Of a stretch of 64,000 nt of DNA, positions 1-64,000 are shown in pieces. Positions within the stretch are counted from its first letter, which is position 1. Every line of letters begins with the position of its first letter. The notes beneath the pieces were generated by a model. The model saw only the letters and a list, made by a program, of their open reading frames with translations, was not told where the DNA came from and did not search any database. This DNA comes from Candidatus Bipolaricaulota bacterium. Lineage in GTDB: Bacteria > Bipolaricaulota > Bipolaricaulia > Bipolaricaulales > Bipolaricaulaceae. Location: positions 1-64,000 of the forward strand of contig JAUQPF010000026.1 in the NCBI GenBank assembly GCA_030550535.1. The letters run 5' to 3'. Position numbers and translations under genes: made by a program.

Positions 1-1392
1 GTGGGCGCGAGGCTCAGCAAGGTCCACCAGGTGGGAGAGGTTTTCCTCCTGCGTTTTTTTGACCCGCCGGGGGCCCTGGCCCTCGATCCCAAGGGGAAGG
101 CGTTCCACCGCACGGAGTTGCGGCCGCCCACGCCACCCCACCCTCCAGCCTTCTGCCAGCTCCTGCGCGCCTTGGAGGGCCAACCCTTGCTCGCCCTCCA
201 GCAGGCGGGCTTCGACCGGGTGGTGCGCCTCCGCTTCCCCGAAGCCGACCTTGTCCTGGACCTCCGGCCCCGTCAGGGGAACCTCTTCCTCTTTTTCCGC
301 GACGGCCGCAGCGCCTCCCTCCGCGCGGGTCAATTCCAACCCGTGGACTTCGGCGAAGGGGACCCCCTTGTCGGCCTGGGACCGGAGCTACGCCGGGCCC
401 TGCTAGGCAAGCTCAAGAGGGCCATGACCCCGGAGGACCTGCGGGGTTGGGCCCAGGAATTGCTCAGCCTCCCCCCGCGGGGCTTCCTCTACGCCACCCC
501 AAGGGGGCTTCGCGCCTCGTTCTTCCCCCGGCCGGACTGGGGGGAGCCCACGGAGGAGTTCCCCGCCTTTTGGCCGGCCTTGGACCGAACGTTGGAAGAG
601 CGCGTGTTTGGCGAGCTTGCGGAGAAACGCATCGCCGAGCTTGCGCGGGCGGTGGAGCGGCGCAAACGGGCTTTGGCCATGCTGGCAGAGGCGGAGAAGG
701 AGGCGCAGACCTGGCCCGCTGTAAAAGAAAAAGCCGATCTCGTCCTCGCCCGTCTTTCCGAGATTCCCAAAGGAGCCTCCAGGGTCACGGTGGAGGGGTT
801 CGACGGAAGCCCGGTGGAGCTTGAATTGGATCCGGCGCTTCCGCCCGCGCGCTTTGCCCAGGAGCTTTACCGGCGAGCGGGGAAGCTGCGGCGGCGGGCC
901 CAGGAGATCCCCCTTCGCCGCGCCCAGCTCGAGCGGGAGATCGCAGAGCTTCTGGAGGAGATCGCGCTTTTGAAGAGCCGACCGGACCTCGCTCCCTACC
1001 TGGTGGAAGCGGAGGAAGAGAGGGAGGAAAAGGAGCCGCCAAGCCAGCCCCGCCAGTATCGGATCGGCGAATTCACCGTGCTGGTGGGCCGCTCCGCGAA
1101 GGAGAACGACTGGATCGTGCGCCGCGCGAGCCCCAACGACCTTTGGCTCCACGCCCGCGGAGTCCCCGGAGCCCACGTGCTCATTAAAAACGGGGGGAGA
1201 ACCGTCCCCGAGGAGGTGTTGCGCCGCGCTGCGGAGCTGGCCGCCTGGTTCTCCAAGGCCCGCGGTGAACGGAAGGTGGAGGTGAGCTACACTGAGGCCC
1301 GCTATGTGCGCAAACCCAAAGGGAGTCCGCCAGGAACCGTGGCCCTTCTCAAGGAGAACGTGATCGTGGTGTCCGGGGAGCGTGGTCCGTGA
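1..1392 (+). CDS. rqcH: RqcH/NFACT ribosome quality control protein, 5' end missing
   Basis: 463 residues are visible from the window edge. The first codon is GTG, but the family usually has about 15-25 more residues before GARLSKVHQ, so the true start is probably upstream. The layout fits NFACT proteins: N-terminal NFACT-N region, a charged coiled-coil middle (about residues 195-330), then a C-terminal NFACT-R (DUF814) domain with NDWIVRRASPNDLWLHA and GAHVLIK. Family members bind 50S subunits carrying obstructed nascent chains and recruit tRNA-Ala for C-terminal tailing. Older annotations call them fibronectin-binding proteins. At about 480 residues it would be shorter than the usual 560. 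It overlaps the next gene by 4 bp and heads a run of protein quality-control genes. Confidence 0.85.
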   Translation: MGARLSKVHQVGEVFLLRFFDPPGALALDPKGKAFHRTELRPPTPPHPPAFCQLLRALEGQPLLALQQAGFDRVVRLRFPEADLVLDLRPRQGNLFLFFRDGRSASLRAGQFQPVDFGEGDPLVGLGPELRRALLGKLKRAMTPEDLRGWAQELLSLPPRGFLYATPRGLRASFFPRPDWGEPTEEFPAFWPALDRTLEERVFGELAEKRIAELARAVERRKRALAMLAEAEKEAQTWPAVKEKADLVLARLSEIPKGASRVTVEGFDGSPVELELDPALPPARFAQELYRRAGKLRRRAQEIPLRRAQLEREIAELLEEIALLKSRPDLAPYLVEAEEEREEKEPPSQPRQYRIGEFTVLVGRSAKENDWIVRRASPNDLWLHARGVPGAHVLIKNGGRTVPEEVLRRAAELAAWFSKARGERKVEVSYTEARYVRKPKGSPPGTVALLKENVIVVSGERGP

Positions 1393-2069
1393 GCTTTTCC
1401 AGCGAGTTTTTGATCCAAGCGATCTTCGCCGTTTTGGCCCTGTTCCTTTGCGTTATCCCCCATGAGGTGGCCCATGGCCTCGTGGCCCTTTGGCTGGGCG
1501 ATCCCACGGCCAAGCGCGCCGGGAGGCTCTCCCTCAATCCCCTCAAGCATCTGGATCCTATCGGATCCGTGGCCCTGCCCCTGGCCCTCCTTCTTCTGCG
1601 CCGCCTCACGGGGGTGCCCTTCGTCGTGTTCGGGTGGGCCAAGCCCGTGCCCATCAACCCTTACTACTTTCGGGATCCCTGGCGGGGGATGGTGTGGGTG
1701 GGGTTGGCTGGCCCGGCCACGAACTTCCTCATCGCCGGCGGAATCGCCGGCCTGGGGCGCCTCCTTTTGGCCCTGGGCCTCCGCTCCCGCTACCTTTTCA
1801 TGTTCCTCGCCTTTTTGGTCCTGATCTCCTTGGTCCTCGCCTTTTTCAACCTCCTTCCTGTCCCGCCTCTTGATGGGTCCCGGCTTCTCGGTTATTTCCT
1901 GCCCGTGCGTTGGCGCCTGCAACTTTTGCGGCTTGAGCAGTTCGGGATCATCGTGGTGGCCGCCCTCCTTCTCCTGGGGGCCCTGGAGGTGGTGGTGCGC
2001 GGGGCCGAGGCCGTAACCATTCGCCTCATCGGCCGGGATTGGGCCCTGCTTTCCGGCCTTTGGTGGTGA
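1389..2069 (+). CDS. M50 site-2 protease family membrane metalloprotease
   Basis: 226 residues with several hydrophobic segments. The zinc motif HEVAHG lies in the first membrane segment (about residue 27), and the third ligand motif PVPPLDGSRLL is near residue 160, as in compact bacterial M50 (YwhC/FtsEA-like) proteases that cleave membrane-embedded substrates. The GTG start overlaps the preceding TGA by 4 bp, indicating translational coupling with the RqcH gene. Substrate unknown. The family is clear from both motifs, the physiological role is not. Confidence 0.85.
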   Translation: MSFSSEFLIQAIFAVLALFLCVIPHEVAHGLVALWLGDPTAKRAGRLSLNPLKHLDPIGSVALPLALLLLRRLTGVPFVVFGWAKPVPINPYYFRDPWRGMVWVGLAGPATNFLIAGGIAGLGRLLLALGLRSRYLFMFLAFLVLISLVLAFFNLLPVPPLDGSRLLGYFLPVRWRLQLLRLEQFGIIVVAALLLLGALEVVVRGAEAVTIRLIGRDWALLSGLWW

Positions 2070-2074
2070 GCCAG

Positions 2075-2080
2075 TATAAT
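2075..2080 (+). promoter_or_regulatory. -10 box of the trigger factor gene
   Basis: A perfect TATAAT lies inside the gap after the M50 gene, 12 nt before the GTG start of tig, with TTCCGG 18 nt upstream as a weak -35. No Shine-Dalgarno sequence lies between it and the start, so the transcript would be nearly leaderless. Confidence 0.6.
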
Positions 2081-2092
2081 GCCCGCCGGATC

Positions 2093-3196
2093 GTGAGCGA
2101 CGAGAACATCCAAATCCAACGCGAGGGAACGAAGGTGCGGCTGGAGGTGGCCGTCCCCAAGGAGGCCATCCGTGCAAAAGAGGAGCAGTTCCTGCAAGCC
2201 CTAAGCCGGGAGCTGCGCATCCCCGGCTTCCGGCCGGGCAGGGCCCCTAAGCACTTAATCCTTCGCCGCTACGGCGAGGAGGCCTTCTGGAGGGAGGTGC
2301 GGGAGGACCTCATCCAGGACTGGCTGGAACAGGCCATCCATAAGCTCGCCCTGCACCCCGTGACCGCGCCCAAGGTGGAGACCGTGGAGTTCGTGCAGGG
2401 CGAGTCCCTGCGGTTCCGCGCGGAGTTCGAGGTCCTCCCGGAGTTCGCCATCCCTGAAGGCCTCACGATCGCCGTGGAGGAGCCGCCGCCTGCGGAGGTG
2501 AAGGAGGAGGATGTGACCGCGGTCTTGGCCGATCTCCGGCGGGAGGCCGCGACCTTGATCCCCAAGGATGGCCCGGCCGAAGAGGGCGACGTCGTGCACA
2601 TCAAACGGGGCGAGCGCATCTGGGAGGGCACCGCCTCCGCGGAGCGCCCCATCGGCCGCCAGCTCCTGGGCCAGAGGGCCGGCACGCGGGTCATCCTCAC
2701 CGACGAGGAAGGCCACGCCGAGGAGTTCGAGGTGGTGGGCGTCTACACCCTGAGCCTCCCAAGCGAGGAGGAGACCGCCCGTCATTACGGGAAAGCCACG
2801 TGGGAGGAGCTCGTGGAGGAAGTGCGGCGGGAGCTTTTGGCCCGGGCGGAGGCCCAGCGCCGGGACGAGCTGCGCCGCCGCGCCCTTGACGCCTTGGCTG
2901 AGGCCTTGAACATCCCTGTGCCGCCCGGGCTTCTGGCGAGCACCGTGGAAGAGGAGATGGCTCGCCTTCCCAAGAAGGAGGAGGTGCGGGCGGAGGTGGA
3001 GCGGATCGTGGCCCGCCGCCTGCGCCGGGAGATCCTCATCCACCGCCTGAGCGAGGAAAAAGGCCTTGCGCCCTCCCCCGAGGAGGTGCGGCGCTTGGCC
3101 CAGGAGGAAGGGGAGAACGAGGAGGCCATCCACGCCCGGCTCTCCTTCGAGCGCGTCGCCGACTGGGTCCTGGAGAATCTAAGGAGGCCGAAGTGA
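2093..3196 (+). CDS. tig: Trigger factor, ribosome-associated chaperone
   Basis: 367 residues from the GTG at 2093 ([19 protein letters not shown]). A TTG at 2039 in the same frame would add residues unlike the family and would overlap the M50 gene, so 2093 is preferred. The ribosome-binding signature is [18 protein letters not shown] near residue 50. A PPIase-like middle (EEGDVVHIK) and a long helical C-terminal arm follow. Trigger factor binds ribosomal protein L23 and shields nascent chains. The protein is shorter than the usual 430 residues. It precedes clpP with a 4 bp overlap; tig-clpP is a widely conserved pair. Confidence 0.93.
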
Positions 3197-3804
3197 GGTT
3201 CCAGTACTTCGAGGAAGAGGAACTGCGCATGATGCGCTACTGGGAGCGGGCCTTCGCCCGCCTCTTCAAGGACCGCATCATCTTCCTTTCCGGGGAGATC
3301 GTGGCCAGCGCCGGAGGCGGCATCTACTCCGGGGCCGCGGACAACATCATCGCCCAGCTCCTTTGTCTTGAGGCCGAGGACCCGGAGAAGGACATCCAGC
3401 TTTACATCAACAGCCCCGGCGGGGACCTCCAGGCCGCGCTCGCCATCTACGACGCCATGCAGTACGTGCGGTGTCCGGTGCGCACGATTTGCGTGGGGAT
3501 CGCGGCCTCCGCGGCGGCCCTCATCCTCGCCGGCGGGGCCAAGGGCAAACGCTACGCCCTCCCCAACTCCCGCATCATGATCCACCAGCCCTGGGGCATG
3601 GTGGGCGGGCAGGCCGTGGACATAAAGATCGAGGCCGACGAGATCATCAAGCTCCGCAACCGGGTGAACGAGATCCTCGCCTACCACACGGGGCAGCCCA
3701 AGGAGAAGATCGAGCGCGATACAGACCGGAACTTCTGGATGAGCGCGGAGGAGGCCAAGGCCTACGGCATCGTGGACGAAGTGATCCAGCCGCGCAAAAA
3801 ATAA
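3193..3804 (+). CDS. clpP: ATP-dependent Clp protease proteolytic subunit with Ser-His-Asn triad
   Basis: 203 residues; GTG start preceded by AAGGAGG and overlapping the tig stop by 4 bp. Nucleophile Ser106 lies in GIAASAAAL and His131 in IMIHQPWG. Counting from the histidine as in E. coli (H122 to D171), the third triad position falls on Asn180 in RDTDRNFWM instead of Asp. The sequence around the nucleophile also departs from the usual QAASMGA. Listeria ClpP1 has a Ser-His-Asn triad and low activity by itself, so this subunit may need a second ClpP partner encoded elsewhere. No clpX or clpA follows; two tRNA genes on the other strand come next. Confidence 0.93.
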
Positions 3805-3805
3805 A

Positions 3806-3878
3806 TGCGCCCGGCAGGATTTGAACCTGCGGCCTCCGGCTCCGCAGGCCGGCACTCTATCCGCTGAGCTACGGGCGC
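3806..3878 (-). tRNA. tRNA-Arg (anticodon GCG)
   Basis: Read on the minus strand the sequence folds as a cloverleaf: acceptor GCGCCCG/CGGGCGC, D-arm GCTCAGCGGATAGAGT, anticodon stem CCGGC/GCCGG with loop CTGCGGA, and T-loop TTCAAAT. Anticodon GCG decodes CGC. CCA is not encoded. It lies directly after tRNA-Ser, probably in one transcript. Confidence 0.95.
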
Positions 3879-3965
3879 TGGCGGAGGGACGGGGACTCGA
3901 ACCCCGAAGGCCAAAAGGCCCTACCGGTTTTCGAGACCGGCTCCTTGCCGTTCGGACATCCCTCC
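3879..3965 (-). tRNA. tRNA-Ser (anticodon CGA)
   Basis: Minus-strand class II tRNA: acceptor GGAGGGA/TCCCTCC with discriminator G, anticodon loop CTCGAAA, a long variable arm GGGCCTTTTGGCC, and T-loop TTCGAGT. Anticodon CGA decodes UCG. The 3' CCA is encoded (3879-3881), unlike in the neighbouring tRNA-Arg. Confidence 0.95.
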
Positions 3966-3969
3966 CGGC

Positions 3970-4821
3970 TCAGCGATTATGCGGGCCCCTCTTCCCGAGG
4001 TCAACGGTGCTCACCGCGAAGATCCCGGAGAGGACGAACACGGCCCCGAAGATCTGCCCAAGGCTCAGCCGCTCCCCCAAAAGAACCCAGCCGAAGAGCG
4101 CAGCGAACACGGGCTCCATGGCCAGGACCACCGCGGCCTTCGTGGCGCTCGTGCGCCTCTCGGCCCAAGCGAGAACGTAATAGGCCACGGCCGAGGCCAG
4201 AACCCCCGTGATGGCCAGGGCCTGCCAGACGCGGCCCGAAAGGGGCCAGCGCACTTCCCCCGCCGCCCAGGCCCCCACAAAGGAAAGCCCGGCCACTACA
4301 AGGAGCTGGAGAGGAAGGAGGGGGCCAAGGGGCGTGGCCTTGGCGTAACGGGCCAAAAGGGCGATGTACACTGCGAAAGAGAAGGAACACACCACGGTAA
4401 GCATGTCCCCAAAGAGGCTTCCGCCGAATCCTCCCTCCCCGCCTAGGGCGAGGAAGGCTACCCCCAGGCCCGCGAGCACCACCCCAAGCCCAATGCGGAA
4501 GGAGATCCGCTCGCCCAAAAAGTGGGCCACCACGGGCACAAGGACCACGGAAAGCCCGGTGATGAGGCCGGACTTTTGGGCCGTGGTGTAGCGGAGCCCC
4601 CAGGTCTGGAAGAAGTAGCCCCCAAACAGGAAAAACCCGAGGAGAAGGGCCTCCCGCCAGGGCGGGTCGCCGCGACGCAACAGAGGAAGCGCGCACAGGG
4701 AGGCCAAGGAGAAACGGAGGGCCAGGAACCAAAAGGGGCCGACCTCAGCCACGGCCTCCTTCACGGGCACAAACGTCCAGCCCCAAACAGCAGTGACCAG
4801 GAAAAGGGCAACGAGGGCCAT
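3970..4821 (-). CDS. EamA/DMT-family membrane transporter
   Basis: 283 residues, almost wholly hydrophobic, with about ten predicted membrane helices and the twofold EamA repeat. The first repeat begins TAVWGWTFVPVKEAV; the second carries TKAAVVLAMEPVFAALFGWVLLGE in the typical loop before helix 9. The family exports amino acids, nucleotides or other metabolites; the substrate cannot be read from sequence. The ATG overlaps the ychF TGA by 1 bp, making it the third gene of a sucD-ychF-EamA operon. Its 3' end contains the tRNA promoter. A second member of the family is at 30451-31293. Confidence 0.85.
   Translation of the reverse strand: MALVALFLVTAVWGWTFVPVKEAVAEVGPFWFLALRFSLASLCALPLLRRGDPPWREALLLGFFLFGGYFFQTWGLRYTTAQKSGLITGLSVVLVPVVAHFLGERISFRIGLGVVLAGLGVAFLALGGEGGFGGSLFGDMLTVVCSFSFAVYIALLARYAKATPLGPLLPLQLLVVAGLSFVGAWAAGEVRWPLSGRVWQALAITGVLASAVAYYVLAWAERRTSATKAAVVLAMEPVFAALFGWVLLGERLSLGQIFGAVFVLSGIFAVSTVDLGKRGPHNR
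3976..4004 (-). promoter_or_regulatory. Promoter of tRNA-Ser/tRNA-Arg
   Basis: On the minus strand, TTGACC (3999-4004), a 17 bp spacer and CATAAT (3976-3981) end 10 nt before the tRNA-Ser 5' end. The promoter lies inside the 3' end of the EamA transporter gene. Confidence 0.75.
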
Positions 4822-5903
4822 CAGGCCACGATGAAGTGGATCACATCGCCATCTTGGACCACGTAGTCCCGGCCGGCCCGCAGGATCTTCCCCGCCTCCC
4901 GCAGGGCCTTCTCGGACTTATGGTGCTCGAGGTCCTCCAGGCGCATGATCTCCGCGAGAACGAAGCGGTCACGGAAATCCGTGTGGATGACAGCGCCTGC
5001 ATCGGGGGCTTTGGTGCCCGCGGGCACGGTCCAGGCTCGCACCTCCGGCCCCACGAACGTGTAGAACGTGATCACCAAAAGGAGTCGGTAGGCCTCGCGC
5101 ACAAGCCGCTCCACAGCCAGCTCCTGAAGCCCGTATTCCTTCAAGAATTCGCGCCGCTCCTCCTCAGGAAGCTCAGAGAGCTCCATCTCCAGGCGGCCGC
5201 GAATGGCCACCCAGCCCGCTCCCCGCTCCCGCGCCAACTCCGCCACCCTCTGGGAGTACGCGTTTTCCCCCTCCTCGCCCACGTTGGCCACAAAGAGGAC
5301 GGGCTTCAAGGTGAGGGGGGCGATCCCTTTAAGCCTCTCCCTTTCCTCGGGGGAGAGCGGCACGTTGCGGATGGGAACGCCTCGCTTTAGGCCCTCGATG
5401 AGCCGCTCCAGCAGAGCCAGTTCCTCCTTAGCCTCCTTGTCGCCGATGCGCGCGGCCTTGGCGATCCGCTCTCTACGGCCCTCCAGAGTCTCGAGGTCCT
5501 TGAGGAGGAGTTCGGTCTCCACAACTTCGATGTCCCGCCGCACATCGAGCTCGCCCATGGGGTGCGCGATATCGGGGTCCTCAAAGCAACGCACCACGTG
5601 GAGGATGGCCTCCACGTTGCGGATGTCCGCAAGGAACTGGTTCCCGAGGCCTTCGCCCCGGGAGGCCCCCTCCACCAAGCCCGCGATGTCCACGACCTCA
5701 ATGGTGGTGGGCACTTTCTTCTTCTCGGGGAAAAGGGCGTGGAGGCGGTCCAAGCGGGGATCGGGCACAGGGGCCACCCCTTTTTGGGCCTGCAGGGTGG
5801 AGAAGGGATAGGGCTCCACCTTGGCGCCCGCGGCGGTGAGGGCGTTGAAGATCGTGGACTTCCCGGCGTTGGGGAGCCCCACAAGCCCGAAGGTCCGGCT
5901 CAC
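4821..5903 (-). CDS. ychF: Redox-regulated ATPase/GTPase YchF (Obg/OLA1 family)
   Basis: 360 residues. P-loop GLPNAGKST (residues 9-17), switch region [19 protein letters not shown], a coiled-coil insertion (about 130-190) and a C-terminal TGS domain ending in [14 protein letters not shown] are all in place. YchF proteins bind ribosomes and prefer ATP over GTP. Length and motif order are normal. The GTG start overlaps the sucD stop by 4 bp, an unusual pairing that suggests cotranscription rather than a common pathway. Confidence 0.93.
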
Positions 5904-6769
5904 CTGAGGACCTCCTCCACGAGGCGGGCCACCCCCGCAGGCGTGCGGGCCACGGGCACCCCGAGCTTCTCCAACCGCTCGGCCTTGGCCTGGGCCGTAT
6001 CTTCACCGCCGGTCACGATGGCGCCCGCGTGGCCCATGCGCTTCCCTGGCGGCGCGGAGAAGCCCGCGATGTACGCCACAAGCGGCTTTTTCATGTGCTC
6101 CTTGGCGTACGCCGCGGCCTCCTCCTCCGCAGCACCCCCAATCTCCCCCACCAGGACCACGACCTCGGTCTGCGGGTCCTCCTCAAAGAGCGGGAGAAGC
6201 TCCACAAAGGTCGTGCCCACGATGGGGTCTCCGCCGATCCCCACCACCGTGGACTGCCCCAGCCCCCTGGCGGAAAGGTGGGAGGCGATCTCGTAGGTGA
6301 GGGTGCCGGAGCGAGAAACGATCCCCACGGGGCCGGGCGTGAAGGGCGCATGCGGGATAACCCCCACCTTGGCCTTGCCCGGGGAGATGATCCCCGGGCA
6401 ATTGGGCCCGATGAGCCGCACCCCGTAGGATCGGAGGAGGTGGTAGGTGTGGAGCATGGCATGAAGCGGGATGCCCTCGGTGATGCAGACGATGAGGGGG
6501 ATCCCGGCCTCCGCGGCCTCTAAGATCGCCTCGGGCGCGAACGCCGCAGGTACGAAGATCACGGAGGCGTCGATGGGGTGGTGGGCACAGGCCTCGGCCA
6601 CCGTGTCGTAGACAGGGATCCCGTCCAAGCTTTGCCCGCCCTTCCCCGGGGTGACGCCCGCCACGACCTTCGTCCCGTAGGCCACCATCTGCCGGGTGTG
6701 AAAGGAGCCCTCCGTCCCGGTGATGCCCTGCACCAAAACCCTTGTGTGCTCGTCGATAAGGATGGCCAC
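5900..6769 (-). CDS. sucD: Succinate-CoA ligase (ADP-forming) alpha subunit
   Basis: 289 residues. CoA-binding fold at the N-terminus ([11 protein letters not shown]), catalytic loop [16 protein letters not shown], and the phosphorylated histidine His247 in RMGHAGAIV. The enzyme interconverts succinyl-CoA and succinate with NDP phosphorylation. The beta subunit gene sucC, normally adjacent, is absent from this window. The GTG start has no Shine-Dalgarno site but has TATCCT 6 nt upstream, implying a leaderless mRNA. It heads the sucD-ychF-EamA operon. Confidence 0.93.
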
Positions 6770-6775
6770 GGCACA

Positions 6776-6805
6776 AGGATAGAGGGCCTAGCCCTTTGGG
6801 GGCAA
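6776..6805 (-). promoter_or_regulatory. Promoter of sucD operon, leaderless type
   Basis: On the minus strand, TTGCCC (6800-6805), an 18 bp spacer and TATCCT (6776-6781). Only 6 nt separate the -10 box from the GTG start, so transcription should begin at or next to the start codon. Confidence 0.6.
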
Positions 6806-6814
6806 GGGGGGATC

Positions 6815-6842
6815 TTGACAGGAAGAATTTCCTTCCTAGAAT
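6815..6842 (+). promoter_or_regulatory. Strong sigma70-type promoter of the ABC binding-protein gene
   Basis: TTGACA (6815-6820), 16 bp, TAGAAT (6837-6842). The spacer contains the partly symmetric GGAAGAATTTCCTTCC, a possible operator. Predicted start near 6849 gives a leader of about 92 nt. It lies back to back with the sucD promoter. Confidence 0.8.
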
Positions 6843-6846
6843 CGCA

Positions 6847-6867
6847 CTTGCCGCAACGCGCGGCAAG
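6847..6867 (+). other. 5'-terminal mRNA hairpin of the binding-protein transcript
   Basis: CTTGCCGC, loop AACGC, GCGGCAAG: a perfect 8 bp stem at the predicted 5' end of the transcript. A 5'-terminal stem of this type could stabilise an abundant mRNA. A Shine-Dalgarno-like AAGGAGGTG overlaps its 3' side, but no convincing leader peptide follows. Confidence 0.5.
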
Positions 6868-6940
6868 GAGGTGAAAAAGGGGAAAGTCTCTTTCATAGTG
6901 GAAAACAAACACATCCAAAACCAAGCGAGGAGGTGGCAGG

Positions 6941-8752
6941 ATGTGGCATAAAATTTTGGGGATGTTTGCCGTTGGTGTGTTAGGTGTTTTCGTGTGGGCC
7001 CAAATCCCTAATCCAGATACTTATATTGAGGCGTGGATTGGAGACCTTCAAAGCTTGGACCCCGCTTGGCATTACGACACGGCGAGCGCCACGGTGATTT
7101 TTAACATTTACGAAACCCTGGTGTTCTACGACGGGGAGCACGTGGACAAGTTCGTGCCCATGCTGGCCACGGCCTGGGAGGTCTCGGAAGACGGTCGGGT
7201 CTACACCTTCACCATCCGGGAGGGCGTGAAGTTCCACGAGGGCGGGGACCTCACCCCGGAGGACGTGGTGTACTCCCTGCGGCGGGCCGTGCTTCAGGAC
7301 CGCTCGGGCGGTCCCATCCACATGATCCTTGAGCCCTTGTTGGACGCCTACTCCATTAAAGAGCTCGCGGACAAGCTGGGCGATGAGGGCGTCTACCAGC
7401 TTGTGTGCGAGGCCATCAAACTCGTGGATGGGAAAGTGGTCATCACTCTGGCTTATCCGTTCCCGCCCTTCCTCCAGATCCTGGCCGGGAGCTGGTGCAG
7501 CATCATCGACATGGAGTGGGCCATCGCCCTTGGGGACTGGGATGGTTCCGCCAATTGGCGGCCGTGGCACGATCCCAAAGCGGAGCACTCGAAGCTCTTC
7601 AACGTGGCCAACGGGACCGGCCCGTTCAAGCTGGAGCGGTGGGTGCCGGGCGAGTACATCAGCCTCGTGCGGAACGAGAACTATTGGCGCGAGCCGGCCA
7701 AGCTCGCTCGGGTGGTGTTCAAGATCGTTCCGGAGTGGGGCACCCGGTTGGCCATGTTTGAAGCCGGAGATGTCGACGTCATCGCCGTGCCCCGGGCCTA
7801 CGTGAGCGCCATGGATCCGCTGGTGGCCGCGGGCAAGGCCAAGATGTACGGCCCCCTCCCCGGCGCCATCGCCCAAACCGGCTTCTTCAACTTCCGGGTC
7901 GCCGAGGGAAGCCCGTTCATGCCTAAACTGGGCGGCGTAGATAAGCCCGATCTCCTCTCCGACATCCACCTCCGCCGGGCCTTCAACTACGCCATGGACC
8001 TGGATACCTATATCCGCGAGGCCTGGTTGGGCGAGGCCTGGCCCGTGGGCGGGCCAGTGATCAAGGGCCGCTTGGGCCACAACCCCGATCAGCCCATCTA
8101 TCCTTTTGACCTGGAGAAGGCCGAACAGGAGCTGCGGCTCGCCTGGGGTGGCGAGGCCTGGAAGCAAGGGTTCAAGGTGGTCATCACCTACAACACCGGA
8201 AACGTTATGCGCAAGTTCGCCGCGGAGATGCTGGAGTACTACCTCGAGCAGTTCAACGAGATCCGGGCCAAGGAGGGCTACACCGCCCCCATCGACATCG
8301 AGGTCCAGGACCTGCCCTGGCCGACCTACTTGGCCATGATGGACGACAAACAGCTCGCGGTGTTCTTCGTCGGATGGCTCGAGGATTACGCGCACCCCCA
8401 CAACTGGGTGCATCCCTATATGGCCCGCACGGGCGCATTTGCCATGACGCAAAACTTCGACCTTGTGCAGGACGTATCCTTCGAGCCGGTCTACGCCACG
8501 TGGCTCCCGGCCAAGACCTACGCCACCCTCCAGGATCTCTTCGATGAGCTCATCGATATGGCCAAAAAGGAGCCGAATCTGGCGAAGGCTGAGCTTCTGT
8601 ACTTCGAGCTCAACCGCCTGGCCGTGGACTACGCCATCAACGTGGCCCATATCCAGCTCCTAACGCGCCGGTACGAGCAGCCGTGGGTGCACGGCTGGTA
8701 CTACAACCCTGCCCATCCGGGCACCTACTGCTACACCCTGTGGAAGGGGTAG
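6941..8752 (+). CDS. Peptide-type ABC transporter substrate-binding protein (SBP family 5)
   Basis: 603 residues; ATG with a GAGGAGGTGG site upstream. A signal peptide spans about residues 1-20 (ILGMFAVGVLGVFVWAQ), with no lipobox cysteine. Family motifs occur in canonical order: VYTFTIREGVKFHEGGDLT with PEDVVYSLRRA, then GTGPFKLERW, then HLRRAFNYAMDLDTYI. The protein would capture oligopeptides or another large solute outside the membrane and deliver it to the permeases encoded next. Its own strong promoter and the terminator after it imply excess over the permeases. The 5' end of the gene is visibly more AT-rich than the rest. Confidence 0.9.
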   Translation: MWHKILGMFAVGVLGVFVWAQIPNPDTYIEAWIGDLQSLDPAWHYDTASATVIFNIYETLVFYDGEHVDKFVPMLATAWEVSEDGRVYTFTIREGVKFHEGGDLTPEDVVYSLRRAVLQDRSGGPIHMILEPLLDAYSIKELADKLGDEGVYQLVCEAIKLVDGKVVITLAYPFPPFLQILAGSWCSIIDMEWAIALGDWDGSANWRPWHDPKAEHSKLFNVANGTGPFKLERWVPGEYISLVRNENYWREPAKLARVVFKIVPEWGTRLAMFEAGDVDVIAVPRAYVSAMDPLVAAGKAKMYGPLPGAIAQTGFFNFRVAEGSPFMPKLGGVDKPDLLSDIHLRRAFNYAMDLDTYIREAWLGEAWPVGGPVIKGRLGHNPDQPIYPFDLEKAEQELRLAWGGEAWKQGFKVVITYNTGNVMRKFAAEMLEYYLEQFNEIRAKEGYTAPIDIEVQDLPWPTYLAMMDDKQLAVFFVGWLEDYAHPHNWVHPYMARTGAFAMTQNFDLVQDVSFEPVYATWLPAKTYATLQDLFDELIDMAKKEPNLAKAELLYFELNRLAVDYAINVAHIQLLTRRYEQPWVHGWYYNPAHPGTYCYTLWKG

Positions 8753-8770
8753 GGCCTGAAACCAGGGCGT

Positions 8771-8811
8771 AAGAGGGGCTGGGCCTCAACCCGGCCCCTC
8801 TTGCTTTCTTT
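8771..8811 (+). terminator. Rho-independent terminator between binding protein and permeases
   Basis: 13 bp stem AAGAGGGGCTGGG / CCCGGCCCCTCTT (8771-8783 and 8790-8802, one G-T pair) followed by GCTTTCTTT. It should reduce read-through into the permease genes. Confidence 0.8.
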
Positions 8812-8829
8812 AAGAAAGAGGGATATAAG
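8801..8829 (+). promoter_or_regulatory. Promoter of the permease pair
   Basis: TTGCTT (8801-8806), 17 bp, TATAAG (8824-8829), 11 nt before the ATG at 8841 with no Shine-Dalgarno site between. The -35 lies in the descending arm and tail of the terminator. Confidence 0.5.
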
Positions 8830-8840
8830 TAGCGTCCGCT

Positions 8841-9869
8841 ATGTGGGCATATATTGTGCGGCGTCTATTACTCCTTCCGCTCTTGATTTTCCTCGTCACG
8901 CTTTTCGTGTTTGGCATGTACTCCTTTCTTCCCCCGAAGATGCGCGCCAGCCTCTACGTTCAAGATGTCCCGCGATCCCCCGATGCCATGGAGCGCATCA
9001 TCGAAAGGTACGGCTTGGATCAACCCATCCATATCCAGTACCTCCGGTGGATGGGGAACCTGTTGCGGGGGGACTTTGGGTGGTCTAAAACCGCTCAGCG
9101 TCCGGTGTTGGAGGCCCTGGCCCATTACTTCCCGGCCACCTTGGAATTGGCGCTGTGGGCCTTGATCCCCGTGATCTTCATCGGCATTTGGCTGGGGATC
9201 CTCTCGGCCATCCATCATAACCGCCCGTTGGATCATGCCACCCGGGTGTTCGCCCTCGTGGGTTGGTCCTTCCCTTCGTATGTATATGGCCTGCTTTTGA
9301 TCATGGTGTTCTACGCGTGGCTGCGGTGGTTCCCGGTGGGGCGGGTTTCCCAGTGGGTGCTGCAGTTGGAAGCCACGGGAGGATTTCACCGGTTCACTGG
9401 TATGTACACCCTGGACGCCATCCTCAACGGCCGGCCCGATGTGTTGGCGGATGCCTTGCGCCACCTCGTCATGCCCATCTTCACCCTGGCCTACATCCAG
9501 TGGGCCTTACTTCTGCGGATCACCCGCTCGTCGATGCTAGAAACCCTGCGCCAAGAATACGTGATGACCGCTCGAGCCAAGGGGCTCTCCGAGCGCGTGG
9601 TGATCTATAAGCACGCCGTGCGCAACGCCCTGATCCCCGTGGCCACCGTGGCCGGACTTCTCCTCATCGGCCTCCTCAACGGGGTGGTCATCACCGAGAC
9701 CATCTTTAACTACCCCGGACTGGGACGGTGGGCAGCCACCGCTGCCACTCAGTTGGACATTTTGAGCGTGCTGGGTTTCACCCTCTTCAACTGCGGACTT
9801 CTCGTGTTAGGCAATCTTTTCGTGGACATTTTGTACGCGGTGATTGATCCGAGGATCCGGCTGGAATGA
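8841..9869 (+). CDS. ABC transporter permease, DppB type
   Basis: 342 residues with about six membrane helices. The N-terminus (MWAYIVRRLLLLPLLIFLV) is typical of DppB/OppB permeases. The cytoplasmic EAA loop reads ARAKGLSERVVIYKHAVRNA, which docks to the ATPase subunit. With the next gene it forms the heterodimeric channel for the solute captured by the upstream binding protein. No DppD/DppF ATPase gene lies nearby, so the ATPases must come from another locus. The stop overlaps the next start (ATGA). Confidence 0.9.
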   Translation: MWAYIVRRLLLLPLLIFLVTLFVFGMYSFLPPKMRASLYVQDVPRSPDAMERIIERYGLDQPIHIQYLRWMGNLLRGDFGWSKTAQRPVLEALAHYFPATLELALWALIPVIFIGIWLGILSAIHHNRPLDHATRVFALVGWSFPSYVYGLLLIMVFYAWLRWFPVGRVSQWVLQLEATGGFHRFTGMYTLDAILNGRPDVLADALRHLVMPIFTLAYIQWALLLRITRSSMLETLRQEYVMTARAKGLSERVVIYKHAVRNALIPVATVAGLLLIGLLNGVVITETIFNYPGLGRWAATAATQLDILSVLGFTLFNCGLLVLGNLFVDILYAVIDPRIRLE

Positions 9870-10807
9870 AGCTCTTTTTGAGGCTTTGCAAAAATCCGCT
9901 TTCCCTCACGGGGTTGGTGCTGTTGACCTTCTTTGTGGGCGTGGCCATTGCTGCCCCTTGGCTTGCTCCTCCCCCCTGGCCGCGTGAGCCTTATCGCATC
10001 GCGCGTTGTGGGTTTAGCCCTATTCCTCAGCCGCCCGGGGTGAGCAATCCTATCCACGGAATCCGCCTCATCGTCACCGGCCAAGCCCCCATTTGCCGGG
10101 TGCGCCCCTTCGGCACCACAGGGGAAGGCCAGTACGACATTTACTACGCGCTGGTGTGGGGAACACGCACGGCCTTTAAAGTGGGCCTGTACATCACCGG
10201 CATTTCCTTAACCATCGGCCTCTTATTGGGCTCCTTGGCTGCCTACTTTGGGAAGTATGTGGACGAAGTGATCATGCGTATCGTCGACGTGTTTATGGCC
10301 TTTCCCTTCCTAGTGGCCGCCATGACGTTGGCCGCCGTGCTCCAGCCTACAATCGGCCGGGGCTTGGTGACAGCCATGATTGCCCTCATCACCTTCGGCT
10401 GGATGGGCTATGCCCGCTTGATCCGGGGCGACATTTTGGCCGTCAAAGAGCGGGACTACGTGCAGGCCGCCCGGGCTGCAGGAGCTGGCCACCTGCGCAT
10501 CATCTTCCGCCACATCCTGCCCAATGCCATTTATCCTACAATGGTCATGGCCTCCATGGACATAGGCTCCTATGTGATCTCCTTCGCGGCTCTTTCCTTC
10601 CTCGGGTTGGGGGCAGAGGTGGGGTATGCCGACTGGGGCCAGGTATTGGCCTTCGCCCGCAACTGGATCCCCCGCCTTCATGAGTACTGGTGGATCATCG
10701 TGTACCCAGGAACGACGTTGATCCTGTTTGTGCTGGCGTGGAACCTCGTGGGGGACGCCCTGCGGGACATCCTGGACCCGCGGCTTAGGGGCCGGATCAC
10801 CGTCTGA
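9866..10807 (+). CDS. ABC transporter permease, DppC type
   Basis: 313 residues, overlapping the dppB-type gene by 4 bp. First helix near residues 13-35, then a periplasmic loop of about 60 residues containing VRPFGTTGEGQYDIYYALVW, the divergent counterpart of the usual HPLGTDQLGRD motif. The EAA loop is ARAAGAGHLRIIFRHILPNA. The extended loop and altered motif mark a divergent subgroup. Last gene of the transporter unit; a palindrome follows the stop. Confidence 0.88.
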   Translation: MKLFLRLCKNPLSLTGLVLLTFFVGVAIAAPWLAPPPWPREPYRIARCGFSPIPQPPGVSNPIHGIRLIVTGQAPICRVRPFGTTGEGQYDIYYALVWGTRTAFKVGLYITGISLTIGLLLGSLAAYFGKYVDEVIMRIVDVFMAFPFLVAAMTLAAVLQPTIGRGLVTAMIALITFGWMGYARLIRGDILAVKERDYVQAARAAGAGHLRIIFRHILPNAIYPTMVMASMDIGSYVISFAALSFLGLGAEVGYADWGQVLAFARNWIPRLHEYWWIIVYPGTTLILFVLAWNLVGDALRDILDPRLRGRITV

Positions 10808-10816
10808 ACGAGAACC

Positions 10817-10832
10817 CCACGGTTTACCGTGG
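10817..10832 (+). other. 16 bp palindrome after the permease genes
   Basis: CCACGGTTTACCGTGG is a perfect hairpin (stem 6, loop 4) 10 nt after the stop. No T-run follows, so it may be a weak terminator, an mRNA 3' stabiliser or an operator for the promoter starting 30 bp downstream. Confidence 0.4.
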
Positions 10833-10861
10833 AAACGGGAAGAATGTCCCCTTTCCCCCTG

Positions 10862-10890
10862 TTGACAACCTCTGGCCGGGGGTGTATATT
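10862..10890 (+). promoter_or_regulatory. Consensus promoter for the 44-residue membrane protein
   Basis: TTGACA (10862-10867), 17 bp, TATATT (10885-10890): one of the best promoter matches in the window. The predicted start near 10897 gives a leader of about 74 nt. Confidence 0.8.
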
Positions 10891-10970
10891 TTTGAGTGAC
10901 GCCAAGAAAAGAACAAAAGGTGGGCCGTTTAGCGGCGTAGGAGAAAATTACCTAAAAGGAGGGGATGAGG

Positions 10971-11105
10971 ATGAAGTGGGTTCCGGTGGTGGAGAAGGCG
11001 AATCGGAAGGCGTTGAAGGTTTTGGGTGTGCGCGGGTTATATGTTCTTCTTGCCCTGTTGTCCCTGCTCCTCTTGAGCGGAGCTTATGATAAGTGGGCTG
11101 GATAA
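10971..11105 (+). CDS. 44-residue single-span membrane protein, unknown function
   Basis: An ATG-TAA frame preceded by an AAAGGAGGGG ribosome site (10956-10964), a consensus promoter and followed by a rho-independent terminator. The product starts MKWVPVVEKANRKALKVLG, a basic amphipathic stretch, then has one hydrophobic helix (YVLLALLSLLLLSGAY) and a short tail DKWAG. I recognise no family. Complete expression signals around so short a frame make a real gene likely. It lies in a locally AT-rich stretch before the HD-GYP gene. It could be a small regulatory membrane protein or a type I toxin-like peptide; nothing decides between these. Confidence 0.6.
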   Translation: MKWVPVVEKANRKALKVLGVRGLYVLLALLSLLLLSGAYDKWAG

Positions 11106-11168
11106 TTAAAACGAAGTAAGAGCAGTTTCGCGACATAGCGTTAAAGACAAACTTGCCAAGCTTTGTGG

Positions 11169-11197
11169 ACAATGGGCCCTTAAGGCCCGTTGTTTTT
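11169..11197 (+). terminator. Rho-independent terminator after the small membrane protein
   Basis: 10 bp stem ACAATGGGCC / GGCCCGTTGT with loop CTTAA and a TTTTT tail. It ends 4 nt before the -10 box of the HD-GYP gene. Confidence 0.85.
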
Positions 11198-11200
11198 ATA

Positions 11201-11206
11201 TATAAT
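11201..11206 (+). promoter_or_regulatory. -10 box of the HD-GYP gene, leaderless type
   Basis: TATAAT, 8 nt before the GTG start at 11215. No Shine-Dalgarno site is present. A matching -35 would fall inside the terminator stem and is not recognisable. Confidence 0.6.
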
Positions 11207-11214
11207 AGTCTTTT

Positions 11215-12486
11215 GTGGCCGAGTTTTCGCGTAAAACCTGGCTATACGTCACAGGGACTATTTGCGTAGGCTCTTTATTAGCTTTTTGGCAACTAAAGGA
11301 CCTTAGGCTTTCGTCGTCGCTCTTGTTAGCCTGGCTTGTCCTAGGCTTTGTGGACTTTTTATGCGAAACATACGAGGTCGAACTAATCAGTAGACATCGG
11401 ACGTCCGCTGCTGTAGCCGTCGGAGTAGCAGCTATTTTTCTCGGCGGTACTAAACTGGGGTTGCTCGTGATCCTTACAAGTTGTTTGATAGCTGAATTAC
11501 TTTTACGACGAGCGTTTTTAAGAAAAGATCCGATAAAATTTTTGGCGGTAGCATTGTTTAATACAGCCCAGTTAGCTATCTCCGTTACTTTTGCTGGAAT
11601 GGTATTTAATGCTCTCGATGGTTATCCTGCTCTAGAAAGCAACACGCCATCGTTTGCAGTTGTTTGGGACTTCATACGTGCTGGTCTTGTTTTCTTTTCT
11701 TTCACAGCAACAAATGCGGCTATTGTCGCCGGCGTGGTACACTTCAGCCGCGGTGTGGATTATTGGCAACATCTTTTCGCTATCCTCCGCGCACGTTACG
11801 TCCACATCCTCTCCCTGGGAATCTTGGCCATCCTCATCGCTATCGTGTACGCCCAGTCCCCTTGGTACGCGTTCCTCATGCTCAGCCCGCTTTTTATCAT
11901 CCAGCTTTCTCTACGGGAACACCTAAAGCTGCGTGAGCAGGCTAAACAAGCCTTCGAGAAGATCGCCCAGATCGTGAGCGCACGCGACCCCTACACCGGG
12001 GTGCACTCCGAAGAAGTGGCGGAGCTCGCGGTGAAATTGGCCCAGGCCTTGAAGCTCCCCCCAGAGGAGATCGAAAAGATCGAGGCCGCGGCCCGCGTGC
12101 ATGACCTTGGAAAAATCGCCGTTCCCGACGCCATCCTACTCAAACCAGGGCCGCTCGACGAAAAAGAGTGGGAGATCATGAAAAAACACCCCGTAGTGGG
12201 CGCGGAGATCCTTGAGGGTCTGGAGATCTACCGCGACTGCGTGGAGTACATCCGCCACGAACACGAACACTGGGACGGAAGCGGCTACCCCGACGGCCTG
12301 AAAGGGGAGGAAATCCCCCTGGGCGCACGGATCCTCGCCGTGGCCGATGTTTGGCACGCCCTCCTTTCGGATCGTCCCTACCGCCGGGCCTACACCAAAG
12401 AGGAGGCCCGCAAAATCATGCAGGACATGGCGGGAAAGGTCCTGGATCCCAAACTCGTGGAGCTCTTCCTTAAGATCGTGGAGTGA
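11215..12486 (+). CDS. Membrane-anchored HD-GYP domain protein (probable c-di-GMP phosphodiesterase)
   Basis: 423 residues. Residues 1-240 hold about eight hydrophobic segments resembling a membrane sensor (MASE-like) module. Residues 245-423 form an HD-GYP domain with the HD pair at 296-297 (ARVHDLGKIAVPD) and HEHWDGSGYPDGL near 348-360, so the metal site and GYP signature are intact. Such domains hydrolyse cyclic di-GMP. The first 550-580 bp are clearly AT-richer, using codons such as TTA and AGT, than the GC-rich HD part, which suggests domain exchange. Downstream, a DUF5317 gene overlaps it by 1 bp. A diguanylate cyclase is encoded at 47215-49569. Confidence 0.88.
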   Translation: MAEFSRKTWLYVTGTICVGSLLAFWQLKDLRLSSSLLLAWLVLGFVDFLCETYEVELISRHRTSAAVAVGVAAIFLGGTKLGLLVILTSCLIAELLLRRAFLRKDPIKFLAVALFNTAQLAISVTFAGMVFNALDGYPALESNTPSFAVVWDFIRAGLVFFSFTATNAAIVAGVVHFSRGVDYWQHLFAILRARYVHILSLGILAILIAIVYAQSPWYAFLMLSPLFIIQLSLREHLKLREQAKQAFEKIAQIVSARDPYTGVHSEEVAELAVKLAQALKLPPEEIEKIEAAARVHDLGKIAVPDAILLKPGPLDEKEWEIMKKHPVVGAEILEGLEIYRDCVEYIRHEHEHWDGSGYPDGLKGEEIPLGARILAVADVWHALLSDRPYRRAYTKEEARKIMQDMAGKVLDPKLVELFLKIVE

Positions 12487-13034
12487 TGCCGCTCCTTTGG
12501 GCCGTGGTCCTTGGCCTTGCCCTCGGTTACCTCCGGGGTGGACGCATTGGCAACCTCGCCCACCTGCGACTGCGAAACCCTTGGCTCCTTCTGCCGCCTT
12601 TGGTTCTGCAACTCCTCATCTTCCCCTTGGGAAACCGTGGGCCTGCGATCCCCTGGGGTACAGCATATTGGCATATCGTTTCCTACCTTTTTCTCCTCGC
12701 CTTTGTGGCTCGGAATTGGCGCCACCCCGAGCTCCTTGTAATGGGGGTTGGCCTTCTCATGAACTTCCTTGCGATCGCGGCCAACGGGGGGTATATGCCA
12801 GCCTCGGCTGAGGCCTTGCGCCGGGCCGGCCTGGAATCCGTGGCCCAATCCCTGGAAGCGGGCACCCGAATAGGAAACACCGTCCTCATGAGCGAGAAAA
12901 CCCGCCTCAATTTCTTGGGGGATTGGCTGTGGTTCCCTGCCTGGTTGCCTTTGAGCTCCGCGTTTAGCCTGGGGGATCTCGTCTTAGGAGTGGGCGCCGT
13001 CGCCTTCCTTTCCCGACGCATGGTCCGCCGCTGA
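12486..13034 (+). CDS. DUF5317 family membrane protein
   Basis: 182 residues from the ATG that overlaps the HD-GYP stop; a GTG one codon earlier is an alternative. About five hydrophobic segments, and the family pattern AANGGYMPASAEAL near residue 97 followed by LSEKT-like MSEKTRLNFLGDW. Function unknown. Proteins of this family are often encoded beside HD-GYP proteins, and coupling here supports a joint role in membrane signalling. Confidence 0.75.
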   Translation: MPLLWAVVLGLALGYLRGGRIGNLAHLRLRNPWLLLPPLVLQLLIFPLGNRGPAIPWGTAYWHIVSYLFLLAFVARNWRHPELLVMGVGLLMNFLAIAANGGYMPASAEALRRAGLESVAQSLEAGTRIGNTVLMSEKTRLNFLGDWLWFPAWLPLSSAFSLGDLVLGVGAVAFLSRRMVRR

Positions 13035-13098
13035 TCCTTTCTCCAAACCCGCCGTTTGGGGTACCATGCACGCACGGTGTTGGCGGGAAGGAGGCGGC

Positions 13099-14049
13099 AT
13101 GGACCAGCGAAAGGTGCAAAAGCTCGTGGAGAAGTACGGAATACCCGGGCGCGACGCCTACGATCTTCCCAGCAGTCCCTTGCGGTTTCCCGACGGCGCC
13201 CACTACCGCATGGAGATCTCCGGGGTGGAGCGGCCTGAGGTACTCGAAGCCGTGGTCGATGAGGCCAAAAAGCGGAACGTCCCTATCCACCGCGTGATCT
13301 CCGTGGTCATGGGCGCAACGCTTCTTACGCGCAGCGAGCTCAAATACTTCGCCCAGATCGCGGCGGAAGCGAAGGTGGAGGTGATCCTCACCCCCGGGCC
13401 CCGTTCCGGCTGGGACACGGGAAGACAACTCCTCACCCCCGAGGGCTCCCTTTCGGGCCTGCGGTTCCGCGGAGCCGACCAAATCCGCCACGTGGTCGCC
13501 GACATCCTGCGCGCGGTGGATCTCGGCTTCCGAGGCTTCCTCGTCCTCGATGAGGGCCTCCTTTGGCTTCTTTCCCAGATGCGCGAGAAGGGGGACCTTC
13601 CCAAGGAAACGGTGTTCAAGGTCTCCATCTTTGCGGGTCATGGCAACCCCGCCGGCGCCAAGGTCCTGGAGATGCTAGGGGCCAACACCTTCAACCCTGT
13701 GGCTGACCTGGACCTTCCGGAGCTCGCCGCGATCCGCCAGGCCGTGAAGATCCCCATGGACCTCCACGTGACCCTGACGGATTCCTTCGGCGGCTTCCAC
13801 CGGCTCTACGATGCGCCGGAGATGGCCAGGGTATGCGCGCCCTGCTATTTCAAATTAGAGCCCGGCCCGGCCTGCGTGGTGGGGCCCGGCGCCCTCTACA
13901 AGCCCTGGGTCCCCGGGAAGACCCTGGCCGACTGGGGTCGGGAGAAGGTGAAGCACGCGGAGATCATTCGGGAACTCGTTTCCGCCACGTTCCCCGAGGC
14001 CGTGCTCTCGGGCTGGGGTCCGGCGGACCTTGCTGTTCCCAAGCCCTAA
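13099..14049 (+). CDS. U32 family peptidase-like TIM-barrel protein
   Basis: 316 residues from the ATG at 13099, which follows GGGAAGGAGGCGGC; an in-frame ATG at 13066 lacks a ribosome site. TACCAT at 13062-13067 may be the -10 box. The sequence resembles proteins annotated as U32-family in actinobacterial and thermophile genomes, with RFPDGAHYRMEI, FLVLDEGLLWLL and NTFNPVADLDLPELAAIRQA. The classical U32 signature with conserved cysteines is not evident, so peptidase activity is uncertain. It starts a three-gene unit with a glutamine-synthetase-like enzyme and an S58 peptidase, pointing to amino acid or peptide metabolism. Confidence 0.55.
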   Translation: MDQRKVQKLVEKYGIPGRDAYDLPSSPLRFPDGAHYRMEISGVERPEVLEAVVDEAKKRNVPIHRVISVVMGATLLTRSELKYFAQIAAEAKVEVILTPGPRSGWDTGRQLLTPEGSLSGLRFRGADQIRHVVADILRAVDLGFRGFLVLDEGLLWLLSQMREKGDLPKETVFKVSIFAGHGNPAGAKVLEMLGANTFNPVADLDLPELAAIRQAVKIPMDLHVTLTDSFGGFHRLYDAPEMARVCAPCYFKLEPGPACVVGPGALYKPWVPGKTLADWGREKVKHAEIIRELVSATFPEAVLSGWGPADLAVPKP

Positions 14050-14064
14050 GGGAAAGGAGCCCCC

Positions 14065-15417
14065 ATGACCTTTGCCGAACTCGTGGCCCTCCTCCAAGAG
14101 GAGGGCGTGCGCTGTGTGGAGCTGCGGGCCGTGGATCTCTGGGGAAGGCTGCGCGGGCTCACGATCCCCGCGGAGTCCTTGACGGAGGAGATGGTCAGGG
14201 AAGGGGTGGGGGTAGACGGTGCCCATTACGGCCTCGCCCAAACCGAGGAAAGCGACTGGGTCATCCTTCCCGACCTGGACGCTGTGTACATGGACCCCTT
14301 GGCTGAGCCGCCAGCGGTTTTGATCCTGTGCGATCTGGGAAGGCCAGGAGAGGGCGCAAGCCCCTTGAGCCCCCGCACCGTGGCCGCCGCGGCCGAGCGG
14401 TTCCTGCGCGACGCGGGCATCGCTCAAGAGGCCAGCTTTTCCGTGGAGCTCGAGTTCTACCTCTTCGACGAGGTCCACGTGGCCGATAACGCCCTGGCCC
14501 AAGGGGTGGAGATCCTGCCCGTGGAGGGCCAGGTGGACCTTTGGGGAAACGCGCTCCCGAGAGCGCGCTCCGCCTACCACGCCACGAGCGTCGCGGACGC
14601 CGGAAAAGCCGTGCGCGACCGCGTCGTAGAGATCCTCACCCGTTGGGGCATCCCCGTGCGCTACCACCACCACGAGACCGGGGGCTTGGGCCAAATGGAG
14701 ATCGAGTTGGGACTGGGCACCCTCAAGGCCGCTGCGGACTGGACAGTGCTCGCCAAGGACCTCATCGCCCGCGTGGCCGCCGAGGAGGGCTTGGTGGCCT
14801 GTTTCCTCCCCAAACCGCTTTATGACCAGCCGGGAAACGGCCTTCACGTGCACCAATGCTTGGTGGGCTCGAAGGGCAACCTTTTTGGCGGCGAGGAGGG
14901 CCTCTCGGAGTTGGGCCTCGCCTACATCGGTGGGCTTTTGGCCCACGGGCGGGCCCTCTCCGCGCTCGTTTCGCCCTCCACCAACTCGTACCGCCGCCTG
15001 CGGCCAGGGTTCGAGGCGCCGGTGGAGCTCTTCTTTGGCCAGGCGGACCGCACCGCGGCCGTGCGCATCCCTGGGTACCTCAAGCCCGAAAAGGTCCGGG
15101 TGGAGTACCGGCCGCCCGATCCCACCTGCAACCCCTATCTGGCCCTTGCGGCCTGCCTCATGGCCGGCATCGACGGGATCCGCCAAGGCATCGATCCCGT
15201 GGCCCGCGGCTGGGGGCCCGGACGCAAAAAGCGCGTCCCTCTTCTCCCGCGGTCCCTGGAGGAGGCCCTGGAAGCCCTGCGGCGGGATCACGACTTCCTC
15301 ACGGTGGGCGGGGTCTTCCCCGAGGAGCTCCTCGAGCTTTGGCTCGAGGGGAAGGCCAAGGAGGCAGAGGAAGTGGCGGCGCGTCCACACCCCTACGAGT
15401 TCAGGCTCTACCCATGA
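14065..15417 (+). CDS. Glutamine synthetase-like enzyme (glnA family, GSI type)
   Basis: 450 residues. Metal-ligand strand SVELEFYLFDE, HHHETGGLGQMEIE, substrate loop NGLHVHQ, SPSTNSYRRL and VEYRPPDPTCNPYLA follow the GSI order. Departures: the ammonium-site DGSS motif reads DGAHYG, NRS(A/C) reads DRTAAVRIP, and no C-terminal adenylylation motif is seen. Catalytic acidic and basic residues remain, so it is likely an ATP-dependent gamma-glutamyl ligase, but glutamate plus ammonia may not be its substrates; a gamma-glutamyl-amine ligase is an alternative. ATG with GGAAAGGAG site. It overlaps the S58 peptidase gene by 4 bp. Confidence 0.8.
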   Translation: MTFAELVALLQEEGVRCVELRAVDLWGRLRGLTIPAESLTEEMVREGVGVDGAHYGLAQTEESDWVILPDLDAVYMDPLAEPPAVLILCDLGRPGEGASPLSPRTVAAAAERFLRDAGIAQEASFSVELEFYLFDEVHVADNALAQGVEILPVEGQVDLWGNALPRARSAYHATSVADAGKAVRDRVVEILTRWGIPVRYHHHETGGLGQMEIELGLGTLKAAADWTVLAKDLIARVAAEEGLVACFLPKPLYDQPGNGLHVHQCLVGSKGNLFGGEEGLSELGLAYIGGLLAHGRALSALVSPSTNSYRRLRPGFEAPVELFFGQADRTAAVRIPGYLKPEKVRVEYRPPDPTCNPYLALAACLMAGIDGIRQGIDPVARGWGPGRKKRVPLLPRSLEEALEALRRDHDFLTVGGVFPEELLELWLEGKAKEAEEVAARPHPYEFRLYP

Positions 15418-16502
15418 ACGCCTTCCGCCGCGCGGGCTTAAGCCTGGGCCGGATTGCGCCCGGGTCGAGGTGCGCCCTCACGGATGTCCCTGGCGTGCGG
15501 GTTGGGCACTGCACCCTCATCAGCGGTGAAGGCGAGAAAGCCATCCGCACCGGGGTCACGGCCATCGTTCCTCCGGGCGATCCCTATGCCGAGCCCTGCG
15601 CCGCCGGGATCTTCGTGCTCCATGGCCATGGAAAAGCTCTGGGCCTCTGGCAAATCCAGGATGTGGGGGAGCTGGAGACCCCCGTCCTCCTCACCAACAC
15701 GCTCGCCGTGTTCGTTTGCGCGGAGGCTTTGCTCACCTGGACGCTGCGGCGCCACCCGGAGGCGCGGTCCATAAACCCCGTGGTCCTGGAGTGCAACGAC
15801 GGCAAGCTCTCCGCGATCGAGCTCCGGCCCGTGCGGGAGGAGCACGCCCTTCAGGCCCTGGAGGAGGCCAAAGACGAGGTGCAGGAGGGTTGTGTGGGCG
15901 CGGGGACGGGCATGATCGCCTTCGGCTACAAATCCGGGATCGGCACGGCCTCTCGCCGCGTGGGCCCGTACATTGTGGGCGCCCTTGCCCTCCCCAACAT
16001 GGGACGCCTCGAGGATTTCCGTCCCCCCTCACCCTCCTCCCTCTCCCCCCAAGGGGGAGAGGGCTGGGGTAAGGGGGTACCCAACCCTTGCTCCCCCCAA
16101 GGGGGTAAGGGCGAGAAGGCCCCCTCTCCCCCCTCACCAGCCCGAGAAGAGGGACCGGGTGAGGGGTCGTTGATCGTGGTTTTGGCCACGGATGCCCCGC
16201 TTCTTCCGGCGCAGCTTGGCCGGTTATGTCGGCGGGCGGCGCTGGGCGCAGCCCGCACCGGCGCCCCCGCCGACACCGGAAGCGGCGACTTCTTCCTCGC
16301 CTTCTCCACCACCCTGCGCTTCCCAAGGGATGCCGAAAAAATTGCCGTGGAACCTATTCCAGATCGTTCGCGCACAATGGGCGAGCTCTACCGGGCCGCA
16401 GCAGAGGCCACCGAAGAAGCCATCTACTCCGCGCTTTTGGCCGCAACCCCGCTCATGGGGCGGGAGGGCCGGAGTCCGCCGGTATTCCGCCTCAGTCGAT
16501 GA
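15414..16502 (+). CDS. S58 family self-processing aminopeptidase (DmpA/P1 type) with repeat-derived insert
   Basis: 362 residues from the ATG at 15414, which overlaps the preceding stop. Features: [50 protein letters not shown] and [18 protein letters not shown], the autocleavage site where the Ser (residue 252) becomes the N-terminal nucleophile. Residues 204-251 are a low-complexity Pro/Ser/Gly/Glu-rich stretch encoded by a 142 bp palindromic element that ends exactly at the nucleophile codon. Family members release N-terminal D- or beta-amino acids or other residues from peptides. No signal peptide. The gene converges with greA and overlaps it by 11 bp. Confidence 0.85.
16025..16166. repeat. 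142 bp MITE-like palindromic element inside the S58 peptidase gene
   Basis: The ends are perfect 10 bp inverted repeats: CCCCTCACCC (16025-16034) and GGGTGAGGGG (16157-16166). Inside are two hairpins with AA loops, CTCTCCCCCCAAGGGGGAGAG (16041-16061, slightly over 20 bases in all) and a similar CCCCCCAAGGGGG copy near 16102-16114. This is the composition of small non-coding palindromic elements that usually sit between genes. Here it is read through in frame and ends at the catalytic Ser codon. No copy elsewhere in the window was noticed. Confidence 0.75.
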
Positions 16503-16737
16503 CGCGCGCCCCGCGCAAGAGGCGCTCAAGCTCCGCAATCCGGCCTTCCACCAAGGCCTGCTCCTCTTTGGCCGCGTGGTACTCGGCGTTCTCCGAGAGG
16601 TCCCCATATTCCCGGGCTCGCCGGATCTTCTCGGCGATCTCCGGCCGCTTGACGCGGATCAGGTAGTCCAGCTCCTTCTTGAGCCGCTCGTAGCCCTCGC
16701 GGGTCAAAACCTTATCCCAGTTGGGTGTGGCGACCAT
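16492..16737 (-). CDS. greA: GreA N-terminal coiled-coil domain only (transcription elongation factor)
   Basis: 81 residues from the ATG at 16737, preceded by GAGGAGGTG. The sequence matches the GreA N-terminal hairpin: [16 protein letters not shown], the acidic tip [16 protein letters not shown], and [16 protein letters not shown], after which full-length GreA (about 158 residues) continues into a FKBP-like domain. Here a TGA follows immediately. The coiled coil carries the transcript-cleavage residues, while the missing domain provides most of the affinity for RNA polymerase. Either a trimmed functional factor or a 3'-truncated remnant; the convergent S58 gene overlaps its end. Confidence 0.85.
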
Positions 16738-16826
16738 GCTTTTCACCTCCTCACGGGCTTTCCCGAGTTTAGTGAGGATTCGTTCCCCCGCAACCGAACC
16801 GGCTACCATTGGAAAAAGGAGGCCCC

Positions 16827-17690
16827 ATGGAGGAGCGCAAGAAGCTCACGATCCCGGACCTTTGGGACATGGTGGCCCGCGGGGAGAAGATCACGTTCCT
16901 CACGGCCTACGACTACCCCACGGCCCTTTTGGAGGACCGGGCGGGCGTGGACATGATCCTAGTGGGGGATTCCGCGGCCATGTGCATGCTCGGCCACAAG
17001 ACCACGCTCCCCGCCACCATGGACTTCATGGTCACCATCACCGCAGCCGTGTCCCGCGCGGTCACCCGCGCGTTCGTCGTGGGCGATATGCCCTATATGT
17101 CCTACCAGCCCTCGGACGAGATCGCCATCAAGAACGCGGGGCGGTTCATCGCCGAGGGCGGGGCGGACGCTGTGAAGCTGGAGGGCGGGGCGCGCGCGGC
17201 CGAGCGGGTGGAGGCCATCGTGCGGGCGGGGATCCCCGTGATGGGGCACATCGGCCTTACGCCTCAAGCGGCGAGCCTCATCGGCGGCCTCAAGGCCCAG
17301 GGCCGCAGCGCCCAAACCGCCAAACAATTGATCGAAGACGCCAAAACCCTGGAAGAGGCGGGAGCCTTCGCCATCCTTCTTGAGGCCATCCCCGCCCGGG
17401 TGGCCGAGCTCATCGTGAAGCGCGCGAAGGTCCCCATCCTCGGCATCGGTTCCGGGCCGGCATGTCATGGGCAACTCCTCATCGTCCACGACATCCTCAG
17501 CCTCTTTGAGGCCTTTACCCCGAAGTTCGTCAAGCGCTATGCCGACGTGGCCAGCGTCATGCGCCAGGCCTTCGAGGCCTACGTGCGGGAGGTCAAGGAG
17601 GGCGTGTTCCCCGGCCCCGAGCACACCTATAAGATCCCCAAGGAGGAGTGGGAAGCCCTTCTTCGGCTTTTGGGTGAAGACGCGGGTTAG
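16827..17690 (+). CDS. panB: 3-methyl-2-oxobutanoate hydroxymethyltransferase (pantothenate synthesis)
   Basis: 287 residues from the ATG at 16827, after AAAAAGGAGG; an in-frame upstream start has no site. Metal motif LVGDSAAM, substrate loop [14 protein letters not shown] and [19 protein letters not shown] are present. The last motif usually reads GPxCDGQ; the His replacing that Asp is a modest deviation. The enzyme adds a hydroxymethyl group from methylene-THF to ketoisovalerate, giving ketopantoate. TACCAT at 16804-16809 could be its -10 box. panC and panD are not in the window. Confidence 0.93.
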
Positions 17691-17992
17691 GCGGAAGCGC
17701 GCCCAAGCCTGCGGACGTCGGCCAGGGTCACCCCTTGGATCCGCACGAGCTTGCGGCGCGTGGCCTGGCCCTGAACCAAGCGCACGGAGGATTTGGGAAC
17801 GCCGAAAAACTCGGCCAGGAACTCGATCAGGGCTAGGTTGGCCTTCCCGCCTTGGGGTGGGGCGGCGACACAGATCTTGAGGGCGTCCCCCACCGCTCCC
17901 ACCTTCTCTGTGCGGGAGGCCCCGGGCTGGACCCAGACCCGCAGCTCCAGGCCCTCCGGGACCTCCCGAACCGCCCGTTCTATGTCTCCCAC
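17687..17992 (-). CDS. DUF167 (YggU) family protein
   Basis: 101 residues from a GTG ([17 protein letters not shown]). Conserved positions include LRVWVQPGASRTE, AAPPQGGKANLALIEFLA and LVQGQATRRKLVRIQG, the YggU fold. Function unknown; homologues are often encoded near YggT or cell-division genes. Its start lies 13 bp inside the end of the 40-residue frame upstream, and its stop overlaps the convergent panB stop. Last gene of the nfeD-floA unit. Confidence 0.85.
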   Translation of the reverse strand: MGDIERAVREVPEGLELRVWVQPGASRTEKVGAVGDALKICVAAPPQGGKANLALIEFLAEFFGVPKSSVRLVQGQATRRKLVRIQGVTLADVRRLGRASA

Positions 17993-18102
17993 GGCCGCGG
18001 AGAGGCGGCCAGGCTCGGCGGAGGGGCGAGGATCTCCGCAAGCAGGATGGCCAGCCGTGGGTCCTCCTTGAGGATGGCTTGGAGCTTTTCCACGAGGTTC
18101 AT
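17980..18102 (-). CDS. 40-residue protein between floA and DUF167, unknown
   Basis: The ATG overlaps the floA stop by 4 bp (ATGA) and the frame ends 13 bp inside the DUF167 gene. The product begins [20 protein letters not shown], a probable amphipathic helix, and ends Pro-rich. No family recognised. The tight overlaps on both sides favour a translated coupling gene over chance, but the AAGGGAG ribosome site is only fair. Confidence 0.5.
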
Positions 18103-19094
18103 GGCGTCTCCCTTGGGGGCTGCTCCTCCGGAGGCGAGGCCTCCTCCCGGGCCAGCCGCTCCCGCATCTGGGTGTCGGCCTGAAGGTTGCGCAGCCGATA
18201 GTAGTCCATGATCCCAAGCTGGCCCTTGCGGAAGGCCTCGGCGATGGCCCGGGGGATCTCCGCCTCGGCCTCCACCACCGCGGCCCGGCGCTCCCACACC
18301 AAGGCCTTCATCTCCTGCTCGCGGGCCACGGCTTGGGCCCGGCGCACCTCCGCCTGGGCCCGGGCCACCTTCAGGTCCGCCTCGGCCTGGGCGGTTTGGA
18401 GCTCGGCCCCCACGTTCCGCCCCACGTCGATGTCGGCGATATCGATGGAGAGGATCTCAAAGGCTGTCCCGGCGTCAAGCCCCTTGGAGAGGACGAGCTT
18501 GGAGATGGAGTCCGGGTTCTCCAGCACCTCCTTGTAGGAGTTGGCGGAGCCGATGGCGGAAACGATCCCCTCGCCCACCCGGGCGATCACGGTCTCCTCG
18601 GTGGCGCCGCCCACGAGACGGTCGATGTTGGCCCGCACCGTCACCCGGGCGATGGCCATGAGCTCGATCCCGTCCTTGGCCACGGCCGAGACCTTGGGGG
18701 TTTGGATGACCCGGGGGTTCACGGACATGGCCACGGCGTCGTACACGTCGCGGCCCGCAAGATCAATGGCCGCGGCCCGCTTGAAGGTGAGGGGGATCCC
18801 CGCTTTATCCGCGGAGATGAGGGCCCGCACCACCCGCTCCACGTTCCCGCCCGCCAGATAATGGGCCTCCAGCTCCGACACGGAAAGTTTGATCCCTGCC
18901 TTCCAGGCCGCGATCATGGGGTTGATCACCTTGTGGGGGTTCACCTTGCGCAGGCGCATCCCGATGAACGTGAGCGGTCCCACGGGAACCCCCGCGGCCA
19001 GCGCGGAGATCCATAACCCCACGGGCACGAAGTAGAAGAAGATGTTCAGGGCCACGAAGGCCAAAACGCCCACCACAATCCACAGGATCCACAT
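18099..19094 (-). CDS. floA: Flotillin-like protein FloA (YqfA)
   Basis: 331 residues. An N-terminal hydrophobic hairpin (about 1-40) is followed by a SPFH-like domain ([35 protein letters not shown]) and a helical AE-rich flotillin tail (about 230-300, [20 protein letters not shown]). The charged C-terminus ends EEQPPRETP. Flotillins organise membrane microdomains. The gene directly follows nfeD (TGAATG junction, AAGGAGGG site), the conserved partner of floA. Confidence 0.92.
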
Positions 19095-20426
19095 TCAGCC
19101 CTCCTTGACCCGCCGGACCACCTTGCGGTAGCCCTCGTCCCGCACGATTTCCACCGTGCTCCCTTTGGGGATGAACCCCTCCTCCGCTACCACATCCAAC
19201 TGCTCCCCCTCCACCTCCGCCTTGCCCACAGGGTGCAGATCCGTGAGGGCGTTCCCGCGCTTTCCCACGTAGGGGCTGGCCGTAGGGGCGAGCTTTCCCA
19301 CGGCGCGCTCCTCGATGGTCGCCTTCAGGACCACCCCGCCCAGGCGCAGCCGCGATTGGGGGACCCAGGTGAGGAAGAGGGCGAAGCCCACCAAGCTCAG
19401 CCCGAGGGCCAAGGCCACTGCCCCCACCGCGCTTAGGACCTCTTGGGGTTGGGTCAGGGGGCCGGTCATGGCCGTGTAGAAACCAAGGCCAAGGAGGATG
19501 AGCCCCGCGATCCCAGCCACGCCGAAGTCCGTGGCCGTGAACACGAAGATCTCAAGGACGATGGCGAGGATGCCGCCCAAAAAGAAAAGCAGGAATTCCC
19601 AGCCCGCCAGGCCGGCAAGGTAGTGGGCCCAGAAGAAAAGAAGGAGGGAGGCCAACCCCACCGTGCCGGGCAGTCCAAACCCCGGGGTGAAGAGCTCCAC
19701 AAGGATCCCGAAAACCCCGATCAGGATGAGGAGCGAGGCCACCCAGGGGTTGGTGAGCATGTCCACCAACCTGTCCATCCAGCCGTAGGAGAACGCGCGG
19801 ATCACGGAACCCGCAAGGCCGGCGAGGTTCAGGACCTGCCCCAGGTCCTCGGCCTCCCCGTCGGAATAGCCCCATTCCGCGGCGGTTTTAGCGGTGAGGG
19901 TGAGGAGCTTTCCCCGCTCCACCAAGCCGGGGATGGCCACGGTGCGGTCCACCATGGCCTCGGCCACGAGGGGGTCACGGCCCCGCGCCTCCGCGGTGGC
20001 CCGAAACAGGGCCCGAACGGCGGAGATCACCTTCTCCGGCGCTTCCTCCATGCGGCCCTGGGGGTCGAAGTACACGGGGGTGGCCGCACCCAGGACCCCG
20101 CCCGGCGCAAAGTAGATCCGCTCGCAAGCGATGGCCAAGAGCGCCCCCGCGGAATAGGCCTCGCGGTTCACGTAGGCCAGGGTGCGCACCTTGGCTCCGA
20201 GGATCAAGTCCCGACAGGATTGGGCGGCATCGAGGTACCCCCCGGGCGTGGAGAACTCCAGGATCACGGCGGCGGCTCCGGCCCGCTCCGCCTCGGCCAG
20301 GCCCTTGTGGAGGTAGGAGACCATGCCCCGGCCGATCTCCCCCTCCACGGAAAGGAGCCAGACCTCCGCGCCCTCCCCCACGAGGAGGAGCCCCAAAAGC
20401 CCAAGGAGGAAAACTTTACGCCGCAT
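19095..20426 (-). CDS. nfeD: NfeD family membrane serine protease
   Basis: 443 residues from the ATG at 20426. Signal sequence (residues 1-18), a ClpP-fold protease domain (about 20-225) with EFSTPGGYLDAA and nucleophile Ser in AYSAGALLAIAC, then four membrane helices (about 235-365) and a C-terminal NfeD OB-fold (about 375-443, VGKAEVEGEQLDVVAEE). The full-length NfeD1b form cleaves hydrophobic segments and acts with FloA. TATAAT lies 6 nt before the start with no Shine-Dalgarno site, so a leaderless mRNA is likely. First gene of a four-gene unit. Confidence 0.9.
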   Translation of the reverse strand: MRRKVFLLGLLGLLLVGEGAEVWLLSVEGEIGRGMVSYLHKGLAEAERAGAAAVILEFSTPGGYLDAAQSCRDLILGAKVRTLAYVNREAYSAGALLAIACERIYFAPGGVLGAATPVYFDPQGRMEEAPEKVISAVRALFRATAEARGRDPLVAEAMVDRTVAIPGLVERGKLLTLTAKTAAEWGYSDGEAEDLGQVLNLAGLAGSVIRAFSYGWMDRLVDMLTNPWVASLLILIGVFGILVELFTPGFGLPGTVGLASLLLFFWAHYLAGLAGWEFLLFFLGGILAIVLEIFVFTATDFGVAGIAGLILLGLGFYTAMTGPLTQPQEVLSAVGAVALALGLSLVGFALFLTWVPQSRLRLGGVVLKATIEERAVGKLAPTASPYVGKRGNALTDLHPVGKAEVEGEQLDVVAEEGFIPKGSTVEIVRDEGYRKVVRRVKEG

Positions 20427-20432
20427 CAGCCG

Positions 20433-20438
20433 ATTATA
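20433..20438 (-). promoter_or_regulatory. -10 box of nfeD operon, leaderless type
   Basis: TATAAT on the minus strand (plus strand ATTATA), 6 nt before the nfeD ATG. Confidence 0.6.
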
Positions 20439-20502
20439 GGTTTTCCCGAGGCCGTGGCGAGGGACGCGGGTAAACTTCCCAGCCTCAAGGAAGGAGCACG
20501 CG

Positions 20503-21239
20503 GTGCTTCGGTGGGCCGAAAACCTTGCGCCCTGGACCCTGGGCCTTTTGGGCGGCCTGGTCATCGCCCTTTTCAACACCGCCGGCGCCCTTCTTGTGCT
20601 CCTTTATCCCCGCCCTTCCGCCCGTCTTGTGAACACGATGCTCGGCTTCGCCGCGGGGGTGATGCTCACCGCGACCTTCACCAAGCCTCATCCTCCCTGG
20701 GATCCCCCACGGGGGGGTTCCTCCCCGTGCTCTTGGGGATGGCCCTGGGCGCGCTTTTCCTCACCGCCGCGGATCGGCTCGTGCCCCACCTGCACCTTAA
20801 GCGCGGCCGGGAAGGCATTCACGGGGAGAGGATCCGCGCGGTTTGGCTCTTCATCTTCGCCATCACCCTCCACAACCTGCCGGAGGGTCTGGCCGTGGGA
20901 GTGGGCCTGGGCTCGGGCGACATCGCCCGGGGCCTTCAGCTCGCCCTCGGGCTCCAGAACGTCCCGGAGGGGCTAGCCGTGGCCGCCAGCGCCCTCTCCG
21001 CGGGGATGGGCAGCACTTTCTACGCGGGGATCGTGGGGATCCGCGCGGGGCTCGTGGAGATCCCCTTGGCCCTCTTGGGCGCGGTGGCGGTGGGGGTGAC
21101 GCGGCCTCTTCTTCCCTACGCCATGGGCTTCGCCGCCGGGGCCATGCTCTACGTGATCTCCGACGAGATCATCCCCGAGACCCACCGGCAGGGACGGGAG
21201 CGCCGGGCCACCTTGGGGCTCCTCGTGGGGCTGCAGTGA
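20503..21239 (+). pseudogene. ZIP family metal transporter, frameshifted
   Basis: The first part (GTG at 20503, AAGGAAGGAG site) encodes helices 1-2 up to LGFAAGVMLTATFT. From about 20690 the homology continues in another frame with GGFLPVLLGMALGALFL, then FAITLHNLPEGLAVGVGLG, LQNVPEGLAVAASAL and YVISDEIIPETHRQG, the metal-binding helices of ZIP transporters. The junction at 20675-20705 (run of A, C and G tracts) must have lost or gained bases, net -1. Apart from that lesion all eight helices seem intact, so it is either a recent pseudogene or an assembly error. A functional protein would import zinc or iron, about 245 residues. Confidence 0.75.
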
Positions 21240-21264
21240 TGCTGGCCCTGGACGTGGCCCTCGC

Positions 21265-21798
21265 CTAGCGGCCCAGGGCGCCCGCGCCCTCCGGAAGGTG
21301 CCGCGGGATGATCACCCCGGGGATCTCGTCGATGTTCTGGAAGTAGTCGGAGGCACGGATGAGCTCGACCGAGGTGGAACCCCGCCCCGGCCCAATCACG
21401 CTCACCCGCTTCCCCAGACGGCTGAGGTAGTCCACCAGGGGCACGAAGTCCGAGTCCCCCGTGACCAGGACGAACTCCTCCACGTGGGGCGCGAGGTTCA
21501 CGGCCTCCAGCACGAGCTCCGTGTCCATGTTGGCCTTGAGGCCGCCGTCGGGGTGCTCCCGCACGGGTTTGGTGATCACCCGGAACCCCATGAAGGAGAG
21601 GGCATCGACGAGGCGGATGCGGCGCTCGTCCTCCCTGCGGAAGGGGGCGAACGCCAGGAACTTCACCTCCCGCTCGTCGAGGCCAAACTGGGTGAGGATG
21701 TAATCCTTGAGGGCGTCGTAGCGCACCTCGTACCCTTGGCGCTCGAACGTCTCCTGAATGTTTTGCACATCCACAAACACAGCCGCACGCACTTTCAT
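21265..21798 (-). CDS. NYN domain protein (LabA/DUF88, PIN-like nuclease)
   Basis: 177 residues. Acidic residues of the NYN fold are in place: AAVFVDVQNIQET, KANMDTELVLEAV and VLVTGDSDFVPLVDYL. NYN proteins are metal-dependent RNases or RNA-binding proteins. No C-terminal OST-HTH domain is present, so it is a single-domain member. The start ATG lies 69 nt after a predicted transcription start, with a structured leader between. Its promoter overlaps an inverted repeat. Convergent with the ZIP gene. Confidence 0.85.
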   Translation of the reverse strand: MKVRAAVFVDVQNIQETFERQGYEVRYDALKDYILTQFGLDEREVKFLAFAPFRREDERRIRLVDALSFMGFRVITKPVREHPDGGLKANMDTELVLEAVNLAPHVEEFVLVTGDSDFVPLVDYLSRLGKRVSVIGPGRGSTSVELIRASDYFQNIDEIPGVIIPRHLPEGAGALGR

Positions 21799-21867
21799 GG
21801 CTTTTCACCGAAGAAGCTCAGACGGGCTTTAAGGGGGAGGCCCTTCCGTTGACTGAGCTACCTCCGA
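21799..21867 (-). other. Structured leader RNA before the NYN gene, with a tRNA-like 5' part
   Basis: On the minus strand, AGCTCAG (21853-21859) pairs with CTGAGCT (21815-21821), and inside it GGGC (21840-21843) pairs with GCCC (21824-21827). The 5' part GGAGGTAGCTCAGTCAACGG resembles the acceptor and D-arm of a tRNA, but no anticodon stem or T-arm can be completed. It may be an autoregulatory hairpin or a tRNA remnant. Confidence 0.4.
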
Positions 21868-21873
21868 AACCCA

Positions 21874-21901
21874 ATTTTAGCGTGGGCTAAAACTTGCGCA
21901 A
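21874..21901 (-). promoter_or_regulatory. NYN gene promoter with overlapping 18 bp inverted repeat
   Basis: On the minus strand, TTGCGC (21896-21901), 16 bp, TAAAAT (21874-21879). The spacer and -10 are covered by the perfect inverted repeat TTTTAGC-GTGG-GCTAAAA (21875-21892), a plausible repressor operator. Confidence 0.6.
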
Positions 21902-21926
21902 CCTGGCTTCAGTTGCGAAGAGCCGC

Positions 21927-21932
21927 TAAGAT
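21927..21932 (+). promoter_or_regulatory. -10 box for the YjbQ-like/binding-protein unit
   Basis: TAAGAT, 20 nt before the ATG at 21953, with a Shine-Dalgarno AAGGAAAGGAGG between. Oriented away from the NYN promoter. Confidence 0.45.
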
Positions 21933-21952
21933 CCCAAGGAAAGGAGGGAACG

Positions 21953-22324
21953 ATGGTGGCCAAAATTCCCGTTCGCACCACAAAGCCCGAGGAGGCCATC
22001 GACATCACCGAGGAGGTCCAGCGGGTCATCCAGCAATCCGGGGTGCGCGAGGGCTTCGTGATCATCTACGTTCCCCACGATGCCGCGGCGGTGAGCATCC
22101 ACCGAACCCTGGCGGAGGAGGAAGCCCCCAAGCTCGACGAGATGCTGGACGCCGTGAACCCCGATCGCATCGCGCCCGAGTACACGAAGGCCGCGCTGGT
22201 GGCGCCCACGGAGGTGGGGGTGGTGGTGGACGGAAGGATGGTCCTCGGCGAGGACCAGCGCATCTACTTCTACGAGTTCGACGGGCCAAAGGACCGCGTG
22301 GTCTACGTCTACGTGGGAGGGTGA
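21953..22324 (+). CDS. YjbQ/UPF0047-like protein with altered signature
   Basis: 123 residues. The overall plan of YjbQ proteins is visible: ITEEVQRVIQQSGVREGF, a dyad-like APTEVGVVVDGRMVLGEDQ and the terminal FYEFDGPKDRVVYVYV. The usual HTTAA motif reads PHDAAAVSI, and the NAxAHL segment reads EYTKAALVAP. Some YjbQ proteins have weak thiamine phosphate synthase activity; the altered motifs make that uncertain here. It lies 5 bp before the large binding protein gene, so they are probably cotranscribed. Confidence 0.65.
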   Translation: MVAKIPVRTTKPEEAIDITEEVQRVIQQSGVREGFVIIYVPHDAAAVSIHRTLAEEEAPKLDEMLDAVNPDRIAPEYTKAALVAPTEVGVVVDGRMVLGEDQRIYFYEFDGPKDRVVYVYVGG

Positions 22325-22329
22325 AACCC

Positions 22330-24735
22330 ATGCGCAGGGCCCTGCTTGGGCTTCTTTTCCTCTTTTTCTCCTGGGTGGCTTTCGGGGTGGAGACCGTGGT
22401 GATCGTGGAGGAGCCCTCCGCGGCCAAGGCCGTGGACATGATCCGCACCGGGGCCGTGGACCTCTACGGCGCCGGCGTCACCGATCCTGAGCTCCTCCGC
22501 CGGGTGCGCTCCGAGCTCTCTTGTCTTCCGGCCTATACTGCCGTTTGGTTCTTGAGCCTGAACCCGGCGGGGCCGATCCTACGCGACGGGAAATTAAACC
22601 CTTTCGCCATCCCTGCGGCCCGCGAGGCCCTCAACTGGCTCATCAATCGCGAACACATCGTGCAGGAGTTCCTGGGAGGAGCGGGCCTACCCCAGGTTCT
22701 GCCGCTTCGGCCGGTGTTCTTGGACCACGCGCGCCTGGCGGAACACACCCGCCCCTTAGAGCACCGCTACGCCTGGGACCCTGCCCGAGCGCAAGCGGTT
22801 TTGGCCCAGGTTATGGAGGAGCTGGGCGCAGAACTACGCGAGGGCCTGTGGCATTTCCAAGGGGAGCCTGTGGAGCTTCGGGTGCTCATCCGTACGGATG
22901 CCCGCCGCCCCGTGGGCGATTACGTCGCTGCTTTTTTGGAACAAATGGGCTTCCCTGTGCGGCGTATTTATGCGGGCTATAGCGAAGCCCTGCGCATCCT
23001 CTCCGCGGACCCTGAGGAGGGACTTTGGCATGCGTACACCAATAGCCTCGTGGTGAGCGTCATCGAGCGCGACGAGGCCGGCGTCTTTGCCCTGAACTAC
23101 ACCCCGGTGTTCCCCTATCCGCCCTGGCGGGACCTGCGCCCCTCCCCCAAGCTGGCAGAGCTTGCCGCGCTCTTAGCTCAGCGGGCCTACACGACTTGGG
23201 GGGAACGCGAGGCCCTCCTGGTGGCAGCCCTGGAGGAGGCCATGCGCGATTCCTCCCAGATTTGGCTAGCGGTGCGGCTGGCCTGCTATCCCAAGAGCCT
23301 GGACGTGGAGTTGGCTGTGGATCTAGCGGCGGGGCTCAGCACGGGTGTTTGGGCCCGCACCTTGCGCTCCTCTAAGGAGACGGTGCGCCTGGCCCTACCC
23401 AGCCTCCTTGCCGCCCCCTTGAATCCCGTGGCCGGTTCCTTCACCGCTTACGACCAGACCGTGATCCGCGCCACGATGGATCCCCCCTTCCTTCCCGCCC
23501 CCTACAACGGCCTGCACGTTCCGGTGGACGTGGAGCGGGCGGAGGTCACGGTGAAGGAGGGTCGGCCCGTCCAGGCCACCTCTTCCTGGCTTTTTTTAGA
23601 CTTCGCTGGGGAAATCCCGGTGCCCGCGGAAGCCTGGCTCGCTTGGGATCCGGTGGAGGAGCGCTTCCAAACCGTGGGCGAGCTCTTCCCCCAGGGGCTT
23701 TCCGCCCAAGCCCGGGTGGTCCTGCACTATCGACAGGACCTATGGAAGAAGGTTTGGCACGGCGGAAGCCCCCTGACCCCCGGAGATTTCCTCCTGCGTT
23801 TTGTTCTCCTCTTTGACCGGGCCCATCCCCAAAGCCCGGTTTACGACGAAAGCTCCGTGCCCGCCGCGGAGACCCTGCGCCAGCACTTCCGCGGCCTCCT
23901 CGTGCGCAACTGGGATCCCCTCGTGGTGGAGGTGTACACGGATTTCCTCGCCCTGGATGCGGAATGGATCGCGGCGGAAGCAGCGAAACTCTTTCATCCC
24001 GCCTACGAGTACGGGCCTGGGCCGTGGCCGGTGGTGGCCCTGCTCCTGCGGGCCGAGGCCCAAGGAAGGCTGGCCATGTCCAACGCCAAGGCTAAGGCCC
24101 TGAAAGCGGAGTGGGCAAGCCTCGTGGCGGGACCCAGCCTCGAGGTCCTCAAGGAGCTCCTCGCAAGGTGCGCGGCGGAGGCCTTCCTCCCCTATCCACG
24201 TTTCCTCTCGGCGTTCGTGCCGGAAGCGGAGGTGCGCGAGCGCTACGGGGCCTTGGCCCGCTGGGTCGAGGCGAAGGGGCACTTTTGGGTGGGCAACGGC
24301 CCCTATTTCGTGGACCTCGTGAAACCCGTGGAAAAGATCCTCGTCCTGCGCCGCTGGGAGGAGCATTGGGTCGACCCCATCTCCTGGAAGGTTTATACCG
24401 GACCGCGTATTCCCTGGGCCAAGCTGCATGGCCCTTCGGTGTTGGTGAAGGGCAAAGCCGCGGATTTCTCTGTGGAAGTGGGTCTTGGTGAAGAGCACGC
24501 TTCCCCAGAGGACGTCCTGTTCGTGAAGTACCTCCTTTTGGGGCCGGAGGGCCAGCTCCTTGGGGCCGGGGAGGTCGTGCCCAGTCGGGAGGGCTTCCGC
24601 CTGACCCTGGGTCCGGAGGAGACGAGGGCGTTGCCCCCAGGCGGGGTACGGTTGGAAGTGGTGGGAGCGTTCCGCTCCGCGGCCCTCGCCGCTTGGGACT
24701 CCCTGGAGCTCGTGGTGGTGGAGCCCGGCGGTTGA
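22330..24735 (+). CDS. Large SBP family 5-like extracytoplasmic protein with permuted motif order
   Basis: 801 residues from the ATG at 22330; signal peptide about residues 1-19. Motifs that end a normal peptide-binding protein come first: GAVDLYGAGVTDPELL, then AAREALNWLINREHIV (about 98-112) and YAWDPARAQAVLAQVM. The motifs that normally begin such proteins follow: VIRATMDPPFLPAPYNGL, LWKKVWHGGSPLTPGDF (about 476) and GNGPYFVDL (656). The C-terminal 90 residues look like a beta-sandwich. The likely role is solute capture for an ABC importer, but no permease or ATPase is adjacent. The family assignment rests on motif resemblance. Confidence 0.6.
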   Translation: MRRALLGLLFLFFSWVAFGVETVVIVEEPSAAKAVDMIRTGAVDLYGAGVTDPELLRRVRSELSCLPAYTAVWFLSLNPAGPILRDGKLNPFAIPAAREALNWLINREHIVQEFLGGAGLPQVLPLRPVFLDHARLAEHTRPLEHRYAWDPARAQAVLAQVMEELGAELREGLWHFQGEPVELRVLIRTDARRPVGDYVAAFLEQMGFPVRRIYAGYSEALRILSADPEEGLWHAYTNSLVVSVIERDEAGVFALNYTPVFPYPPWRDLRPSPKLAELAALLAQRAYTTWGEREALLVAALEEAMRDSSQIWLAVRLACYPKSLDVELAVDLAAGLSTGVWARTLRSSKETVRLALPSLLAAPLNPVAGSFTAYDQTVIRATMDPPFLPAPYNGLHVPVDVERAEVTVKEGRPVQATSSWLFLDFAGEIPVPAEAWLAWDPVEERFQTVGELFPQGLSAQARVVLHYRQDLWKKVWHGGSPLTPGDFLLRFVLLFDRAHPQSPVYDESSVPAAETLRQHFRGLLVRNWDPLVVEVYTDFLALDAEWIAAEAAKLFHPAYEYGPGPWPVVALLLRAEAQGRLAMSNAKAKALKAEWASLVAGPSLEVLKELLARCAAEAFLPYPRFLSAFVPEAEVRERYGALARWVEAKGHFWVGNGPYFVDLVKPVEKILVLRRWEEHWVDPISWKVYTGPRIPWAKLHGPSVLVKGKAADFSVEVGLGEEHASPEDVLFVKYLLLGPEGQLLGAGEVVPSREGFRLTLGPEETRALPPGGVRLEVVGAFRSAALAAWDSLELVVVEPGG

Positions 24736-24761
24736 CGGGGGTCTTGTTTCCTCGGTAGGAT
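24732..24761 (+). promoter_or_regulatory. Promoter of tRNA-Asn/tRNA-Ile
   Basis: TTGACG (24732-24737), 18 bp, TAGGAT (24756-24761), 9 nt before the tRNA-Asn 5' end. The -35 overlaps the stop codon region of the binding-protein gene. Confidence 0.75.
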
Positions 24762-24770
24762 TAAACGCGT

Positions 24771-24843
24771 TCCCCGGTAGCTCAGTTGGCAGAGCGGCCG
24801 GCTGTTAACCGGCGGGTCGGAGGTTCGAGTCCTCCCCGGGGAG
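24771..24843 (+). tRNA. tRNA-Asn (anticodon GTT)
   Basis: Acceptor TCCCCGG/CCGGGGA with discriminator G, D-arm GCTCAGTTGGCAGAGC, anticodon loop CTGTTAA, T-loop TTCGAGT. CCA is not encoded. Confidence 0.96.
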
Positions 24844-24846
24844 CTT

Positions 24847-24920
<74 letters not shown>

Positions 24921-24923
24921 TTT

Positions 24924-25673
24924 TTATTCGGCAATATACCCCTCCCTCAGGCTTCCTAAAAGCACATCGGCCCAGGGGGAAAGCTCCTCTGCTGTCCCCA
25001 AGCCGGTGAGGACGCCCACCGTGCCCTGGCAGCCCGCCGCCCGGCCAGCCTGAAGGTCCCAGGGCATGTCCCCCACGATCACCGCCTCTTGGGGCCTATG
25101 CCCCAAGGACCGGCACGCGCACAGAACAGGATCCGGGGCGGGCTTTTTCACCGGGCACACGTCCAGACCCACCACGGCGTCCACGAGCTCCTCCCAGCCC
25201 AGGGCCCGCAAGTGGTTTTGGGCGGCGGAAGCGATGTCGTGGGTGACCACGGCCACCTTGCCCCCGGCCCGCTTGATGCCCTTGAGGAGCTCCTCGGCGC
25301 CCGGCACAGGCCGGAGATGGCGGTCGAAGGGAAAACCCGCATCCACCTCGGCGAAGACCTCCTGCACGAGCTTTCCCGCCTCGGGAAGGGCGAGCCCAAA
25401 ACGCTGGGCCAGGAACTGAGCGGTGGCCGCCTCCGCCTCCGGCCGGGGCAGGGGGATGATCCCCCAATGTCCGAGCCGACCGCGGTCCACGCCCAAGAAG
25501 TCCGCCAAGGCCGCGGCCTCGCGGGCCGAAAGCCCAAGCCTTTGGGAAAGGCGGCGCGCCCGCTCCTCCATCACCCGAAACCAGTGGTCGAAGGTGATGA
25601 GCGTCCCGTCCTTATCAAACAGGAAGGCGACTGCGTGGAATTCCCGACCTTGAGCGCGGAACCGAACGGCCAT
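24924..25673 (-). CDS. HAD family hydrolase (phosphoglycolate-phosphatase-like)
   Basis: 249 residues. HAD motifs in order: FLFDKDGTL (nucleophile and acid-base Asp), VVTHD (motif II), KKPAPDP (motif III Lys) and VIVGDMPWDLQAG (motif IV), with a helical cap between I and II. Likely a small-metabolite phosphatase of the Gph/PpaX group; substrate unknown. TAGGAT lies 6 nt before the ATG and there is no Shine-Dalgarno site. Divergent from the glycoside-hydrolase-like gene and convergent with the tRNA genes. Confidence 0.88.
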   Translation of the reverse strand: MAVRFRAQGREFHAVAFLFDKDGTLITFDHWFRVMEERARRLSQRLGLSAREAAALADFLGVDRGRLGHWGIIPLPRPEAEAATAQFLAQRFGLALPEAGKLVQEVFAEVDAGFPFDRHLRPVPGAEELLKGIKRAGGKVAVVTHDIASAAQNHLRALGWEELVDAVVGLDVCPVKKPAPDPVLCACRSLGHRPQEAVIVGDMPWDLQAGRAAGCQGTVGVLTGLGTAEELSPWADVLLGSLREGYIAE

Positions 25674-25679
25674 GGGCCG

Positions 25680-25708
25680 ATCCTACGCGCCCATTCCCAA
25701 ACCCACAA
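25680..25708 (-). promoter_or_regulatory. HAD gene promoter, leaderless type
   Basis: On the minus strand, TTGTGG (25703-25708), 17 bp, TAGGAT (25680-25685), then 6 nt to the ATG. Confidence 0.65.
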
Positions 25709-25762
25709 GCCGCGTGAGGAACCTCACGGACAGAGAGGATAGGCCCCCCGAGACCCACGTCC

Positions 25763-25791
25763 TTAACCCTTTTGGCGAGCGGGCTTACCTT
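25763..25791 (+). promoter_or_regulatory. Promoter of the glycoside-hydrolase-like gene, leaderless type
   Basis: TTAACC (25763-25768), 17 bp, TACCTT (25786-25791), 7 nt before the ATG at 25799; no Shine-Dalgarno site. Confidence 0.5.
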
Positions 25792-25798
25792 CAAGACC

Positions 25799-26863
25799 AT
25801 GAAATCCGCGTTGCTGATCGTTTTAACCCTGGCGATCGGTGCGCTTTTGGCCACGGTTTTCTCCGCCCAGGCCCCCAGCCCCTCCCTGGACGTGACGCGT
25901 GCCCCAAACCCCTCTCCTGCGCCCGCGCCTTCGGCCTCGCCCCGCCCCTCCTTCCACGATCGGCGGGGCGTGTACCTCACGGCCTACGCCGCCTCCAACC
26001 CCTCCCTCCTCGAGAGCGTGCTTTCCCAGTCCCTGAAATTCGGCCTCAACACCGTGGTGATCGACGTCAAGAACAACGATGGGGATGTGTGCTATGCCTC
26101 CCAGATGCCCTTGGCCCGGGCAATAGGGGCCGTGCGCCCCCTTTTGGACCTGCCCAAGCTCGTGGAGGAGCTGCACCGGCGCGGTTTTTACGTGATCGCC
26201 CGGCAGGTGGTGTTCTACGATCCCCACTTGGCCAAGCACCTTGGGGAGGCGGGGCCTTGGGTTCCACCCACCTCCGCCCAAGCCGTCAGCTACAACCTCG
26301 CCCTGGCCCAGGAGGTGGCGGCAAGCGGTGTGGACGAGATCCAATTCGACTACATCCGCTTTGCTGACGATGGTCCCATCGGCCCGGATTACTCGGCCCG
26401 CTGCGCCGCCGTGGAGGCCTTTCTGGTCCAGGCCCGACAGACCCTTTCCCTCCCCATCTCCGTGGACGTCTACGGCCGGGTGATGTGGCCCTGGAACGCT
26501 CAAAAGATCGACCCCATTGGCCAGCACCTGGAGAGCATGGCCCAGCACGTGGACGTGGTCTCCCCCATGCTCTACCCCTCCCATTTTGTGGAAGCGGAGC
26601 TCAAGGCTGATCCCTACGGGACGGTGAAGCGCACCATGCTCCAGGGGAAGGCGCGGGTGAACGTGCCCCTCCGTCCCTATCTTCAGGCCTTCGCCATGGC
26701 CATTCCCGAGGGCATGGATTTGCCCACCTACATCCTGGCCCAGATTCGTGCGGCTCAAGAAACGGGGGCTGACGGGTATTTGTTTTGGAATCCGCGCGCG
26801 GACTATTCCAGCCTTTGGGAGGCGTTGGGTCGCGATTTGGCCAGCCGCACCCCAAGACCTTAG
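25799..26863 (+). CDS. Secreted/anchored putative glycoside hydrolase (DUF4015)
   Basis: 354 residues from the ATG at 25799. An N-terminal hydrophobic segment (about 1-24) and a Pro/Ser/Ala-rich linker (25-50) precede a TIM-barrel domain with RGVYLTAYAAS, LNTVVIDVKNNDGDVCY, FYVIARQVVFYDP, EIQFDYIRFADDG and VDVVSPMLYPSHF. These match the DUF4015 family related to GH13-like barrels; acidic residues in the D(V)K and DYIRF motifs are candidate catalytic residues. The substrate is unknown and is probably an extracellular polysaccharide. It starts a four-gene run. Confidence 0.8.
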   Translation: MKSALLIVLTLAIGALLATVFSAQAPSPSLDVTRAPNPSPAPAPSASPRPSFHDRRGVYLTAYAASNPSLLESVLSQSLKFGLNTVVIDVKNNDGDVCYASQMPLARAIGAVRPLLDLPKLVEELHRRGFYVIARQVVFYDPHLAKHLGEAGPWVPPTSAQAVSYNLALAQEVAASGVDEIQFDYIRFADDGPIGPDYSARCAAVEAFLVQARQTLSLPISVDVYGRVMWPWNAQKIDPIGQHLESMAQHVDVVSPMLYPSHFVEAELKADPYGTVKRTMLQGKARVNVPLRPYLQAFAMAIPEGMDLPTYILAQIRAAQETGADGYLFWNPRADYSSLWEALGRDLASRTPRP

Positions 26864-26883
26864 AATGGCACGAAGGGGGCGCC

Positions 26884-27939
26884 ATGAAAGTTTTGGGGGT
26901 GTTGCTGCTCTTGGGCGTGGAGGTCCTCGCGGTTGAACTTTTCCCACAGAGCTTCACCTGCACCGGCGAAACGGAAGACGCCTTTTGTCGCCTTGCGGAC
27001 CCCCGCTACTACGCCACGGCCACTTGGCATTTCACCGGGGTCACCCCGGGACAATGGACGTTAATTCTCGAGGGGATCGCCACCGATCCCTGCCAAGGCT
27101 GCGAGATCGGCCGGGATGTGGTGGTCCAGGTGTTCTGGCGCTCCTCGCCTTTGGAAAGCTGGCAGTGGCGGTTTGTGACCTTGGAAAACGTGACCCCGGA
27201 GGCGGGCCCCGGCGCGTACCGGGTGCGCGGCGAGCTCCCCCTGCGCCTTTGGGGTGGAGAGCTTTGGGTCCTGGTGCGGCGGTTCGTTTTGTGCGCCCCC
27301 TGGTTGAGGTTTGACGGGAGATCCGCGCGGCTTTGGGCCCCCGAGCCCACCCCCGTGACCCCTCCGCCCCCACCGGAGATCCCGGTGCCCCCTCCGCCGC
27401 CCCCTCCCCCTCCGCCCCCACCTCCCCCTCCTCCTCCCGAGGTGCGCTGCGCCGCGGGTCCCCTTTGGGTCTGCCGGCCCGGTCTTCCTCCTGGGGAATG
27501 CCTCCCCGAAGGATTGGATTTGAACGCAGTCCCGCGGGCCGAGCTTCCGGAGACCATGGGGCCGGGGGATGCCGCCACCCTAGCCCTCGGCCATTACCGC
27601 GGTCGCATGACCGAAGGGGATTGGCAGGACTGGTACCGCTTCTCCGCGGCCAAAGGGGAAGCGGTGGTCGTGTACTTCGAGCCGGAAGGGAACCTCGTGG
27701 TGGACCTGTACCTCGTCCATGATCCCTGCGGGACGGACCTCGCCGTGTGCCTCAACGTCGCCGGTCCCACCACCATCGAGGCGCCCTGCGCCCAGGGCTT
27801 GGAGTGCGTGACCATCCCCAATGGGATGACGGAGTGCTTCACCGGGGAGCGCTGCGGCTTTTTCCTGCGCATCGTGTACCGCTCCGGCTCCGGAACTTAT
27901 AAAGTTTCGCTCTTGCCCGCCGAGCCCAAGCCCTTGTGA
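26884..27939 (+). CDS. Secreted Cys-rich protein with 17-proline tract, unknown
   Basis: 351 residues from the ATG at 26884 (AAGGGGG upstream). Signal peptide about 1-17. Two beta-rich halves, each with several cysteines (FTCTGETEDAFCRL, CQGCEIG; later CAAGPLWVCRPG), are joined by a linker with runs of 5 and 17 prolines. The second half (LALGHYRGRMTEGDWQDWYRF, VVDLYLVHDPCG) resembles bacterial pre-peptidase C-terminal-type domains, a weak assignment. I recognise no overall family. The disulfide-rich, linker-containing design suits an extracellular or envelope protein. TAGAAT 17 nt upstream of the start may be a promoter. Confidence 0.7.
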   Translation: MKVLGVLLLLGVEVLAVELFPQSFTCTGETEDAFCRLADPRYYATATWHFTGVTPGQWTLILEGIATDPCQGCEIGRDVVVQVFWRSSPLESWQWRFVTLENVTPEAGPGAYRVRGELPLRLWGGELWVLVRRFVLCAPWLRFDGRSARLWAPEPTPVTPPPPPEIPVPPPPPPPPPPPPPPPPPEVRCAAGPLWVCRPGLPPGECLPEGLDLNAVPRAELPETMGPGDAATLALGHYRGRMTEGDWQDWYRFSAAKGEAVVVYFEPEGNLVVDLYLVHDPCGTDLAVCLNVAGPTTIEAPCAQGLECVTIPNGMTECFTGERCGFFLRIVYRSGSGTYKVSLLPAEPKPL

Positions 27940-28682
27940 AGTTTTTGGGGATTGACCTAGCCTGGTCCGAGGCCAACCCCTCTGCGGCCGTTCTCCTCCG
28001 CTGGGAAAACGGGGCGGGGGTCCTCACGGCCTGGCACGATCGTTTGGGCCAAAACACGGAGATCGCAGCGTTCGTGGCCGAAAACGTGGGGGACGAGCCG
28101 GCCCTGATCGCCGTGGACGCGCCGCTTCTCGTCCCCAACGAAGAAGGAACGCGTCCGTGCGATCGCGAACTCTCCCGGTTTTACCGCAAGGCCCGGGCCC
28201 AGGCCTATCCGGCAAACCGTCGCCGCCTGGGCCCCAAGGTGCGGGGGGAAGAGCTTGTCAAGCTCTTGGAAGGCCTTGGGTTCCGTCACGATCCCGAGGT
28301 GGGGGCCCGAACGGAGGTGCGCCAGGTGGTGGAGGTCTTTCCCCATCCCGCGGCGGTGGAGCTTTTTGGGCTTTCTCGGATCCTCCAGTACAAGGCCCGG
28401 CCGGGCCGCACCTATGCGGAGCGCTGGGCGGAGCTCGCCCGCTTCCGCGATCTTCTTCGGGGGCTGAGCGCGGCCACGCCCGCCCTCCACGCGGAGAAGA
28501 TCCTGGATCGGGCCGAACCCCAAGGCCTACGAGGCCAGGCCCTGAAACGCCTGGAGGACCTCCTTGACGCCCTCTTTTGTGCCTACATCGCCCTACACCT
28601 TTGGTACTGGGGCCCCCGAGGCTACCGCCGTTTCGGCGACCGCACGTCCGGATACATCCTCGTCCCCATACCCCCGCGATGA
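27936..28682 (+). CDS. DUF429 family predicted nuclease
   Basis: 248 residues; GTG start overlaps the previous stop by 4 bp. RNase H-like N-terminus FLGIDLAWSEANPS, then ALIAVDAPLLVPN, RPCDRELSRFYRKARAQAYP and VVEVFPHPAAVELFG are the family hallmarks, with a terminal DALFCAYIALHLW helix. The fold and acidic residues suggest a nuclease, but no biochemical role is established. It is coupled to the next gene by a 4 bp overlap. Confidence 0.82.
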   Translation: MKFLGIDLAWSEANPSAAVLLRWENGAGVLTAWHDRLGQNTEIAAFVAENVGDEPALIAVDAPLLVPNEEGTRPCDRELSRFYRKARAQAYPANRRRLGPKVRGEELVKLLEGLGFRHDPEVGARTEVRQVVEVFPHPAAVELFGLSRILQYKARPGRTYAERWAELARFRDLLRGLSAATPALHAEKILDRAEPQGLRGQALKRLEDLLDALFCAYIALHLWYWGPRGYRRFGDRTSGYILVPIPPR

Positions 28683-29254
28683 GGAAGCTCACCAACGAGG
28701 AGAAAAGGGAGCGGTGGCGGGGCTATCGCCCGGCTGAGCGCTTCCCCCTTGCGGTGGTCTTGGACAACCTGCGCAGCGCCTATAATGTAGGCTCCATCTT
28801 CCGCACCGCCGCCTGTGCCCATCTTGCGGAGGTGGTCCTCTGCGGCATCACCGCCTGTCCTCCCCACAAGGAGGTGGAGAAGACGGCCCTGGGGGCCACG
28901 ACCATGATCCCCTGGCGCCATGTGCCCGAAACCCTCGCGGCCGTGCGTGACCTAAAAAGCAGGGGCTGGACGGTGGCCGCGCTTGAGATCACGGAAAATA
29001 GCGTGCCCATCCAGCTCATCCAGCCCCAACATTTCCCCTTGGCCCTGGTGGTGGGAAACGAGGTCACCGGCGTGGACGACGCCGTCTTGGCCGAGGCCGA
29101 CCTGGTGGTGGAGGTGCCTCAATACGGGGAGAAGGAGTCGCTCAACGTGGCCGTGGCCTTTGGGATCGCGGTGTACCTCATCCTGGAGAAGCTCCGGCCG
29201 CCGTTCCCTGGGGAGCTCAGCTCAGACCGAGGTAAGCCCGCTGGGCCGGGGTGA
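28679..29254 (+). CDS. SpoU/TrmH-family RNA 2'-O-methyltransferase
   Basis: 191 residues from the ATG at 28679, which overlaps the DUF429 stop. SPOUT motifs: LDNLRSAYNVGSIFRTA (motif 1), LALVVGNEVTGVDD (motif 2) and VPQYGEKESLNVAVAFGI (motif 3), which form the SAM-binding knot. Small stand-alone members methylate ribose in tRNA or rRNA; the target is unknown. The last 13 codons overlap the convergent ahcY gene by 38 bp. Confidence 0.88.
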   Translation: MRKLTNEEKRERWRGYRPAERFPLAVVLDNLRSAYNVGSIFRTAACAHLAEVVLCGITACPPHKEVEKTALGATTMIPWRHVPETLAAVRDLKSRGWTVAALEITENSVPIQLIQPQHFPLALVVGNEVTGVDDAVLAEADLVVEVPQYGEKESLNVAVAFGIAVYLILEKLRPPFPGELSSDRGKPAGPG

Positions 29255-30434
29255 GCTCATCGAGGCGCACTCCCCGGCTCTGCAGAAAGAGCCGGGCCAC
29301 CTCGTGGTCCACCTCCCGCGGCACCGGATAGACCTGGGGCCGCAAACCCTTGCCCTCCCGGGCCAGCCACACCAAGGACCGAAGCTGCAGGGAGAAGGAA
29401 AGATCCATGATCTCCGCGGGGTGACCATCCCCGGCCACGAGGTTCACCAAGCGCCCTTTCGCCAGGAGGTACAGGCGCTTTCCGTTGGGAAGGAGGGCCT
29501 CCTCCACGTGCTCCCGCACGCGGCGCACCTGGGCGCGAGCGTAGAGCTCCTTCACCTCGATCTCCACGTCGAAGTGGCCGGCGTTGGCAAGAATACAGCC
29601 GTCCTTGGCGGAAAGGAGGTCCTCATAGGTCACGGCGGAGATACAGCCCGTGGCGGTGATCACAAAGTCCGCTTGCGGCAGGGCCTCCCGCACGGGCATG
29701 ACCCGAAAGCCCTCCATCAGGGCCTCCGCGGCCTTCACCGGGTCCACCTCGGCCACGATCACCTCGGCCCCCAGGCCCCGCGCCCGCTGGGCAATGCCCT
29801 TCCCGCACCAGCCGTAGCCCACGACGAGCACGGTCTTCCCGGCCACAAGGAGGTTGGTGGCCCGCATGATCGCATCCCAAACCGACTGCCCCGTGCCGTA
29901 GCGGTTGTCGAAGAGCGATTTCATCTGGGCGTCGTTCACCGCCACCGCCGGGAACCGCAACCTCCCCTCGCGCTCCAGCTGCCGGAGACGGATGACCCCG
30001 GTCGTGGTCTCCTCGCACACGCCCAGGGTCTCCCGGCCGAGCTCCCAGGCCTCGCCGTGAAGGAGGAGGGTGAGGTCACCCCCGTCGTCCAAAACGAGCT
30101 GGGGACGGATGGAGAGCACGCGCCGCAGGAACTCCTGGTACTCCTCCTCCGTGGCCTCGCCCCGGGCGTAGACGGGCATCACCTCCGCCAGGGCCTGGGC
30201 CACGTCGTCCTTGGCGGAGAGGGGGTTGGAGCTGGTGACGGCGAGCTCCGCGCCCAAGGCTTTCAGGGCCAGAGCGAGGCGGGCGGTCTTGGCCTCAAGA
30301 TGGATGGCCATGGCCACCCGCATCCCGGAAAGGGGCTTTTGGGGGGCATACCGCTCCTCTAGAAGGGCGAGGACCGGCATGTGGTCCCGTACCCAGCGGA
30401 TCTTCTCCCAACCGCGCGCACGCACCTCGTCCAT
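29217..30434 (-). CDS. ahcY: Adenosylhomocysteinase
   Basis: 405 residues, the short thermophile/archaeal length. Substrate motifs TSSNPLSAKDDVAQAL and VNDAQMKSLFDNRYGTGQS, NAD-binding VLVVGYGWCGKGIAQRA, and NAGHFDVEIEV. The C-terminus ends RAYLGLS instead of the KPDHYRY tail of long forms, as in Thermotoga-type enzymes. It cleaves S-adenosylhomocysteine to homocysteine and adenosine, removing the by-product of methylations such as those of the neighbouring SpoU enzyme. TAACCT 8 nt before the ATG suggests a leaderless mRNA. Confidence 0.94.
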   Translation of the reverse strand: MDEVRARGWEKIRWVRDHMPVLALLEERYAPQKPLSGMRVAMAIHLEAKTARLALALKALGAELAVTSSNPLSAKDDVAQALAEVMPVYARGEATEEEYQEFLRRVLSIRPQLVLDDGGDLTLLLHGEAWELGRETLGVCEETTTGVIRLRQLEREGRLRFPAVAVNDAQMKSLFDNRYGTGQSVWDAIMRATNLLVAGKTVLVVGYGWCGKGIAQRARGLGAEVIVAEVDPVKAAEALMEGFRVMPVREALPQADFVITATGCISAVTYEDLLSAKDGCILANAGHFDVEIEVKELYARAQVRRVREHVEEALLPNGKRLYLLAKGRLVNLVAGDGHPAEIMDLSFSLQLRSLVWLAREGKGLRPQVYPVPREVDHEVARLFLQSRGVRLDELTPAQRAYLGLS

Positions 30435-30442
30435 GGCCCAAA

Positions 30443-30448
30443 AGGTTA
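30443..30448 (-). promoter_or_regulatory. -10 box of ahcY, leaderless type
   Basis: TAACCT on the minus strand, 8 nt before the ATG; no clear -35. It lies in the 16 bp gap after the EamA transporter gene. Confidence 0.45.
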
Positions 30449-30450
30449 GC

Positions 30451-31293
30451 CTAGAGCCGCACAGCCTGCAGGGTCCAGAAGATCCCGCCCAACACGAACA
30501 GGATCCCTAGGCCCTGCGTAAGGCCGACCCCTTCTCCGAAGAGGAGGAAGGCCCACAGGGTGGCTCCCACAGGCTCCCCTAGAATGGCCACGGCCACCGC
30601 GGAAGGGGGAAGACGCCGCAGGGCCCAGTTCACCGTGGTGTGCCCCACGGCCTGGGGGATCAGGGCAAGGAGCACCAGCCAAGGCCAGTCCGCCCCCGGC
30701 GGAAGGGGACGCCCCCAAGCGCCCGTCGCCCCAAGGAGGAGAAGCCCGGCCACCATATACGCCAAGGAAGCGTAGGCAAGAAGCGGAACCTGGCCGCGGG
30801 CCCGCCGCCCCACCAGGAGGTAGGCGGAGGCGGCCATGGCCCCAAGCAGGGCGAGGAGGTCGCCCCAAAGGGCCGGCCCGCCCAAGGCGTAATCCCCCCA
30901 GGCGATGAGGAAGCTCCCCAGGACGGAAAGAAGGATCCCGACCCAGAGGGTCCGGCCTGGCCTCTCCCCCAAGGCCCAGGAGAAGAGGCCCACGAAGAGG
31001 GGGTTCGTGCAGACCAGGGCCACGGAGCTCGCCACGGAGGTGAGGCGAAGGGATTCGATCCAAAAGGCGAAGTGGGCGGAGAGGAAGGCCCCGGCGGCCA
31101 AGGAAAAGCGGAGGGGCATGGCGCGCCAGGCCCGAGCTCCAGGGAGGCTCAATAAGGCCCCGGCCAAAAGGAGGCGCCAAGCGGCCACCGTCACCGCCGG
31201 CCCTTGGGTGAAGCGGATGAGGGGCGCAGCCCAGGAGAGGGCGAGGATCCCCACGCCCAAAAGGAGGAGGAAAGGCGCGTGTTTTCCCGCCAT
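30451..31293 (-). CDS. EamA/DMT-family membrane transporter
   Basis: 280 residues, ten predicted helices in two EamA repeats (LTSVASSVALVCTNPLFVGLF and LPPSAVAVAILGEPVGATLW, motifs before helices 4 and 9). Substrate unknown. The ATG has no recognisable ribosome site, being preceded directly by TTTTTTCTAA of the ferredoxin terminator, so its expression may depend on read-through. Paralogue of the protein at 3970-4821, with only family-level resemblance. Confidence 0.85.
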   Translation of the reverse strand: MAGKHAPFLLLLGVGILALSWAAPLIRFTQGPAVTVAAWRLLLAGALLSLPGARAWRAMPLRFSLAAGAFLSAHFAFWIESLRLTSVASSVALVCTNPLFVGLFSWALGERPGRTLWVGILLSVLGSFLIAWGDYALGGPALWGDLLALLGAMAASAYLLVGRRARGQVPLLAYASLAYMVAGLLLLGATGAWGRPLPPGADWPWLVLLALIPQAVGHTTVNWALRRLPPSAVAVAILGEPVGATLWAFLLFGEGVGLTQGLGILFVLGGIFWTLQAVRL

Positions 31294-31297
31294 TTAG

Positions 31298-31326
31298 AAA
31301 AAACGGACAGCCCTGAGGACTGTCCG
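31298..31326 (-). terminator. Terminator 2 after the ferredoxin gene
   Basis: On the minus strand, CGGACAG, loop of 9, CTGTCCG, then TTTTTT. Confidence 0.8.
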
Positions 31327-31332
31327 GCCGCG

Positions 31333-31355
31333 CAAAAACTGCGGGCAAAGCCCGC
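31333..31355 (-). terminator. Terminator 1 after the ferredoxin gene
   Basis: On the minus strand, GCGGGC-TTT-GCCCGC followed by AGTTTTTG, 3 bp after the ferredoxin stop. Tandem with terminator 2. Confidence 0.75.
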
Positions 31356-31358
31356 GCT

Positions 31359-31538
31359 CTAGCGGCTGATCGCGCCCACGGGGCACTGGTCGATGGCCTC
31401 GTCCACGCAGGGAAGGCTGGGATCGGCCCCGGAGATCACGTGGGAGTAGCCGTCATCGCCGATCTCGAAGACTTCCGGGCAGATCTGAGCGCAGAGCCCA
31501 CAGCCCGTGCACAAATCCCGATCCACTTTGAGCGCCAT
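31359..31538 (-). CDS. Ferredoxin, single [4Fe-4S] type
   Basis: 59 residues, ATG preceded by AAAGGAGGTG. Cluster ligands CTGCGLCAQICP and the distal Cys of DQCPVGAI; an additional Cys (SLPCVDEA) matches the disulfide of Thermotoga/Desulfovibrio-type ferredoxins. Electron carrier in the cytoplasm. It is transcribed divergently from the hydrogenase unit through a mirror-image promoter region, making it a likely redox partner of that complex. Two tandem terminators follow. Confidence 0.93.
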   Translation of the reverse strand: MALKVDRDLCTGCGLCAQICPEVFEIGDDGYSHVISGADPSLPCVDEAIDQCPVGAISR

Positions 31539-31559
31539 AACACCTCCTTTTCAACGGCA

Positions 31560-31632
31560 GGAGGAACTATAGCATGCCCACCGAGCCCGGTCCACACTGG
31601 CCCAAGCAATCCCAAACGGCTATAGTTCCTCC
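31560..31632. promoter_or_regulatory. Mirror-image divergent promoters (ferredoxin / hydrogenase unit)
   Basis: GGAGGAACTATAGC (31560-31573) and GCTATAGTTCCTCC (31619-31632) are a perfect 14 bp inverted repeat. Each arm contains a TATAGT -10 box (31566-31571 minus, 31621-31626 plus) and the first transcribed bases TCCTCC. At the -35 distance both sides have TGGNCC rather than TTGACA. The symmetry suggests shared control. Confidence 0.65.
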
Positions 31633-31649
31633 GCTCCGGAGGTGAACGC

Positions 31650-32486
31650 ATGAAGAAGTGCTTGGGATTGTGCGCAGCCTTGGCGTTGGCGGTGACGCTG
31701 GGTTTGGGACAGGCGACGGAACTCGTGAGCCAGGCGGATGCCCTCTTTCAGGAGGTCTGGCTTTCGGCGTATGGCCCCGCGGTGGCCGCGGACCTGCGGG
31801 CCAAGCTCGAGAGCGCCATCGATCTTTATACGCGCGCCCTCAACCTGGATCCTCAGAACACCCACATCCTCAACATGCTGGCTCGGGCCTACTACACCCT
31901 GGCCGACATCTTCCTTCCTGAGCGGGAAAAGCAGGAGTTCCACGAGAAGGGGCAGGCCTATGGGGAGCGGTCGCTCCGCGTGCACCCGGAGTTCGTGGCG
32001 GTGGAGCGGGAACGGGGCTTTGTGGAGGCGGTGAAGACGAGCACCGATGTGGAGGCCCTGTATTGGACCTACGCGAACTGGGCGCGCAAGGTGGAGCTGG
32101 GCGGGGCCTTGGGCATCCTCGCGGCGGCCCTGCGCGGCGACGACAAAAAGCTCAACGCCCTCATGAGCCGCTGCCTGGAGCTTGATCCCTACTACCTTGC
32201 GGGCGGGCCCCTCCGCGCCTACGCCGGGTACTTCGCCAAACACCCCTTCAGCAAGGACTACGAGCGGGCGCGGGAGCTCCTCCTTGAGGCCATGGAAAAG
32301 CACGGCGACTACCTGGAGAACCGGCTGTTCTATGTGCAGTACTATCTCCTCCCCAAGGAGCTTTGGGCCGAGGCCCGCGCGGTGCTGCAGGAGATCCTCA
32401 CGGCCCCCATCGAGCCCTATCCTCTCATGAACAGCTACTGCCAGGTGAAGGCCGCGAACCTGCTTTTGGAGATCCAGGGGAAGTGA
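31650..32486 (+). CDS. TPR-like exported protein (TRAP transporter TatT-like)
   Basis: 278 residues; ATG with CGGAGGTGAAC site. Signal peptide about 1-20 (LCAALALAVTLGLGQA). Helical TPR-type repeats follow, e.g. AIDLYTRALNLDPQNTHILN, ALMSRCLELDPYYLAGGPLR and ARELLLEAMEKHGDYLENRL. The pattern resembles TatT (T-component) proteins of TRAP-associated systems, but no TRAP permease is nearby. First gene of the long hydrogenase unit, 3 bp before apgM. Function in this context unknown. Confidence 0.55.
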   Translation: MKKCLGLCAALALAVTLGLGQATELVSQADALFQEVWLSAYGPAVAADLRAKLESAIDLYTRALNLDPQNTHILNMLARAYYTLADIFLPEREKQEFHEKGQAYGERSLRVHPEFVAVERERGFVEAVKTSTDVEALYWTYANWARKVELGGALGILAAALRGDDKKLNALMSRCLELDPYYLAGGPLRAYAGYFAKHPFSKDYERARELLLEAMEKHGDYLENRLFYVQYYLLPKELWAEARAVLQEILTAPIEPYPLMNSYCQVKAANLLLEIQGK

Positions 32487-32489
32487 GCC

Positions 32490-33725
32490 ATGCGCGCGCT
32501 TTTGGTGATCCTGGACGGGCTGGGCGGCCGGCCCACGGACTTTGGGGGCGCCACGTGCTTGGAGCGCGCGGCCCATCCCAACTTGGACGAGCTTGCGGCC
32601 GCTGGGGCCCTGGGCCTCATGGACCCCATCGCCCCGGGGGTCCGTCCCGGCTCGGACACCGCCCACCTTTCCATCTTCGGGTATGACCCGCTTCAGGTCT
32701 ACACCGGACGCGGGGCGTTCGAGGTCCTGGGGATCGGGATGGACGTGCGCGGCGGCGACATCTGCTTCCGCGCGAACTTCGCCACCGTGGAGGAGCGGGA
32801 GGGGAAGCTCGTCGTGGTGGACCGCCGGGCCGGCCGCCTGGAGGAGGGGAAGCTCCTGGAGGAGGCGGTGAACGCCGTGTCCCTCCGGGACTTCGGGGTG
32901 GAGTTTCTCTTTCGGGCCTCCACGGAGCACCGGGGGGCGTTGGTCCTGCGAGGGGAGGGCCTCTCCGCCGCCGTGTCCGACACCGATCCCCACGAGGTGG
33001 GGGTCCCGGTGGCCGAGGCCCGGCCCCTGGAGGAGACCCCCGCGGCCCGCCGCACCGCCCAGATCCTCAACGCCTTCACCCGCCGGGCCTATGAGGCCTT
33101 GCGCGACCACCCCGTGAACAAAAAACGCGCAAGCGAGGGGAAGCTCCCGGGGAACGCCCTGCTCCTTCGGGGCGCGGCGATCATGCCCCGGCTTGTCCCG
33201 GTGACCGAGACCTACGGGATCCGCGCGGCCTGCATCGCCGGGGGTGCCCTCTACAAGGGGGTGGCCAAGCTCGCGGGGATGGAGGTCCTCCCCGTGGCGG
33301 GAGCCACGGGCGACCTCAAGACGGACCTCCGGGCCAAGGCCCGCGCGGCCCTCGAGGCCCTGCAGGCCTTCGACCTCGTGTTCGTGCACATCAAGGGCAC
33401 GGACAACGCCGGCCACGACGGCGACGCCGAGGGGAAAAAGGCGTTCATCGAACGGGTGGACCGCGAGTTCTTCGGGGAGCTCCTTTTGCGCCTTCCCCAG
33501 GAGTTGCACCTCTGCGTCTCCGGGGACCACACCACGCCGCCGGCGGTGCGGGAGCACACGGCCGATCCCGTGCCGGCCCTGTTCTTTGGGCCGGCCGTTC
33601 GCCCCGACCGGACCCGCACGTTTGGGGAGCGCGCCGCCGGCGAAGGGGGGCTGGGCCGGTTCTCCGGGCGCCTCCTCCCCCAGCTTCTCGGGTACTGCGA
33701 CTTCGGCGGGAAGTTCGGAGCCTAG
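32490..33725 (+). CDS. apgM: Cofactor-independent phosphoglycerate mutase, archaeal type
   Basis: 411 residues. Alkaline phosphatase-superfamily metal and active-site motifs: LLVILDGLGGRP, RPGSDTAHLSIFGYDP (nucleophile Ser), DTDPHEVGVPV, VHIKGTDNAGHDGD and SGDHTTPPAVREHT. It interconverts 3- and 2-phosphoglycerate in glycolysis/gluconeogenesis. The archaeal type (aPGAM) occurs in archaea and some deep bacteria. Its place inside the hydrogenase unit ties a glycolytic step to the same promoter. Confidence 0.93.
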   Translation: MRALLVILDGLGGRPTDFGGATCLERAAHPNLDELAAAGALGLMDPIAPGVRPGSDTAHLSIFGYDPLQVYTGRGAFEVLGIGMDVRGGDICFRANFATVEEREGKLVVVDRRAGRLEEGKLLEEAVNAVSLRDFGVEFLFRASTEHRGALVLRGEGLSAAVSDTDPHEVGVPVAEARPLEETPAARRTAQILNAFTRRAYEALRDHPVNKKRASEGKLPGNALLLRGAAIMPRLVPVTETYGIRAACIAGGALYKGVAKLAGMEVLPVAGATGDLKTDLRAKARAALEALQAFDLVFVHIKGTDNAGHDGDAEGKKAFIERVDREFFGELLLRLPQELHLCVSGDHTTPPAVREHTADPVPALFFGPAVRPDRTRTFGERAAGEGGLGRFSGRLLPQLLGYCDFGGKFGA

Positions 33726-33726
33726 G

Positions 33727-34122
33727 ATGAAACTGCGGGAAGTGGCGGAGCTTGTGGGGGCGGGGTTTCTGACGGGGGAGGAGCTCGCGGACCGTGAGGT
33801 GAGCGCGGCCTTCGCCGCCGACCTCCTCTCGGACGTCCTGGCCATGGTGCGGGAGGAGGGGGTCCTTCTCATCACCGGCACGGTCACGGCCCAGGTGGTG
33901 CGGGTGGCGGAGGTCATGAACCTGGCGGGGGTCCTGTTCGTGCGCGGAAAGCTCCCGGCTAAATCCACCGTGGACTACGCGGCCGCCGCGGGCATCCCCC
34001 TCCTGGCCACCCCCCGTACCATGTACGAGGCCTGCGGCGTCCTCTACACCCACGGTCTCCCTGGAGCCAAGCGCAAGCCCCTGCCCTACGAACATGACCA
34101 GCCCAGCTCCCCTCCGCCATAG
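33727..34122 (+). CDS. DRTGG domain protein 1
   Basis: 131 residues. Plan of the short DRTGG proteins encoded with [FeFe]-hydrogenase complexes: KLREVAELVGAGFLTG, FAADLLSDVLAMV, ITGTVTAQVVRVAEVMNLAG and a terminal MYEACGVLYTHGL. These may bind nucleotides and act in signalling; no activity is established. The gene ends 29 bp inside the next frame, and a related copy lies at 34533. Confidence 0.75.
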   Translation: MKLREVAELVGAGFLTGEELADREVSAAFAADLLSDVLAMVREEGVLLITGTVTAQVVRVAEVMNLAGVLFVRGKLPAKSTVDYAAAAGIPLLATPRTMYEACGVLYTHGLPGAKRKPLPYEHDQPSSPPP

Positions 34123-34570
34123 GGAGATCTTCCCCGTGGTCGGATTGGATCTGGAGCGCGCCGGACAGGTCTCCACGGAGGTCCAGCGGGTCCTGCGCAG
34201 GCTGGGGGTGGAGCCGGAGGTGGTGCGCCGCGCCGGCATCGTGTGCTTCGAGGGCGAGATGAACATCGTCCTCTACACCCCCGGCGGGCGCATCATCCTC
34301 CTTGTGTACGACGATCGGGTGGAGCTCATCTTCTCCGACCAGGGCCCGGGCATTCCCGATGTGGAGCTCGCGCGCCAGCCGGGCTACTCCACGGCCCCGG
34401 ATTGGGCGCGGGAGCTCGGGTTCGGCTCAGGGATGGGCATTCCCAACATGGAGGCCAATTCCGACCGCCTGGAGATCCGCTCGCGTCTTGGGGAGGGCAC
34501 GGTGATCCGCGCCACGTTTTGGAGGAGGAGGGATGAGGCTCAAAGAGGTGGCGGAGAGGCTGGGCCTTGA
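34094..34570 (+). CDS. Anti-sigma-factor-type ATP-binding protein (HATPase)
   Basis: 158 residues. GHKL fold: N-box-like region around FEGEMNIVLY, G1 box FSDQGPGIPDVELA and G2 box GFGSGMGIPNMEANSD with RLGEGTVIRATF. Such RsbW/SpoIIAB-type ATPases regulate partners by binding or phosphorylation. It lies between the two DRTGG genes and overlaps both, an arrangement known from [FeFe]-hydrogenase operons of anaerobes. ATG start by position within the overlap. Confidence 0.8.
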   Translation: MTSPAPLRHREIFPVVGLDLERAGQVSTEVQRVLRRLGVEPEVVRRAGIVCFEGEMNIVLYTPGGRIILLVYDDRVELIFSDQGPGIPDVELARQPGYSTAPDWARELGFGSGMGIPNMEANSDRLEIRSRLGEGTVIRATFWRRRDEAQRGGGEAGP

Positions 34571-34865
34571 GTTCCTGGTGACCGCCGACCCGGAGGCCGA
34601 GGTCCGGGGAGGCTACGTCTCCGACCTCCTCTCCGATGTTCTCGCCCACGCGGAGGCCGGGGACCTTTGGATCACGCACCAGCGGCACCTCAACGTGGTG
34701 GCCGTGGCCAAGCTGCGGGGGGTGGCGGGCGTGGTGTTCGCCCGGGGGCTTCGGCCGGGCCCCGAGGCCCTCCGCCGCGCGGAAGAAGAGGGCGTGAACC
34801 TCCTTCTTTCCCCTTCCGACGCCTTCGACACCGCGGGGAGGCTCCATCGGCTCCTCCTTCCATGA
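34533..34865 (+). CDS. DRTGG domain protein 2
   Basis: 110 residues; ATG with GGAGGAGGG site. Closely parallels DRTGG protein 1: RLKEVAERLGLEFLV, YVSDLLSDVLAHAEAGDLWI, HLNVVAVAKLRGVAGVVFA and FDTAGRLHRLL. Probably a tandem duplicate that interacts with the ATPase encoded between them. It overlaps the PHP gene by 4 bp. Confidence 0.78.
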   Translation: MRLKEVAERLGLEFLVTADPEAEVRGGYVSDLLSDVLAHAEAGDLWITHQRHLNVVAVAKLRGVAGVVFARGLRPGPEALRRAEEEGVNLLLSPSDAFDTAGRLHRLLLP

Positions 34866-35614
34866 GGTGGTACCGGGCGGACCTTCACATCCATTCTGTG
34901 CTCTCGCCGTGCGCATCGTTGGCCATGTCCCCGCGAAGGATCGTGGCCGAGGCCCGCCGCGCCGGCCTTGATCTCATCGCCATCTGCGACCACAATGCCG
35001 GCGAGAACGGAAAATACGCGCGCCGGCTGGCCCAAACCCCGGAGATCCTCATGGGCATGGAGATCCAGACCGCTGAAGAGGTGGAGATCCTCGCCCTCTT
35101 CCCCGAGGAGGAGCCCTGTCTCGCCCTCCAGGAGGAGCTCTACGAACTTCTTCCCCCTGTGCCCAACGATCCCGAGCTTTTTGGCGACCAGCTCGTGGTG
35201 GACGAGGAGGATGAGATCGTGCGGACCATCCCCAAGCTCCTCCTCTCTCCGGTGCCCCTTCCTCTGGAGGAGGTGGTGGGACGGGTGCGGGCCCGCGGAG
35301 GACTGGTGATCCCGGCCCACGTGGAGCGCGTGCCTGGGGGGCTCCTCGGAGTCCTGGGGCTTCTTCCCCCCGGGGAGTGGCCGGCGGTGGAGATCTCCCC
35401 CTGGGCCCGGCTTGGGGAGGCTCTCTCCCGCTGGCCGGAGCTCCGGGAGCGCCGTATCCTGCGGTCCTCAGACGCCCACTACCCCGAGGAGATCGGCCGG
35501 GCTTGGACGGAGCTGTACGCGGAAAGCCCGACCTTTGCGGAGTTGGAACGGGCGGTGGCCGGGCGCGGCGGTCGGGAAATCCGCCCAGGCCCGGAATGGA
35601 AGGAGGGAAGGTGA
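34862..35614 (+). CDS. PHP domain phosphoesterase
   Basis: 250 residues from the ATG overlapping the preceding stop. Trinuclear metal motifs: RADLHIHSVLSPC, IAICDHNAGEN, GMEIQTAEEVEIL, VIPAHVER and SSDAHYPEEIG. The family includes histidinol phosphatases and nucleotidases. In hydrogenase operons of this layout a PHP protein regularly accompanies the DRTGG proteins; a nucleotide-signal hydrolase is one idea, unproven. It overlaps the NuoE-like gene by 4 bp. Confidence 0.85.
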   Translation: MRWYRADLHIHSVLSPCASLAMSPRRIVAEARRAGLDLIAICDHNAGENGKYARRLAQTPEILMGMEIQTAEEVEILALFPEEEPCLALQEELYELLPPVPNDPELFGDQLVVDEEDEIVRTIPKLLLSPVPLPLEEVVGRVRARGGLVIPAHVERVPGGLLGVLGLLPPGEWPAVEISPWARLGEALSRWPELRERRILRSSDAHYPEEIGRAWTELYAESPTFAELERAVAGRGGREIRPGPEWKEGR

Positions 35615-36069
35615 ACGAGATCGCCGAAAAGGTGCGGGAGCTCGTGCGCCCCTATGCGGGCAAACCCACGGAGCTCATCCAGGCCCTGCATCGGGTGCAA
35701 AGCGCCCTGGGGTACCTCCCCAAGGAGGCCCAGGCTGTAGTGGCCGAAATGCTGGAGGTCCCGCCTTCCCAGGTGCGCGGGGTCGTGACCTTCTACCACT
35801 TCTTCCGCACCAAGCCGGCGGGACGGCACACGATCCGGGTGTGCCTGGGCACGGCCTGTCACGTGCGGGGCGCGGAACGCGTGCTTTCCGCCCTGAGCGA
35901 GGAACTGAAGGTCGAGCTTGGGGGGACCACGGCCGACGGAAAGTTCACGCTGGAGGCCGCGCGGTGTTTGGGCTGCTGCGGCCTGGCCCCGGTGATGATG
36001 ATCGACGAGGAGGTCTACGGAAAGCTCGACCCTAAGGAAGCCCGGCAGGTCGTGCGCGGGATCCCCTGA
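35611..36069 (+). CDS. hoxE: NuoE/HydC-like [2Fe-2S] subunit of the hydrogenase complex
   Basis: 152 residues from a GTG after GGAAGGAGGGAAG; an ATG five codons upstream is less well placed. N-terminal helical bundle (LIQALHRVQSALGYLP), then a thioredoxin-fold domain with cluster ligands RVCLGTACHVRG and RCLGCCGLAPVMM. It passes electrons to or from the NuoF-like flavin subunit at 40051. Separated from that partner by the hydrogenase genes, as in HydABC-type clusters. Confidence 0.9.
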   Translation: MNEIAEKVRELVRPYAGKPTELIQALHRVQSALGYLPKEAQAVVAEMLEVPPSQVRGVVTFYHFFRTKPAGRHTIRVCLGTACHVRGAERVLSALSEELKVELGGTTADGKFTLEAARCLGCCGLAPVMMIDEEVYGKLDPKEARQVVRGIP

Positions 36070-36617
36070 TGGTGGAGGACCTCGCCTTTCACCTGGCGGA
36101 CCTCATCGAGAACGCCCTGCGGGCGGGGGCCAGCCTCGTGCGGGTGGAGCTGGCCCGGGAGGGCGATTCTTTGGTGATCCGGGTGGAGGACGACGGTGCG
36201 GGGATGGACGAGGAGGCCCTGCGGCGGGCGGGCGATCCCTTTTTCACCACGAAGCCAGGCCGGCGGATCGGATTAGGCCTGGCCTTCCTGCGCCAGACGG
36301 CGGAGGAACTCGGCGGCTCTTTTTCCATCCAATCCGCTCCGGGGAAGGGCACCGCCGTGGAAGCGCGCATCCCCTGGGGCCACCCGGACCGGCCGCCCCT
36401 CGGCGACCTTCCCGCCACACTTCTTCCCCTTTTGGCCACAAGCCCTGTTGAATTCCGCCTGGTCTTTCGGGATCATCGGTACACGTGGTCGCTGGATACC
36501 TGGGAGTTGAAAAAAGCCTTGGGATCGGTGCCGCTTGGGGATCCTGAGGTTCTTTCTTTTTTAGAGCGGGAAATGCGCGAGGCTTTAGCCGCCCTGGGGT
36601 GGAAGGAGGAGGGATGA
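36069..36617 (+). CDS. Histidine kinase-like ATPase
   Basis: 182 residues; ATG overlaps the previous stop by 1 bp. GHKL motifs: N box HLADLIENALRAGAS, G1 box VEDDGAGMDEEAL, F box DPFFTTKPG, G2 box RIGLGLAFLRQTAEELGG. There is no dimerisation/His phosphoacceptor domain, so it is a stand-alone ATPase like those beside NuoE in [FeFe]-hydrogenase operons. The second half (about 105-182) is unfamiliar. Role probably regulatory. Confidence 0.82.
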   Translation: MVEDLAFHLADLIENALRAGASLVRVELAREGDSLVIRVEDDGAGMDEEALRRAGDPFFTTKPGRRIGLGLAFLRQTAEELGGSFSIQSAPGKGTAVEARIPWGHPDRPPLGDLPATLLPLLATSPVEFRLVFRDHRYTWSLDTWELKKALGSVPLGDPEVLSFLEREMREALAALGWKEEG

Positions 36618-36982
36618 AGCTGGAGGAGCTCCGGAAGATTCGGGAGCGGGCGGAGGCGGAGATGCGCCTGCGCACGGGCCAGGCCCGGGTGAAGATCGTG
36701 GTGGGCATGGGCACCTCGGGCATCGCCGCTGGCGCCCGCCAAGTGCTCCGGGCCATCCTGGACGAGGTGGCCCAGCGCAACCTCCGCGATGTCCTCGTGA
36801 CCCAAACCGGCGAGAAAGGGCTCGCCGCGAAAGAGCCCCTCGTGGAGGTGCACGAGCCCGGCCGCATCACGATCTACGGGGAGGTGGACGAGGCCACGGC
36901 CCGGCGCATCGTGGCCGAGCACGTGGTCAACGGCCGCGTCCTTGAAGACCACCTCGTGGAACTCCGGGAGGTGCCGACGTGA
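36614..36982 (+). CDS. Thioredoxin-fold ferredoxin-like protein lacking all cluster cysteines
   Basis: 122 residues from the ATG at 36614 (GGAGGAGGG site). The sequence follows the small [2Fe-2S] subunit family of hydrogenase operons, MGTSGIAAGARQVLRAILDE and DVLVTQTGEKGLAAKEPLVE, with a terminal IVAEHVVNGRVLEDHLVE. The positions normally occupied by Cys (MGTCGIAAGA, QTGCIGLC) are Ser, Glu and Ala, and the whole protein has no cysteine. A structural or docking role is therefore likelier than electron transfer. It overlaps genes on both sides by 4 bp. Confidence 0.8.
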   Translation: MKLEELRKIRERAEAEMRLRTGQARVKIVVGMGTSGIAAGARQVLRAILDEVAQRNLRDVLVTQTGEKGLAAKEPLVEVHEPGRITIYGEVDEATARRIVAEHVVNGRVLEDHLVELREVPT

Positions 36983-37680
36983 TCGCCCTCACCATCGACG
37001 GGATAAGGATCCAGGCGGAGGAGGGGGAAACGGTCCTTCAGGCCGCGAAAAGGGCGGGGATCCGCATCCCCACCCTCTGCTACCTGGAGGGGCTTTCGCC
37101 CCGGGGCGCTTGCCGGTTGTGCCTCGTGGAGGTGCGCAACTGGGGGGGAAGGCTCGTTCCGGCCTGCGCCACCCCCGTGCAGGAGGGGATGGACGTGGTG
37201 GCCCACTCCCCGCGCCTTTTGGAGCTGCGCCGGGCCATCCTCGAGATGCTCTTTGCTGAACGCAACCACATCTGCGCCTTTTGTGTCTCCAACGGGCACT
37301 GCGAGCTTCAGGACCTCGCGGCGGAGCTGGGCATGGACCACGTGCGCTATCCCTACCGCTGGCTCCCGTTCTTCGTGGATCTGAGCCACGCCAAGTACGG
37401 GATCGACCACAACCGCTGTGTTCTCTGTGGCCGGTGCGTGCGGGCCTGTGCGGAGGTGGAGGGCGCGGCCACCTGGGGCTTCTCCGGCCGAGGGATCTTC
37501 ACCCTGGTGGAGGCCGACCTAGGCGAGCCCTGGGGGAAATCCAAGACCTGTACCGGCTGTGGGAAATGCGTGCAGGCCTGCCCCACCGGCGCCCTCTTCG
37601 AGAAGGGCAAGGCCACAAGCGAGCAGCGGAAAAAGCCGGAGATCCTCGCGGAGGTCAAGGAAAGGAGGCCCCGTGCCTAA
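36979..37680 (+). CDS. hoxU: Diaphorase/electron-transfer subunit (HoxU, HydA N-terminal type)
   Basis: 233 residues; GTG start. A plant-type [2Fe-2S] site (LCYLEG..GACRLCLVEV and PACATP), a His/Cys [4Fe-4S] site (HICAFCVSNGHCELQ) and two ferredoxin-type sites (CVLCGRCVRAC and CTGCGKCVQACP). The protein wires the flavin subunit to the NiFe small subunit. It corresponds to HoxU of NAD-linked hydrogenases or HydA of the bifurcating NiFe-HydABCSL type. The end overlaps hoxY by 8 bp. Confidence 0.9.
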   Translation: MIALTIDGIRIQAEEGETVLQAAKRAGIRIPTLCYLEGLSPRGACRLCLVEVRNWGGRLVPACATPVQEGMDVVAHSPRLLELRRAILEMLFAERNHICAFCVSNGHCELQDLAAELGMDHVRYPYRWLPFFVDLSHAKYGIDHNRCVLCGRCVRACAEVEGAATWGFSGRGIFTLVEADLGEPWGKSKTCTGCGKCVQACPTGALFEKGKATSEQRKKPEILAEVKERRPRA

Positions 37681-38200
37681 GTTGCGCGTGGCTACCGTGT
37701 GGTTCTCGGGGTGCTCCGGTTGCCACATGTCCTTTTTGGACCTGGACGAGCGGCTTTTGGAGTTCGCCGAGCGCGCCGAGCTCGTGTTTTCCCCCATCGC
37801 CGACATCAAGGAGTTCCCGGAGGACGTGGACGTGGTGCTCGTCGAGGGCGCCGTGGGGAACAGCGAGCACCTCCACATGCTCCTGGAGATCCGGAAAAAG
37901 GCCAAGGTCCTCGTGGCCTTTGGGGACTGCGCCGTCACCGGAAACGTCTCGAGCTTGCGCAACCCTCTCTCCCGCGAGGAGGTCCTGCGCACCGTCTACG
38001 GCACGGAGGATCCGCCGGGCCTGGAGGAGGGCGAGGTCCCCAAGCTCCTTCCCCACGCCCTTCCTCTCCATGCGGTGGTGCCCGTGGACCACTTCCTCCC
38101 GGGGTGCCCGCCCTCGGCGGACCGCATTTGGAAGTTCCTCCGGCCCGTGCTCTTGGGGCAGAAGCCCGCCCTCTCCGGGCCGGACCTGAAGTTCGGCTGA
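37673..38200 (+). CDS. hoxY: NiFe hydrogenase small subunit (group 3 type)
   Basis: 175 residues from a GTG after AAAGGAGGCCCC. Proximal [4Fe-4S] ligands [26 protein letters not shown] and [13 protein letters not shown]. Only the proximal cluster is predicted, as usual in HoxY/HydS. No signal peptide, so the enzyme is cytoplasmic. It is the partner of the large subunit encoded 10 bp downstream. Confidence 0.94.
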
Positions 38201-38210
38201 AGGAGGCGCC

Positions 38211-39635
38211 GTGCGCCACTTGCGCATCCCTGTGACCCGGATCGAGGGACACGGCCTCATCACCGTCCACCTTGGGGAGGACGGCCGCGTGCGGGAGGCC
38301 CGCTTCCACGTGACCGAGGTCCGCGGTTTTGAGCGCTTCTGTGTGGGCCGCACGATCTGGGAGATGCCGGCCCTCACCGCCCGCATCTGCGGGATCTGCC
38401 CGGTCTCCCACCTCCTCTGCTCGGCCAAGGCCGGGGACGCCGTCCTCGCCGTAAGGATCCCGCGCCCCGCCGAGAAACTGCGCCGCCTCATGAACCTCGG
38501 GCAGATCGTGCAGTCCCACGCCCTCTCCTTTTTCCACCTCTCCTCCCCTGACCTCCTTTTGGGCTGGGACGCGGATCCCAAGGTGCGGAACATCCTGGGC
38601 GTGGCCGCCTTCGACCGGAAGCTCGCCCTGGATGGGATCCGTCTCAGGGCCTTCGGGCAGGAGATCATCGAGATCCTCGGGGGGAAGCGGATCCATCCGG
38701 CCTGGGCTGTGCCGGGCGGGGTGAACCAGCCCCTGACCGAGGAGGGGCGGGACCGCATCGCCGCCAAGCTCCCGGAGGCCATGCGCATCGCCCAGGACGC
38801 CCTGGCCTACTACGAAAGCCGTATGGGTTCCTGGGCCGAGGAGATCGAGCACTTCGGAAACTTCCCAAGCCTGTTCATGGCCCTGGTGGCCCCTGACGGC
38901 TCCTGGGAGCACTACGGCGGCTTCCTCCGCGTCGTGGACGCGGAGCGGCGCATCGTGGCCGACGGCCTCGATCCCGCCCGCTACCCTGAGTACATCGGCG
39001 AGGCCGTGGAGCCCTGGTCCTACCTGAAGTTCCCGTACTACAAGCCCTACGGGTACCCGGAAGGGATGTACCGGGTGGGCCCCCTGGCCCGCCTCAACTG
39101 CTGCGAGCGCTTTGGCACAAAGCTTGCGGACGAGGCCCTCTCCCGCTTCCGCGCCCTGGCCCCAGGAAAGGCCGTCACCGCCTCCTTCCACTACCACTAC
39201 GCCCGCCTCATCGAGATCCTCGGGGCCCTGGAGAAGATCGGGGAGCTTCTCTCCGATCCGGAGATCCTCTCCACGCGGGTGCGGGCGGAGGCGGGGATCA
39301 ACGAGCTTGAGGGGGTAGGGGTGCACGAGGCGCCCCGCGGCACCCTCATCCACCACTACGGGGTGGACGAGACCGGCGTGATCCGGCGCGTGAACCTCAT
39401 CGTCTCCACCGGCCACAACAACTTGGCCATGAACCGCACGGTGGCCCAGATCGCGGAGCACTGGCTTTCGGGCCGGGAGATCACGGAGGGGCTCCTCAAC
39501 CGCCTGGAAGGGGGGATCCGCGCCTACGACCCCTGCCTTTCCTGCTCGGTGCACGCCGTGGGCCGCATGCCCCTGCGCGTGGTGCTCGTGGGACCCGAGG
39601 GGGAAATCCTCGCGGAAAGGACGCGCGGAGCATGA
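38211..39635 (+). CDS. hoxH: NiFe hydrogenase large subunit (group 3 type)
   Basis: 474 residues; GTG with AAGGAGGCGCC. The NiFe site has both CxxC pairs: [10 protein letters not shown] near residue 60 and [10 protein letters not shown] near the C-terminus. Processing after that His would remove [10 protein letters not shown] and the remaining tail, a job for the protease encoded next. It oxidises H2 or reduces protons. The match is to the HoxH/3d-like class, but its neighbours fit bifurcating NiFe-HydABCSL complexes as well. The hyp maturation genes are not in the window. Confidence 0.95.
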
Positions 39636-40054
39636 TCCTCGTCATTGGTCTTGGCCATCCGCTGCGGCGGGATGACGGCGTGGGCTTGTGGATCGCCCAG
39701 AACCTGGAGGAGCGGGAGGGCGTGAAGGTCCTGGGGGCGCAGGAGCTCACGCCCGAGCTCATCCCCCAGCTTGCGGCTGCGGATCTGGTGATCTTCGTGG
39801 ACGCCCGGCACGGCGCCGGGCCCGTGCGCTGGGAGCGGGTGAAGCCCGGGCCCACCCCGCCCCTCACCCACACCCTGCCCCCTCAGGGGCTCCTCTCCTG
39901 GACGGCCCGACTCTTCGGAAGCGCGCCCGAGGCCTGGCTCGTGACCGTGCCCGCCCGGGACTTCTCCTTGGGCGAGGGCTTTTCCCCGCGCACGCGCCTC
40001 GCCGCCGAGGCCCTCCTGCGGCGCCTCCGGGCCTACCTTGGGGGTGAGGAATGA
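39632..40054 (+). CDS. hoxW: Hydrogenase maturation endopeptidase (HycI/HoxW family)
   Basis: 140 residues; ATG overlaps the hoxH stop by 4 bp. Conserved [19 protein letters not shown] (metal-sensing Asp), [21 protein letters not shown] with ARHG, and a late His/Asp-containing segment. It removes the C-terminal peptide of the large subunit after Ni insertion. Position right after the large subunit gene indicates it serves HoxH. Confidence 0.88.
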
Positions 40055-41841
40055 GGCGGCTTCAGGTGCTCCTTTGTTCGGGCTCGGCCTGCCAGTCCGC
40101 CGGGGCCTTGGAGGTCAAGCGGGCCCTGGTGGAGGCCGTCACCGAGCTTGGCCTCACCGAGGAGGTCCAGATCGTGGAGACGGGGTGCATGGGCCCCTGC
40201 GAGCTTGGCCCCATCCTCCTTGTGTATCCCGAGGGCGCCTACTACGTGCGGGTGAAGCCCAAGGACGTGCGGGAGATCGCGGAGGAGCACTTCTTGAAGG
40301 GGCGGGTGGTGCGCCGGCTCCTCTGGGGCGGGCCGGGGCCGGAGCCCCGCACCCTCCCCTTCTTCGCCCGCCAAAAGAAGGTCGTCCTGGCCAACTGCGG
40401 GCAGATCGACCCGGAGCGGATCGAGGAGTACATCGCGGTGGGCGGCTACGAGGCCCTGGCCAAGGCCCTCACCCGGATGACCCCCGAGGAGGTCATCGCG
40501 GAGGTGACGCGCGCGGGCCTGCGGGGCCGGGGCGGCGCGGGCTTCCCCACCGGCAAGAAATGGCAGGCCGTGCGGGAGGCCCCCGGCCGGCCCAAGTACG
40601 TGATCTGCAACGGCGACGAGGGCGACCCCGGCGCCTTCATGGACCGGGCCGTTCTTGAGGGCGATCCCCACAGCGTCCTTGAGGGCATGGCCATCGCCGC
40701 CTACGCCGTGGGCGCGGAAAAGGGCTACATCTATGTCCGCGCGGAGTACCCCCTGGCCATAAAACGGCTGGAGGTGGCCATCGCCCAGGCCCGCAAATAC
40801 GGGCTTTTGGGCGCCCGCATCTTCGACACCGATTTCTCCTTCGATGTGGAGCTGCGGATCGGGGCGGGGGCCTTCGTGTGCGGGGAGGAAACGGCCCTCA
40901 TCGCCTCCATCGAGGGGAAGAGGGGCGAGCCCCGCCCCCGGCCCCCCTACCCCGCCACCTCCGGCCTCTTCGGTAAACCCACCCTCATCAACAACGTCGA
41001 GACCTTCGCCAACATCCGCCACATCATCCTGAACGGCGGGGATTGGTTCGCCCAGATGGGCACGGCCACAAGCAAGGGCACGAAGGTGTTCGCCCTGGCC
41101 GGGCAGGTGCGGAACACCGGGCTTGTGGAGGTGCCCATGGGCATCACCCTGCGGGAGCTCATCTTCGAGGTGGGCGGCGGGGTCCCCGAGGGACGCCGCT
41201 TCAAGGCCGTGCAGATCGGCGGCCCCTCCGGAGGCTGCCTCCCCGAGAGCCTCCTTGACGTCCCCATCGACTACGAGTCCCTCAAAGAGTACGGGGCCAT
41301 GATGGGCTCGGGCGGGGTGATCGTCTTGGACGACACCTCCTGCATGGTCAACGTGGCCAAGTTCTTTTTGGAGTTCACCGCCGACGAGTCCTGCGGGAAG
41401 TGCGTGCCCTGCCGGGTGGGCACGCGCCTCATGCTCGGGATCCTCGAGAGGATCACGCGGGGGGAGGGGAGGGAGGAGGACCTCGCGGAGCTGGAACGGC
41501 TGGCCAAGCTGGTGAAGGAGGCCTCCCTCTGCGGGCTTGGGCAGACCGCGCCCAACCCCGTCCTCTCCACCCTGCGCCACTTCCAGGAGGAGTACCTCGC
41601 CCACATCCACGAAAAGGCCTGCCCGGCGGGCGTGTGTCCCGATCTCATTCACTACGACATTTTGGCCGATCGCTGCCGGGCCTGTGACCTTTGCCGGCGG
41701 GCCTGCCCCACGGGCGCGGCCCAGGGCACCCCGCGCCAGCCGCCCTATCGCATCGTTCAGGCCCTCTGCATCCGCTGCGGGGCGTGCCTGGAGGCCTGCC
41801 CGTTTGGGGCGGTGGTGAAGCGCCCCGGCCGAAAGGAGTGA
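40051..41841 (+). CDS. hoxF: NADH/FMN subunit with C-terminal ferredoxin domain (HoxF/HydB type)
   Basis: 596 residues. Thioredoxin-fold [2Fe-2S] head ([23 protein letters not shown]), FMN/NADH core ([41 protein letters not shown]), the [4Fe-4S] site [12 protein letters not shown] with SLCGLGQT, and a two-cluster ferredoxin tail ([14 protein letters not shown] and [14 protein letters not shown]). The tail is a feature of HydB in electron-bifurcating hydrogenases. It would exchange electrons with NAD(H) and, through the tail, ferredoxin. It overlaps hoxW by 4 bp. Confidence 0.93.
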
Positions 41842-41843
41842 CC

Positions 41844-42302
41844 GTGGAGAAGAAAGCCATCCTCCAGAGGTTCCCGCGCTCGCCGGATGTGCTTTTGGCC
41901 CTGCTCCACGAGCTGCAGCGCGCCAATCCCCAGAACTATCTCACCCCCGAGGACCTGGCCCTGGCCGCGGAGTATTTGGGGCTCCCCCTCTCGCGCGTGC
42001 GCGATGCCGTCACGTTCTACACCATGTTCAGCCTCCATCCCCGCGGGAAACACGTGATCCGCGTGTGCGATTCCCCCAACTGCCATCTTTTCGGGGCCTG
42101 GTCCGTGGTGGAGGAGCTCCAAAGGCTTTTGGGGGTCGGGGTGGGCGAGACCACGCCCGATGGGCTTTTCACCCTAGAGCTCACGAGCTGCCTTGGCGCT
42201 TGCGGGGTGGCCCCGGTGATGATGGTGGACGACGAGGTGTTCGGGAACCTCACGCCCCAGAAGCTCCGGGAGATCCTGGCCCGGCTGAAGGAGGAGGGAT
42301 GA
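41844..42302 (+). CDS. nuoE: Second NuoE-like [2Fe-2S] subunit
   Basis: 152 residues from a GTG after GAAAGGAGTGACC. Helical part LLALLHELQRANPQNYLTPE, then cluster ligands RVCDSPNCHLFG and SCLGACGVAPVMM. More divergent from the first NuoE-like protein (35611) than a recent duplicate would be. It is paired directly with the NuoF-like gene that follows (4 bp overlap), so the two probably form a second NADH-oxidising module, or the NADH head of a complex I-like enzyme encoded elsewhere. Confidence 0.88.
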   Translation: MEKKAILQRFPRSPDVLLALLHELQRANPQNYLTPEDLALAAEYLGLPLSRVRDAVTFYTMFSLHPRGKHVIRVCDSPNCHLFGAWSVVEELQRLLGVGVGETTPDGLFTLELTSCLGACGVAPVMMVDDEVFGNLTPQKLREILARLKEEG

Positions 42303-43903
42303 GGCCGGCGCGCACGCATGTGCTTGTGGCCGTGGACGAGGAGGCCCGCCAGGCCGGCGTGGAGGAGGTCCTTGCGGCCCTGCGCCAAGTCTTGGACCGC
42401 TGCGGCCTTCGGGAGGAGGTCCAGATCGTGGAGACCGGGACCTTGGGGATCTCCGGGCAGGGGGTGGTCCTCGCGGTCTACCCCGATGGGGTCTTCTACG
42501 GCCGGGTCCAGCCCGCGGATGTGGAGGAGATCGTGGAGGTGCACCTCCTCAAGGGGCGGCCGGTGGCGCGCCTGCGGCTTCCCACCGCGGCGCCGGTGGC
42601 CCGGCCCGGCGAGATCCTCGGCCGCCAGACCCGCGTGGTCCTGCGCAACGTGGGCGTCATCGACCCCGAGAACATCGAGGAGTACATCGCCCAGGGCGGC
42701 TACGAGGCCCTGGCCAAGGCCCTTTTCGCCATGAAGCCGGAGGAGGTGATCGAGGAGGTGCGGCGGGCGGGGCTGCGGGGCCGGGGCGGGGCGGGCTTCC
42801 CCACCGGCGTGAAGTGGGCGGCGGTGCGCCAGGCCCCTGGGCCCGAAAAGTACGTGATCTGCAACGCCGACGAGGGCGAGCCCGGCACCTTCAAGGACCG
42901 GCTCATCCTCGAGGGCGACCCCCACCGGATCCTCGAGGCCATGGCCATCGCCGGCTACGCCGTGGGGGCAAAACGGGGCATCATCTACGTGCGCGGCGAG
43001 TACGCCCTTTCCATCCGGCGCCTGGAGCGGGCCATCGCCCAAGCCCACGCGTACGGGCTTTTGGGGGAAAACATCCTGGAGAGCGGATTTTCCTTCGAGA
43101 TCGAGGTGCGGCCGGGTGCGGGCGCCTACGTGTGCGGGGAGGAGACGGCCCTCATCGAGTCCCTGGAGGGCAAGCGGGGCTGGCCGCGCATCCGCCCGCC
43201 CTACCCCGTGACCCACGGCCTGTGGGGGAAACCCACGGTGGTGAACAACGTGGAGACCCTGGCCAGCGTGCCCGACATCCTCCTGCGCGGGGCCGCCTGG
43301 TTCCGCTCCTTGGGCACCCCCACCTGCCCGGGCACCAAGGTGTACACGATCCTTGGGCACGTGCGCTTCCCCGGGCTCGTGGAGGTGGAGATGGGGACGC
43401 CCTTGCGGGTGCTCATCTATGAGCTCGGCGGAGGAACGCGGGATGGCCGACCCTTGAAGGCCGTGCTCATCGGCGGCGCGGCCGGCGCCTTCCTCACCCC
43501 CCAGGACCTCGACGTGCGCCTGGACTTCGACTCCCTGGCGGGAAGGGCCGCGGTCCTCGGCTCGGGAGCCGTCCTCGTCATGGACGAGTCCACGTGCATC
43601 GTGGACATGCTGGGGAGCATCCTTCGCTTCTTCCGCCACGAGTCCTGCGGGCAGTGCGTGCCCTGCCGGGCGGGGACGGATCTTTTGGTGCGGCTTTGGG
43701 AGCGGGTGCGCCGGGGGGAGGCGGATGAGGCCGCTTTGGCGCGCATGGAGGAGGTCGTGGAGGTCATGCGCCAGGCCTCCCTTTGCCCCCTTGGGCAATC
43801 CCTGGCCCTGCCGGTGCGCTCCGCCTTGGAGAAGTTCCGCCCGGAGTTCCTGAGCCACGCCCAGGGCGCGGCCTGCCCCGTCTGCCGAAGGGAGGGGAAA
43901 TGA
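42299..43903 (+). CDS. nuoF: Second NuoF-like NADH/FMN subunit, head domain without cysteines
   Basis: 534 residues. The core is intact: [41 protein letters not shown], and SCGQCVPCRAGT with SLCPLGQS for the [4Fe-4S] cluster. The N-terminal thioredoxin-fold region aligns with that of HoxF but has no ligands (HVLVAVDEEARQAG, ETGTLGISGQGV), and there is no ferredoxin tail. The nucleotide motif EGEPGTFKDR is closer to complex I and formate dehydrogenase NuoF than to HoxF ([10 protein letters not shown]). It probably accepts electrons from NADH and works with NuoE at 41844. Confidence 0.9.
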   Translation: MRPARTHVLVAVDEEARQAGVEEVLAALRQVLDRCGLREEVQIVETGTLGISGQGVVLAVYPDGVFYGRVQPADVEEIVEVHLLKGRPVARLRLPTAAPVARPGEILGRQTRVVLRNVGVIDPENIEEYIAQGGYEALAKALFAMKPEEVIEEVRRAGLRGRGGAGFPTGVKWAAVRQAPGPEKYVICNADEGEPGTFKDRLILEGDPHRILEAMAIAGYAVGAKRGIIYVRGEYALSIRRLERAIAQAHAYGLLGENILESGFSFEIEVRPGAGAYVCGEETALIESLEGKRGWPRIRPPYPVTHGLWGKPTVVNNVETLASVPDILLRGAAWFRSLGTPTCPGTKVYTILGHVRFPGLVEVEMGTPLRVLIYELGGGTRDGRPLKAVLIGGAAGAFLTPQDLDVRLDFDSLAGRAAVLGSGAVLVMDESTCIVDMLGSILRFFRHESCGQCVPCRAGTDLLVRLWERVRRGEADEAALARMEEVVEVMRQASLCPLGQSLALPVRSALEKFRPEFLSHAQGAACPVCRREGK

Positions 43904-45228
43904 GGATCACCTTCGCCGGCGCCGCGGGCACGGTCACCGGCTCCTGCTTCTTCGTGGCGACCAAGGGCGTGAAGCTCCTCGTGGACTGTGGGATGTTCCA
44001 GGGGTTACCGGAGCTTGAGGCCCGCAACGCTGAGCCCTTCCCCTTTGACCCCGCGGAGGTGGACTGGCTCATCCTCACCCACGGCCACCTGGACCATTTG
44101 GGGTTGGTGCCGCGCCTGGTGCGCGAGGGCTTCCAGGGCCGGGGGATCTGCACCGTGCCCACCCGGGACATCGCCCAGGTCATGCTCATGGACGCCGCCC
44201 GCATCCAGGAGGAAGAGGAGGGCGGGGCCCTCTACACCGTGGAGGACGCCTTGGAGTCCCTGGACCGCCTGGCCGTCACCGTGGAGTACGGCGAGGAGGT
44301 GGAGCTGGGCAAGGGCGTGAGGGTCCGGTTCCACGACGCCGGACATATCCTGGGCGCGGCCTTCGTGGAGATCCAGGCCGAGGGAAAGACCCTCGTCTTC
44401 TCGGGGGATCTGGGGAACCGGGGGAAGCCCCTGGTGGAGGACCCCTCCTACCCCCCGAAGGCGGACGTGCTGGTCTTGGAGTCCACCTACGGGGATCGGC
44501 TCCATCCTCCCGTGGAGGAGTCCATCGAGGAGCTGCGGCGGGTGATCGTGGAAACCCTGGCGAGCGGGGGGAACGTGGTCATCCCCTCGTTTGCTCTCGA
44601 ACGCACCCAGGAGGTGCTGTACATCCTCTTTCGGCTGTGGAAGGAGCGGAGGATCCCGCGCACCAAGATCTTCCTGGACTCGCCCTTGGCCACCCAGGCC
44701 ACCAAGATCTTCGAGCGCTATACCGAGCGCTTTCCTGAGCCGGCCCGCAAGCTCTTTCGCAAGAAGGAGGACCCCTTTGACTTTGAGCTGTTGGAGTACA
44801 CCCTGACCAAGGCCGCCTCCAAGAAGATCGCGGAGGAGAACGGGGTCATCATCATCGCGGGGTCCGGCATGTGCACGGGCGGCCGCATCCTCTACCACCT
44901 TAAGGCCAATTTGCCCCGGCCGGAGTCCTCCATCGTGTTCGTGGGGTATCAAGCGGAGGGCACCCTGGGCCGGGCCATCCTGGACGGCGCCTTCGAGGTG
45001 GAGATCCTGGGGAGCGTGGTGCCCGTGCGGGCCGCGGTGTGGCGCATCGAGGGCCTCTCCGCCCACGCCGATCAAGAAATCCTTTTGGACTGGGCCCTCC
45101 ACGCTGACCCCGGCCAGGTGTTCCTCGTCCACGGCGAGCCCCACGCCCTGGGCGCCCTGGCCTCCCGCCTCGCCAGCCTCGGCTACTCCGTGCATATCCC
45201 CGCTTGGCACGAGACGGTCGAGCTGTGA
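43900..45228 (+). CDS. Beta-CASP metallo-beta-lactamase RNase
   Basis: 442 residues from the ATG overlapping the preceding stop. Zinc motifs THGHLDHLG, RFHDAGHILGAAF, VFSGDLGNRG, the beta-CASP motifs LESTYGDR and IIIAGSGMCTGGRILYHL, and SAHADQEILL, VHGE. This is the YsH1/CPSF73-like bacterial group of RNA-processing exonucleases, without KH domains. Cytoplasmic. Its place at the end of the hydrogenase unit does not reveal a role; mRNA processing of the long transcript is conceivable. Confidence 0.9.
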   Translation: MRITFAGAAGTVTGSCFFVATKGVKLLVDCGMFQGLPELEARNAEPFPFDPAEVDWLILTHGHLDHLGLVPRLVREGFQGRGICTVPTRDIAQVMLMDAARIQEEEEGGALYTVEDALESLDRLAVTVEYGEEVELGKGVRVRFHDAGHILGAAFVEIQAEGKTLVFSGDLGNRGKPLVEDPSYPPKADVLVLESTYGDRLHPPVEESIEELRRVIVETLASGGNVVIPSFALERTQEVLYILFRLWKERRIPRTKIFLDSPLATQATKIFERYTERFPEPARKLFRKKEDPFDFELLEYTLTKAASKKIAEENGVIIIAGSGMCTGGRILYHLKANLPRPESSIVFVGYQAEGTLGRAILDGAFEVEILGSVVPVRAAVWRIEGLSAHADQEILLDWALHADPGQVFLVHGEPHALGALASRLASLGYSVHIPAWHETVEL

Positions 45229-46139
45229 GGGTCGCGGTTCTGGGCAGCCTCAACATGACCCTCGTGGCGGAGGTGGAGCGCCTGCCCCCGCCCGGGGAGA
45301 CCGCGCTGGGCCGCGGTTTCTCCCTTGTTCCCGGTGGCCGAGGCCTGGTCCAAGCCGTGGCCGCGGCCCGCCTGGGCGCCGAGGTCGCCCTGTTCGGAAA
45401 GGTGGGGAACGACGAGTTCGGACGTGAACTCCTGCGCGTGGCCAAAGAGAACGGCGTGGACATAAGCCTCGTGGAGGAAGCCCCCACCCACACGGGAGCG
45501 TTCGTCCTCCTCGTGGACCCCCGCCAAGAGGCCGTAAGCGCGTACACGCCCGGGGCCAACGCCTTCGTGGACGAGGCCTACATCCAAAAGATCCTCCCCC
45601 ACCTCAGCGCCGCCGACGTTTTGCTCGTGCAATTGGAGATCCCCTTGGCCTCCCTGGCCTTCGCCTTGAAGCGCCTGCCCAGGGAGCGCCCCCCGGTGGT
45701 GCTCAACCCCGCCCCGCCCCAGGACCTCTCCGGCCTGCCCCTCGGGCGGGTGGACGTCCTGATCCCCAACGCCCAGGAGTTCCGGACCCTCACGGGCTGG
45801 TCGGGGAGCATCGAGGAGCTGGAGCGCGCAGGGAAGAGGCTGCTCGCCCAAGGGGTGAGGGCCCTGGTGGTCACGGCGGGGGAGGATGGGGCCTACCTCG
45901 TGGAGCCGGAGGGCGTGACCCATTTCCCCGCGGTCCCCGTGGCGGCGGTGGATCCCGCCGGAGCGGGGGAGGCCTTCTGCGCGGCCCTGGCGGTGAAGCT
46001 GGGGCAGGGCCGAGGGCTCTACGAGGCCGTGGGCTTCGCCGCGGCCGCCGCGGCCCTCGCCACCCAGAAAAAGGGCGTCCTCCCCAGCCTCCCCACCCTC
46101 GCGGAGGTCCAGACCCTCCTCGCCCGGCTCGCCGACTGA
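45225..46139 (+). CDS. PfkB/ribokinase-family protein with altered catalytic motif
   Basis: 304 residues from a GTG overlapping the preceding stop. PfkB fold: VAVLGSLNMTLVAEVERLPP, GGRGLVQAVAAARLGAEVAL, LNPAPPQDL and PNAQEFRTLTGW. The catalytic signature, usually DTTGAGDAF, reads DPAGAGEAFCAAL: the base Asp is Glu. The first signature also departs (GGRGLVQ for GGKGANQ). It may have low activity or act as a binding protein; otherwise a sugar or nucleoside kinase. Last gene of the hydrogenase unit. Confidence 0.85.
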   Translation: MRVAVLGSLNMTLVAEVERLPPPGETALGRGFSLVPGGRGLVQAVAAARLGAEVALFGKVGNDEFGRELLRVAKENGVDISLVEEAPTHTGAFVLLVDPRQEAVSAYTPGANAFVDEAYIQKILPHLSAADVLLVQLEIPLASLAFALKRLPRERPPVVLNPAPPQDLSGLPLGRVDVLIPNAQEFRTLTGWSGSIEELERAGKRLLAQGVRALVVTAGEDGAYLVEPEGVTHFPAVPVAAVDPAGAGEAFCAALAVKLGQGRGLYEAVGFAAAAAALATQKKGVLPSLPTLAEVQTLLARLAD

Positions 46140-46324
46140 CCCTTGACAGAGGTCTGCAAAAGTCGTACATGCAATTCGTGCCACTTCTCCTAACGCGGCG
46201 GTCTCGTCCGCTTGGCCCGGCCAACGCCCCGGCCGGGGCGTAACCTCATTTTCTTTCGCGTAGCGTCCTCGCGTCCCGCGGTTTTCTTGCGCCTTTTCTT
46301 TTGGTCCCCAAAAAGGAGGGGAGC
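46140..46324 (+). promoter_or_regulatory. Intergenic region with TTGACA box and GC palindrome
   Basis: TTGACA (46143-46148) is followed after 17 bp by TACATG, a poor -10. CGCCCCGGCCGGGGCG (46225-46240) is a perfect 16 bp palindrome, then a pyrimidine-rich stretch. It may end the hydrogenase unit or lie in a long leader of the next gene. The ribosome site AAAAAGGAGGGG ends just before the GTG at 46325. Confidence 0.4.
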
Positions 46325-47218
46325 GTGAAGCGTGAGGCTTTGGCTTTGGAGGTTACGAGCGTCGTGCTTGGGGCGTCCCGGGAGTTCCTGGCGAAGGAAG
46401 GGTTCGTCGAGCTTCTCCCAGTGATCCTCGCGCCGGTCACCGATCCTCTGCGCACCACGCCGGAGTGGGCCACGATCACGGCCTACGGCCACACCTGGTA
46501 CCTCACCCGCAGCATGATCTTCCACAAGCAGGCGGCAGTTCGCGTGCATCCCAAGATCTTCTGCTTCTCCCCGAACGTGCGGCTGGAACCCAGGGAGCGG
46601 GCGCACACCGGCCGCCACCTTTTCGAGTTCGTGCAACTCGATCTGGAGGTGCGTGACGCCACCCGGGAGGACGTGATGGATTTGGGCGAGCGCCTCCTCC
46701 TTCACGTCCTTTCGGAGGTGCGGCGGGAATGCGGGAGGGCCCTAGCGGCCTGGGGGCGGGAGCTCCCCGACTACCCGCGGCCCTTCCCGCGCATCACTTG
46801 GCACGAGGCCCATCGCGAGTTCGGCGAGAACTTCGAGACGGAGCTCTCCCGCCGAAGCAAAACCCCCGTCTGGCTCGTGGACTTCCCCATCGACCAGCGG
46901 GAGTTCTACGACCGGGAGGATCCGGACCGGCCGGGCATCCTCCGGGACATGGACCTCCTCTATCCCGAGGGCTTCGGGGAGGGCCTCTCCGGCGGGGAAC
47001 GTGAATACCAAGGGGAGAGGATCAGGGCGCGCATCCTCCGGCAGGGCCTTTCGCTTGAGGCCTATCGGCCCCTTTTGGCCTTGGCCGAGGACGGGCTTTG
47101 CCCTTCCGCGGGGTTCGGGATCGGGGTAGAGCGGCTGGTGCGTTTTCTGTGTGGGTTTCCCCACATCGCGGAGACGCGGCTTTTCCCGCGCGTCCCTGGA
47201 GAACACGCCCTCCTTTAG
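46325..47218 (+). CDS. AsnRS-like asparagine synthetase (archaeal AS-AR type)
   Basis: 297 residues from the GTG at 46325, chosen for its strong AAGGAGGGG site. It is the catalytic core of a class II aspartyl/asparaginyl-tRNA synthetase without the N-terminal anticodon-binding OB domain: YLTRSMIFHKQAA, motif 2 FSPNVRLEPRERAHTGRHLF, FEFVQLDLEV, and motif 3 SAGFGIGVERLVRFLCG. In Pyrococcus such a truncated AsnRS relative makes asparagine from aspartate and ammonia with ATP. It could still be another adenylate-forming enzyme. Convergent with the diguanylate cyclase gene (4 bp overlap). Confidence 0.8.
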   Translation: MKREALALEVTSVVLGASREFLAKEGFVELLPVILAPVTDPLRTTPEWATITAYGHTWYLTRSMIFHKQAAVRVHPKIFCFSPNVRLEPRERAHTGRHLFEFVQLDLEVRDATREDVMDLGERLLLHVLSEVRRECGRALAAWGRELPDYPRPFPRITWHEAHREFGENFETELSRRSKTPVWLVDFPIDQREFYDREDPDRPGILRDMDLLYPEGFGEGLSGGEREYQGERIRARILRQGLSLEAYRPLLALAEDGLCPSAGFGIGVERLVRFLCGFPHIAETRLFPRVPGEHALL

Positions 47219-49569
47219 CCCAGGCGGGCCCTTTTGGCGGCGTACATGCGCGCGTCGGCCTCCCGCAGGAGCTCCTCGGGAGGCCGACCCTTTTGGGGAT
47301 CGTAGGCGGCGATCCCCGCGGAAAAATCGAGGACCACCCCGAGGTCCAGCGTGCGGCTCCAAGCCCGGAGCTTCCCGCGCACCCGCCGCACGGCCTCCTC
47401 CGCCCCGGCCTCGTCCGTCTCCGGAAGAAGAAGGAGAAACTCGTCGCCCCCGTAACGGAAAACGTAGTCGCAGGCGCGCAGGTTCTGCAGGAGGAGCTTG
47501 GCGATCCCTTTGAGCACCTCGTCGCCGCGGAGGTGCCCAAAGGCGTTGTTCACGTGGCGGAAGTTGTCCACATCAAGAAGGGCCAAGGCGAAGGGATGGC
47601 CGTAGCGCTGGGCCCGCCGGATCTCCCGCGACAGCACCTCGAAGAGGTAGCGGCGGTTGTAGAGGTTGGTGAGGGGATCGCGGTGGCTGAGGTCCCGCAG
47701 GGCCTCACGGGCGCACAACCCCTCGATGGCCATGGCCAAAAGGTCGGCCACGGCCGCCAAGAACTCCTCGTCCTCGGGCCGGAACCGCCCAAGCTCCACG
47801 CTCTCCACATCCAAAACGCCAAGGAGCTCGTTTCCAAAAAGGATGGGCACGGCGAGCTCCGCGCGGATGTCCGGATGCACGGGAACGTAGCGGGGATCCT
47901 GGCGGACGTCGTCCAGGCGCAGGGGCCGGCGCTCCCGGGCCACCCAGCCCACCACCCCCTGCCAGAGAGGGAGGCGGTGGCCCTGGACGTAGCGCGGCCC
48001 GGGGAGGTCGGAGTGGGCCGCGGCCACCACGAGCTCCTGACCCTCGGCCCAAAGCACCGCCCCGAACTCGTAGCGCACCTCCCGCCGCAGGATCTCCAGC
48101 GCGCCCGCGAGGAGCTCGGGCACGCTTTCAAAGGTGCTGAGCTCGTGGGCCAACTTGAAGGCCCCCTGAAGCCAGGCCTTATGGCGCTGCAGTTCCTCCA
48201 GTTGAAAAGCACGCTCGGCCGCGAGGGCCGCGAGATCCGCGAAGACCTCCAAGGGCTCCAGCATCTCCAGGGTGGGCTCCTTGGGAATGACGGGCTCGTC
48301 CACGGAGATGTGCCCGATGATCCCGGCCCGGCCGCGCAGAGGGATGAGGAGGAAATCGTCGGGATGCCAACCCGGGGAGGTGCGCCGCCCCGGAAGACCC
48401 ACGTCCTTTCCCCAGGGAGCCCGGTCGTGGGGGATGTAGTAGGAGCGCCCAATACGGAATTCCTCCTGGAAGGCGAGCAGGCGCTGCTCCGGCCGAAGCC
48501 CCCCTTGCTCCCGGAGCCGTTCCTCCTCGTCGGGCGCGAGCCCGGCGGTGGCCAGGGCCATCACCGGGCCCAAAAGCGGGGGCTGGTGCCGAAGATCATA
48601 AAGGGAGACCACGGCCCGCCGGAAGGGCGAGTGCTCCACCACGGCCTGGGCCACCCGGCGCAGCACCTCCTCCACCCTGGTCGCCCCCAGGATCTCCTGG
48701 GCCACGAGGAGCAGACTTTTCCTCAGGCGCTCGGCCTCCGCCTCCCAGGTCACGTCGCGCAGGATGCCCTGCACGGCCGGCCGACCCCCGTAAAGAATGG
48801 GCCAAGCCTGCACCTCCAGGGTGAGGGTTCTTCCGTCCTTGTGGAGGGCCCGGAAACGGTAGCGTTTGGGCGCATCCTCCCCGCGCAACCGCCGCTCCAA
48901 GTTCGCCTGCACCGCAGCCCGGTCCTCGGGATGCACGAAGTCCAGGGGGTTGCGGCCAAGAAACTCCTCCGCAGCGTAGCCGCCGATGCGCGCCATCCCC
49001 GGGTTGGCAAACACGATCCTTCCATCTTGGATGACGTAGACGCCCACGATCTCGTTCTCCACGAACTGCTGGAGGCTACGCAGGTGTTCCTCGGTCTCCC
49101 TCTGCTTTTGGGTGAACGCCAGGGCCAAGGCCAGGACCCCGGCGGCGGCCTCCCATTGGGCGAGGTCCTCCGGAGGGAGCGAGCCCAGCCGGCGCGAGCC
49201 CAGGGCCCAGACCCCAAGCTCGCGCTCGCCCACAACCAGCGGGATGTACGCGGCGAATCGGATCCCTTCGGCCCGGGTAAGGGGGTCGTGGAACTCCGTG
49301 GCCACGAGGGGCTGGCGCGTGGCGAGGGCGCGGCCCAAATAAGGGTGGTCGCGGGGGTTGCGCTCCGCAGCGAGCACAAAGGGCTGGGAAAGGCCGAAAT
49401 GCGCAAGAAGTCGGAACTCTTGGTCCTCAAGGAGGTAGATGGCCCCGAAGTCCAAGCCCAGATGGGTGAGGAGTTCGGCCAGGGCCTGGCGCGCCACCTC
49501 CTCCAGAGAGGACCCGCGCAGGGCCGTCCTGGCCACCGCCCCCAGTATCCCCGCCCATCGGCTCTCCAT
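47215..49569 (-). CDS. Multi-sensor diguanylate cyclase (GAF-PAS-GAF-GAF-GGDEF)
   Basis: 784 residues, no membrane segment. GAF about 20-150, PAS about 165-285 (NEIVGVYVIQDGRIVFANPG), GAF about 290-465, GAF about 485-620 (GVLDVESVELGRFRPEDEEF), GGDEF about 625-784. The active site RYGGDEF is intact (GG at 707-708), and an inhibitory I-site RACD lies five residues before it, so the enzyme should make cyclic di-GMP with product feedback. Three GAF domains and a PAS suggest ligand, redox or light inputs in the cytoplasm. The HD-GYP protein at 11215 could degrade the product. Confidence 0.92.
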   Translation of the reverse strand: MESRWAGILGAVARTALRGSSLEEVARQALAELLTHLGLDFGAIYLLEDQEFRLLAHFGLSQPFVLAAERNPRDHPYLGRALATRQPLVATEFHDPLTRAEGIRFAAYIPLVVGERELGVWALGSRRLGSLPPEDLAQWEAAAGVLALALAFTQKQRETEEHLRSLQQFVENEIVGVYVIQDGRIVFANPGMARIGGYAAEEFLGRNPLDFVHPEDRAAVQANLERRLRGEDAPKRYRFRALHKDGRTLTLEVQAWPILYGGRPAVQGILRDVTWEAEAERLRKSLLLVAQEILGATRVEEVLRRVAQAVVEHSPFRRAVVSLYDLRHQPPLLGPVMALATAGLAPDEEERLREQGGLRPEQRLLAFQEEFRIGRSYYIPHDRAPWGKDVGLPGRRTSPGWHPDDFLLIPLRGRAGIIGHISVDEPVIPKEPTLEMLEPLEVFADLAALAAERAFQLEELQRHKAWLQGAFKLAHELSTFESVPELLAGALEILRREVRYEFGAVLWAEGQELVVAAAHSDLPGPRYVQGHRLPLWQGVVGWVARERRPLRLDDVRQDPRYVPVHPDIRAELAVPILFGNELLGVLDVESVELGRFRPEDEEFLAAVADLLAMAIEGLCAREALRDLSHRDPLTNLYNRRYLFEVLSREIRRAQRYGHPFALALLDVDNFRHVNNAFGHLRGDEVLKGIAKLLLQNLRACDYVFRYGGDEFLLLLPETDEAGAEEAVRRVRGKLRAWSRTLDLGVVLDFSAGIAAYDPQKGRPPEELLREADARMYAAKRARLG

Positions 49570-49573
49570 GGAA

Positions 49574-49600
49574 TCCCCTAGCTGGGCCTATTTTAGGGGA
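49574..49600 (-). promoter_or_regulatory. Diguanylate cyclase promoter region with inverted repeat
   Basis: TCCCCTA (49574-49580) and TAGGGGA (49594-49600) are a 7 bp inverted repeat; the second arm overlaps a minus-strand TAAAAT -10 box (49590-49595), 20 nt before the ATG. A possible operator. Confidence 0.4.
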
Positions 49601-49618
49601 GGAAGTGGGGGAGAAAAA

Positions 49619-50428
49619 TCAAAGCCAAAGGGCGGCGATCGTCTCGATGAGGATCTTCGCCGCGCACACCGCGGAGACCCCGGAGGGATCCCAAACGGGC
49701 GCGAGCTCCACGAGGTCCATCCCGATCACCCGGAAGCGACGAAGCTCCCGGAGGATCCCCAGGAACTCCGCCCAGGAAAGACCCCCCGGCTCGGGGTTCG
49801 TCACCCCGGGACAGAGGCTGGGATCCAAAAAGTCCAAATCCACGCTGAGCCAGAGGGGAAGCTCTGGCTTGAGCTTTTGGGAAAAGCTTGGGGGCTCGGC
49901 GAACCAGGGTTCCTCGAGGTCCGCGCCGAAGAAGGAGCGGGCCCCCACGATGACGAGGTTGTCCACAAGCTCCTGGGCGCGACGCAGGGCCGTGGCGTGG
50001 CAGAGCTTCAAACCCAAATACTCGTCCCGTAGGTCCGAATGGGCGTCCAAGGCAAGCACTTGAAGGGGCCCGAACTTGCGGGCCGCGCGCACCGCAGGGA
50101 CCACCACGGTGTGCTCCCCACCCAGCACCACCGGGATCTTCCCATCGCGCAGGATCCGCGCGACCTCCGCTTCCTCCTCGGCCAGGATCTCCTCCACGGA
50201 GCGGTAGGGATCGAGGTCCCCCAGATCCGCGATCCTCGCGTCCCGCACGTCCTTGCGGAAGTGGTGGGAGAAGAACTCCACGGAGTCGGAGGCGGCGCGG
50301 ATGGCGTTGGGCCCTTGGGCCTGGCCGCCGCGCCAGCTCGTGGTGCGCTCGAGCGGCACCCCGAGGATCACCACCCGGGCCTCAGGATAGGGAAGGTTCG
50401 TGCCCAAAAAGCTCAGGCGCTGGGGCAT
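49619..50428 (-). CDS. speB: Agmatinase-family ureohydrolase
   Basis: 269 residues. Binuclear manganese motifs: VLGGEHTVV (His), ALDAHSDLRDEY (Asp, His, Asp) and SVDLDFLDPS (Asp, Asp); CHATALRR supplies a substrate-side His. It hydrolyses agmatine to putrescine and urea or, as in Thermus, N1-aminopropylagmatine to spermidine. It overlaps speE by 16 bp, consistent with either order of reactions. Last gene of the polyamine unit. Confidence 0.9.
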   Translation of the reverse strand: MPQRLSFLGTNLPYPEARVVILGVPLERTTSWRGGQAQGPNAIRAASDSVEFFSHHFRKDVRDARIADLGDLDPYRSVEEILAEEEAEVARILRDGKIPVVLGGEHTVVVPAVRAARKFGPLQVLALDAHSDLRDEYLGLKLCHATALRRAQELVDNLVIVGARSFFGADLEEPWFAEPPSFSQKLKPELPLWLSVDLDFLDPSLCPGVTNPEPGGLSWAEFLGILRELRRFRVIGMDLVELAPVWDPSGVSAVCAAKILIETIAALWL

Positions 50429-51282
50429 GGGGAAAGGAGCTCCGCGACGAAGGGCGGGAGCACGGTGGCCGCCTGGAACACCTCAGGGCGGAAGTACCGC
50501 GGGGAAAGCCGGCGCTCCGAGAATCGTTGGGCGAGCTCCTGAGGCGAGGGAGCACCCGCCGCGGCCAGAACGTAGGCCCACATCCCCGAGGGGTAAAGGG
50601 GCATGAACCCGAGGTAGGGGAGGACCGTGGGAAAGAGGGGCTTGAGGGCGTGCACCACACCCCGCAGCTCCTCGGGGTGGAACCAGGGGCTTCCCGCCTG
50701 AAGGGCGAGGACGCCGCCTTGGCGCAGGGCCTCCCGACAGGCCCGGAAAAAGTCCTCCCGAAAGAGGGCCGCGCCTGGGCCAATGGGGTCCGTGGAGTCC
50801 ACGAGGATCACGTCGAACTCCTCCCGGTGCTGGGGCAGGAACTCCTCGCCCGGCATGGTCACCACGCGCACCCGCGGATCGGAAAAGGCGCCCTGGTGTA
50901 CAGAGGGAAGCCACTCCTTGGCGACCTCGATCACCTCGGGATCGATCTCCACGAGGGTCGCCCGCTCCACGGGGTGGCGCAGGACTTCGCGGAGGGCACC
51001 GCCGTCGCCGCCGCCCACGATGAGGACGTGCCGCGGAAAGGGGTGGAAAAGGAGCGCGGGATGCACGAGCATCTCGTGATAAAAAAACTCGTCGCGCTCG
51101 GAGAGCATGAACCTCCCGTCCAGCGCGAGGACTCGGCCGTGGGCCTCCGTTTCCGCGAGGTCCAGCCGCTGGTACGGGGTCCTCCGGCGGACGAGCCACC
51201 TCCGGACGCCCAGGCAGAACCAGACGCCCGGTGCCTGCTCCTCACATAGCCAGTCCTCTCCTGGTCGTCTACCGCCGGTCAT
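50413..51282 (-). CDS. speE: Spermidine synthase-type aminopropyltransferase
   Basis: 289 residues. YQRLDLAETEAHGRVLALDG, substrate region SERDEFFYHEMLVHPAL, SAM-type nucleotide motif VLIVGGGDGGALREVL, VEIDPEVIEVA and catalytic VDSTDPIGPGAALF. It transfers aminopropyl from decarboxylated SAM to putrescine or to agmatine. The ATG overlaps the speH stop by 4 bp. The N-terminal 35 residues are longer than typical, starting MTGGRRPGEDW. Confidence 0.92.
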   Translation of the reverse strand: MTGGRRPGEDWLCEEQAPGVWFCLGVRRWLVRRRTPYQRLDLAETEAHGRVLALDGRFMLSERDEFFYHEMLVHPALLFHPFPRHVLIVGGGDGGALREVLRHPVERATLVEIDPEVIEVAKEWLPSVHQGAFSDPRVRVVTMPGEEFLPQHREEFDVILVDSTDPIGPGAALFREDFFRACREALRQGGVLALQAGSPWFHPEELRGVVHALKPLFPTVLPYLGFMPLYPSGMWAYVLAAAGAPSPQELAQRFSERRLSPRYFRPEVFQAATVLPPFVAELLSPCPSA

Positions 51283-51626
51283 AGTTGAATTCCGCGTTTG
51301 ATCTCGATGAGGTGGGTGCGCTGGGGGCGGAAGAGATCACGGAACACCTCGAAGGCCGCTTCCGGAACGACCTTTTCCCCGCAGGTGAACACGTCCAGGG
51401 CCACGTACCCGTGCTCCGGCCAGGTGTGAAGAGAAATGTGGGACTCGGCGATGACCGCCACCCCGGAGACCCCATGGGGGTTGAAGGTGTGGACGTGCAC
51501 GTCGATGAGGGTGGCACCGGCCCGGCGCACGGCCTCCACCAGGGCCTTCCGGATCTCCTCCGGATTGTTGAGGTTCTGTTGGCAGCCCCACAGCTCCACC
51601 ACAAGGTGCCTCCCGAGCTCCCGCAT
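51279..51626 (-). CDS. speH: S-adenosylmethionine decarboxylase proenzyme
   Basis: 115 residues; ATG with AAAGGAGGTG. Self-cleavage site Glu61-Ser62 in AVIAESHISLHTWPE produces the pyruvoyl group; catalytic Cys82 in FTCGEKVV and His67 are conserved (one less than the numbering of Thermotoga SpeD). It supplies decarboxylated SAM for speE and bpsA. Preceded by a leader with two hairpins. Confidence 0.95.
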   Translation of the reverse strand: MRELGRHLVVELWGCQQNLNNPEEIRKALVEAVRRAGATLIDVHVHTFNPHGVSGVAVIAESHISLHTWPEHGYVALDVFTCGEKVVPEAAFEVFRDLFRPQRTHLIEIKRGIQL

Positions 51627-51651
51627 CGTTCACCTCCTTTCCGGGCACGAA

Positions 51652-51733
51652 TGGGCCAAAAAATGAACCCATTTGGGTTTTGGCCCAAACGGGTCTGACC
51701 ACCCGAAAAGTTTCGGGTCACGGGCGAATTTTA
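51652..51733 (-). promoter_or_regulatory. speH leader: -10 box and two hairpins
   Basis: Minus-strand TAAAAT (51728-51733) would start a leader of about 95 nt. It contains ACCCGAAAAGTTTCGGGT (palindrome, 51701-51718), and TGGGCCAAAA/TTTTGGCCCA (51652-51661 and 51678-51687), whose loop holds a competing AACCC-ATTT-GGGTT hairpin sharing two bases with the outer stem. The second structure ends about 14 nt before the ribosome site. A regulatory leader is possible. Confidence 0.45.
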
Positions 51734-51766
51734 CTGAGGGGGCAAGGAGGGGGCTACCCGCGAAGC

Positions 51767-52810
51767 CTAGCGAGAGGGAAGGGGCGCGGGCTCATCCAGC
51801 CACGCGGAAAGCCGCTTCTCCGCGCGCGCCCTCCATGTGCCCTTGTGGTACACGTAGCTCACCAAAAGGGGGAAGACCAACGTGGCCTCGGCCCACACCA
51901 TCTCGGAGAAGCCTTGGGCCACCTTGCCCCAGGAGCTCGCCTCCTTGAGCGTGGAGCCGGAAAGGCCGCCGTCGCGCACGTCCGCGGTGGTGATTTGGAT
52001 GGCGTACTTGTGCATGGGCACGGGAAAACCGAGGACATCGGCGGCCACCGTCACATCCTGGGCGAAGTTCTTGGGCACCCCGCCGCCCACCATCACAAGA
52101 CCCGTGTCCTTCGCGGCGATCTTGATGCGCGTGAGCTCCCGGAAGTCCTTCACGGAGTCGATGGCCACATGGCGCTCGGGATTCCGCCACTGGTGGAGCA
52201 CAAGGCCGAAGCCCGCGCTGCAGTCGGAGAAGGCGGGGATGAAGATGGGGATGGCCTTCTCATAGGCCACGCGCACGATGGAGTCCTGGCCCAGCCCCCG
52301 CTCCACCAAATACCGCCCCATCTCCCGCACGAACTCCCGGGAGGAGTACACGCCGGGGGCCAGGCCCTCGGCGATCTCGGCCACGGTGTGGTCGCAGACC
52401 CGAAGCTCGTCCTCGTCGATGAAGGTATCGTATATCCGATCGATGTGAAGCTCGCGGAGCTCGTTGTCGTCCACGTCGGGGCTCCCGATGTAGTGCCGGA
52501 AACCCAGGGCCTCGAAGAAGTCCTGGTCCACGATGTTCGCGCCGGTGGCCACCACCACATCCGCCATGTTGTGGCGCAGGAGGTCCACGATGCACTGCTT
52601 GAGCCCGGCGTTGATGAGGGAGCCCGCAAGACAAAGGATGATCGTGCAATCTTGGTCCGCGAGCATCCGGTCGTAGATTTGGGCAGCCCGCGCCAGGTTC
52701 CTCGCCTGATAGGACATGTGCGCCATGGCCTCGAGGATGGGCACGGCGTCGAAGCTCTTGGGGTCGATGTGGCGGACCGTCTCGCGCAGGTAGTCTTCTT
52801 TTCGGGCCAT
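51767..52810 (-). CDS. Deoxyhypusine synthase-family protein (polyamine context)
   Basis: 347 residues from the ATG at 52810; upstream in-frame codons have no ribosome site. DHS family features: CLAGSLINAGLKQCIVDLL, VVATGANIVDQDFFEALG, VPIFIP-like IPIFIPAFSDCSAGFGL and LKEASSWGKVAQGFSE, where the Lys of SWGK matches the catalytic Lys329 of human DHS, then EATLVFPLLVSY. Bacteria lack the eIF5A substrate, so spermidine aminobutyl transfer to another acceptor (homospermidine-type synthesis) is likelier. It lies between arginine decarboxylase and speH. Confidence 0.88.
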   Translation of the reverse strand: MARKEDYLRETVRHIDPKSFDAVPILEAMAHMSYQARNLARAAQIYDRMLADQDCTIILCLAGSLINAGLKQCIVDLLRHNMADVVVATGANIVDQDFFEALGFRHYIGSPDVDDNELRELHIDRIYDTFIDEDELRVCDHTVAEIAEGLAPGVYSSREFVREMGRYLVERGLGQDSIVRVAYEKAIPIFIPAFSDCSAGFGLVLHQWRNPERHVAIDSVKDFRELTRIKIAAKDTGLVMVGGGVPKNFAQDVTVAADVLGFPVPMHKYAIQITTADVRDGGLSGSTLKEASSWGKVAQGFSEMVWAEATLVFPLLVSYVYHKGTWRARAEKRLSAWLDEPAPLPSR

Positions 52811-52818
52811 ACGCCCCC

Positions 52819-53421
52819 CTAGAACAGGAACACCGCGGCAGCGATGACCGTGGTGTAGCCCTTGTTGTCCACGATGGCCGATTGGGTGATGTTCATGGTG
52901 CGCACGATCTTTCCGCTGATCTTCCAGATCTCCTTTTTCTCGTCCCACACGAGCTCGTCGTCGAACTCGATGCCCAAGGTGGAGGCCAACATGGACGCCG
53001 CCAGGTCCTCGGCCTTGTCCCCGGCCTGCTTTTCGTTCTCCCCGTAGGCGTGGTACTCGGAGAGATACCCGTAGGCGTTGGGATCGGCGGGGATGGCGCA
53101 GCCGATGGAGGCGGCGATCAGGCGGTGGGGCTCGTTGGAGGAGCAGCGGGAGAACACGCAGAACGCGATCTGCCCCGGGCGCAGTTCTTTAAGCCCCTCG
53201 GAGCGGGGGATGATCTTGCAGCCGGGGGGAAGGATGCTGGAAACATGGACCAAGTTCAGCTTTTCGATCCCGGCATCGCGCAGCGCGAGCTCGAAGGAAC
53301 GGAGCTCATCCCGGTGCCTTCCCACGCCGCGGGTGAAGAAGACCCGCCGGGGAACCAAGGGCCAGGGAAGAAGGGCGGGCGCCTCCGCCACCGCCGGAGC
53401 GGGCTTGGTTTTCCTTGGCAT
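52819..53421 (-). CDS. pdaD: Pyruvoyl-dependent arginine decarboxylase
   Basis: 200 residues. Self-processing site Ser61-Ser62 in [12 protein letters not shown], as in the Methanocaldococcus enzyme (Ser52-Ser53); conserved later segments [37 protein letters not shown] and [18 protein letters not shown]. It converts arginine to agmatine, the first step of the pathway. The N-terminal 20 residues are an Ala/Pro-rich extension. TATAAT 10 nt before the ATG and no ribosome site indicate a leaderless mRNA. Heads the five-gene polyamine unit. Confidence 0.94.
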
Positions 53422-53431
53422 GGCGTGGGCA

Positions 53432-53437
53432 ATTATA
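53432..53437 (-). promoter_or_regulatory. -10 box of the polyamine unit, leaderless type
   Basis: Minus-strand TATAAT, 10 nt before the pdaD ATG. TTGACG at 53453-53458 gives a short 15 bp spacer and coincides with the bpsA stop codon. Confidence 0.6.
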
Positions 53438-53454
53438 GCGGGCTGGGTCCCCCG

Positions 53455-54510
53455 TCAAGTCGTAGCCGCCTCCTCGTCCGTGAAGATGTCCCCGCTGTAG
53501 CGCACGTTCTCTACCCTTGCTTCCTCCACGAGCTCGATACGGATGAGGGCCGAGCGGTACCAGGGCTCGTATTTCCCGGGCACGCGCTTCACCGGGAGGT
53601 GGGACCAGGCCCGCATGGTCTCGATGTACGGCCAGTTCACGTACTCGTGGAAGTTGGGGAAGAGGTCGGTGATGGCCGCGCCGGCCTCAAGAAGCGCGCG
53701 CTGGATCTGACGCCACTTGGTGAGGGAGGCCTCAAGCCGCGTGAGCCCGAGGTACCCGGCGCCGCCGGGGCCCCGCAGGGCGGAGATCCCCCGGTGCGCG
53801 AAGGCCAAGTAGCCCCGGAAGCTCTCGGTGGGGTCGCAGAAGAACGTGTCGAACCGGCGCAGAAGCTCCGGAGGGAGGGGCTCCCGAAGATCGTGGCGGT
53901 ACACATCCAGGGCAAGCCTTTCCTCTTTAGCCGTTTGGCGGAGGAAATCCACGATGCGGGGATCTACGTCCAGGACGGCCACGCGCTTGGGAAGGCGGGA
54001 GAGGGCCGCGGCCAGGGAAACGAGATCGTCATCGCCCAAAACCAGGACCTCCTTTCCCGCGAGATCCCCCCGGGAAAAGGCCAGGGCGATGCGGGCCACC
54101 GTGGTCTCCTCCGTGACGTAGCCCTGGTCGAACTCTTGGGAGGCCTCAGGGCGGTTCCGCGCCAGCCGGGCGAACTCCTGAGCCAGGCCGCGGAAGGGCT
54201 CGAGCTCCAGGCCCCGTCCCCCGCACCGCGGGCACCGCAATTCCTGGGCCGGCCGGATCCCTAGCGCCTCCGCCACCCGTTTCCCCGCCTCCGTGAGGCG
54301 CACCCTTTCTCCCCCGAACTCCACCCAACCCTGCTCGGCGAAGGCCTGAAGCCCCTCACAGGTGGCCAGCATGGGAAGGCCCGCAAGATCCACGATGCGC
54401 CAGATGTCCTCGGAGGCCAGGGCCGCGGCGAGCATGCGCCCCACGTCGCGAGCGTTCACAGGAATCCCGTGTTTCTCCCTGATCCTTTGGGCAATCCCCG
54501 CAAGCTCCAT
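53455..54510 (-). CDS. bpsA: Branched-chain polyamine synthase
   Basis: 351 residues from the ATG at 54510 (GGGAGGTG five bases before); a GTG at 54516 overlaps the upstream stop. An N-terminal winged-helix region, a zinc-ribbon-like pair (ELRCPRCGG) and a Rossmann domain with the family motif VLGDDDLVSLAAAL and VLDVDPRIVDFL, then FFCDPTESFRGYLAFA. BpsA of Thermococcus and Thermus adds two aminopropyl groups to spermidine, giving N4-bis(aminopropyl)spermidine, a polyamine of thermophiles. It is cotranscribed with the M24 peptidase and lies just upstream of the other polyamine genes. Confidence 0.92.
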   Translation of the reverse strand: MELAGIAQRIREKHGIPVNARDVGRMLAAALASEDIWRIVDLAGLPMLATCEGLQAFAEQGWVEFGGERVRLTEAGKRVAEALGIRPAQELRCPRCGGRGLELEPFRGLAQEFARLARNRPEASQEFDQGYVTEETTVARIALAFSRGDLAGKEVLVLGDDDLVSLAAALSRLPKRVAVLDVDPRIVDFLRQTAKEERLALDVYRHDLREPLPPELLRRFDTFFCDPTESFRGYLAFAHRGISALRGPGGAGYLGLTRLEASLTKWRQIQRALLEAGAAITDLFPNFHEYVNWPYIETMRAWSHLPVKRVPGKYEPWYRSALIRIELVEEARVENVRYSGDIFTDEEAATT

Positions 54511-54512
54511 CC

Positions 54513-55613
54513 TCACCTCCCGGAAAGCACCAAAAGCTCGTCCTTGGGGAAGGCGGAGAGAACGCGGGCCCCGTCCGCCGCCACCACCACGAGGTCCTCG
54601 ATGCGCACCCCGAATTCCCCAGGGAAGTAGACCCCAGGCTCCACGGTGACCACCATCCCCGCGGCCAACGTGTCCTCCGAGGTCGCGGAAAGGCGCGGGC
54701 CCTCGTGCACCTCCAGTCCCACCCCGTGGCCCAAGCCGTGGCCAAAAAGCTCGCCCAAACCCGCCTCCTCGATCACCCGGCGCGCCTGGGCGTCCACGTC
54801 CTTCCCCGAAACCCCGGCGCGGATGGCCGCGATCCCCGCGCGGTTGGCCTCCAGGACCAAGCGGTAGGTCTCCTGGGCTTTGGACCCGGGCCTTCCCAGG
54901 GCCACGACCCGGGTGAGGTCCGCGCAGTAACCGTCCATCCGCACACCAACGTCAAAGAGGACGAGGTCGCCCGCTTGGAGCTTTTCGGGGCCCGCGCGGT
55001 GATGGGGCCGGGAGCTGCGGGGACCCGCGGCGATGATGAGGTCGAAGGCCACGCCGTCCGCGCCCTCTTTGCGGTACCAAAACTCCAGCTCCAAGGCCAC
55101 CTCCCGCTCGCTCATCCCCGGCCGAATCCTCGGGAGGATCCAGTGAAGCCCGGCTTCCGTGAGCTCCACGGCCTCCTTTATCTTTTGGATCTCCGTTTCC
55201 GTTTTGATCCGGCGCAGCTCCTCCACGGGAGCGCCCAAGGGCACGAACTCCAAACCCTCCCCCGCTTTCCTCAGCTCCTCAAAAAGGTGAAGGCTGAGGC
55301 GCGTGCTTCCAAGCCCCACCCGTTTGGCTCCCAGCGCGCGCAGGCGCTCCACCACCTGGGGAAGCCAGCGGCCCCGGACCTCCTCCACCGGTAGATCCAC
55401 CTGGGCCTGGGCCTGCTCGGTGTACCGCGGGTCCGTGAGGAAGAGCGCGTCCCCGCCAGCGAGGATGAGGACGCCGAAGGTCCCGGTGAAGCCCGTGAGG
55501 TAGCGGAGGTTGGGCTGATCGGAACCCTCCACGTTCACCAAAAGGAAGGCCTCCACGCCTTGTGGCTGCACCTTCTGCCACAGGTTCCTTCGGCGCTCAA
55601 GGAATTCGCTCAT
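54513..55613 (-). CDS. pepQ: Xaa-Pro dipeptidase/aminopeptidase, M24B
   Basis: 366 residues. Creatinase-type N-terminal domain (NLRYLTGFTGTFGVLIL), then a pita-bread domain with all metal ligands: DLVLFDVGVRMDGYCADLTR, GHGLGHGVGLEVHEGP, VVTVEPGVYFPG and GVRIEDLVVV. It cleaves Xaa-Pro bonds in the cytoplasm. TACAAT 9 nt before the ATG, no ribosome site. Whether PepQ (dipeptidase) or PepP-like cannot be settled. Followed by bpsA with the stop codon embedded in its ribosome-site region. Confidence 0.9.
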   Translation of the reverse strand: MSEFLERRRNLWQKVQPQGVEAFLLVNVEGSDQPNLRYLTGFTGTFGVLILAGGDALFLTDPRYTEQAQAQVDLPVEEVRGRWLPQVVERLRALGAKRVGLGSTRLSLHLFEELRKAGEGLEFVPLGAPVEELRRIKTETEIQKIKEAVELTEAGLHWILPRIRPGMSEREVALELEFWYRKEGADGVAFDLIIAAGPRSSRPHHRAGPEKLQAGDLVLFDVGVRMDGYCADLTRVVALGRPGSKAQETYRLVLEANRAGIAAIRAGVSGKDVDAQARRVIEEAGLGELFGHGLGHGVGLEVHEGPRLSATSEDTLAAGMVVTVEPGVYFPGEFGVRIEDLVVVAADGARVLSAFPKDELLVLSGR

Positions 55614-55622
55614 GGCTGGGCC

Positions 55623-55628
55623 ATTGTA
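55623..55628 (-). promoter_or_regulatory. -10 box of pepQ-bpsA, leaderless type
   Basis: Minus-strand TACAAT, 9 nt before the pepQ ATG, in the 17 bp gap after the DUF362 gene. Confidence 0.55.
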
Positions 55629-55630
55629 GT

Positions 55631-56713
55631 TCAGGGTCTCCGGCGATCCAGGCCGGTGAGGATCCGGCGCAGCTCATAGGAGCGGGAGCCAAGGCCGATG
55701 CGCTCGGCATGGGCCAGCTGCTCCTCCCAGCGGGCCTGGGGATGGGCGCGCAGGAACGGGTCATGGCCCACGGCCTGAAGCACGAGGTCCATACAGGCCT
55801 GGTCCAGGGCCACGGGGTCAGTGCTGGCGAGGATCCCTAGGTCGGGGGCCACGGGCGGCCGGTTCATCCCCCAGCAGTCGCAGTCCGGGGAGACGTAGTT
55901 GATGAAGGAGACGAAGAGGGCGGGACGGCCGTTCCACGCGGCCTTGGCATACTCCACGATTTTGCGGGCCAGAACCTCCACGGAGGCCTCGTCCCCCGGC
56001 CCCATGGCGCCGAACGTGCACATGGCCACGCACTGCCCGCAGCCCTGGCACCGGTCGTAATCGATCACGGCGTACTCCACCACGGTGATGGCCCCCACCG
56101 GGCAAAACCGGGCGCACACCCCGCACGAGGTACACCGGTCCTTATCGGGCTTAGGCTTGGAGGTGGAGTGCTGCTGAAGCTTCCCCACGCGGGAGGCCGA
56201 GCCCATGCCCAGGTTCTTCAGGGCTCCCCCGAACCCCACCTGTTCGTGGCCTTTGAAGTGCGTGAGCACAAGAAGGGCATCGGCCAGGGCCACCGCCGCC
56301 CCGATCTTGGCACGCCGCATATACTCCCCGTCCACGGGGATCTCCACCTCGTCCGTTCCCCGAAGCCCATCGGCGATGATCACCGGCGCGCCCACCACCT
56401 CCAGGACGAAACCGTTTTGGAAAGCGGTCAGAAGATGATCCACGGCGTTGGAGCGGGTCCCGGCATAGAGGGTGTTGGCGTCGGTGAGGAAGGGTTTGGC
56501 CCCAAGCTTCTTGAGCTCCTCTACGGCCACGCGCACGTAGTTGGGCCGAAGGTACGCGAGGTTCCCGAGCTCCCCGAAATGCATCTTTATGGCCACGAGC
56601 TGGCCGGCCTTGAAGATCTGGGAAAGCCCGGCCTCGTAGAGGAGAGCCCGAAACTTCTTAAGAAGGTTCATCTCCGGCGACGCCGAAAAGTCCGTGAACC
56701 AGACGATGGCCAT
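55631..56713 (-). CDS. DUF362 protein with two [4Fe-4S] ferredoxin sites
   Basis: 360 residues. DUF362 regions: VAIKMHFGELGNLAYLRP, LVLTHFKGHEQVGFGGALKN with LGMGSASR, and DCDCWGMNRPPVAPDLGILA. A ferredoxin module lies between, CTSCGVCARFCPVGAI and CQGCGQCVAMCTFGAM (about residues 192-235). Function unknown; homologues occur in anaerobes and are often called Fe-S center proteins. TATAAT 8 nt before the ATG implies a leaderless mRNA. Divergent from pheS. Confidence 0.85.
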   Translation of the reverse strand: MAIVWFTDFSASPEMNLLKKFRALLYEAGLSQIFKAGQLVAIKMHFGELGNLAYLRPNYVRVAVEELKKLGAKPFLTDANTLYAGTRSNAVDHLLTAFQNGFVLEVVGAPVIIADGLRGTDEVEIPVDGEYMRRAKIGAAVALADALLVLTHFKGHEQVGFGGALKNLGMGSASRVGKLQQHSTSKPKPDKDRCTSCGVCARFCPVGAITVVEYAVIDYDRCQGCGQCVAMCTFGAMGPGDEASVEVLARKIVEYAKAAWNGRPALFVSFINYVSPDCDCWGMNRPPVAPDLGILASTDPVALDQACMDLVLQAVGHDPFLRAHPQARWEEQLAHAERIGLGSRSYELRRILTGLDRRRP

Positions 56714-56721
56714 GGTGGGGG

Positions 56722-56785
56722 ATTATACGGGAGCGGGCTTCCCAAGCGGGGTCGGTTTGGGCGAGAGGGCCGGCCAAAGTACACT
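56722..56785. promoter_or_regulatory. Divergent leaderless promoters of DUF362 gene and pheS
   Basis: Minus-strand TATAAT (56722-56727) lies 8 nt before the DUF362 ATG, and plus-strand TACACT (56780-56785) lies 8 nt before the pheS ATG. Neither gene has a Shine-Dalgarno site. Confidence 0.6.
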
Positions 56786-56793
56786 TGGCGGCC

Positions 56794-57798
56794 ATGACCT
56801 TGGCGGAGCTTGCGCGGGCGGCGGAAGGGATCTGGGCCCAGTGGGCGGAGGCCGCGCGGAACCTCCAAAGTCTGGAGGAGCTGGAGGCCTTGCGCGTGCA
56901 GATCCTTGGGCGCAAGGGCCGTCTCACCCAGCTTTTCTCCGCGTTGCGGGAATTGCCTCCCTCCGAGAAGGCCGAGGCCGGGCGGATCCTGAACACCCTG
57001 AAGGAGCGGATCGAGGCCGCGCTCGCCGAAAAAAAGGAGGCCTTGGCCCAAAGGGAGCGGCTGGAGAGGCTGGCCCGGGAGCGGTACGACCTCTCCCTTC
57101 CGGGGAAATGGCGGCCCCTTGGAAAGCTGCACCCCCTCACCCAGGTGCGCTTGGAGATCGAGGAAATCTTCCTGCGGCTGGGCTTCGACGTGGCCACAGG
57201 ACCGGAGATCGAGACGGAGTACTACAACTTCGAGGCCCTGAACATTGGGCCGGACCATCCCGCCCGCGACGAGTGGGACTCCTTCTACCTTGGGGAGGGC
57301 GTGCTTCTGCGCACCCACACCTCGCCCGTGCAGATCCGGGTGATGAAGGAGCGGAAGCCCCCGGTGCGCATCATCTGCCCAGGGCGCTGCTTTCGCCGGG
57401 ATAACCCCGACGCCACCCACTCCCCCGTCTTCCACCAAGTGGAGCTCCTTTGGGTGGAAAAGGGCCTGACCTTCGCCCACCTCAAGTGGGTGATCGGGGA
57501 GTTCGTGCGGGCCTTCTTTGGTCCGAACTACGAGATGCGCTTCTCCGCGGATTTCTTCCCCTTCACCGAGCCCTCGGCCCAGGTGCACATCCGCAAGAAG
57601 GGAACGGAAAAGTGGCTGGAGATCATGGGGGCGGGCATGGTCCACCCGCGAGTCCTGGAGGAGGTGGGCTACGACCCGGAGGAGGTCACGGGCTTCGCCT
57701 TCGGGCTAGGGATCGAGCGCATGGCCATGCTCCGCTACGGAATCGAGGACATCCGCCTCTTTTGGCAGAACGACCTGCGCTTCCTCTCCCAGTTTTAG
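56794..57798 (+). CDS. pheS: Phenylalanine-tRNA ligase alpha subunit
   Basis: 334 residues from the ATG at 56794; an in-frame TTG three codons earlier falls inside the promoter spacing. N-terminal coiled coil (residues 1-85), then the class II core: HPLTQVRLEIEEIFLRLGF, motif 2 GRCFRRDNPDATHSPVFHQV and motif 3 GFAFGLGIERMAML. Charges tRNA-Phe together with PheT. pheT does not follow; the next gene is on the other strand, so the usual pheST pair is split. Confidence 0.95.
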   Translation: MTLAELARAAEGIWAQWAEAARNLQSLEELEALRVQILGRKGRLTQLFSALRELPPSEKAEAGRILNTLKERIEAALAEKKEALAQRERLERLARERYDLSLPGKWRPLGKLHPLTQVRLEIEEIFLRLGFDVATGPEIETEYYNFEALNIGPDHPARDEWDSFYLGEGVLLRTHTSPVQIRVMKERKPPVRIICPGRCFRRDNPDATHSPVFHQVELLWVEKGLTFAHLKWVIGEFVRAFFGPNYEMRFSADFFPFTEPSAQVHIRKKGTEKWLEIMGAGMVHPRVLEEVGYDPEEVTGFAFGLGIERMAMLRYGIEDIRLFWQNDLRFLSQF

Positions 57799-58915
57799 TG
57801 GGGGACCTTCTCCCAGCGCCGGCTCCCTTGCGAAAGGAGGACGGCCTCCAGCACCGCCTGGGCCCGGACCCCGTCCACGAAACTGGGCTCGGGATTCCTC
57901 CCCTCCCCCAGGGCTTCGAGAAGCTCGACCACGGCGTGCACGAAGGTGTGCTCGTAGCCCAGGATGTGCCCAGTGGGCCACCAATGGCCCGCGTAGGGAT
58001 GGACTTCCTCGGTCACGAGGATGCGGCGAAAGCCCCGCAGGTGCGGAGGATCGTCCAGGGAATAGAACCAAAGCCAGTTGGGATCCTCCGCGTTCCAGTA
58101 GAGGCTTCCCCGTGTTCCGTTCACCTCCAGGTGCATGAAGTTCTTGCGGCCCAGGGCCACCCGGCCGGTCTCGAAGACGCCCGTGGCTCCGGAGCGGAAG
58201 CGCGCCAAGAACGCGGCGGTGTCGTCCACCGTGACCTGGCCCATCCCGCCCTGGGGAAGCGGCCGCTCGGGGATGAAGGTGGTGAGCATGCCGGTGACCT
58301 CGGCGATCTCGCCCACAAGGAAGCGGGCAAGATCCACGATGTGCACGGCGGTGTCGCCCAGGGCCCCGGAGCCCGCGCGCTCCCGCTGAAACCGCCAGGT
58401 TAGGGGCGGGCCCGGGGCTCGCCCCCAATCCTGCAGGTAAAGGGCATGGAATTGCCAAATCTCCCCTAAAGCCCATCCGCCACGAGTTTCTTCGCCAGCT
58501 GGATCGCCGGGAAGAACCGGTAGTTGAAGCAGATCATGTGGGGAACCCCGGCTTGCTCCACCGCCCGCAGCATGGTCTTGGCCTCGTGGAGATCGCGGGC
58601 GAGGGGCTTTTCGCAGAACACGGCCTTCCCGGCGCGCGCGGCCGCAACGGCAATGGGCGCGTGAAGGTCGTTGGGCGCGGAGATGTCCACAAGGCCCACC
58701 TCCGCGCTTTGGACCGCTTCCTCTCAGGAGGTGGTGGCCCAGCTGAACCCGAACTTCTCCGCGAACATTTGGGTCCCTTTCTCCTCGCTTCCGCAGGCCA
58801 CGACCAAACGCGGAAGCACGGGGAGGGAGAAGAAGGCCCGGGCCTGGCGATAGGCGTTGGCGTGGGCCCGGCCCATGAACCGCGTGCCGATCAGGGCTAC
58901 CCCAAGCTCGCGCAT
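57795..58915 (-). pseudogene. Gfo/Idh/MocA family oxidoreductase, inactivated
   Basis: Homology runs across three pieces: MRELGVALIGTRFMGRAHAN (NAD-binding start at 58915), VDISAPNDLHAPIAVAAARA and CEKPLARDLHEAK, then LGEIWQFHALYLQDWGR, AVHIVDLARFLVGEIAEV and FVDGVRAQAVLEAV. Two lesions interrupt it: an in-frame TGA (58724-58726) where the family has Trp (TTS-stop-EEAVQSAEV), and loss of one T in a T-run near 58468, shifting the frame after KKLVADGL. Intact, it would be a sugar or inositol dehydrogenase of about 370 residues. AGGGAGG site; it follows fabF closely. Confidence 0.88.
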
Positions 58916-58925
58916 TTTTCCCTCC

Positions 58926-60149
58926 CTACACGGCGCGCAGAACTAAAGAGGCGTTCTGACCCCCAAAGCCGAAGGAGTTCTTGAGGGCTACGCGGACCCG
59001 CGCGGGCCTGGGCGCGCCCGGGACGTAGTCCAGGTCGCAGTCGGGATCGCGGTTCCGCCAGGTCACCGTGGCCGGGATCATCCCCTCCAGGAAAGCAAAA
59101 AGGACGGCGCCGAGCTCCGCGGCGCCCGCCGCCCCCAAGAGGTGGCCGATCTGGGATTTCGTGGAGCTCACGGGGACCTCCGGGGCTTTTGCCCCCAAGA
59201 GCCTCTTTAGGGCCAGGGTTTCCGCGCGGTCGTTGAGGGGGGTGGAGGTGCCGTGGGCGTTCACGTAGTCCACGGCCTCGGGAGGAAGACCGGCCTGCGC
59301 CAGGGCCGCGGCCATGGCCCGGTACGCGCCCTCCCCGTCCTCCGGGGGCGCCGTGATGTGGAAGGCATCGGAGCTTTGGCCGAAGCCCACCACCTCCGCC
59401 AGGGCCTCCCCACCCCGCCGCCGAAGATGCTCCTCGCTCTCCAGGACCAAAACCGCCGCGCCTTCGCCCAGGACGAACCCATCCCGGTCGCGGTCGAAGG
59501 GCCGCGAGGCCTGGGAAGGGTCGGGATTCCGGGAGAGGGCCCCCATGCGATCAAAAGCAGCTAAAACGATGGGCAGGATCACGGCCTCCGCCCCGCCCGC
59601 CAAGGCCCAGTCCACAAGGCCGTTGCGGATGAGCTCAAAGGCCAGGCCCACGGCATGGGTGCTGGAGGCGCAGGCCGTGACCACCCCGAAACTCGGCCCT
59701 TTGATGCCCAACTCGATGGAGATCTCCGCAGCCGGAGCGTTGGGCATCATGAGGGGCACGAGGAAAGGCGAGACCCGGTCCGCCCCACGGGTGAGGAAGG
59801 TCTGATGGTTTTCCAAGAGGACCTCCAGGGCGCCGATTCCCGTGCCCACGACCACCGCGCCCTGGCCTTGCCGGGGATCGAGCCGGGCCTCCTCCACCGC
59901 GAGCCTTGCGGCCACCACGGCCATCTGGGAGGCGCGGCCCAGGCGCTTGGCCCGCTTGGGCGAAAGGAACACAACAGGATCGAAGCCGTCGCAGGGCGCC
60001 GCCACCTTGGCCGCGATCCCCGTGAGGTCGAGGTCCGCGTCCACCCGGCGGATGGCCACCCGGCCTTCCTTCAGCCCCTGAAAGAAGGCCGCACGCCCCA
60101 CCCCCAGGGGGCTCACCACCCCAAACCCGCTCACGAACACCCTAGGCAA
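58926..60149 (-). CDS. fabF: Beta-ketoacyl-ACP synthase II
   Basis: 407 residues from a TTG at 60149 (GAGGTGG upstream; gives MPRVFVSGFGVVSPLG); a GTG at 60140 is the alternative. Catalytic Cys in VTACASSTHAVG, His in VNAHGTSTPLND and Lys/His in STKSQIGHLLGAAGA, C-terminal NSFGFGGQNASLV. It condenses malonyl-ACP with acyl-ACP in fatty acid elongation. No other fab gene lies in the window. It overlaps the AtpC-like gene by 8 bp. Confidence 0.93.
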   Translation of the reverse strand: MPRVFVSGFGVVSPLGVGRAAFFQGLKEGRVAIRRVDADLDLTGIAAKVAAPCDGFDPVVFLSPKRAKRLGRASQMAVVAARLAVEEARLDPRQGQGAVVVGTGIGALEVLLENHQTFLTRGADRVSPFLVPLMMPNAPAAEISIELGIKGPSFGVVTACASSTHAVGLAFELIRNGLVDWALAGGAEAVILPIVLAAFDRMGALSRNPDPSQASRPFDRDRDGFVLGEGAAVLVLESEEHLRRRGGEALAEVVGFGQSSDAFHITAPPEDGEGAYRAMAAALAQAGLPPEAVDYVNAHGTSTPLNDRAETLALKRLLGAKAPEVPVSSTKSQIGHLLGAAGAAELGAVLFAFLEGMIPATVTWRNRDPDCDLDYVPGAPRPARVRVALKNSFGFGGQNASLVLRAV

Positions 60150-60390
60150 GCTCCACCTCGTCGGCCACCACCGTCACCACGTCCTCCCGCACGTGCAGGA
60201 CCCCGCGGCGCACGAAAAACCTCTTTTCGCCCTGGGACAGAACGGCGCGCACGGGCGCATCCCGAAGAAGGAACACGGCGGGCGCATGCCTGGGGAGGAT
60301 GCCGAACCAACCCTCCGGGCTTTGGGCGTACACGGCCTGCACGGGGGCGGAGAAAACCGGACGCTCGCAAGAGATGATGCGCAGTTCCAC
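60142..60390 (-). CDS. Stand-alone AtpC-type (F1 epsilon) beta-sandwich domain
   Basis: 82 residues from a GTG at 60390 with TATATT 7 nt upstream and no ribosome site. The sequence matches the N-terminal domain of F1 epsilon: LRIISCERPVFSAPVQAVYA, GWFGILPRHAPAVFLL and RFFVRRGVLHVREDVVTVVA. The C-terminal helical hairpin (about 50 residues) is absent, and no other ATP synthase gene is near. It could still be the cell's epsilon subunit, since the helices are dispensable in some species, or a separate protein. It overlaps fabF. Confidence 0.8.
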   Translation of the reverse strand: MELRIISCERPVFSAPVQAVYAQSPEGWFGILPRHAPAVFLLRDAPVRAVLSQGEKRFFVRRGVLHVREDVVTVVADEVELA

Positions 60391-60397
60391 GGCCCCA

Positions 60398-60403
60398 AAT
60401 ATA
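60398..60403 (-). promoter_or_regulatory. -10 box of the AtpC-like gene, leaderless type
   Basis: Minus-strand TATATT, 7 nt before the GTG start, in the gap after recO. Confidence 0.55.
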
Positions 60404-60415
60404 GCGATCGGCCCC

Positions 60416-61111
60416 CTAGCGGGCGAGCTGAACCTCACGGAAGGCCAGGGTGAGGCGCTCGATCTCCGCAAGATCCGCAGGAGCCAGGCGCAGGCGCAAA
60501 AGCGCCGCCAAGGGAAGACGCAAAAGCCCGTCCATGGCCTTCTGAAGGCGCGGGGGAACCGCCAGGCCCTCGCCCCCGCAGGCGCGGCACAGGAGCCCGC
60601 CCCGCTCCGGGACCCAAAAGAGATCCTCCGCTTTTCCGCAGGCCACGCAGCCCTGAAGGGCGGGTCGGTACCCCAAGAGGGAAAGGAGGCGCAGCCGATA
60701 GGCCGCAAGCAGGGTCTGCGGGGCGGGGCTCTCCCCAAGCGCAAGGAGGAAGCTCTGGGTGAGGCGGAAGGGCCGGGGATCCGGGACCTCCCGGGGCACG
60801 AGCTCCCAGGCCCAGCGCAGAAGGAGGAGCGCTGCCTCCAGCCGGGCGAGATCCTCACGGATCCTGGGGAAATCCTGAAGGAGGGTGGCCTCCCGCAGGA
60901 GGTGGAGGCCGGAGCGCCGCCGATAGTAGATGATCTCCGCGAGGTTCAGGATATCCAGGACCGCGCCGAACGGGCGCTCCAGGCGCCGCGCGCCCTTCAC
61001 CAGAAGCTCCAGCCTTCCCCGGCCCTCCGAAAGGGCGGAGACGATGCGATCGGTTTCCGCATGGTCCTGGGTGCGCAGAACGAGGGCTTTGTCCCGAACG
61101 AGCTCGGGCAA
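60416..61111 (-). CDS. recO: DNA repair protein RecO
   Basis: 231 residues from a TTG at 61111. OB-fold start (DKALVLRTQDHAETDRIVSAL, one residue over a typical motif length; LVKGARRLERPFGAVLD), helical middle, and a zinc-binding pair CVACGKAEDLFWV and LLCRACGG. RecO loads RecA with RecF/RecR and anneals single strands. It starts 2 nt after the deoC stop, so it is probably translated from the deoC transcript. Confidence 0.88.
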   Translation of the reverse strand: MPELVRDKALVLRTQDHAETDRIVSALSEGRGRLELLVKGARRLERPFGAVLDILNLAEIIYYRRRSGLHLLREATLLQDFPRIREDLARLEAALLLLRWAWELVPREVPDPRPFRLTQSFLLALGESPAPQTLLAAYRLRLLSLLGYRPALQGCVACGKAEDLFWVPERGGLLCRACGGEGLAVPPRLQKAMDGLLRLPLAALLRLRLAPADLAEIERLTLAFREVQLAR

Positions 61112-61113
61112 GG

Positions 61114-61785
61114 TTAATCGGGGGCGCCGGCGAGGATGTCCAGGGAGCGGGAAGCTCCGATGCGGTTGGCCCCGGCCTGCACCATCCTGAGGGCGGTCGC
61201 GTAGTCGCGGATCCCCCCGGCGGCCTTCACCCCAAAATGGGGCCCCACGACCCGCCGCAGGAGGGCCACGTCCTCAGGGGTGGCCCCGCCCGGCCCAAAC
61301 CCCGTGGAGGTCTTCACGAAATCCGCGCCCGCGGCCTTCACCAGGATCGCGCCCGCCACCTTCTCCTCCTCGGTGAGGAGGGCGCACTCCAGGATGACCT
61401 TGAGCACGACCGGCCGCGCGACCTTCTGTGTGGCCTCCCGCACGGCCCGGATCTCCGAAAGGATGTAGGCGTAATCCCCGGCCTTAAGGGCGGGAACGTG
61501 GATGACCATGTCCACCTCGTCCGCGCCTTCCTCCACGGCCAGCCGCGCCTCCAGGGCCTTCACCTCCGGCCGGTGCTGGCCGTGGGGGAAGCCCACGGTC
61601 GTGCCCACCCTCACGCCGCCGTCGCGCAGGATCTGCTTGGCGAGCCCCACGAAGTTGGGGGGAACGCACACCGCGTAGAACCCGTGCTGGATGGCCTCCT
61701 GACAGAGCTTCTCCACGCGGGAGCGGTCCACATCCGGCCCAAGCGCGGTGTGGTCGATGAGGCGAGCCAACTCCGCTTTGCGCAT
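61114..61785 (-). CDS. deoC: Deoxyribose-phosphate aldolase
   Basis: 223 residues from the ATG at 61785 (GAGGAGGGGAGG upstream). Schiff-base Lys in VVLKVILECALLTEEE region and FVKTSTGFGPGGATPEDV; a second Lys in VKAAGGIRDYATAL; N-terminal LIDHTALGPDVD. It cleaves deoxyribose 5-phosphate to glyceraldehyde 3-phosphate and acetaldehyde. It follows the MenC-like gene in a GNAT-menC-deoC-recO run. Confidence 0.93.
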   Translation of the reverse strand: MRKAELARLIDHTALGPDVDRSRVEKLCQEAIQHGFYAVCVPPNFVGLAKQILRDGGVRVGTTVGFPHGQHRPEVKALEARLAVEEGADEVDMVIHVPALKAGDYAYILSEIRAVREATQKVARPVVLKVILECALLTEEEKVAGAILVKAAGADFVKTSTGFGPGGATPEDVALLRRVVGPHFGVKAAGGIRDYATALRMVQAGANRIGASRSLDILAGAPD

Positions 61786-61795
61786 CCTCCCCTCC

Positions 61796-62908
61796 TCAAA
61801 GCTTCCAGGTGCGGCTCCAGGTGCAGGAGCGCAGGAGCCTGTCCCAATTGATCTCCACACCCAGGCCCGGCCTTTGGGGCACGGGGATGTGCCCGTCCCT
61901 GAGCTCGAACGGAGGGTCCGCGATGTCCTCGCGAAAGTAGCGCTTGGTGGCGGAGAGGTCGTGGGGAAGGGTGAAGCCCGGGAGCGTGGCGAGGTGCACG
62001 TTCAAGGCCCGGCCAATCCCGGTCTCCAGCATCCCCCCGCACCAAAGGGGGGTTTTCCGCTCCAAAGCCAGGGCATGGATGGCCAGGGCCTCGCTCACCC
62101 CGCCCACCCGACCCTGCTTCACGTTGATGATGCGGCAGGCCCCAAGCGCCAGGGCCTCGCGGGCCCTCCGCGCGGAGGTGATGGACTCGTCAAGGCAAAT
62201 GGGGGTGGAAAGCTCCCGCCCAAGCTCCGCGTGCTCCAAGAGGTCCTCAAAATGGAGGGGCTGCTCCAGCATGAGGAGACCATAGCGATCGAGCTCGCGC
62301 AGGGTGGAGCGATCCTCCAGGGTGTAGGCGCCGTTGGCGTCCACGGAAAGGAGGAGGTCGGGAAAACGCTCGCGCACGGCCCGCACGGGTTCCACATCCC
62401 AGCCCGGTTTGATCTTGAGCTTGACGCGCGGGTACCCCTCGGAAAGAAAGCTTTCCACGGTGGCAAGGAGGGTGGGGATGTCGGGCTGGATGCCCACGCT
62501 CACCCCGGCGGGCACGGCCTCCCGCACCCCGCCCAGAAGCTGGTACAGCGGTTTCCTCTGCAGGCGGGCGTAGATGTCCCAAAGCGCCGCCTCCACCGCG
62601 GCCTTGGCCATGGCGTGGCCGCGGATGGGCGCCAGCACCCGCCCAAGGTCGCAAGGGTGTTCAAAGGCCTTGTGGCCAGAGAGCAGGGGGCGGATGTGCT
62701 CAGAGATGACGTAGCGCGCGGTCTCCACGGTCTCCCAGGAGTACCAGGGGCCGGAGCCGGCCACGCACTCCCCCCAGCCCATGACCCCATCCGCCGTGAG
62801 CGCCACCAAAAGCGCCTGTTTTGCGCGCTCCTCCCCGAAACTCGTGGCGAAAGGGCTCACCAGGGGAAGCTCCACCAAGAACAAGGAAAGGCGTTCCAGA
62901 CGGATCAC
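61796..62908 (-). CDS. menC: MenC/N-acylamino acid racemase-like enolase superfamily enzyme
   Basis: 370 residues from a GTG overlapping the upstream gene by 4 bp. Muconate-lactonizing subgroup: capping domain LPLVSPFATSFGEERAKQAL, catalytic KLKIKPG (KxK), metal ligands LSVDANGAYTL, LEQPLHF and CLDESITS, then VKQGRVGGVSEAL and WCGGMLETGIGRA. This matches the o-succinylbenzoate synthase/N-succinylamino acid racemase family. The GNAT partner next door favours amino acid racemisation via N-acylation over menaquinone synthesis, as no other men gene is present. Confidence 0.88.
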   Translation of the reverse strand: MIRLERLSLFLVELPLVSPFATSFGEERAKQALLVALTADGVMGWGECVAGSGPWYSWETVETARYVISEHIRPLLSGHKAFEHPCDLGRVLAPIRGHAMAKAAVEAALWDIYARLQRKPLYQLLGGVREAVPAGVSVGIQPDIPTLLATVESFLSEGYPRVKLKIKPGWDVEPVRAVRERFPDLLLSVDANGAYTLEDRSTLRELDRYGLLMLEQPLHFEDLLEHAELGRELSTPICLDESITSARRAREALALGACRIINVKQGRVGGVSEALAIHALALERKTPLWCGGMLETGIGRALNVHLATLPGFTLPHDLSATKRYFREDIADPPFELRDGHIPVPQRPGLGVEINWDRLLRSCTWSRTWKL

Positions 62909-63762
62909 CTTCGGGAGAGCACCTCCTCAAGCCCCGCTTTTTCCAGCACGAGGAAGCTCCGTTCTCCCTCGCGGAAAAGCCCGGTCACGATGTAGCCCTC
63001 CTCCAGGTAGGGCTGGAGGAAGCGGCGGCATTCGCCGCGCCAGGCCCGCGCCACCTCAAGGTTCGCCCGCTTTAAAGTTTGGAGGTCGCTGGGGATCTCA
63101 AAGAGGAGGTGGGAGCCGGTGAGGCCGAGGCGGCCGCCGGCCGGCGCCCGCTGCCCCGAGGCCAGCCGCACCGTGCGGTTGATCACCTCCACCTCCCCCA
63201 ACCGCAGGTCCAGAACCGGTTCACCCGCAAGCCGCGCCTCCACCCGGGGCGCCCGCAAATGCCATTCGCACAGGAACCGATCCCCCGGAAGGCCGCGGTT
63301 GCGCTCGTCCCGCATGTCCTCCCCGAAATAGTTAGGGATGTAGCGGCGCACCACCCCGCCCAACTTGTTCAAATTGAAGTGCGCGTTGCGCGATTCCAAG
63401 GGGTCAAATGTCCAGGTGATGAGGTCGATCCCCTGGCGCAGCACGTGCTCCCTTTGGGCGAGCTTCAGCTTGTGGCCGATGCCCTGGTCCTGAAGACCGG
63501 GCCTCACCGCGGTCATGAGGGAGTGGTGGCGGAGCCTTCCCTGCTCCCACAGGCCCAAAGCGGAAAGGGAAAAGCCCAACATCTCCCGGCCAGGACCGAC
63601 CCCGTCGAAGGCCCCAAGGAGGAGCCCGCCCGCCTGGACGATCATGTGGATGAGATGATCGGGCACCACGGAGATATCGGCAAAACCCCAGACCTCCTTC
63701 TGCAGGCGCTCGCAGGCGCGGTAGCCAGCGAAATCCTGTACGGGCTCAATCACTACGTCCAT
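62905..63762 (-). CDS. GNAT-superfamily acyltransferase (COG3375 type)
   Basis: 285 residues. GNAT core: ACERLQKEVWGFADISVVPD, QAGGLLLGAFDG, MTAVRPGLQDQGIGHKLKLAQ (acyl-CoA loop) and LITWTFDPLESRNAHFNLNKLGG cut at its typical NAHFNLNKLG. This family is regularly encoded beside MenC/NSAR-type enzymes, where a succinyl or acyl transfer makes the N-acylamino acid substrate. TATACT 7 nt before the ATG and no ribosome site; the promoter overlaps the end of era. Confidence 0.85.
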   Translation of the reverse strand: MDVVIEPVQDFAGYRACERLQKEVWGFADISVVPDHLIHMIVQAGGLLLGAFDGVGPGREMLGFSLSALGLWEQGRLRHHSLMTAVRPGLQDQGIGHKLKLAQREHVLRQGIDLITWTFDPLESRNAHFNLNKLGGVVRRYIPNYFGEDMRDERNRGLPGDRFLCEWHLRAPRVEARLAGEPVLDLRLGEVEVINRTVRLASGQRAPAGGRLGLTGSHLLFEIPSDLQTLKRANLEVARAWRGECRRFLQPYLEEGYIVTGLFREGERSFLVLEKAGLEEVLSRR

Positions 63763-63769
63763 CGCGCGG

Positions 63770-63775
63770 AGTATA
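63770..63775 (-). promoter_or_regulatory. -10 box of the GNAT-menC-deoC-recO unit, leaderless type
   Basis: Minus-strand TATACT, 7 nt before the GNAT ATG, directly after the era stop codon. Confidence 0.55.
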
Positions 63776-64000
63776 TCAGTCGCCGGTGAGGCGCACGATC
63801 TCCTTCTCGTCCTCGGTCCACTTGGGCCGCACCTTCACCTGGAGGGAGAGGAAGATTTTCTTGCCCAGCATAGCCTCGAGCTCCAGCCGCGCAAGCCTCC
63901 CGATCTCTTTGAGTTTTTGCCCGCCCGCGCCGATCACGATCCCCTTTTGCGAGTCCTTGGCCACATAGATCGTGGCGTAGATCTCGATGAGGGGCTTGTC
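63776..64000 (-). CDS. era: GTPase Era, C-terminal KH domain (partial)
   Basis: The last 74 codons are visible; the gene continues past the right edge. [40 protein letters not shown] and [17 protein letters not shown] form the type II KH domain that binds the 3' end of 16S rRNA. The GTPase domain is outside the window. Confidence 0.93.

Follow-up and report, generated by a model that had tools for sequence, protein, structure and literature searches.

A BoxC/PIT/TM-type palindrome read in frame next to the presumed self-cleavage site of a Candidatus Bipolaricaulota S58 peptidase, and DUF559 as a candidate mobiliser

To our knowledge, there is no accepted account of the spread of BoxC/TM repeats, which have been known since the 1990s. 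The E. coli TM repeat has been shown to adopt a triplex fold as DNA in vitro (Holder et al. 2015, PMC4666352); according to the same paper, BoxC/PIT/TM copies in E. coli MG1655 are always intergenic, and no link to transposons, phages or plasmids was found there. The Rickettsia palindromic elements (Ogata et al. 2000, 2002) lie in frame in unrelated genes and are tolerated as extra peptide, as described in PMC10969869. Here we describe a palindromic stretch in a peptidase S58 gene of a Candidatus Bipolaricaulota bacterium. Its repeat has the arms CCCTCTCCC, GGGAGAGGG and GGGTGAGGG of BoxC/PIT/TM(ECO), the same class II triplex geometry, multiple copies and often inverted pairs, but whereas the MG1655 copies are reported to be intergenic, the S58 copy is coding, in frame and made up of three clustered units. 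Intergenic location is a trait of the E. coli copies rather than a defining criterion, and it does not hold here, where copies are in frame in S58 and in about a dozen other genes. The tolerated insertion of a palindromic repeat in frame into unrelated coding genes recalls the Rickettsia elements, a likeness of described behaviour with no claim of membership in that family; here, however, the host belongs to the Bipolaricaulota, a single unit measures about 50 bp and theirs about 150 bp, the repeat belongs to the widespread BoxC type, and some sites look more like replacement than addition. REP/REPIN sequences with their RAYT genes offer a further parallel, namely short palindromes beside a small dedicated nuclease-type gene (here DUF559) as a possible mobiliser, although the Bipolaricaulota repeat has neither a conserved GTAG/CGTC tag nor a correlation with Y1 transposase. 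DUF559 has a nuclease fold other than that of RAYT. The S58 stretch is read in frame and is probably selfish DNA of the BoxC/TM type that a permissive loop tolerates, similar to the Rickettsia elements in behaviour and different from them in its repeat.

Architecture and identity of the palindromic stretch

For the host genome there is an incomplete draft assembly of 1.41 Mb, split into 56 contigs and about 92% complete, and nearly all genomes of the Bipolaricaulota group compared with it are draft assemblies as well. The window, that is the whole stretch of 64,000 nucleotides analysed here, holds the features listed in the table below. As previously noted from the letters alone, the palindromic stretch is read in frame in an S58 peptidase; its reading frame runs without interruption along the whole length of the gene. 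Assignment to S58 follows from the PF03576 domain and the conserved Gly-Ser motif, at which self-cleavage is predicted. Solved structures related to the protein are 2drh, 5tzb, 3n2w and 1b65. Gly251 and Ser252 are invariant in an alignment of 28 S58 sequences, codon 252 (TCG, 16167-16169) being the Ser of the Gly-Ser motif, and the palindrome codes for 50 residues between the conserved NMGRxED and this motif. An AlphaFold2 model finds the loop unstructured and of low confidence (pLDDT 43-51 for residues 211-250) and starts a beta strand at Ser252. Gene order around S58 is kept in the orthologues of relatives. Two further neighbours were observed: a gene with a GreA-like N-terminal domain (16492-16809, minus strand) is convergent with S58, their 3' ends sharing 11 bases (16492-16502), and a 327-aa open reading frame at 13066-14049 is conserved in relatives (82-94% identical) and has no Pfam match.

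Features of the S58 locus, in window coordinates (hairpin limits are approximate and follow the fold)
Feature	Position	Strand	Basis or remark
Glutamine-synthetase family gene, upstream of S58	14065..15417	+	adjoins the orthologue in 9/9 relatives' stretches checked
Peptidase S58 (DmpA/BapA family) gene, palindrome host	15414..16502	+	PF03576 E 2.1e-95; 362 aa + stop
Whole palindromic stretch, third base of codon 204 to codon 251	16025..16166	.	sequence, fold
Unit 1, complete BoxC/TM palindrome CCCCCTCACCC-CCCTCTCCCCC-GGGGGAGAGGG-GGGTAAGGGGG	16024..16078	.	fold, arm score 37/38, triplex criteria
Class II intrastrand-triplex motif in unit 1, stem 11, loops 3 and 3, one mismatched triad	16039..16077	+
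Class II intrastrand-triplex motif in unit 1, stem 11, loops 3 and 4, no mismatch	16024..16063	-
Second hairpin CCCTTGCTCCCCCCAAGGGGGTAAGGG	16085..16111	.	fold, sequence
Third hairpin, more degenerate, CCCCTCACC...GGTGAGGGG	16130..16166	.	fold, sequence
Gly251-Ser252 codons GGG TCG, presumed self-cleavage site	16164..16169	+	sequence; alignment
Ketopantoate hydroxymethyltransferase gene (panB), downstream of S58	16824..17690	+	near the orthologue in six same-genus relatives and G022

A preliminary description of this DNA had seen a single 142-bp element with terminal inverted repeats. Its coordinates and the perfect 10-bp inverted arms (CCCCTCACCC, 16025-16034; GGGTGAGGGG, 16157-16166) were correct, as were the internal hairpins, two CCCCCC-AA-GGGGG cores being present. 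The fold, however, divides the stretch into three adjacent hairpins, in which each outer arm is paired within its own unit instead of with the opposite outer arm. A 48-nt register runs through the stretch, the length of which is no multiple of 3. The same description had read meaning into an end exactly before the codon of Ser252. Position and residue are right, but the end falls there because the conserved Gly251 codon reads GGG and so matches the terminal G-run of the last arm.

The palindromic structure is above chance, with a minimum free energy (MFE) z of -3.8 against dinucleotide shuffles. Unit 1 is a BoxC/PIT/TM intrastrand-triplex motif, of class II on both strands by the published definition (three stems of 6-15 nt, loops of 1-6 nt, at most one mismatch; PMC4666352). 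Its nested palindrome agrees with the consensus at 37 of 38 arm bases, and the arms of the repeat, CCCTCACCC together with the three given above, coincide with those of BoxC/PIT/TM in E. coli (PMC4666352). Unit 1 is the only such site in the 64-kb window, where no second triplex motif with a stem of at least 9 was found. An Rfam search returned only weak, chance-like matches below the gathering scores. An RNA model (R1) built from 17 units was set aside, its MAFFT alignment being poor and holding only 7 pairs.

The S58 loop in relatives and in-frame copies in other genes

About 48 residues had been thought to be added at this site. The palindrome is missing in most relatives, but they have a loop of their own, mostly non-palindromic and mostly of 22-23 residues versus 50 here, and the net gain is about 27 residues. 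Conservation of the stretch in S58 homologues was not seen. The view that the site tolerates insertion agrees with the low-confidence loop of the AlphaFold2 model and with the variable loop of the relatives. Palindromic loops also occur in G006 and G001 (g1), G012 and G022 (g6) and G030 (g5), scattered over the S58 tree. Unit 1 aligns codon for codon, without indels, with the single unit of G006 (L014), and the S58 loop here thus corresponds to a G006-like loop plus about 27 codons. In the other genera, the palindrome is read in a different codon phase (PPHPGPLP or PPHPLP in G012, G022 and G030 versus PPSP), which argues for at least two independent insertion events. Three neighbour genes reject the grouping of the g1 palindromic loops in one clade (AU p 0.0017), and therefore either losses or repeated insertion at the same site have to be assumed; with the S58 gene alone a single origin is not rejected (AU p 0.23). 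In G006 and G022 the palindromic loop is of native length, as if it had arisen by replacement or trimming and not by insertion alone. The palindrome is weak or decayed at L008, where 37/500 recodings score as high, and at L012, where 261/500 do. As far as these sequences tell, the S58 loop turns over quickly, with neither sequence nor length nor palindrome conserved.

That the palindrome is a repeated and apparently mobile element, as had been supposed, is borne out by copies elsewhere, which we surveyed by pattern matches and in individual genome stretches. The host genome holds nine strict pattern matches in several places and none to a reversed control pattern. Its intergenic copies carry the same arms as the S58 copy, which is the only one among the classified copies of this genome to span a coding frame. 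Four genomes of family f3 (G038, G046, G049 and G052) have 33 to 146 strict copies each, far above the family of the S58 host. Dense palindrome clusters over 20-75 kb were seen at L114 (G021:C1:13-33k) and L129-L131 (G026:C1:417-492k), far above the rest of those genomes.

Both the known repeat type (BoxC/PIT/TM) and the in-frame copies in many genes of the family had been overlooked. The family survey covered 98 copy clusters; in 20 of them an open frame continues across the cluster and the flanks are coding in that frame, a count that derives from a simple codon model. Eighteen of these 20 are in gene families recognised by Pfam; no family was recognised for the spanning reading frames L117 and L143, which may be spurious. 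Hosts of in-frame copies are S58 (three genomes), HsdM (three copies in one gene), HsdS, Eco57I-type methylases, TruD, a DUF1156 gene, MobA-like transferases (two genomes) and the copper P-type ATPase CopA. At the CopA site, G012 has LTPSPLPGAGEG where the 88% identical, insert-free G022 has VDGVDEK, a replacement with a net gain of five residues. No target duplication was apparent around the S58 copy or in the CopA comparison, in which one near-empty site was compared at the DNA level. The two copies in TruD of G005 occupy a segment of which its relatives have a short version. The MobA-like transferases of G022 (L155) and G012 (L163) hold an identical in-frame insert, QALFPPHPGPLPQGGEGGGRWRI, which was therefore apparently inherited across species.

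Explanations for the S58 stretch

We consider it likely that copies of a BoxC/PIT/TM-type palindrome entered the S58 loop and persist there as tolerated selfish DNA. Such palindromes would have entered the segment directly upstream of the self-cleavage site and could have persisted because, of the three frames in which the palindrome can be read, two are free of the GGG-TGA-GGG stop. The stop-free frames would encode a disordered Pro/Ser/Gly/Glu-rich peptide in a permissive loop. In the Bipolaricaulota species studied here the cluster would have expanded until it comprised three hairpins, so that the end of the chain from which the C-terminus of the alpha subunit is predicted to form became longer by about 27 residues, and the repeat would enter other genes in frame as well, sometimes in place of a native loop stretch. 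We infer that the palindrome is tolerated without functional effect, that self-processing is intact and that the palindrome is mobilised.

The preliminary description had instead called the element domesticated; the insert would then have been recruited to tune self-cleavage or to serve as a functional C-terminal tail of the alpha chain. Although the insert adjoins the cleavage bond and palindromic loops recur at the S58 site in several lineages, most relatives are without it, none of the loop's sequence, length and palindrome is conserved, the loop turns over quickly, and the same repeat is found in other genes of unrelated function. There is no sign of selection for the insert, and we regard its domestication as unlikely. 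Less credible still is a Pro/Gly/Ser-rich linker in which GC-rich codons are palindromic by chance and no mobile element is involved. C- and G-runs are favoured by the GC-rich genome and by codon choice, and compared with synonymous recodings the MFE of the stretch is only modestly unusual (z -1.5, 28/500); on the other hand, none of 500 synonymous-codon recodings of the same peptide under family codon usage reaches its arm score, the triplex motif lies on both strands and is unique in 64 kb, and intergenic copies in the genome carry the same arms. We give equally little credence to an artefact of assembly or binning at the hairpin. An incomplete draft in 56 contigs and the difficulty of assembling hairpins would make room for such an error, but the frame stays open, the order of the neighbouring genes is intact, and independent assemblies of relatives have palindromes in the same loop.

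A fourth explanation, slightly less plausible than domestication, accepts a mobile element and assigns it to the REP/REPIN type, moved by a RAYT (Y1/TnpA-REP) transposase. The palindromes are indeed short, clustered and in opposite orientations, and Y1_Tnp genes occur in 19 of the 40 genomes searched. However, Y1_Tnp was not found in the host genome (G000, about 92% complete) or in the copy-rich G038, G046 and G049, the presence of Y1 transposase is uncorrelated with copy number (p 0.53), and no conserved GTAG or CGTC tag stands beside the copies inspected; a CGTC at 16020-16023 is due to coding (Phe-Arg-Pro) and is missing beside the other own-genome copies read. Tolerated copies of a BoxC/PIT/TM-type palindrome remain the explanation that we favour.

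DUF559 genes and the question of mobilisation

For these BoxC/PIT/TM-type palindromes, the most likely mobiliser would be the DUF559 Vsr-like nuclease, the genes of which are themselves flanked by palindromes. Within 150 bp, C-rich palindromes were found on both sides of 14 of 26 DUF559 genes and on at least one side of 23, in a sample of Bipolaricaulota and plasmid-collection records of which the plasmid cases were picked by similarity to a flanked DUF559. For control genes the figures are 0/103 and 4/103, and at random positions at most 0.14% and at most 2.5%, respectively. Hosts of the plasmid records are E. coli, Azospirillum, Deinococcus, rhizobia, Sphingomonas, Photobacterium, Synechocystis and Methylobacterium, and the flanking palindromes comprise several related sequences, not all of them BoxC. 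Copy number is higher in genomes with a full-length DUF559 (p 4e-5 over 60 genomes, uncorrected for phylogeny). DUF559 was not found in the host genome, the assembly of which is about 92% complete, and the link to a mobiliser therefore rests on relatives. Flanked loci of this Vsr-like nuclease were seen in several phyla (L173-L180, L186, L187, L227, L239 and L241-L253). At L120:349-2652 (G028), a DUF559 domain bounded by two palindromes is encoded together with a GIY-YIG nuclease domain, without a frame break, in one hsdM reading frame. In G061 (L227), DUF559 likewise lies in an open frame between palindromes.

The DUF559 gene of E. coli is ycjD, matched in 3366 of 5426 genomes. In E. coli EC21Z-078 (L260:628-1190), ycjD lies between sapF and fabI; in this one genome a TM/BoxC copy is found about 170 bp downstream of ycjD and another palindrome at its 3' end. 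A literature search covering few subscription journals found no paper tying DUF559 or ycjD to palindromes. The flanking of DUF559 genes by palindromes in several phyla points to a mobiliser, suggesting a role that we can so far assign to DUF559 only tentatively. It is quite possible, if short of probable, that BoxC/TM palindromes represent the non-autonomous form of a mobile system that is widespread and has DUF559 (Vsr-like) as its mobiliser. Palindrome-DUF559-palindrome units in several phyla, including ycjD beside TM in E. coli, would belong to this system, which in Bipolaricaulota would also enter coding genes in frame, as in the S58 loop.

To conclude, protein-coding BoxC/TM copies in many genes of one lineage indicate movement of this repeat and show which inserts proteins can tolerate outside Rickettsia as well. 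The wider lead is the association of DUF559 with palindromes which, if true, provides a concrete candidate mobiliser for BoxC/TM, testable in E. coli K-12.

Follow-up and report, generated by a model that had tools for sequence, protein, structure and literature searches.

Motif order and sequence evidence

The window analysed here, a stretch of 64,000 nucleotides belonging to a genome of the phylum Bipolaricaulota, carries a gene whose product, P0001 (Table 1), departs from the canonical N-to-C motif order of solute-binding protein (SBP) family 5. The locus raises the question whether a family-5 binding protein has here been circularly permuted in nature and what such a protein would serve. 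An earlier note, made from the DNA letters alone, had proposed the permutation from the positions of the motifs, and these were recovered; the first residue of REALNWLINREHIV is residue 98, the WHDG-type motif lies at 476, at which P0001 reads WHGGSPLTPGD and most relatives have HDG, and GNGPY occupies residues 655-659. The open reading frame was judged to be real, since it starts with an ATG at 22330 and the signal-peptide-like N-termini of the relatives start at the equivalent position; residues 2-17 are of low confidence in the AlphaFold2 model.

Table 1. Parts of the P0001 gene and its upstream neighbour, in window positions
Feature	Position	Strand	Basis
P0001 gene, circularly permuted SBP, 801 aa	22330..24735	+	sequence, Pfam, PDB profile match, model
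Signal-peptide-like N-terminus, residues 1-19, hydrophobic, without lipobox cysteine	22330..22386	+	sequence; relatives' aligned hydrophobic N-termini
N-terminal half, residues 20-345, second part of a normal family-5 protein, mainly lobe III	22387..23364	+	
REALNWLINRE motif, residues 98-108	22621..22653	+	aligns with TkOppA RFAIQYMVNR
Junction of old C-terminus into old N-terminus, about residues 344-355	23359..23394	+	rotation scan, junction sequences
C-terminal half, residues 346-690, first part of a normal family-5 protein (TkOppA 10-310)	23365..24399	+	
WHGG, degenerate WHDG motif, residues 476-479	23755..23766	+	sequence
GNGPY motif, residues 655-659	24292..24306	+	aligns with TkOppA GQGPY
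Extra all-beta Ig-like domain, about residues 695-801	24412..24732	+	model; ~110-residue domain matches
UPF0047 gene, ends 5 bases upstream of the P0001 gene	21953..22324	+	conserved neighbour

In Pfam, residues 23-210 of P0001 align with positions 151-319 of the 368 positions of SBP_bac_5 (PF00496), which is the second half of the model only, with an E-value of 4.9e-13 and 49.4 bits against a cut-off of 32.4; in NCBIfam, no family scored above its cut-off. The other binding protein of the window (6941-8752) aligns with SBP_bac_5 from 1 to 365 in the normal order, as had been claimed. Owing to its rotated motif order, P0001 was filed as a permuted variant rather than as an ordinary member of SBP family 5.

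When the single P0001 sequence was compared by phmmer with the PDB, the one relative was 7fi3, matched in swapped order: residues 605-683 of P0001 fell on 233-309 of the chain, and residues 89-243 on 402-569. This structure is TkOppA, the oligopeptide permease A of the archaeon Thermococcus kodakarensis, solved with an endogenous pentapeptide. A paralogue in the same genome, P0002, matched 7fi3 in swapped order too, and more strongly than P0001. The profile of an alignment of 37 relatives matched 7fi3 with E = 1.9e-94 in three pieces and in rotated order; profile positions 364-694 aligned with 10-310 of the chain, 34-286 with 330-600 and 300-353 with 663-717, this third piece being weak alone (3.5 bits). 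This profile gave 321 bits for 7fi3 versus 34 bits for the second-best chain in the PDB, and a swapped-order match of this kind is far beyond chance. The N-terminal half of P0001 corresponds to about 330-717 of TkOppA.

The profile was then rotated in silico against a TkOppA sequence rebuilt from the alignments, with gaps filled as X. Rotation raised the best single match from 185 bits, covering TkOppA 332-600 only, to 319 bits, covering 13-600, the two large pieces being fused into one; with the cut at about 340-355, the remaining TkOppA piece 664-713 follows in order. The linker at the junction is short and, from a comparison of junction sequences, differs in length between relatives. A small profile built from normal-order proteins of the same genome, which probably included some wrong-frame ORFs, reached ~25 bits at best, too low a score to locate the junction. 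The reading of P0001 as a natural and complete circular permutant of a family-5 (cluster C) SBP of the TkOppA subtype is fully supported by the three-piece rotated match and the rotation scan, as the earlier note had supposed. The alignments place the fusion of the old termini around residues 345-355, with the new termini between the lobe-I half, which ends at ~690, and the lobe III half, which starts at ~20.

Predicted structure and lobe crossings

The AlphaFold2 model of full P0001 had a mean pLDDT of 92.2 and a pTM of 0.89, and its best Foldseek match in the PDB was again 7fi3 (E 3e-17, 402 columns). Foldseek is a sequential aligner, by which a permuted chain cannot be scored in one piece, and since it covered about 400 columns of the full model, the C-terminal half was folded and searched alone. 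Residues 346-692 then gave a pLDDT of 92.6 and a pTM of 0.90, and matched 7fi3 over 344 columns with TMq 0.71 at 3.5 A. As this segment is by sequence the N-terminal half of TkOppA, the N-terminal 400 residues of P0001 do not hold a complete lobe set, which is the arrangement that the earlier note had named as speaking against its proposal. The 50 PDB matches listed for the P0001 model are family-5-type (cluster C) binding proteins, and P0001 is predicted to have the two-lobed cluster C fold.

In the lobe layout of OppA and DppA, lobe III is inserted within lobe I, and the chain of a normal family-5 protein therefore passes between the lobes twice. From the mapping onto TkOppA and this known layout, we infer that in P0001 lobe III would come first and lobe I/II second, each of them continuous, leaving a single crossing.

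Residues about 695-801 were termed Ig-like because of matches in a viral library to domains of like size, mostly of ~110 residues and some of them named Ig-like, PKD or fibronectin type III, the matched residues not being given. Relatives of about 720 residues stop just short of this domain.

Distribution in the phylum

Relatives of P0001 were found in 60 of the 100 Bipolaricaulota genomes searched, and all full-length relatives examined are collinear with it, that is, permuted. With TkOppA as query, 58 of the same 100 genomes gave matches; those with both halves in one frame had the permuted order wherever examined, and no normal-order TkOppA-like protein was found by this query. As the rearrangement recurs across the phylum, usually beside a peptide-type importer, it is natural and not an error. 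A one-half TkOppA-like match on contig C10 of genome G076 was considered as a separate half-gene and rejected, its ORF running off the contig end. In plasmids, a search with P0001 returned no relatives and one with P0002 only marginal bacterial family-5 matches; relatives of P0001 were also absent from the viral contigs searched.

Some permuted relatives are tethered, by an N-terminal membrane segment in L014, L015 and L016 (one genus) and by a C-terminal membrane segment in L043 and L045 from other genera. These membrane segments, together with PKD-like modules, sit at the new termini, which thus act as attachment sites. One relative of ~1,200 residues (L055:4806-8498) has several PKD-like repeats behind the permuted core, replacing the single Ig-like domain.

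Two further copies are split between reading frames. On contig C1 of the same genome as P0001, a third permuted-type copy (L038:176-1013) lies near the contig end in two overlapping frames with a stop, and looks like a decaying paralogue. Another permuted relative (L077:1186-3649, on G028:C8) occurs in two overlapping reading frames, split near the junction of the halves, which may reflect a frameshift, a sequencing error or a true two-gene form.

Importer operons and the orphan locus

The gene of P0002, on contig C49, is directly followed by two permeases and two OppD/OppF-type ATPases. In most loci with enough flank the order is permuted SBP, permease B, permease C, OppD and OppF, and in L043 and L044 an ATPase gene stands before the binding protein. 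Permease C is about 450 residues long at L037:10278-11624 and in related loci, versus 313 in the normal operon of the window; the additional stretch precedes the permease domain and separates the core from the first membrane segment, and it may form an extracytoplasmic domain docking the permuted binding protein.

While a cognate ABC importer adjoins P0002 and most relatives, no transporter genes were found beside the P0001 gene, as had been noted for this locus, or beside its examined orthologues; the nearest permeases found in the window (8841-10807) adjoin the normal binding protein. The orthologues in the genus keep a conserved NYN / UPF0047 / SBP / HAD / DUF4015 neighbourhood, and P0001 belongs to a subgroup of orphans that is specific to the genus and sits at a fixed locus. 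The UPF0047 gene is the upstream neighbour of the orphan in all orthologous loci examined and, given this and the gap of 5 bases, the two genes may be co-transcribed. We know of no functional link between them, and the UPF0047 gene plays no part in the mechanism proposed below.

The orphan gene is under purifying selection; pairwise dN/dS between P0001 and four orthologues was 0.18-0.24, with synonymous sites near saturation, and was lower in both SBP halves than in the Ig-like domain. Trp240 and Trp364 are invariant among all the other aligned relatives, even the most distant ones, and are replaced in 5 of 5 orphan-type proteins, together with Asn371 and Trp372, which the near relatives carry. 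The orphan has kept the fold, and its cleft has probably changed.

Alternative explanations and evolutionary origin

A length of 801 residues is long for family 5 and could suggest a fusion, in one frame, of two partly degraded binding proteins in tandem. Yet each half matches its own, non-overlapping part of a single TkOppA chain, no part being duplicated, and the two become one collinear match on rotation; the profile match to 7fi3 and the rotation scan led us to reject this reading, which the earlier note had itself named as a possible refutation and which we regard as exceedingly improbable. That the order results from misassembly or a chimaeric contig is a chance we hold to be practically negligible. 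The genomes of the phylum are mostly metagenome assemblies, but dozens of separate genomes share this order, among them the single-contig G004 and G005, the frames are open across the junction and dN/dS is well below 1; an assembly artefact was rejected on this shared order. The earlier note had further suspected an archaeal link, and this stood in part, the closest solved relative being the archaeal TkOppA. A recent acquisition of the permuted gene from archaea is nevertheless quite improbable; TkOppA itself has the normal order, the G+C content of the gene (0.658) is close to that of the window (0.663), and recent transfer is not indicated since permuted proteins occur widely across the phylum and the orthologues lie at a conserved locus of the genus.

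In maximum-likelihood trees of re-ordered sequences, the normal-order TkOppA groups with the permuted L048-L054 with high support, and the normal binding proteins of the genome join elsewhere. A single permuted clade was rejected, with p(AU) = 0.038 on the whole chain and 0.008 and 0.033 on its two halves, in trees with very distant outgroups and one archaeal sequence representing archaea. Such outgroups and the single archaeal sequence make mis-rooting a serious alternative, and a single origin is favoured by the cut site common to all permuted groups and by the similar C-terminal domain. It is therefore somewhat doubtful, albeit possible, that the order of the halves switched more than once in the TkOppA-type family, by independent permutations at the same hinge in different lineages or by a reversion of TkOppA from a permuted ancestor.

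Proposed function

P0001 would be an exported, two-lobed binding protein of the Venus-flytrap kind. Its circularly permuted chain likely goes back to a tandem duplication or a fusion after which the outer halves were lost; intermediates of this process were not seen. The fold, the operon and the pentapeptide complex of TkOppA suggest that the family captures oligopeptides, most likely delivering them to its dedicated permB-permC-OppD-OppF importer. The orphan paralogue could act in trans, presenting another ligand to the importer beside P0002 on C49; this delivery could go either way and is the least certain step of the explanation. As a whole, a permuted flytrap of the TkOppA subtype, with an importer serving the family and an orphan with an altered cleft, is in our judgement very probably the best explanation.

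Instead, the orphan might have no transport role and act as an extracytoplasmic ligand sensor, scavenger or chaperone while keeping the permuted flytrap fold. The missing transporter at the locus of every orthologue examined and the replacement of two tryptophans that are invariant elsewhere would agree with this; against it, both halves are under purifying selection, the family importer is present in the same genome on C49, and orphan binding proteins sharing an importer are common. We consider such a role rather unlikely, and prefer the orphan as a binding protein within the transport family.

Relation to known systems

TkOppA, the best structural match, resembles P0001 in sequence over both halves and nearly the whole chain; it differs in having its halves in the normal order, and the C-terminal Ig-like domain of P0001 lies outside the pieces matched to it. 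Bacterial family-5 (cluster C) proteins of the DppA/OppA type share PF00496, the two-lobed fold and, as regards the relatives, the Opp-type operon with the P0001 family, whereas the halves of P0001 are rotated relative to theirs and the sequence is only distantly related. A natural circular permutation has been described for TpMglB-2 (Tp0684) of Treponema pallidum, a cluster B glucose-binding protein for which a "cluster Bc" was proposed and in which the permutation adds a fourth lobe crossing (PMC4990184). Both are naturally permuted SBPs of the ABC-importer type, and homologues of TpMglB-2 are often tethered, as are some relatives of P0001. P0001 shares the circular permutation of "cluster Bc" but not its type I / cluster B fold and glucose ligand, its structural matches being to cluster C, and where TpMglB-2 gains one crossing P0001 would lose one. 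The P0001 family would thus be the cluster C counterpart of "cluster Bc", with one crossing fewer.

Our literature search, in which few subscription journals were covered, found no report of a permuted cluster C protein. Some archaea and Chloroflexota presumably have similar sequences that go by generic names, so the novelty lies in recognising the architecture and not in the existence of the sequences.

Significance

Few natural circular permutations have been documented among the binding proteins of ABC importers. The present case of cluster C is fixed in a phylum and mostly accompanied by its own importer operon, and it would turn a flytrap with a discontinuous lobe into one with two continuous lobes that is still conserved. 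Since Pfam covers only part of such proteins, permuted SBPs are easily mis-annotated. Their termini, lying between the lobes, make them possible biosensor scaffolds. Should repeated switching be true, the order of the halves in the TkOppA-type family would have changed more than once at the inter-lobe hinge. With the permuted family, nature provides a means to test whether the capture and delivery of the ligand depend on how often the chain crosses the hinge.
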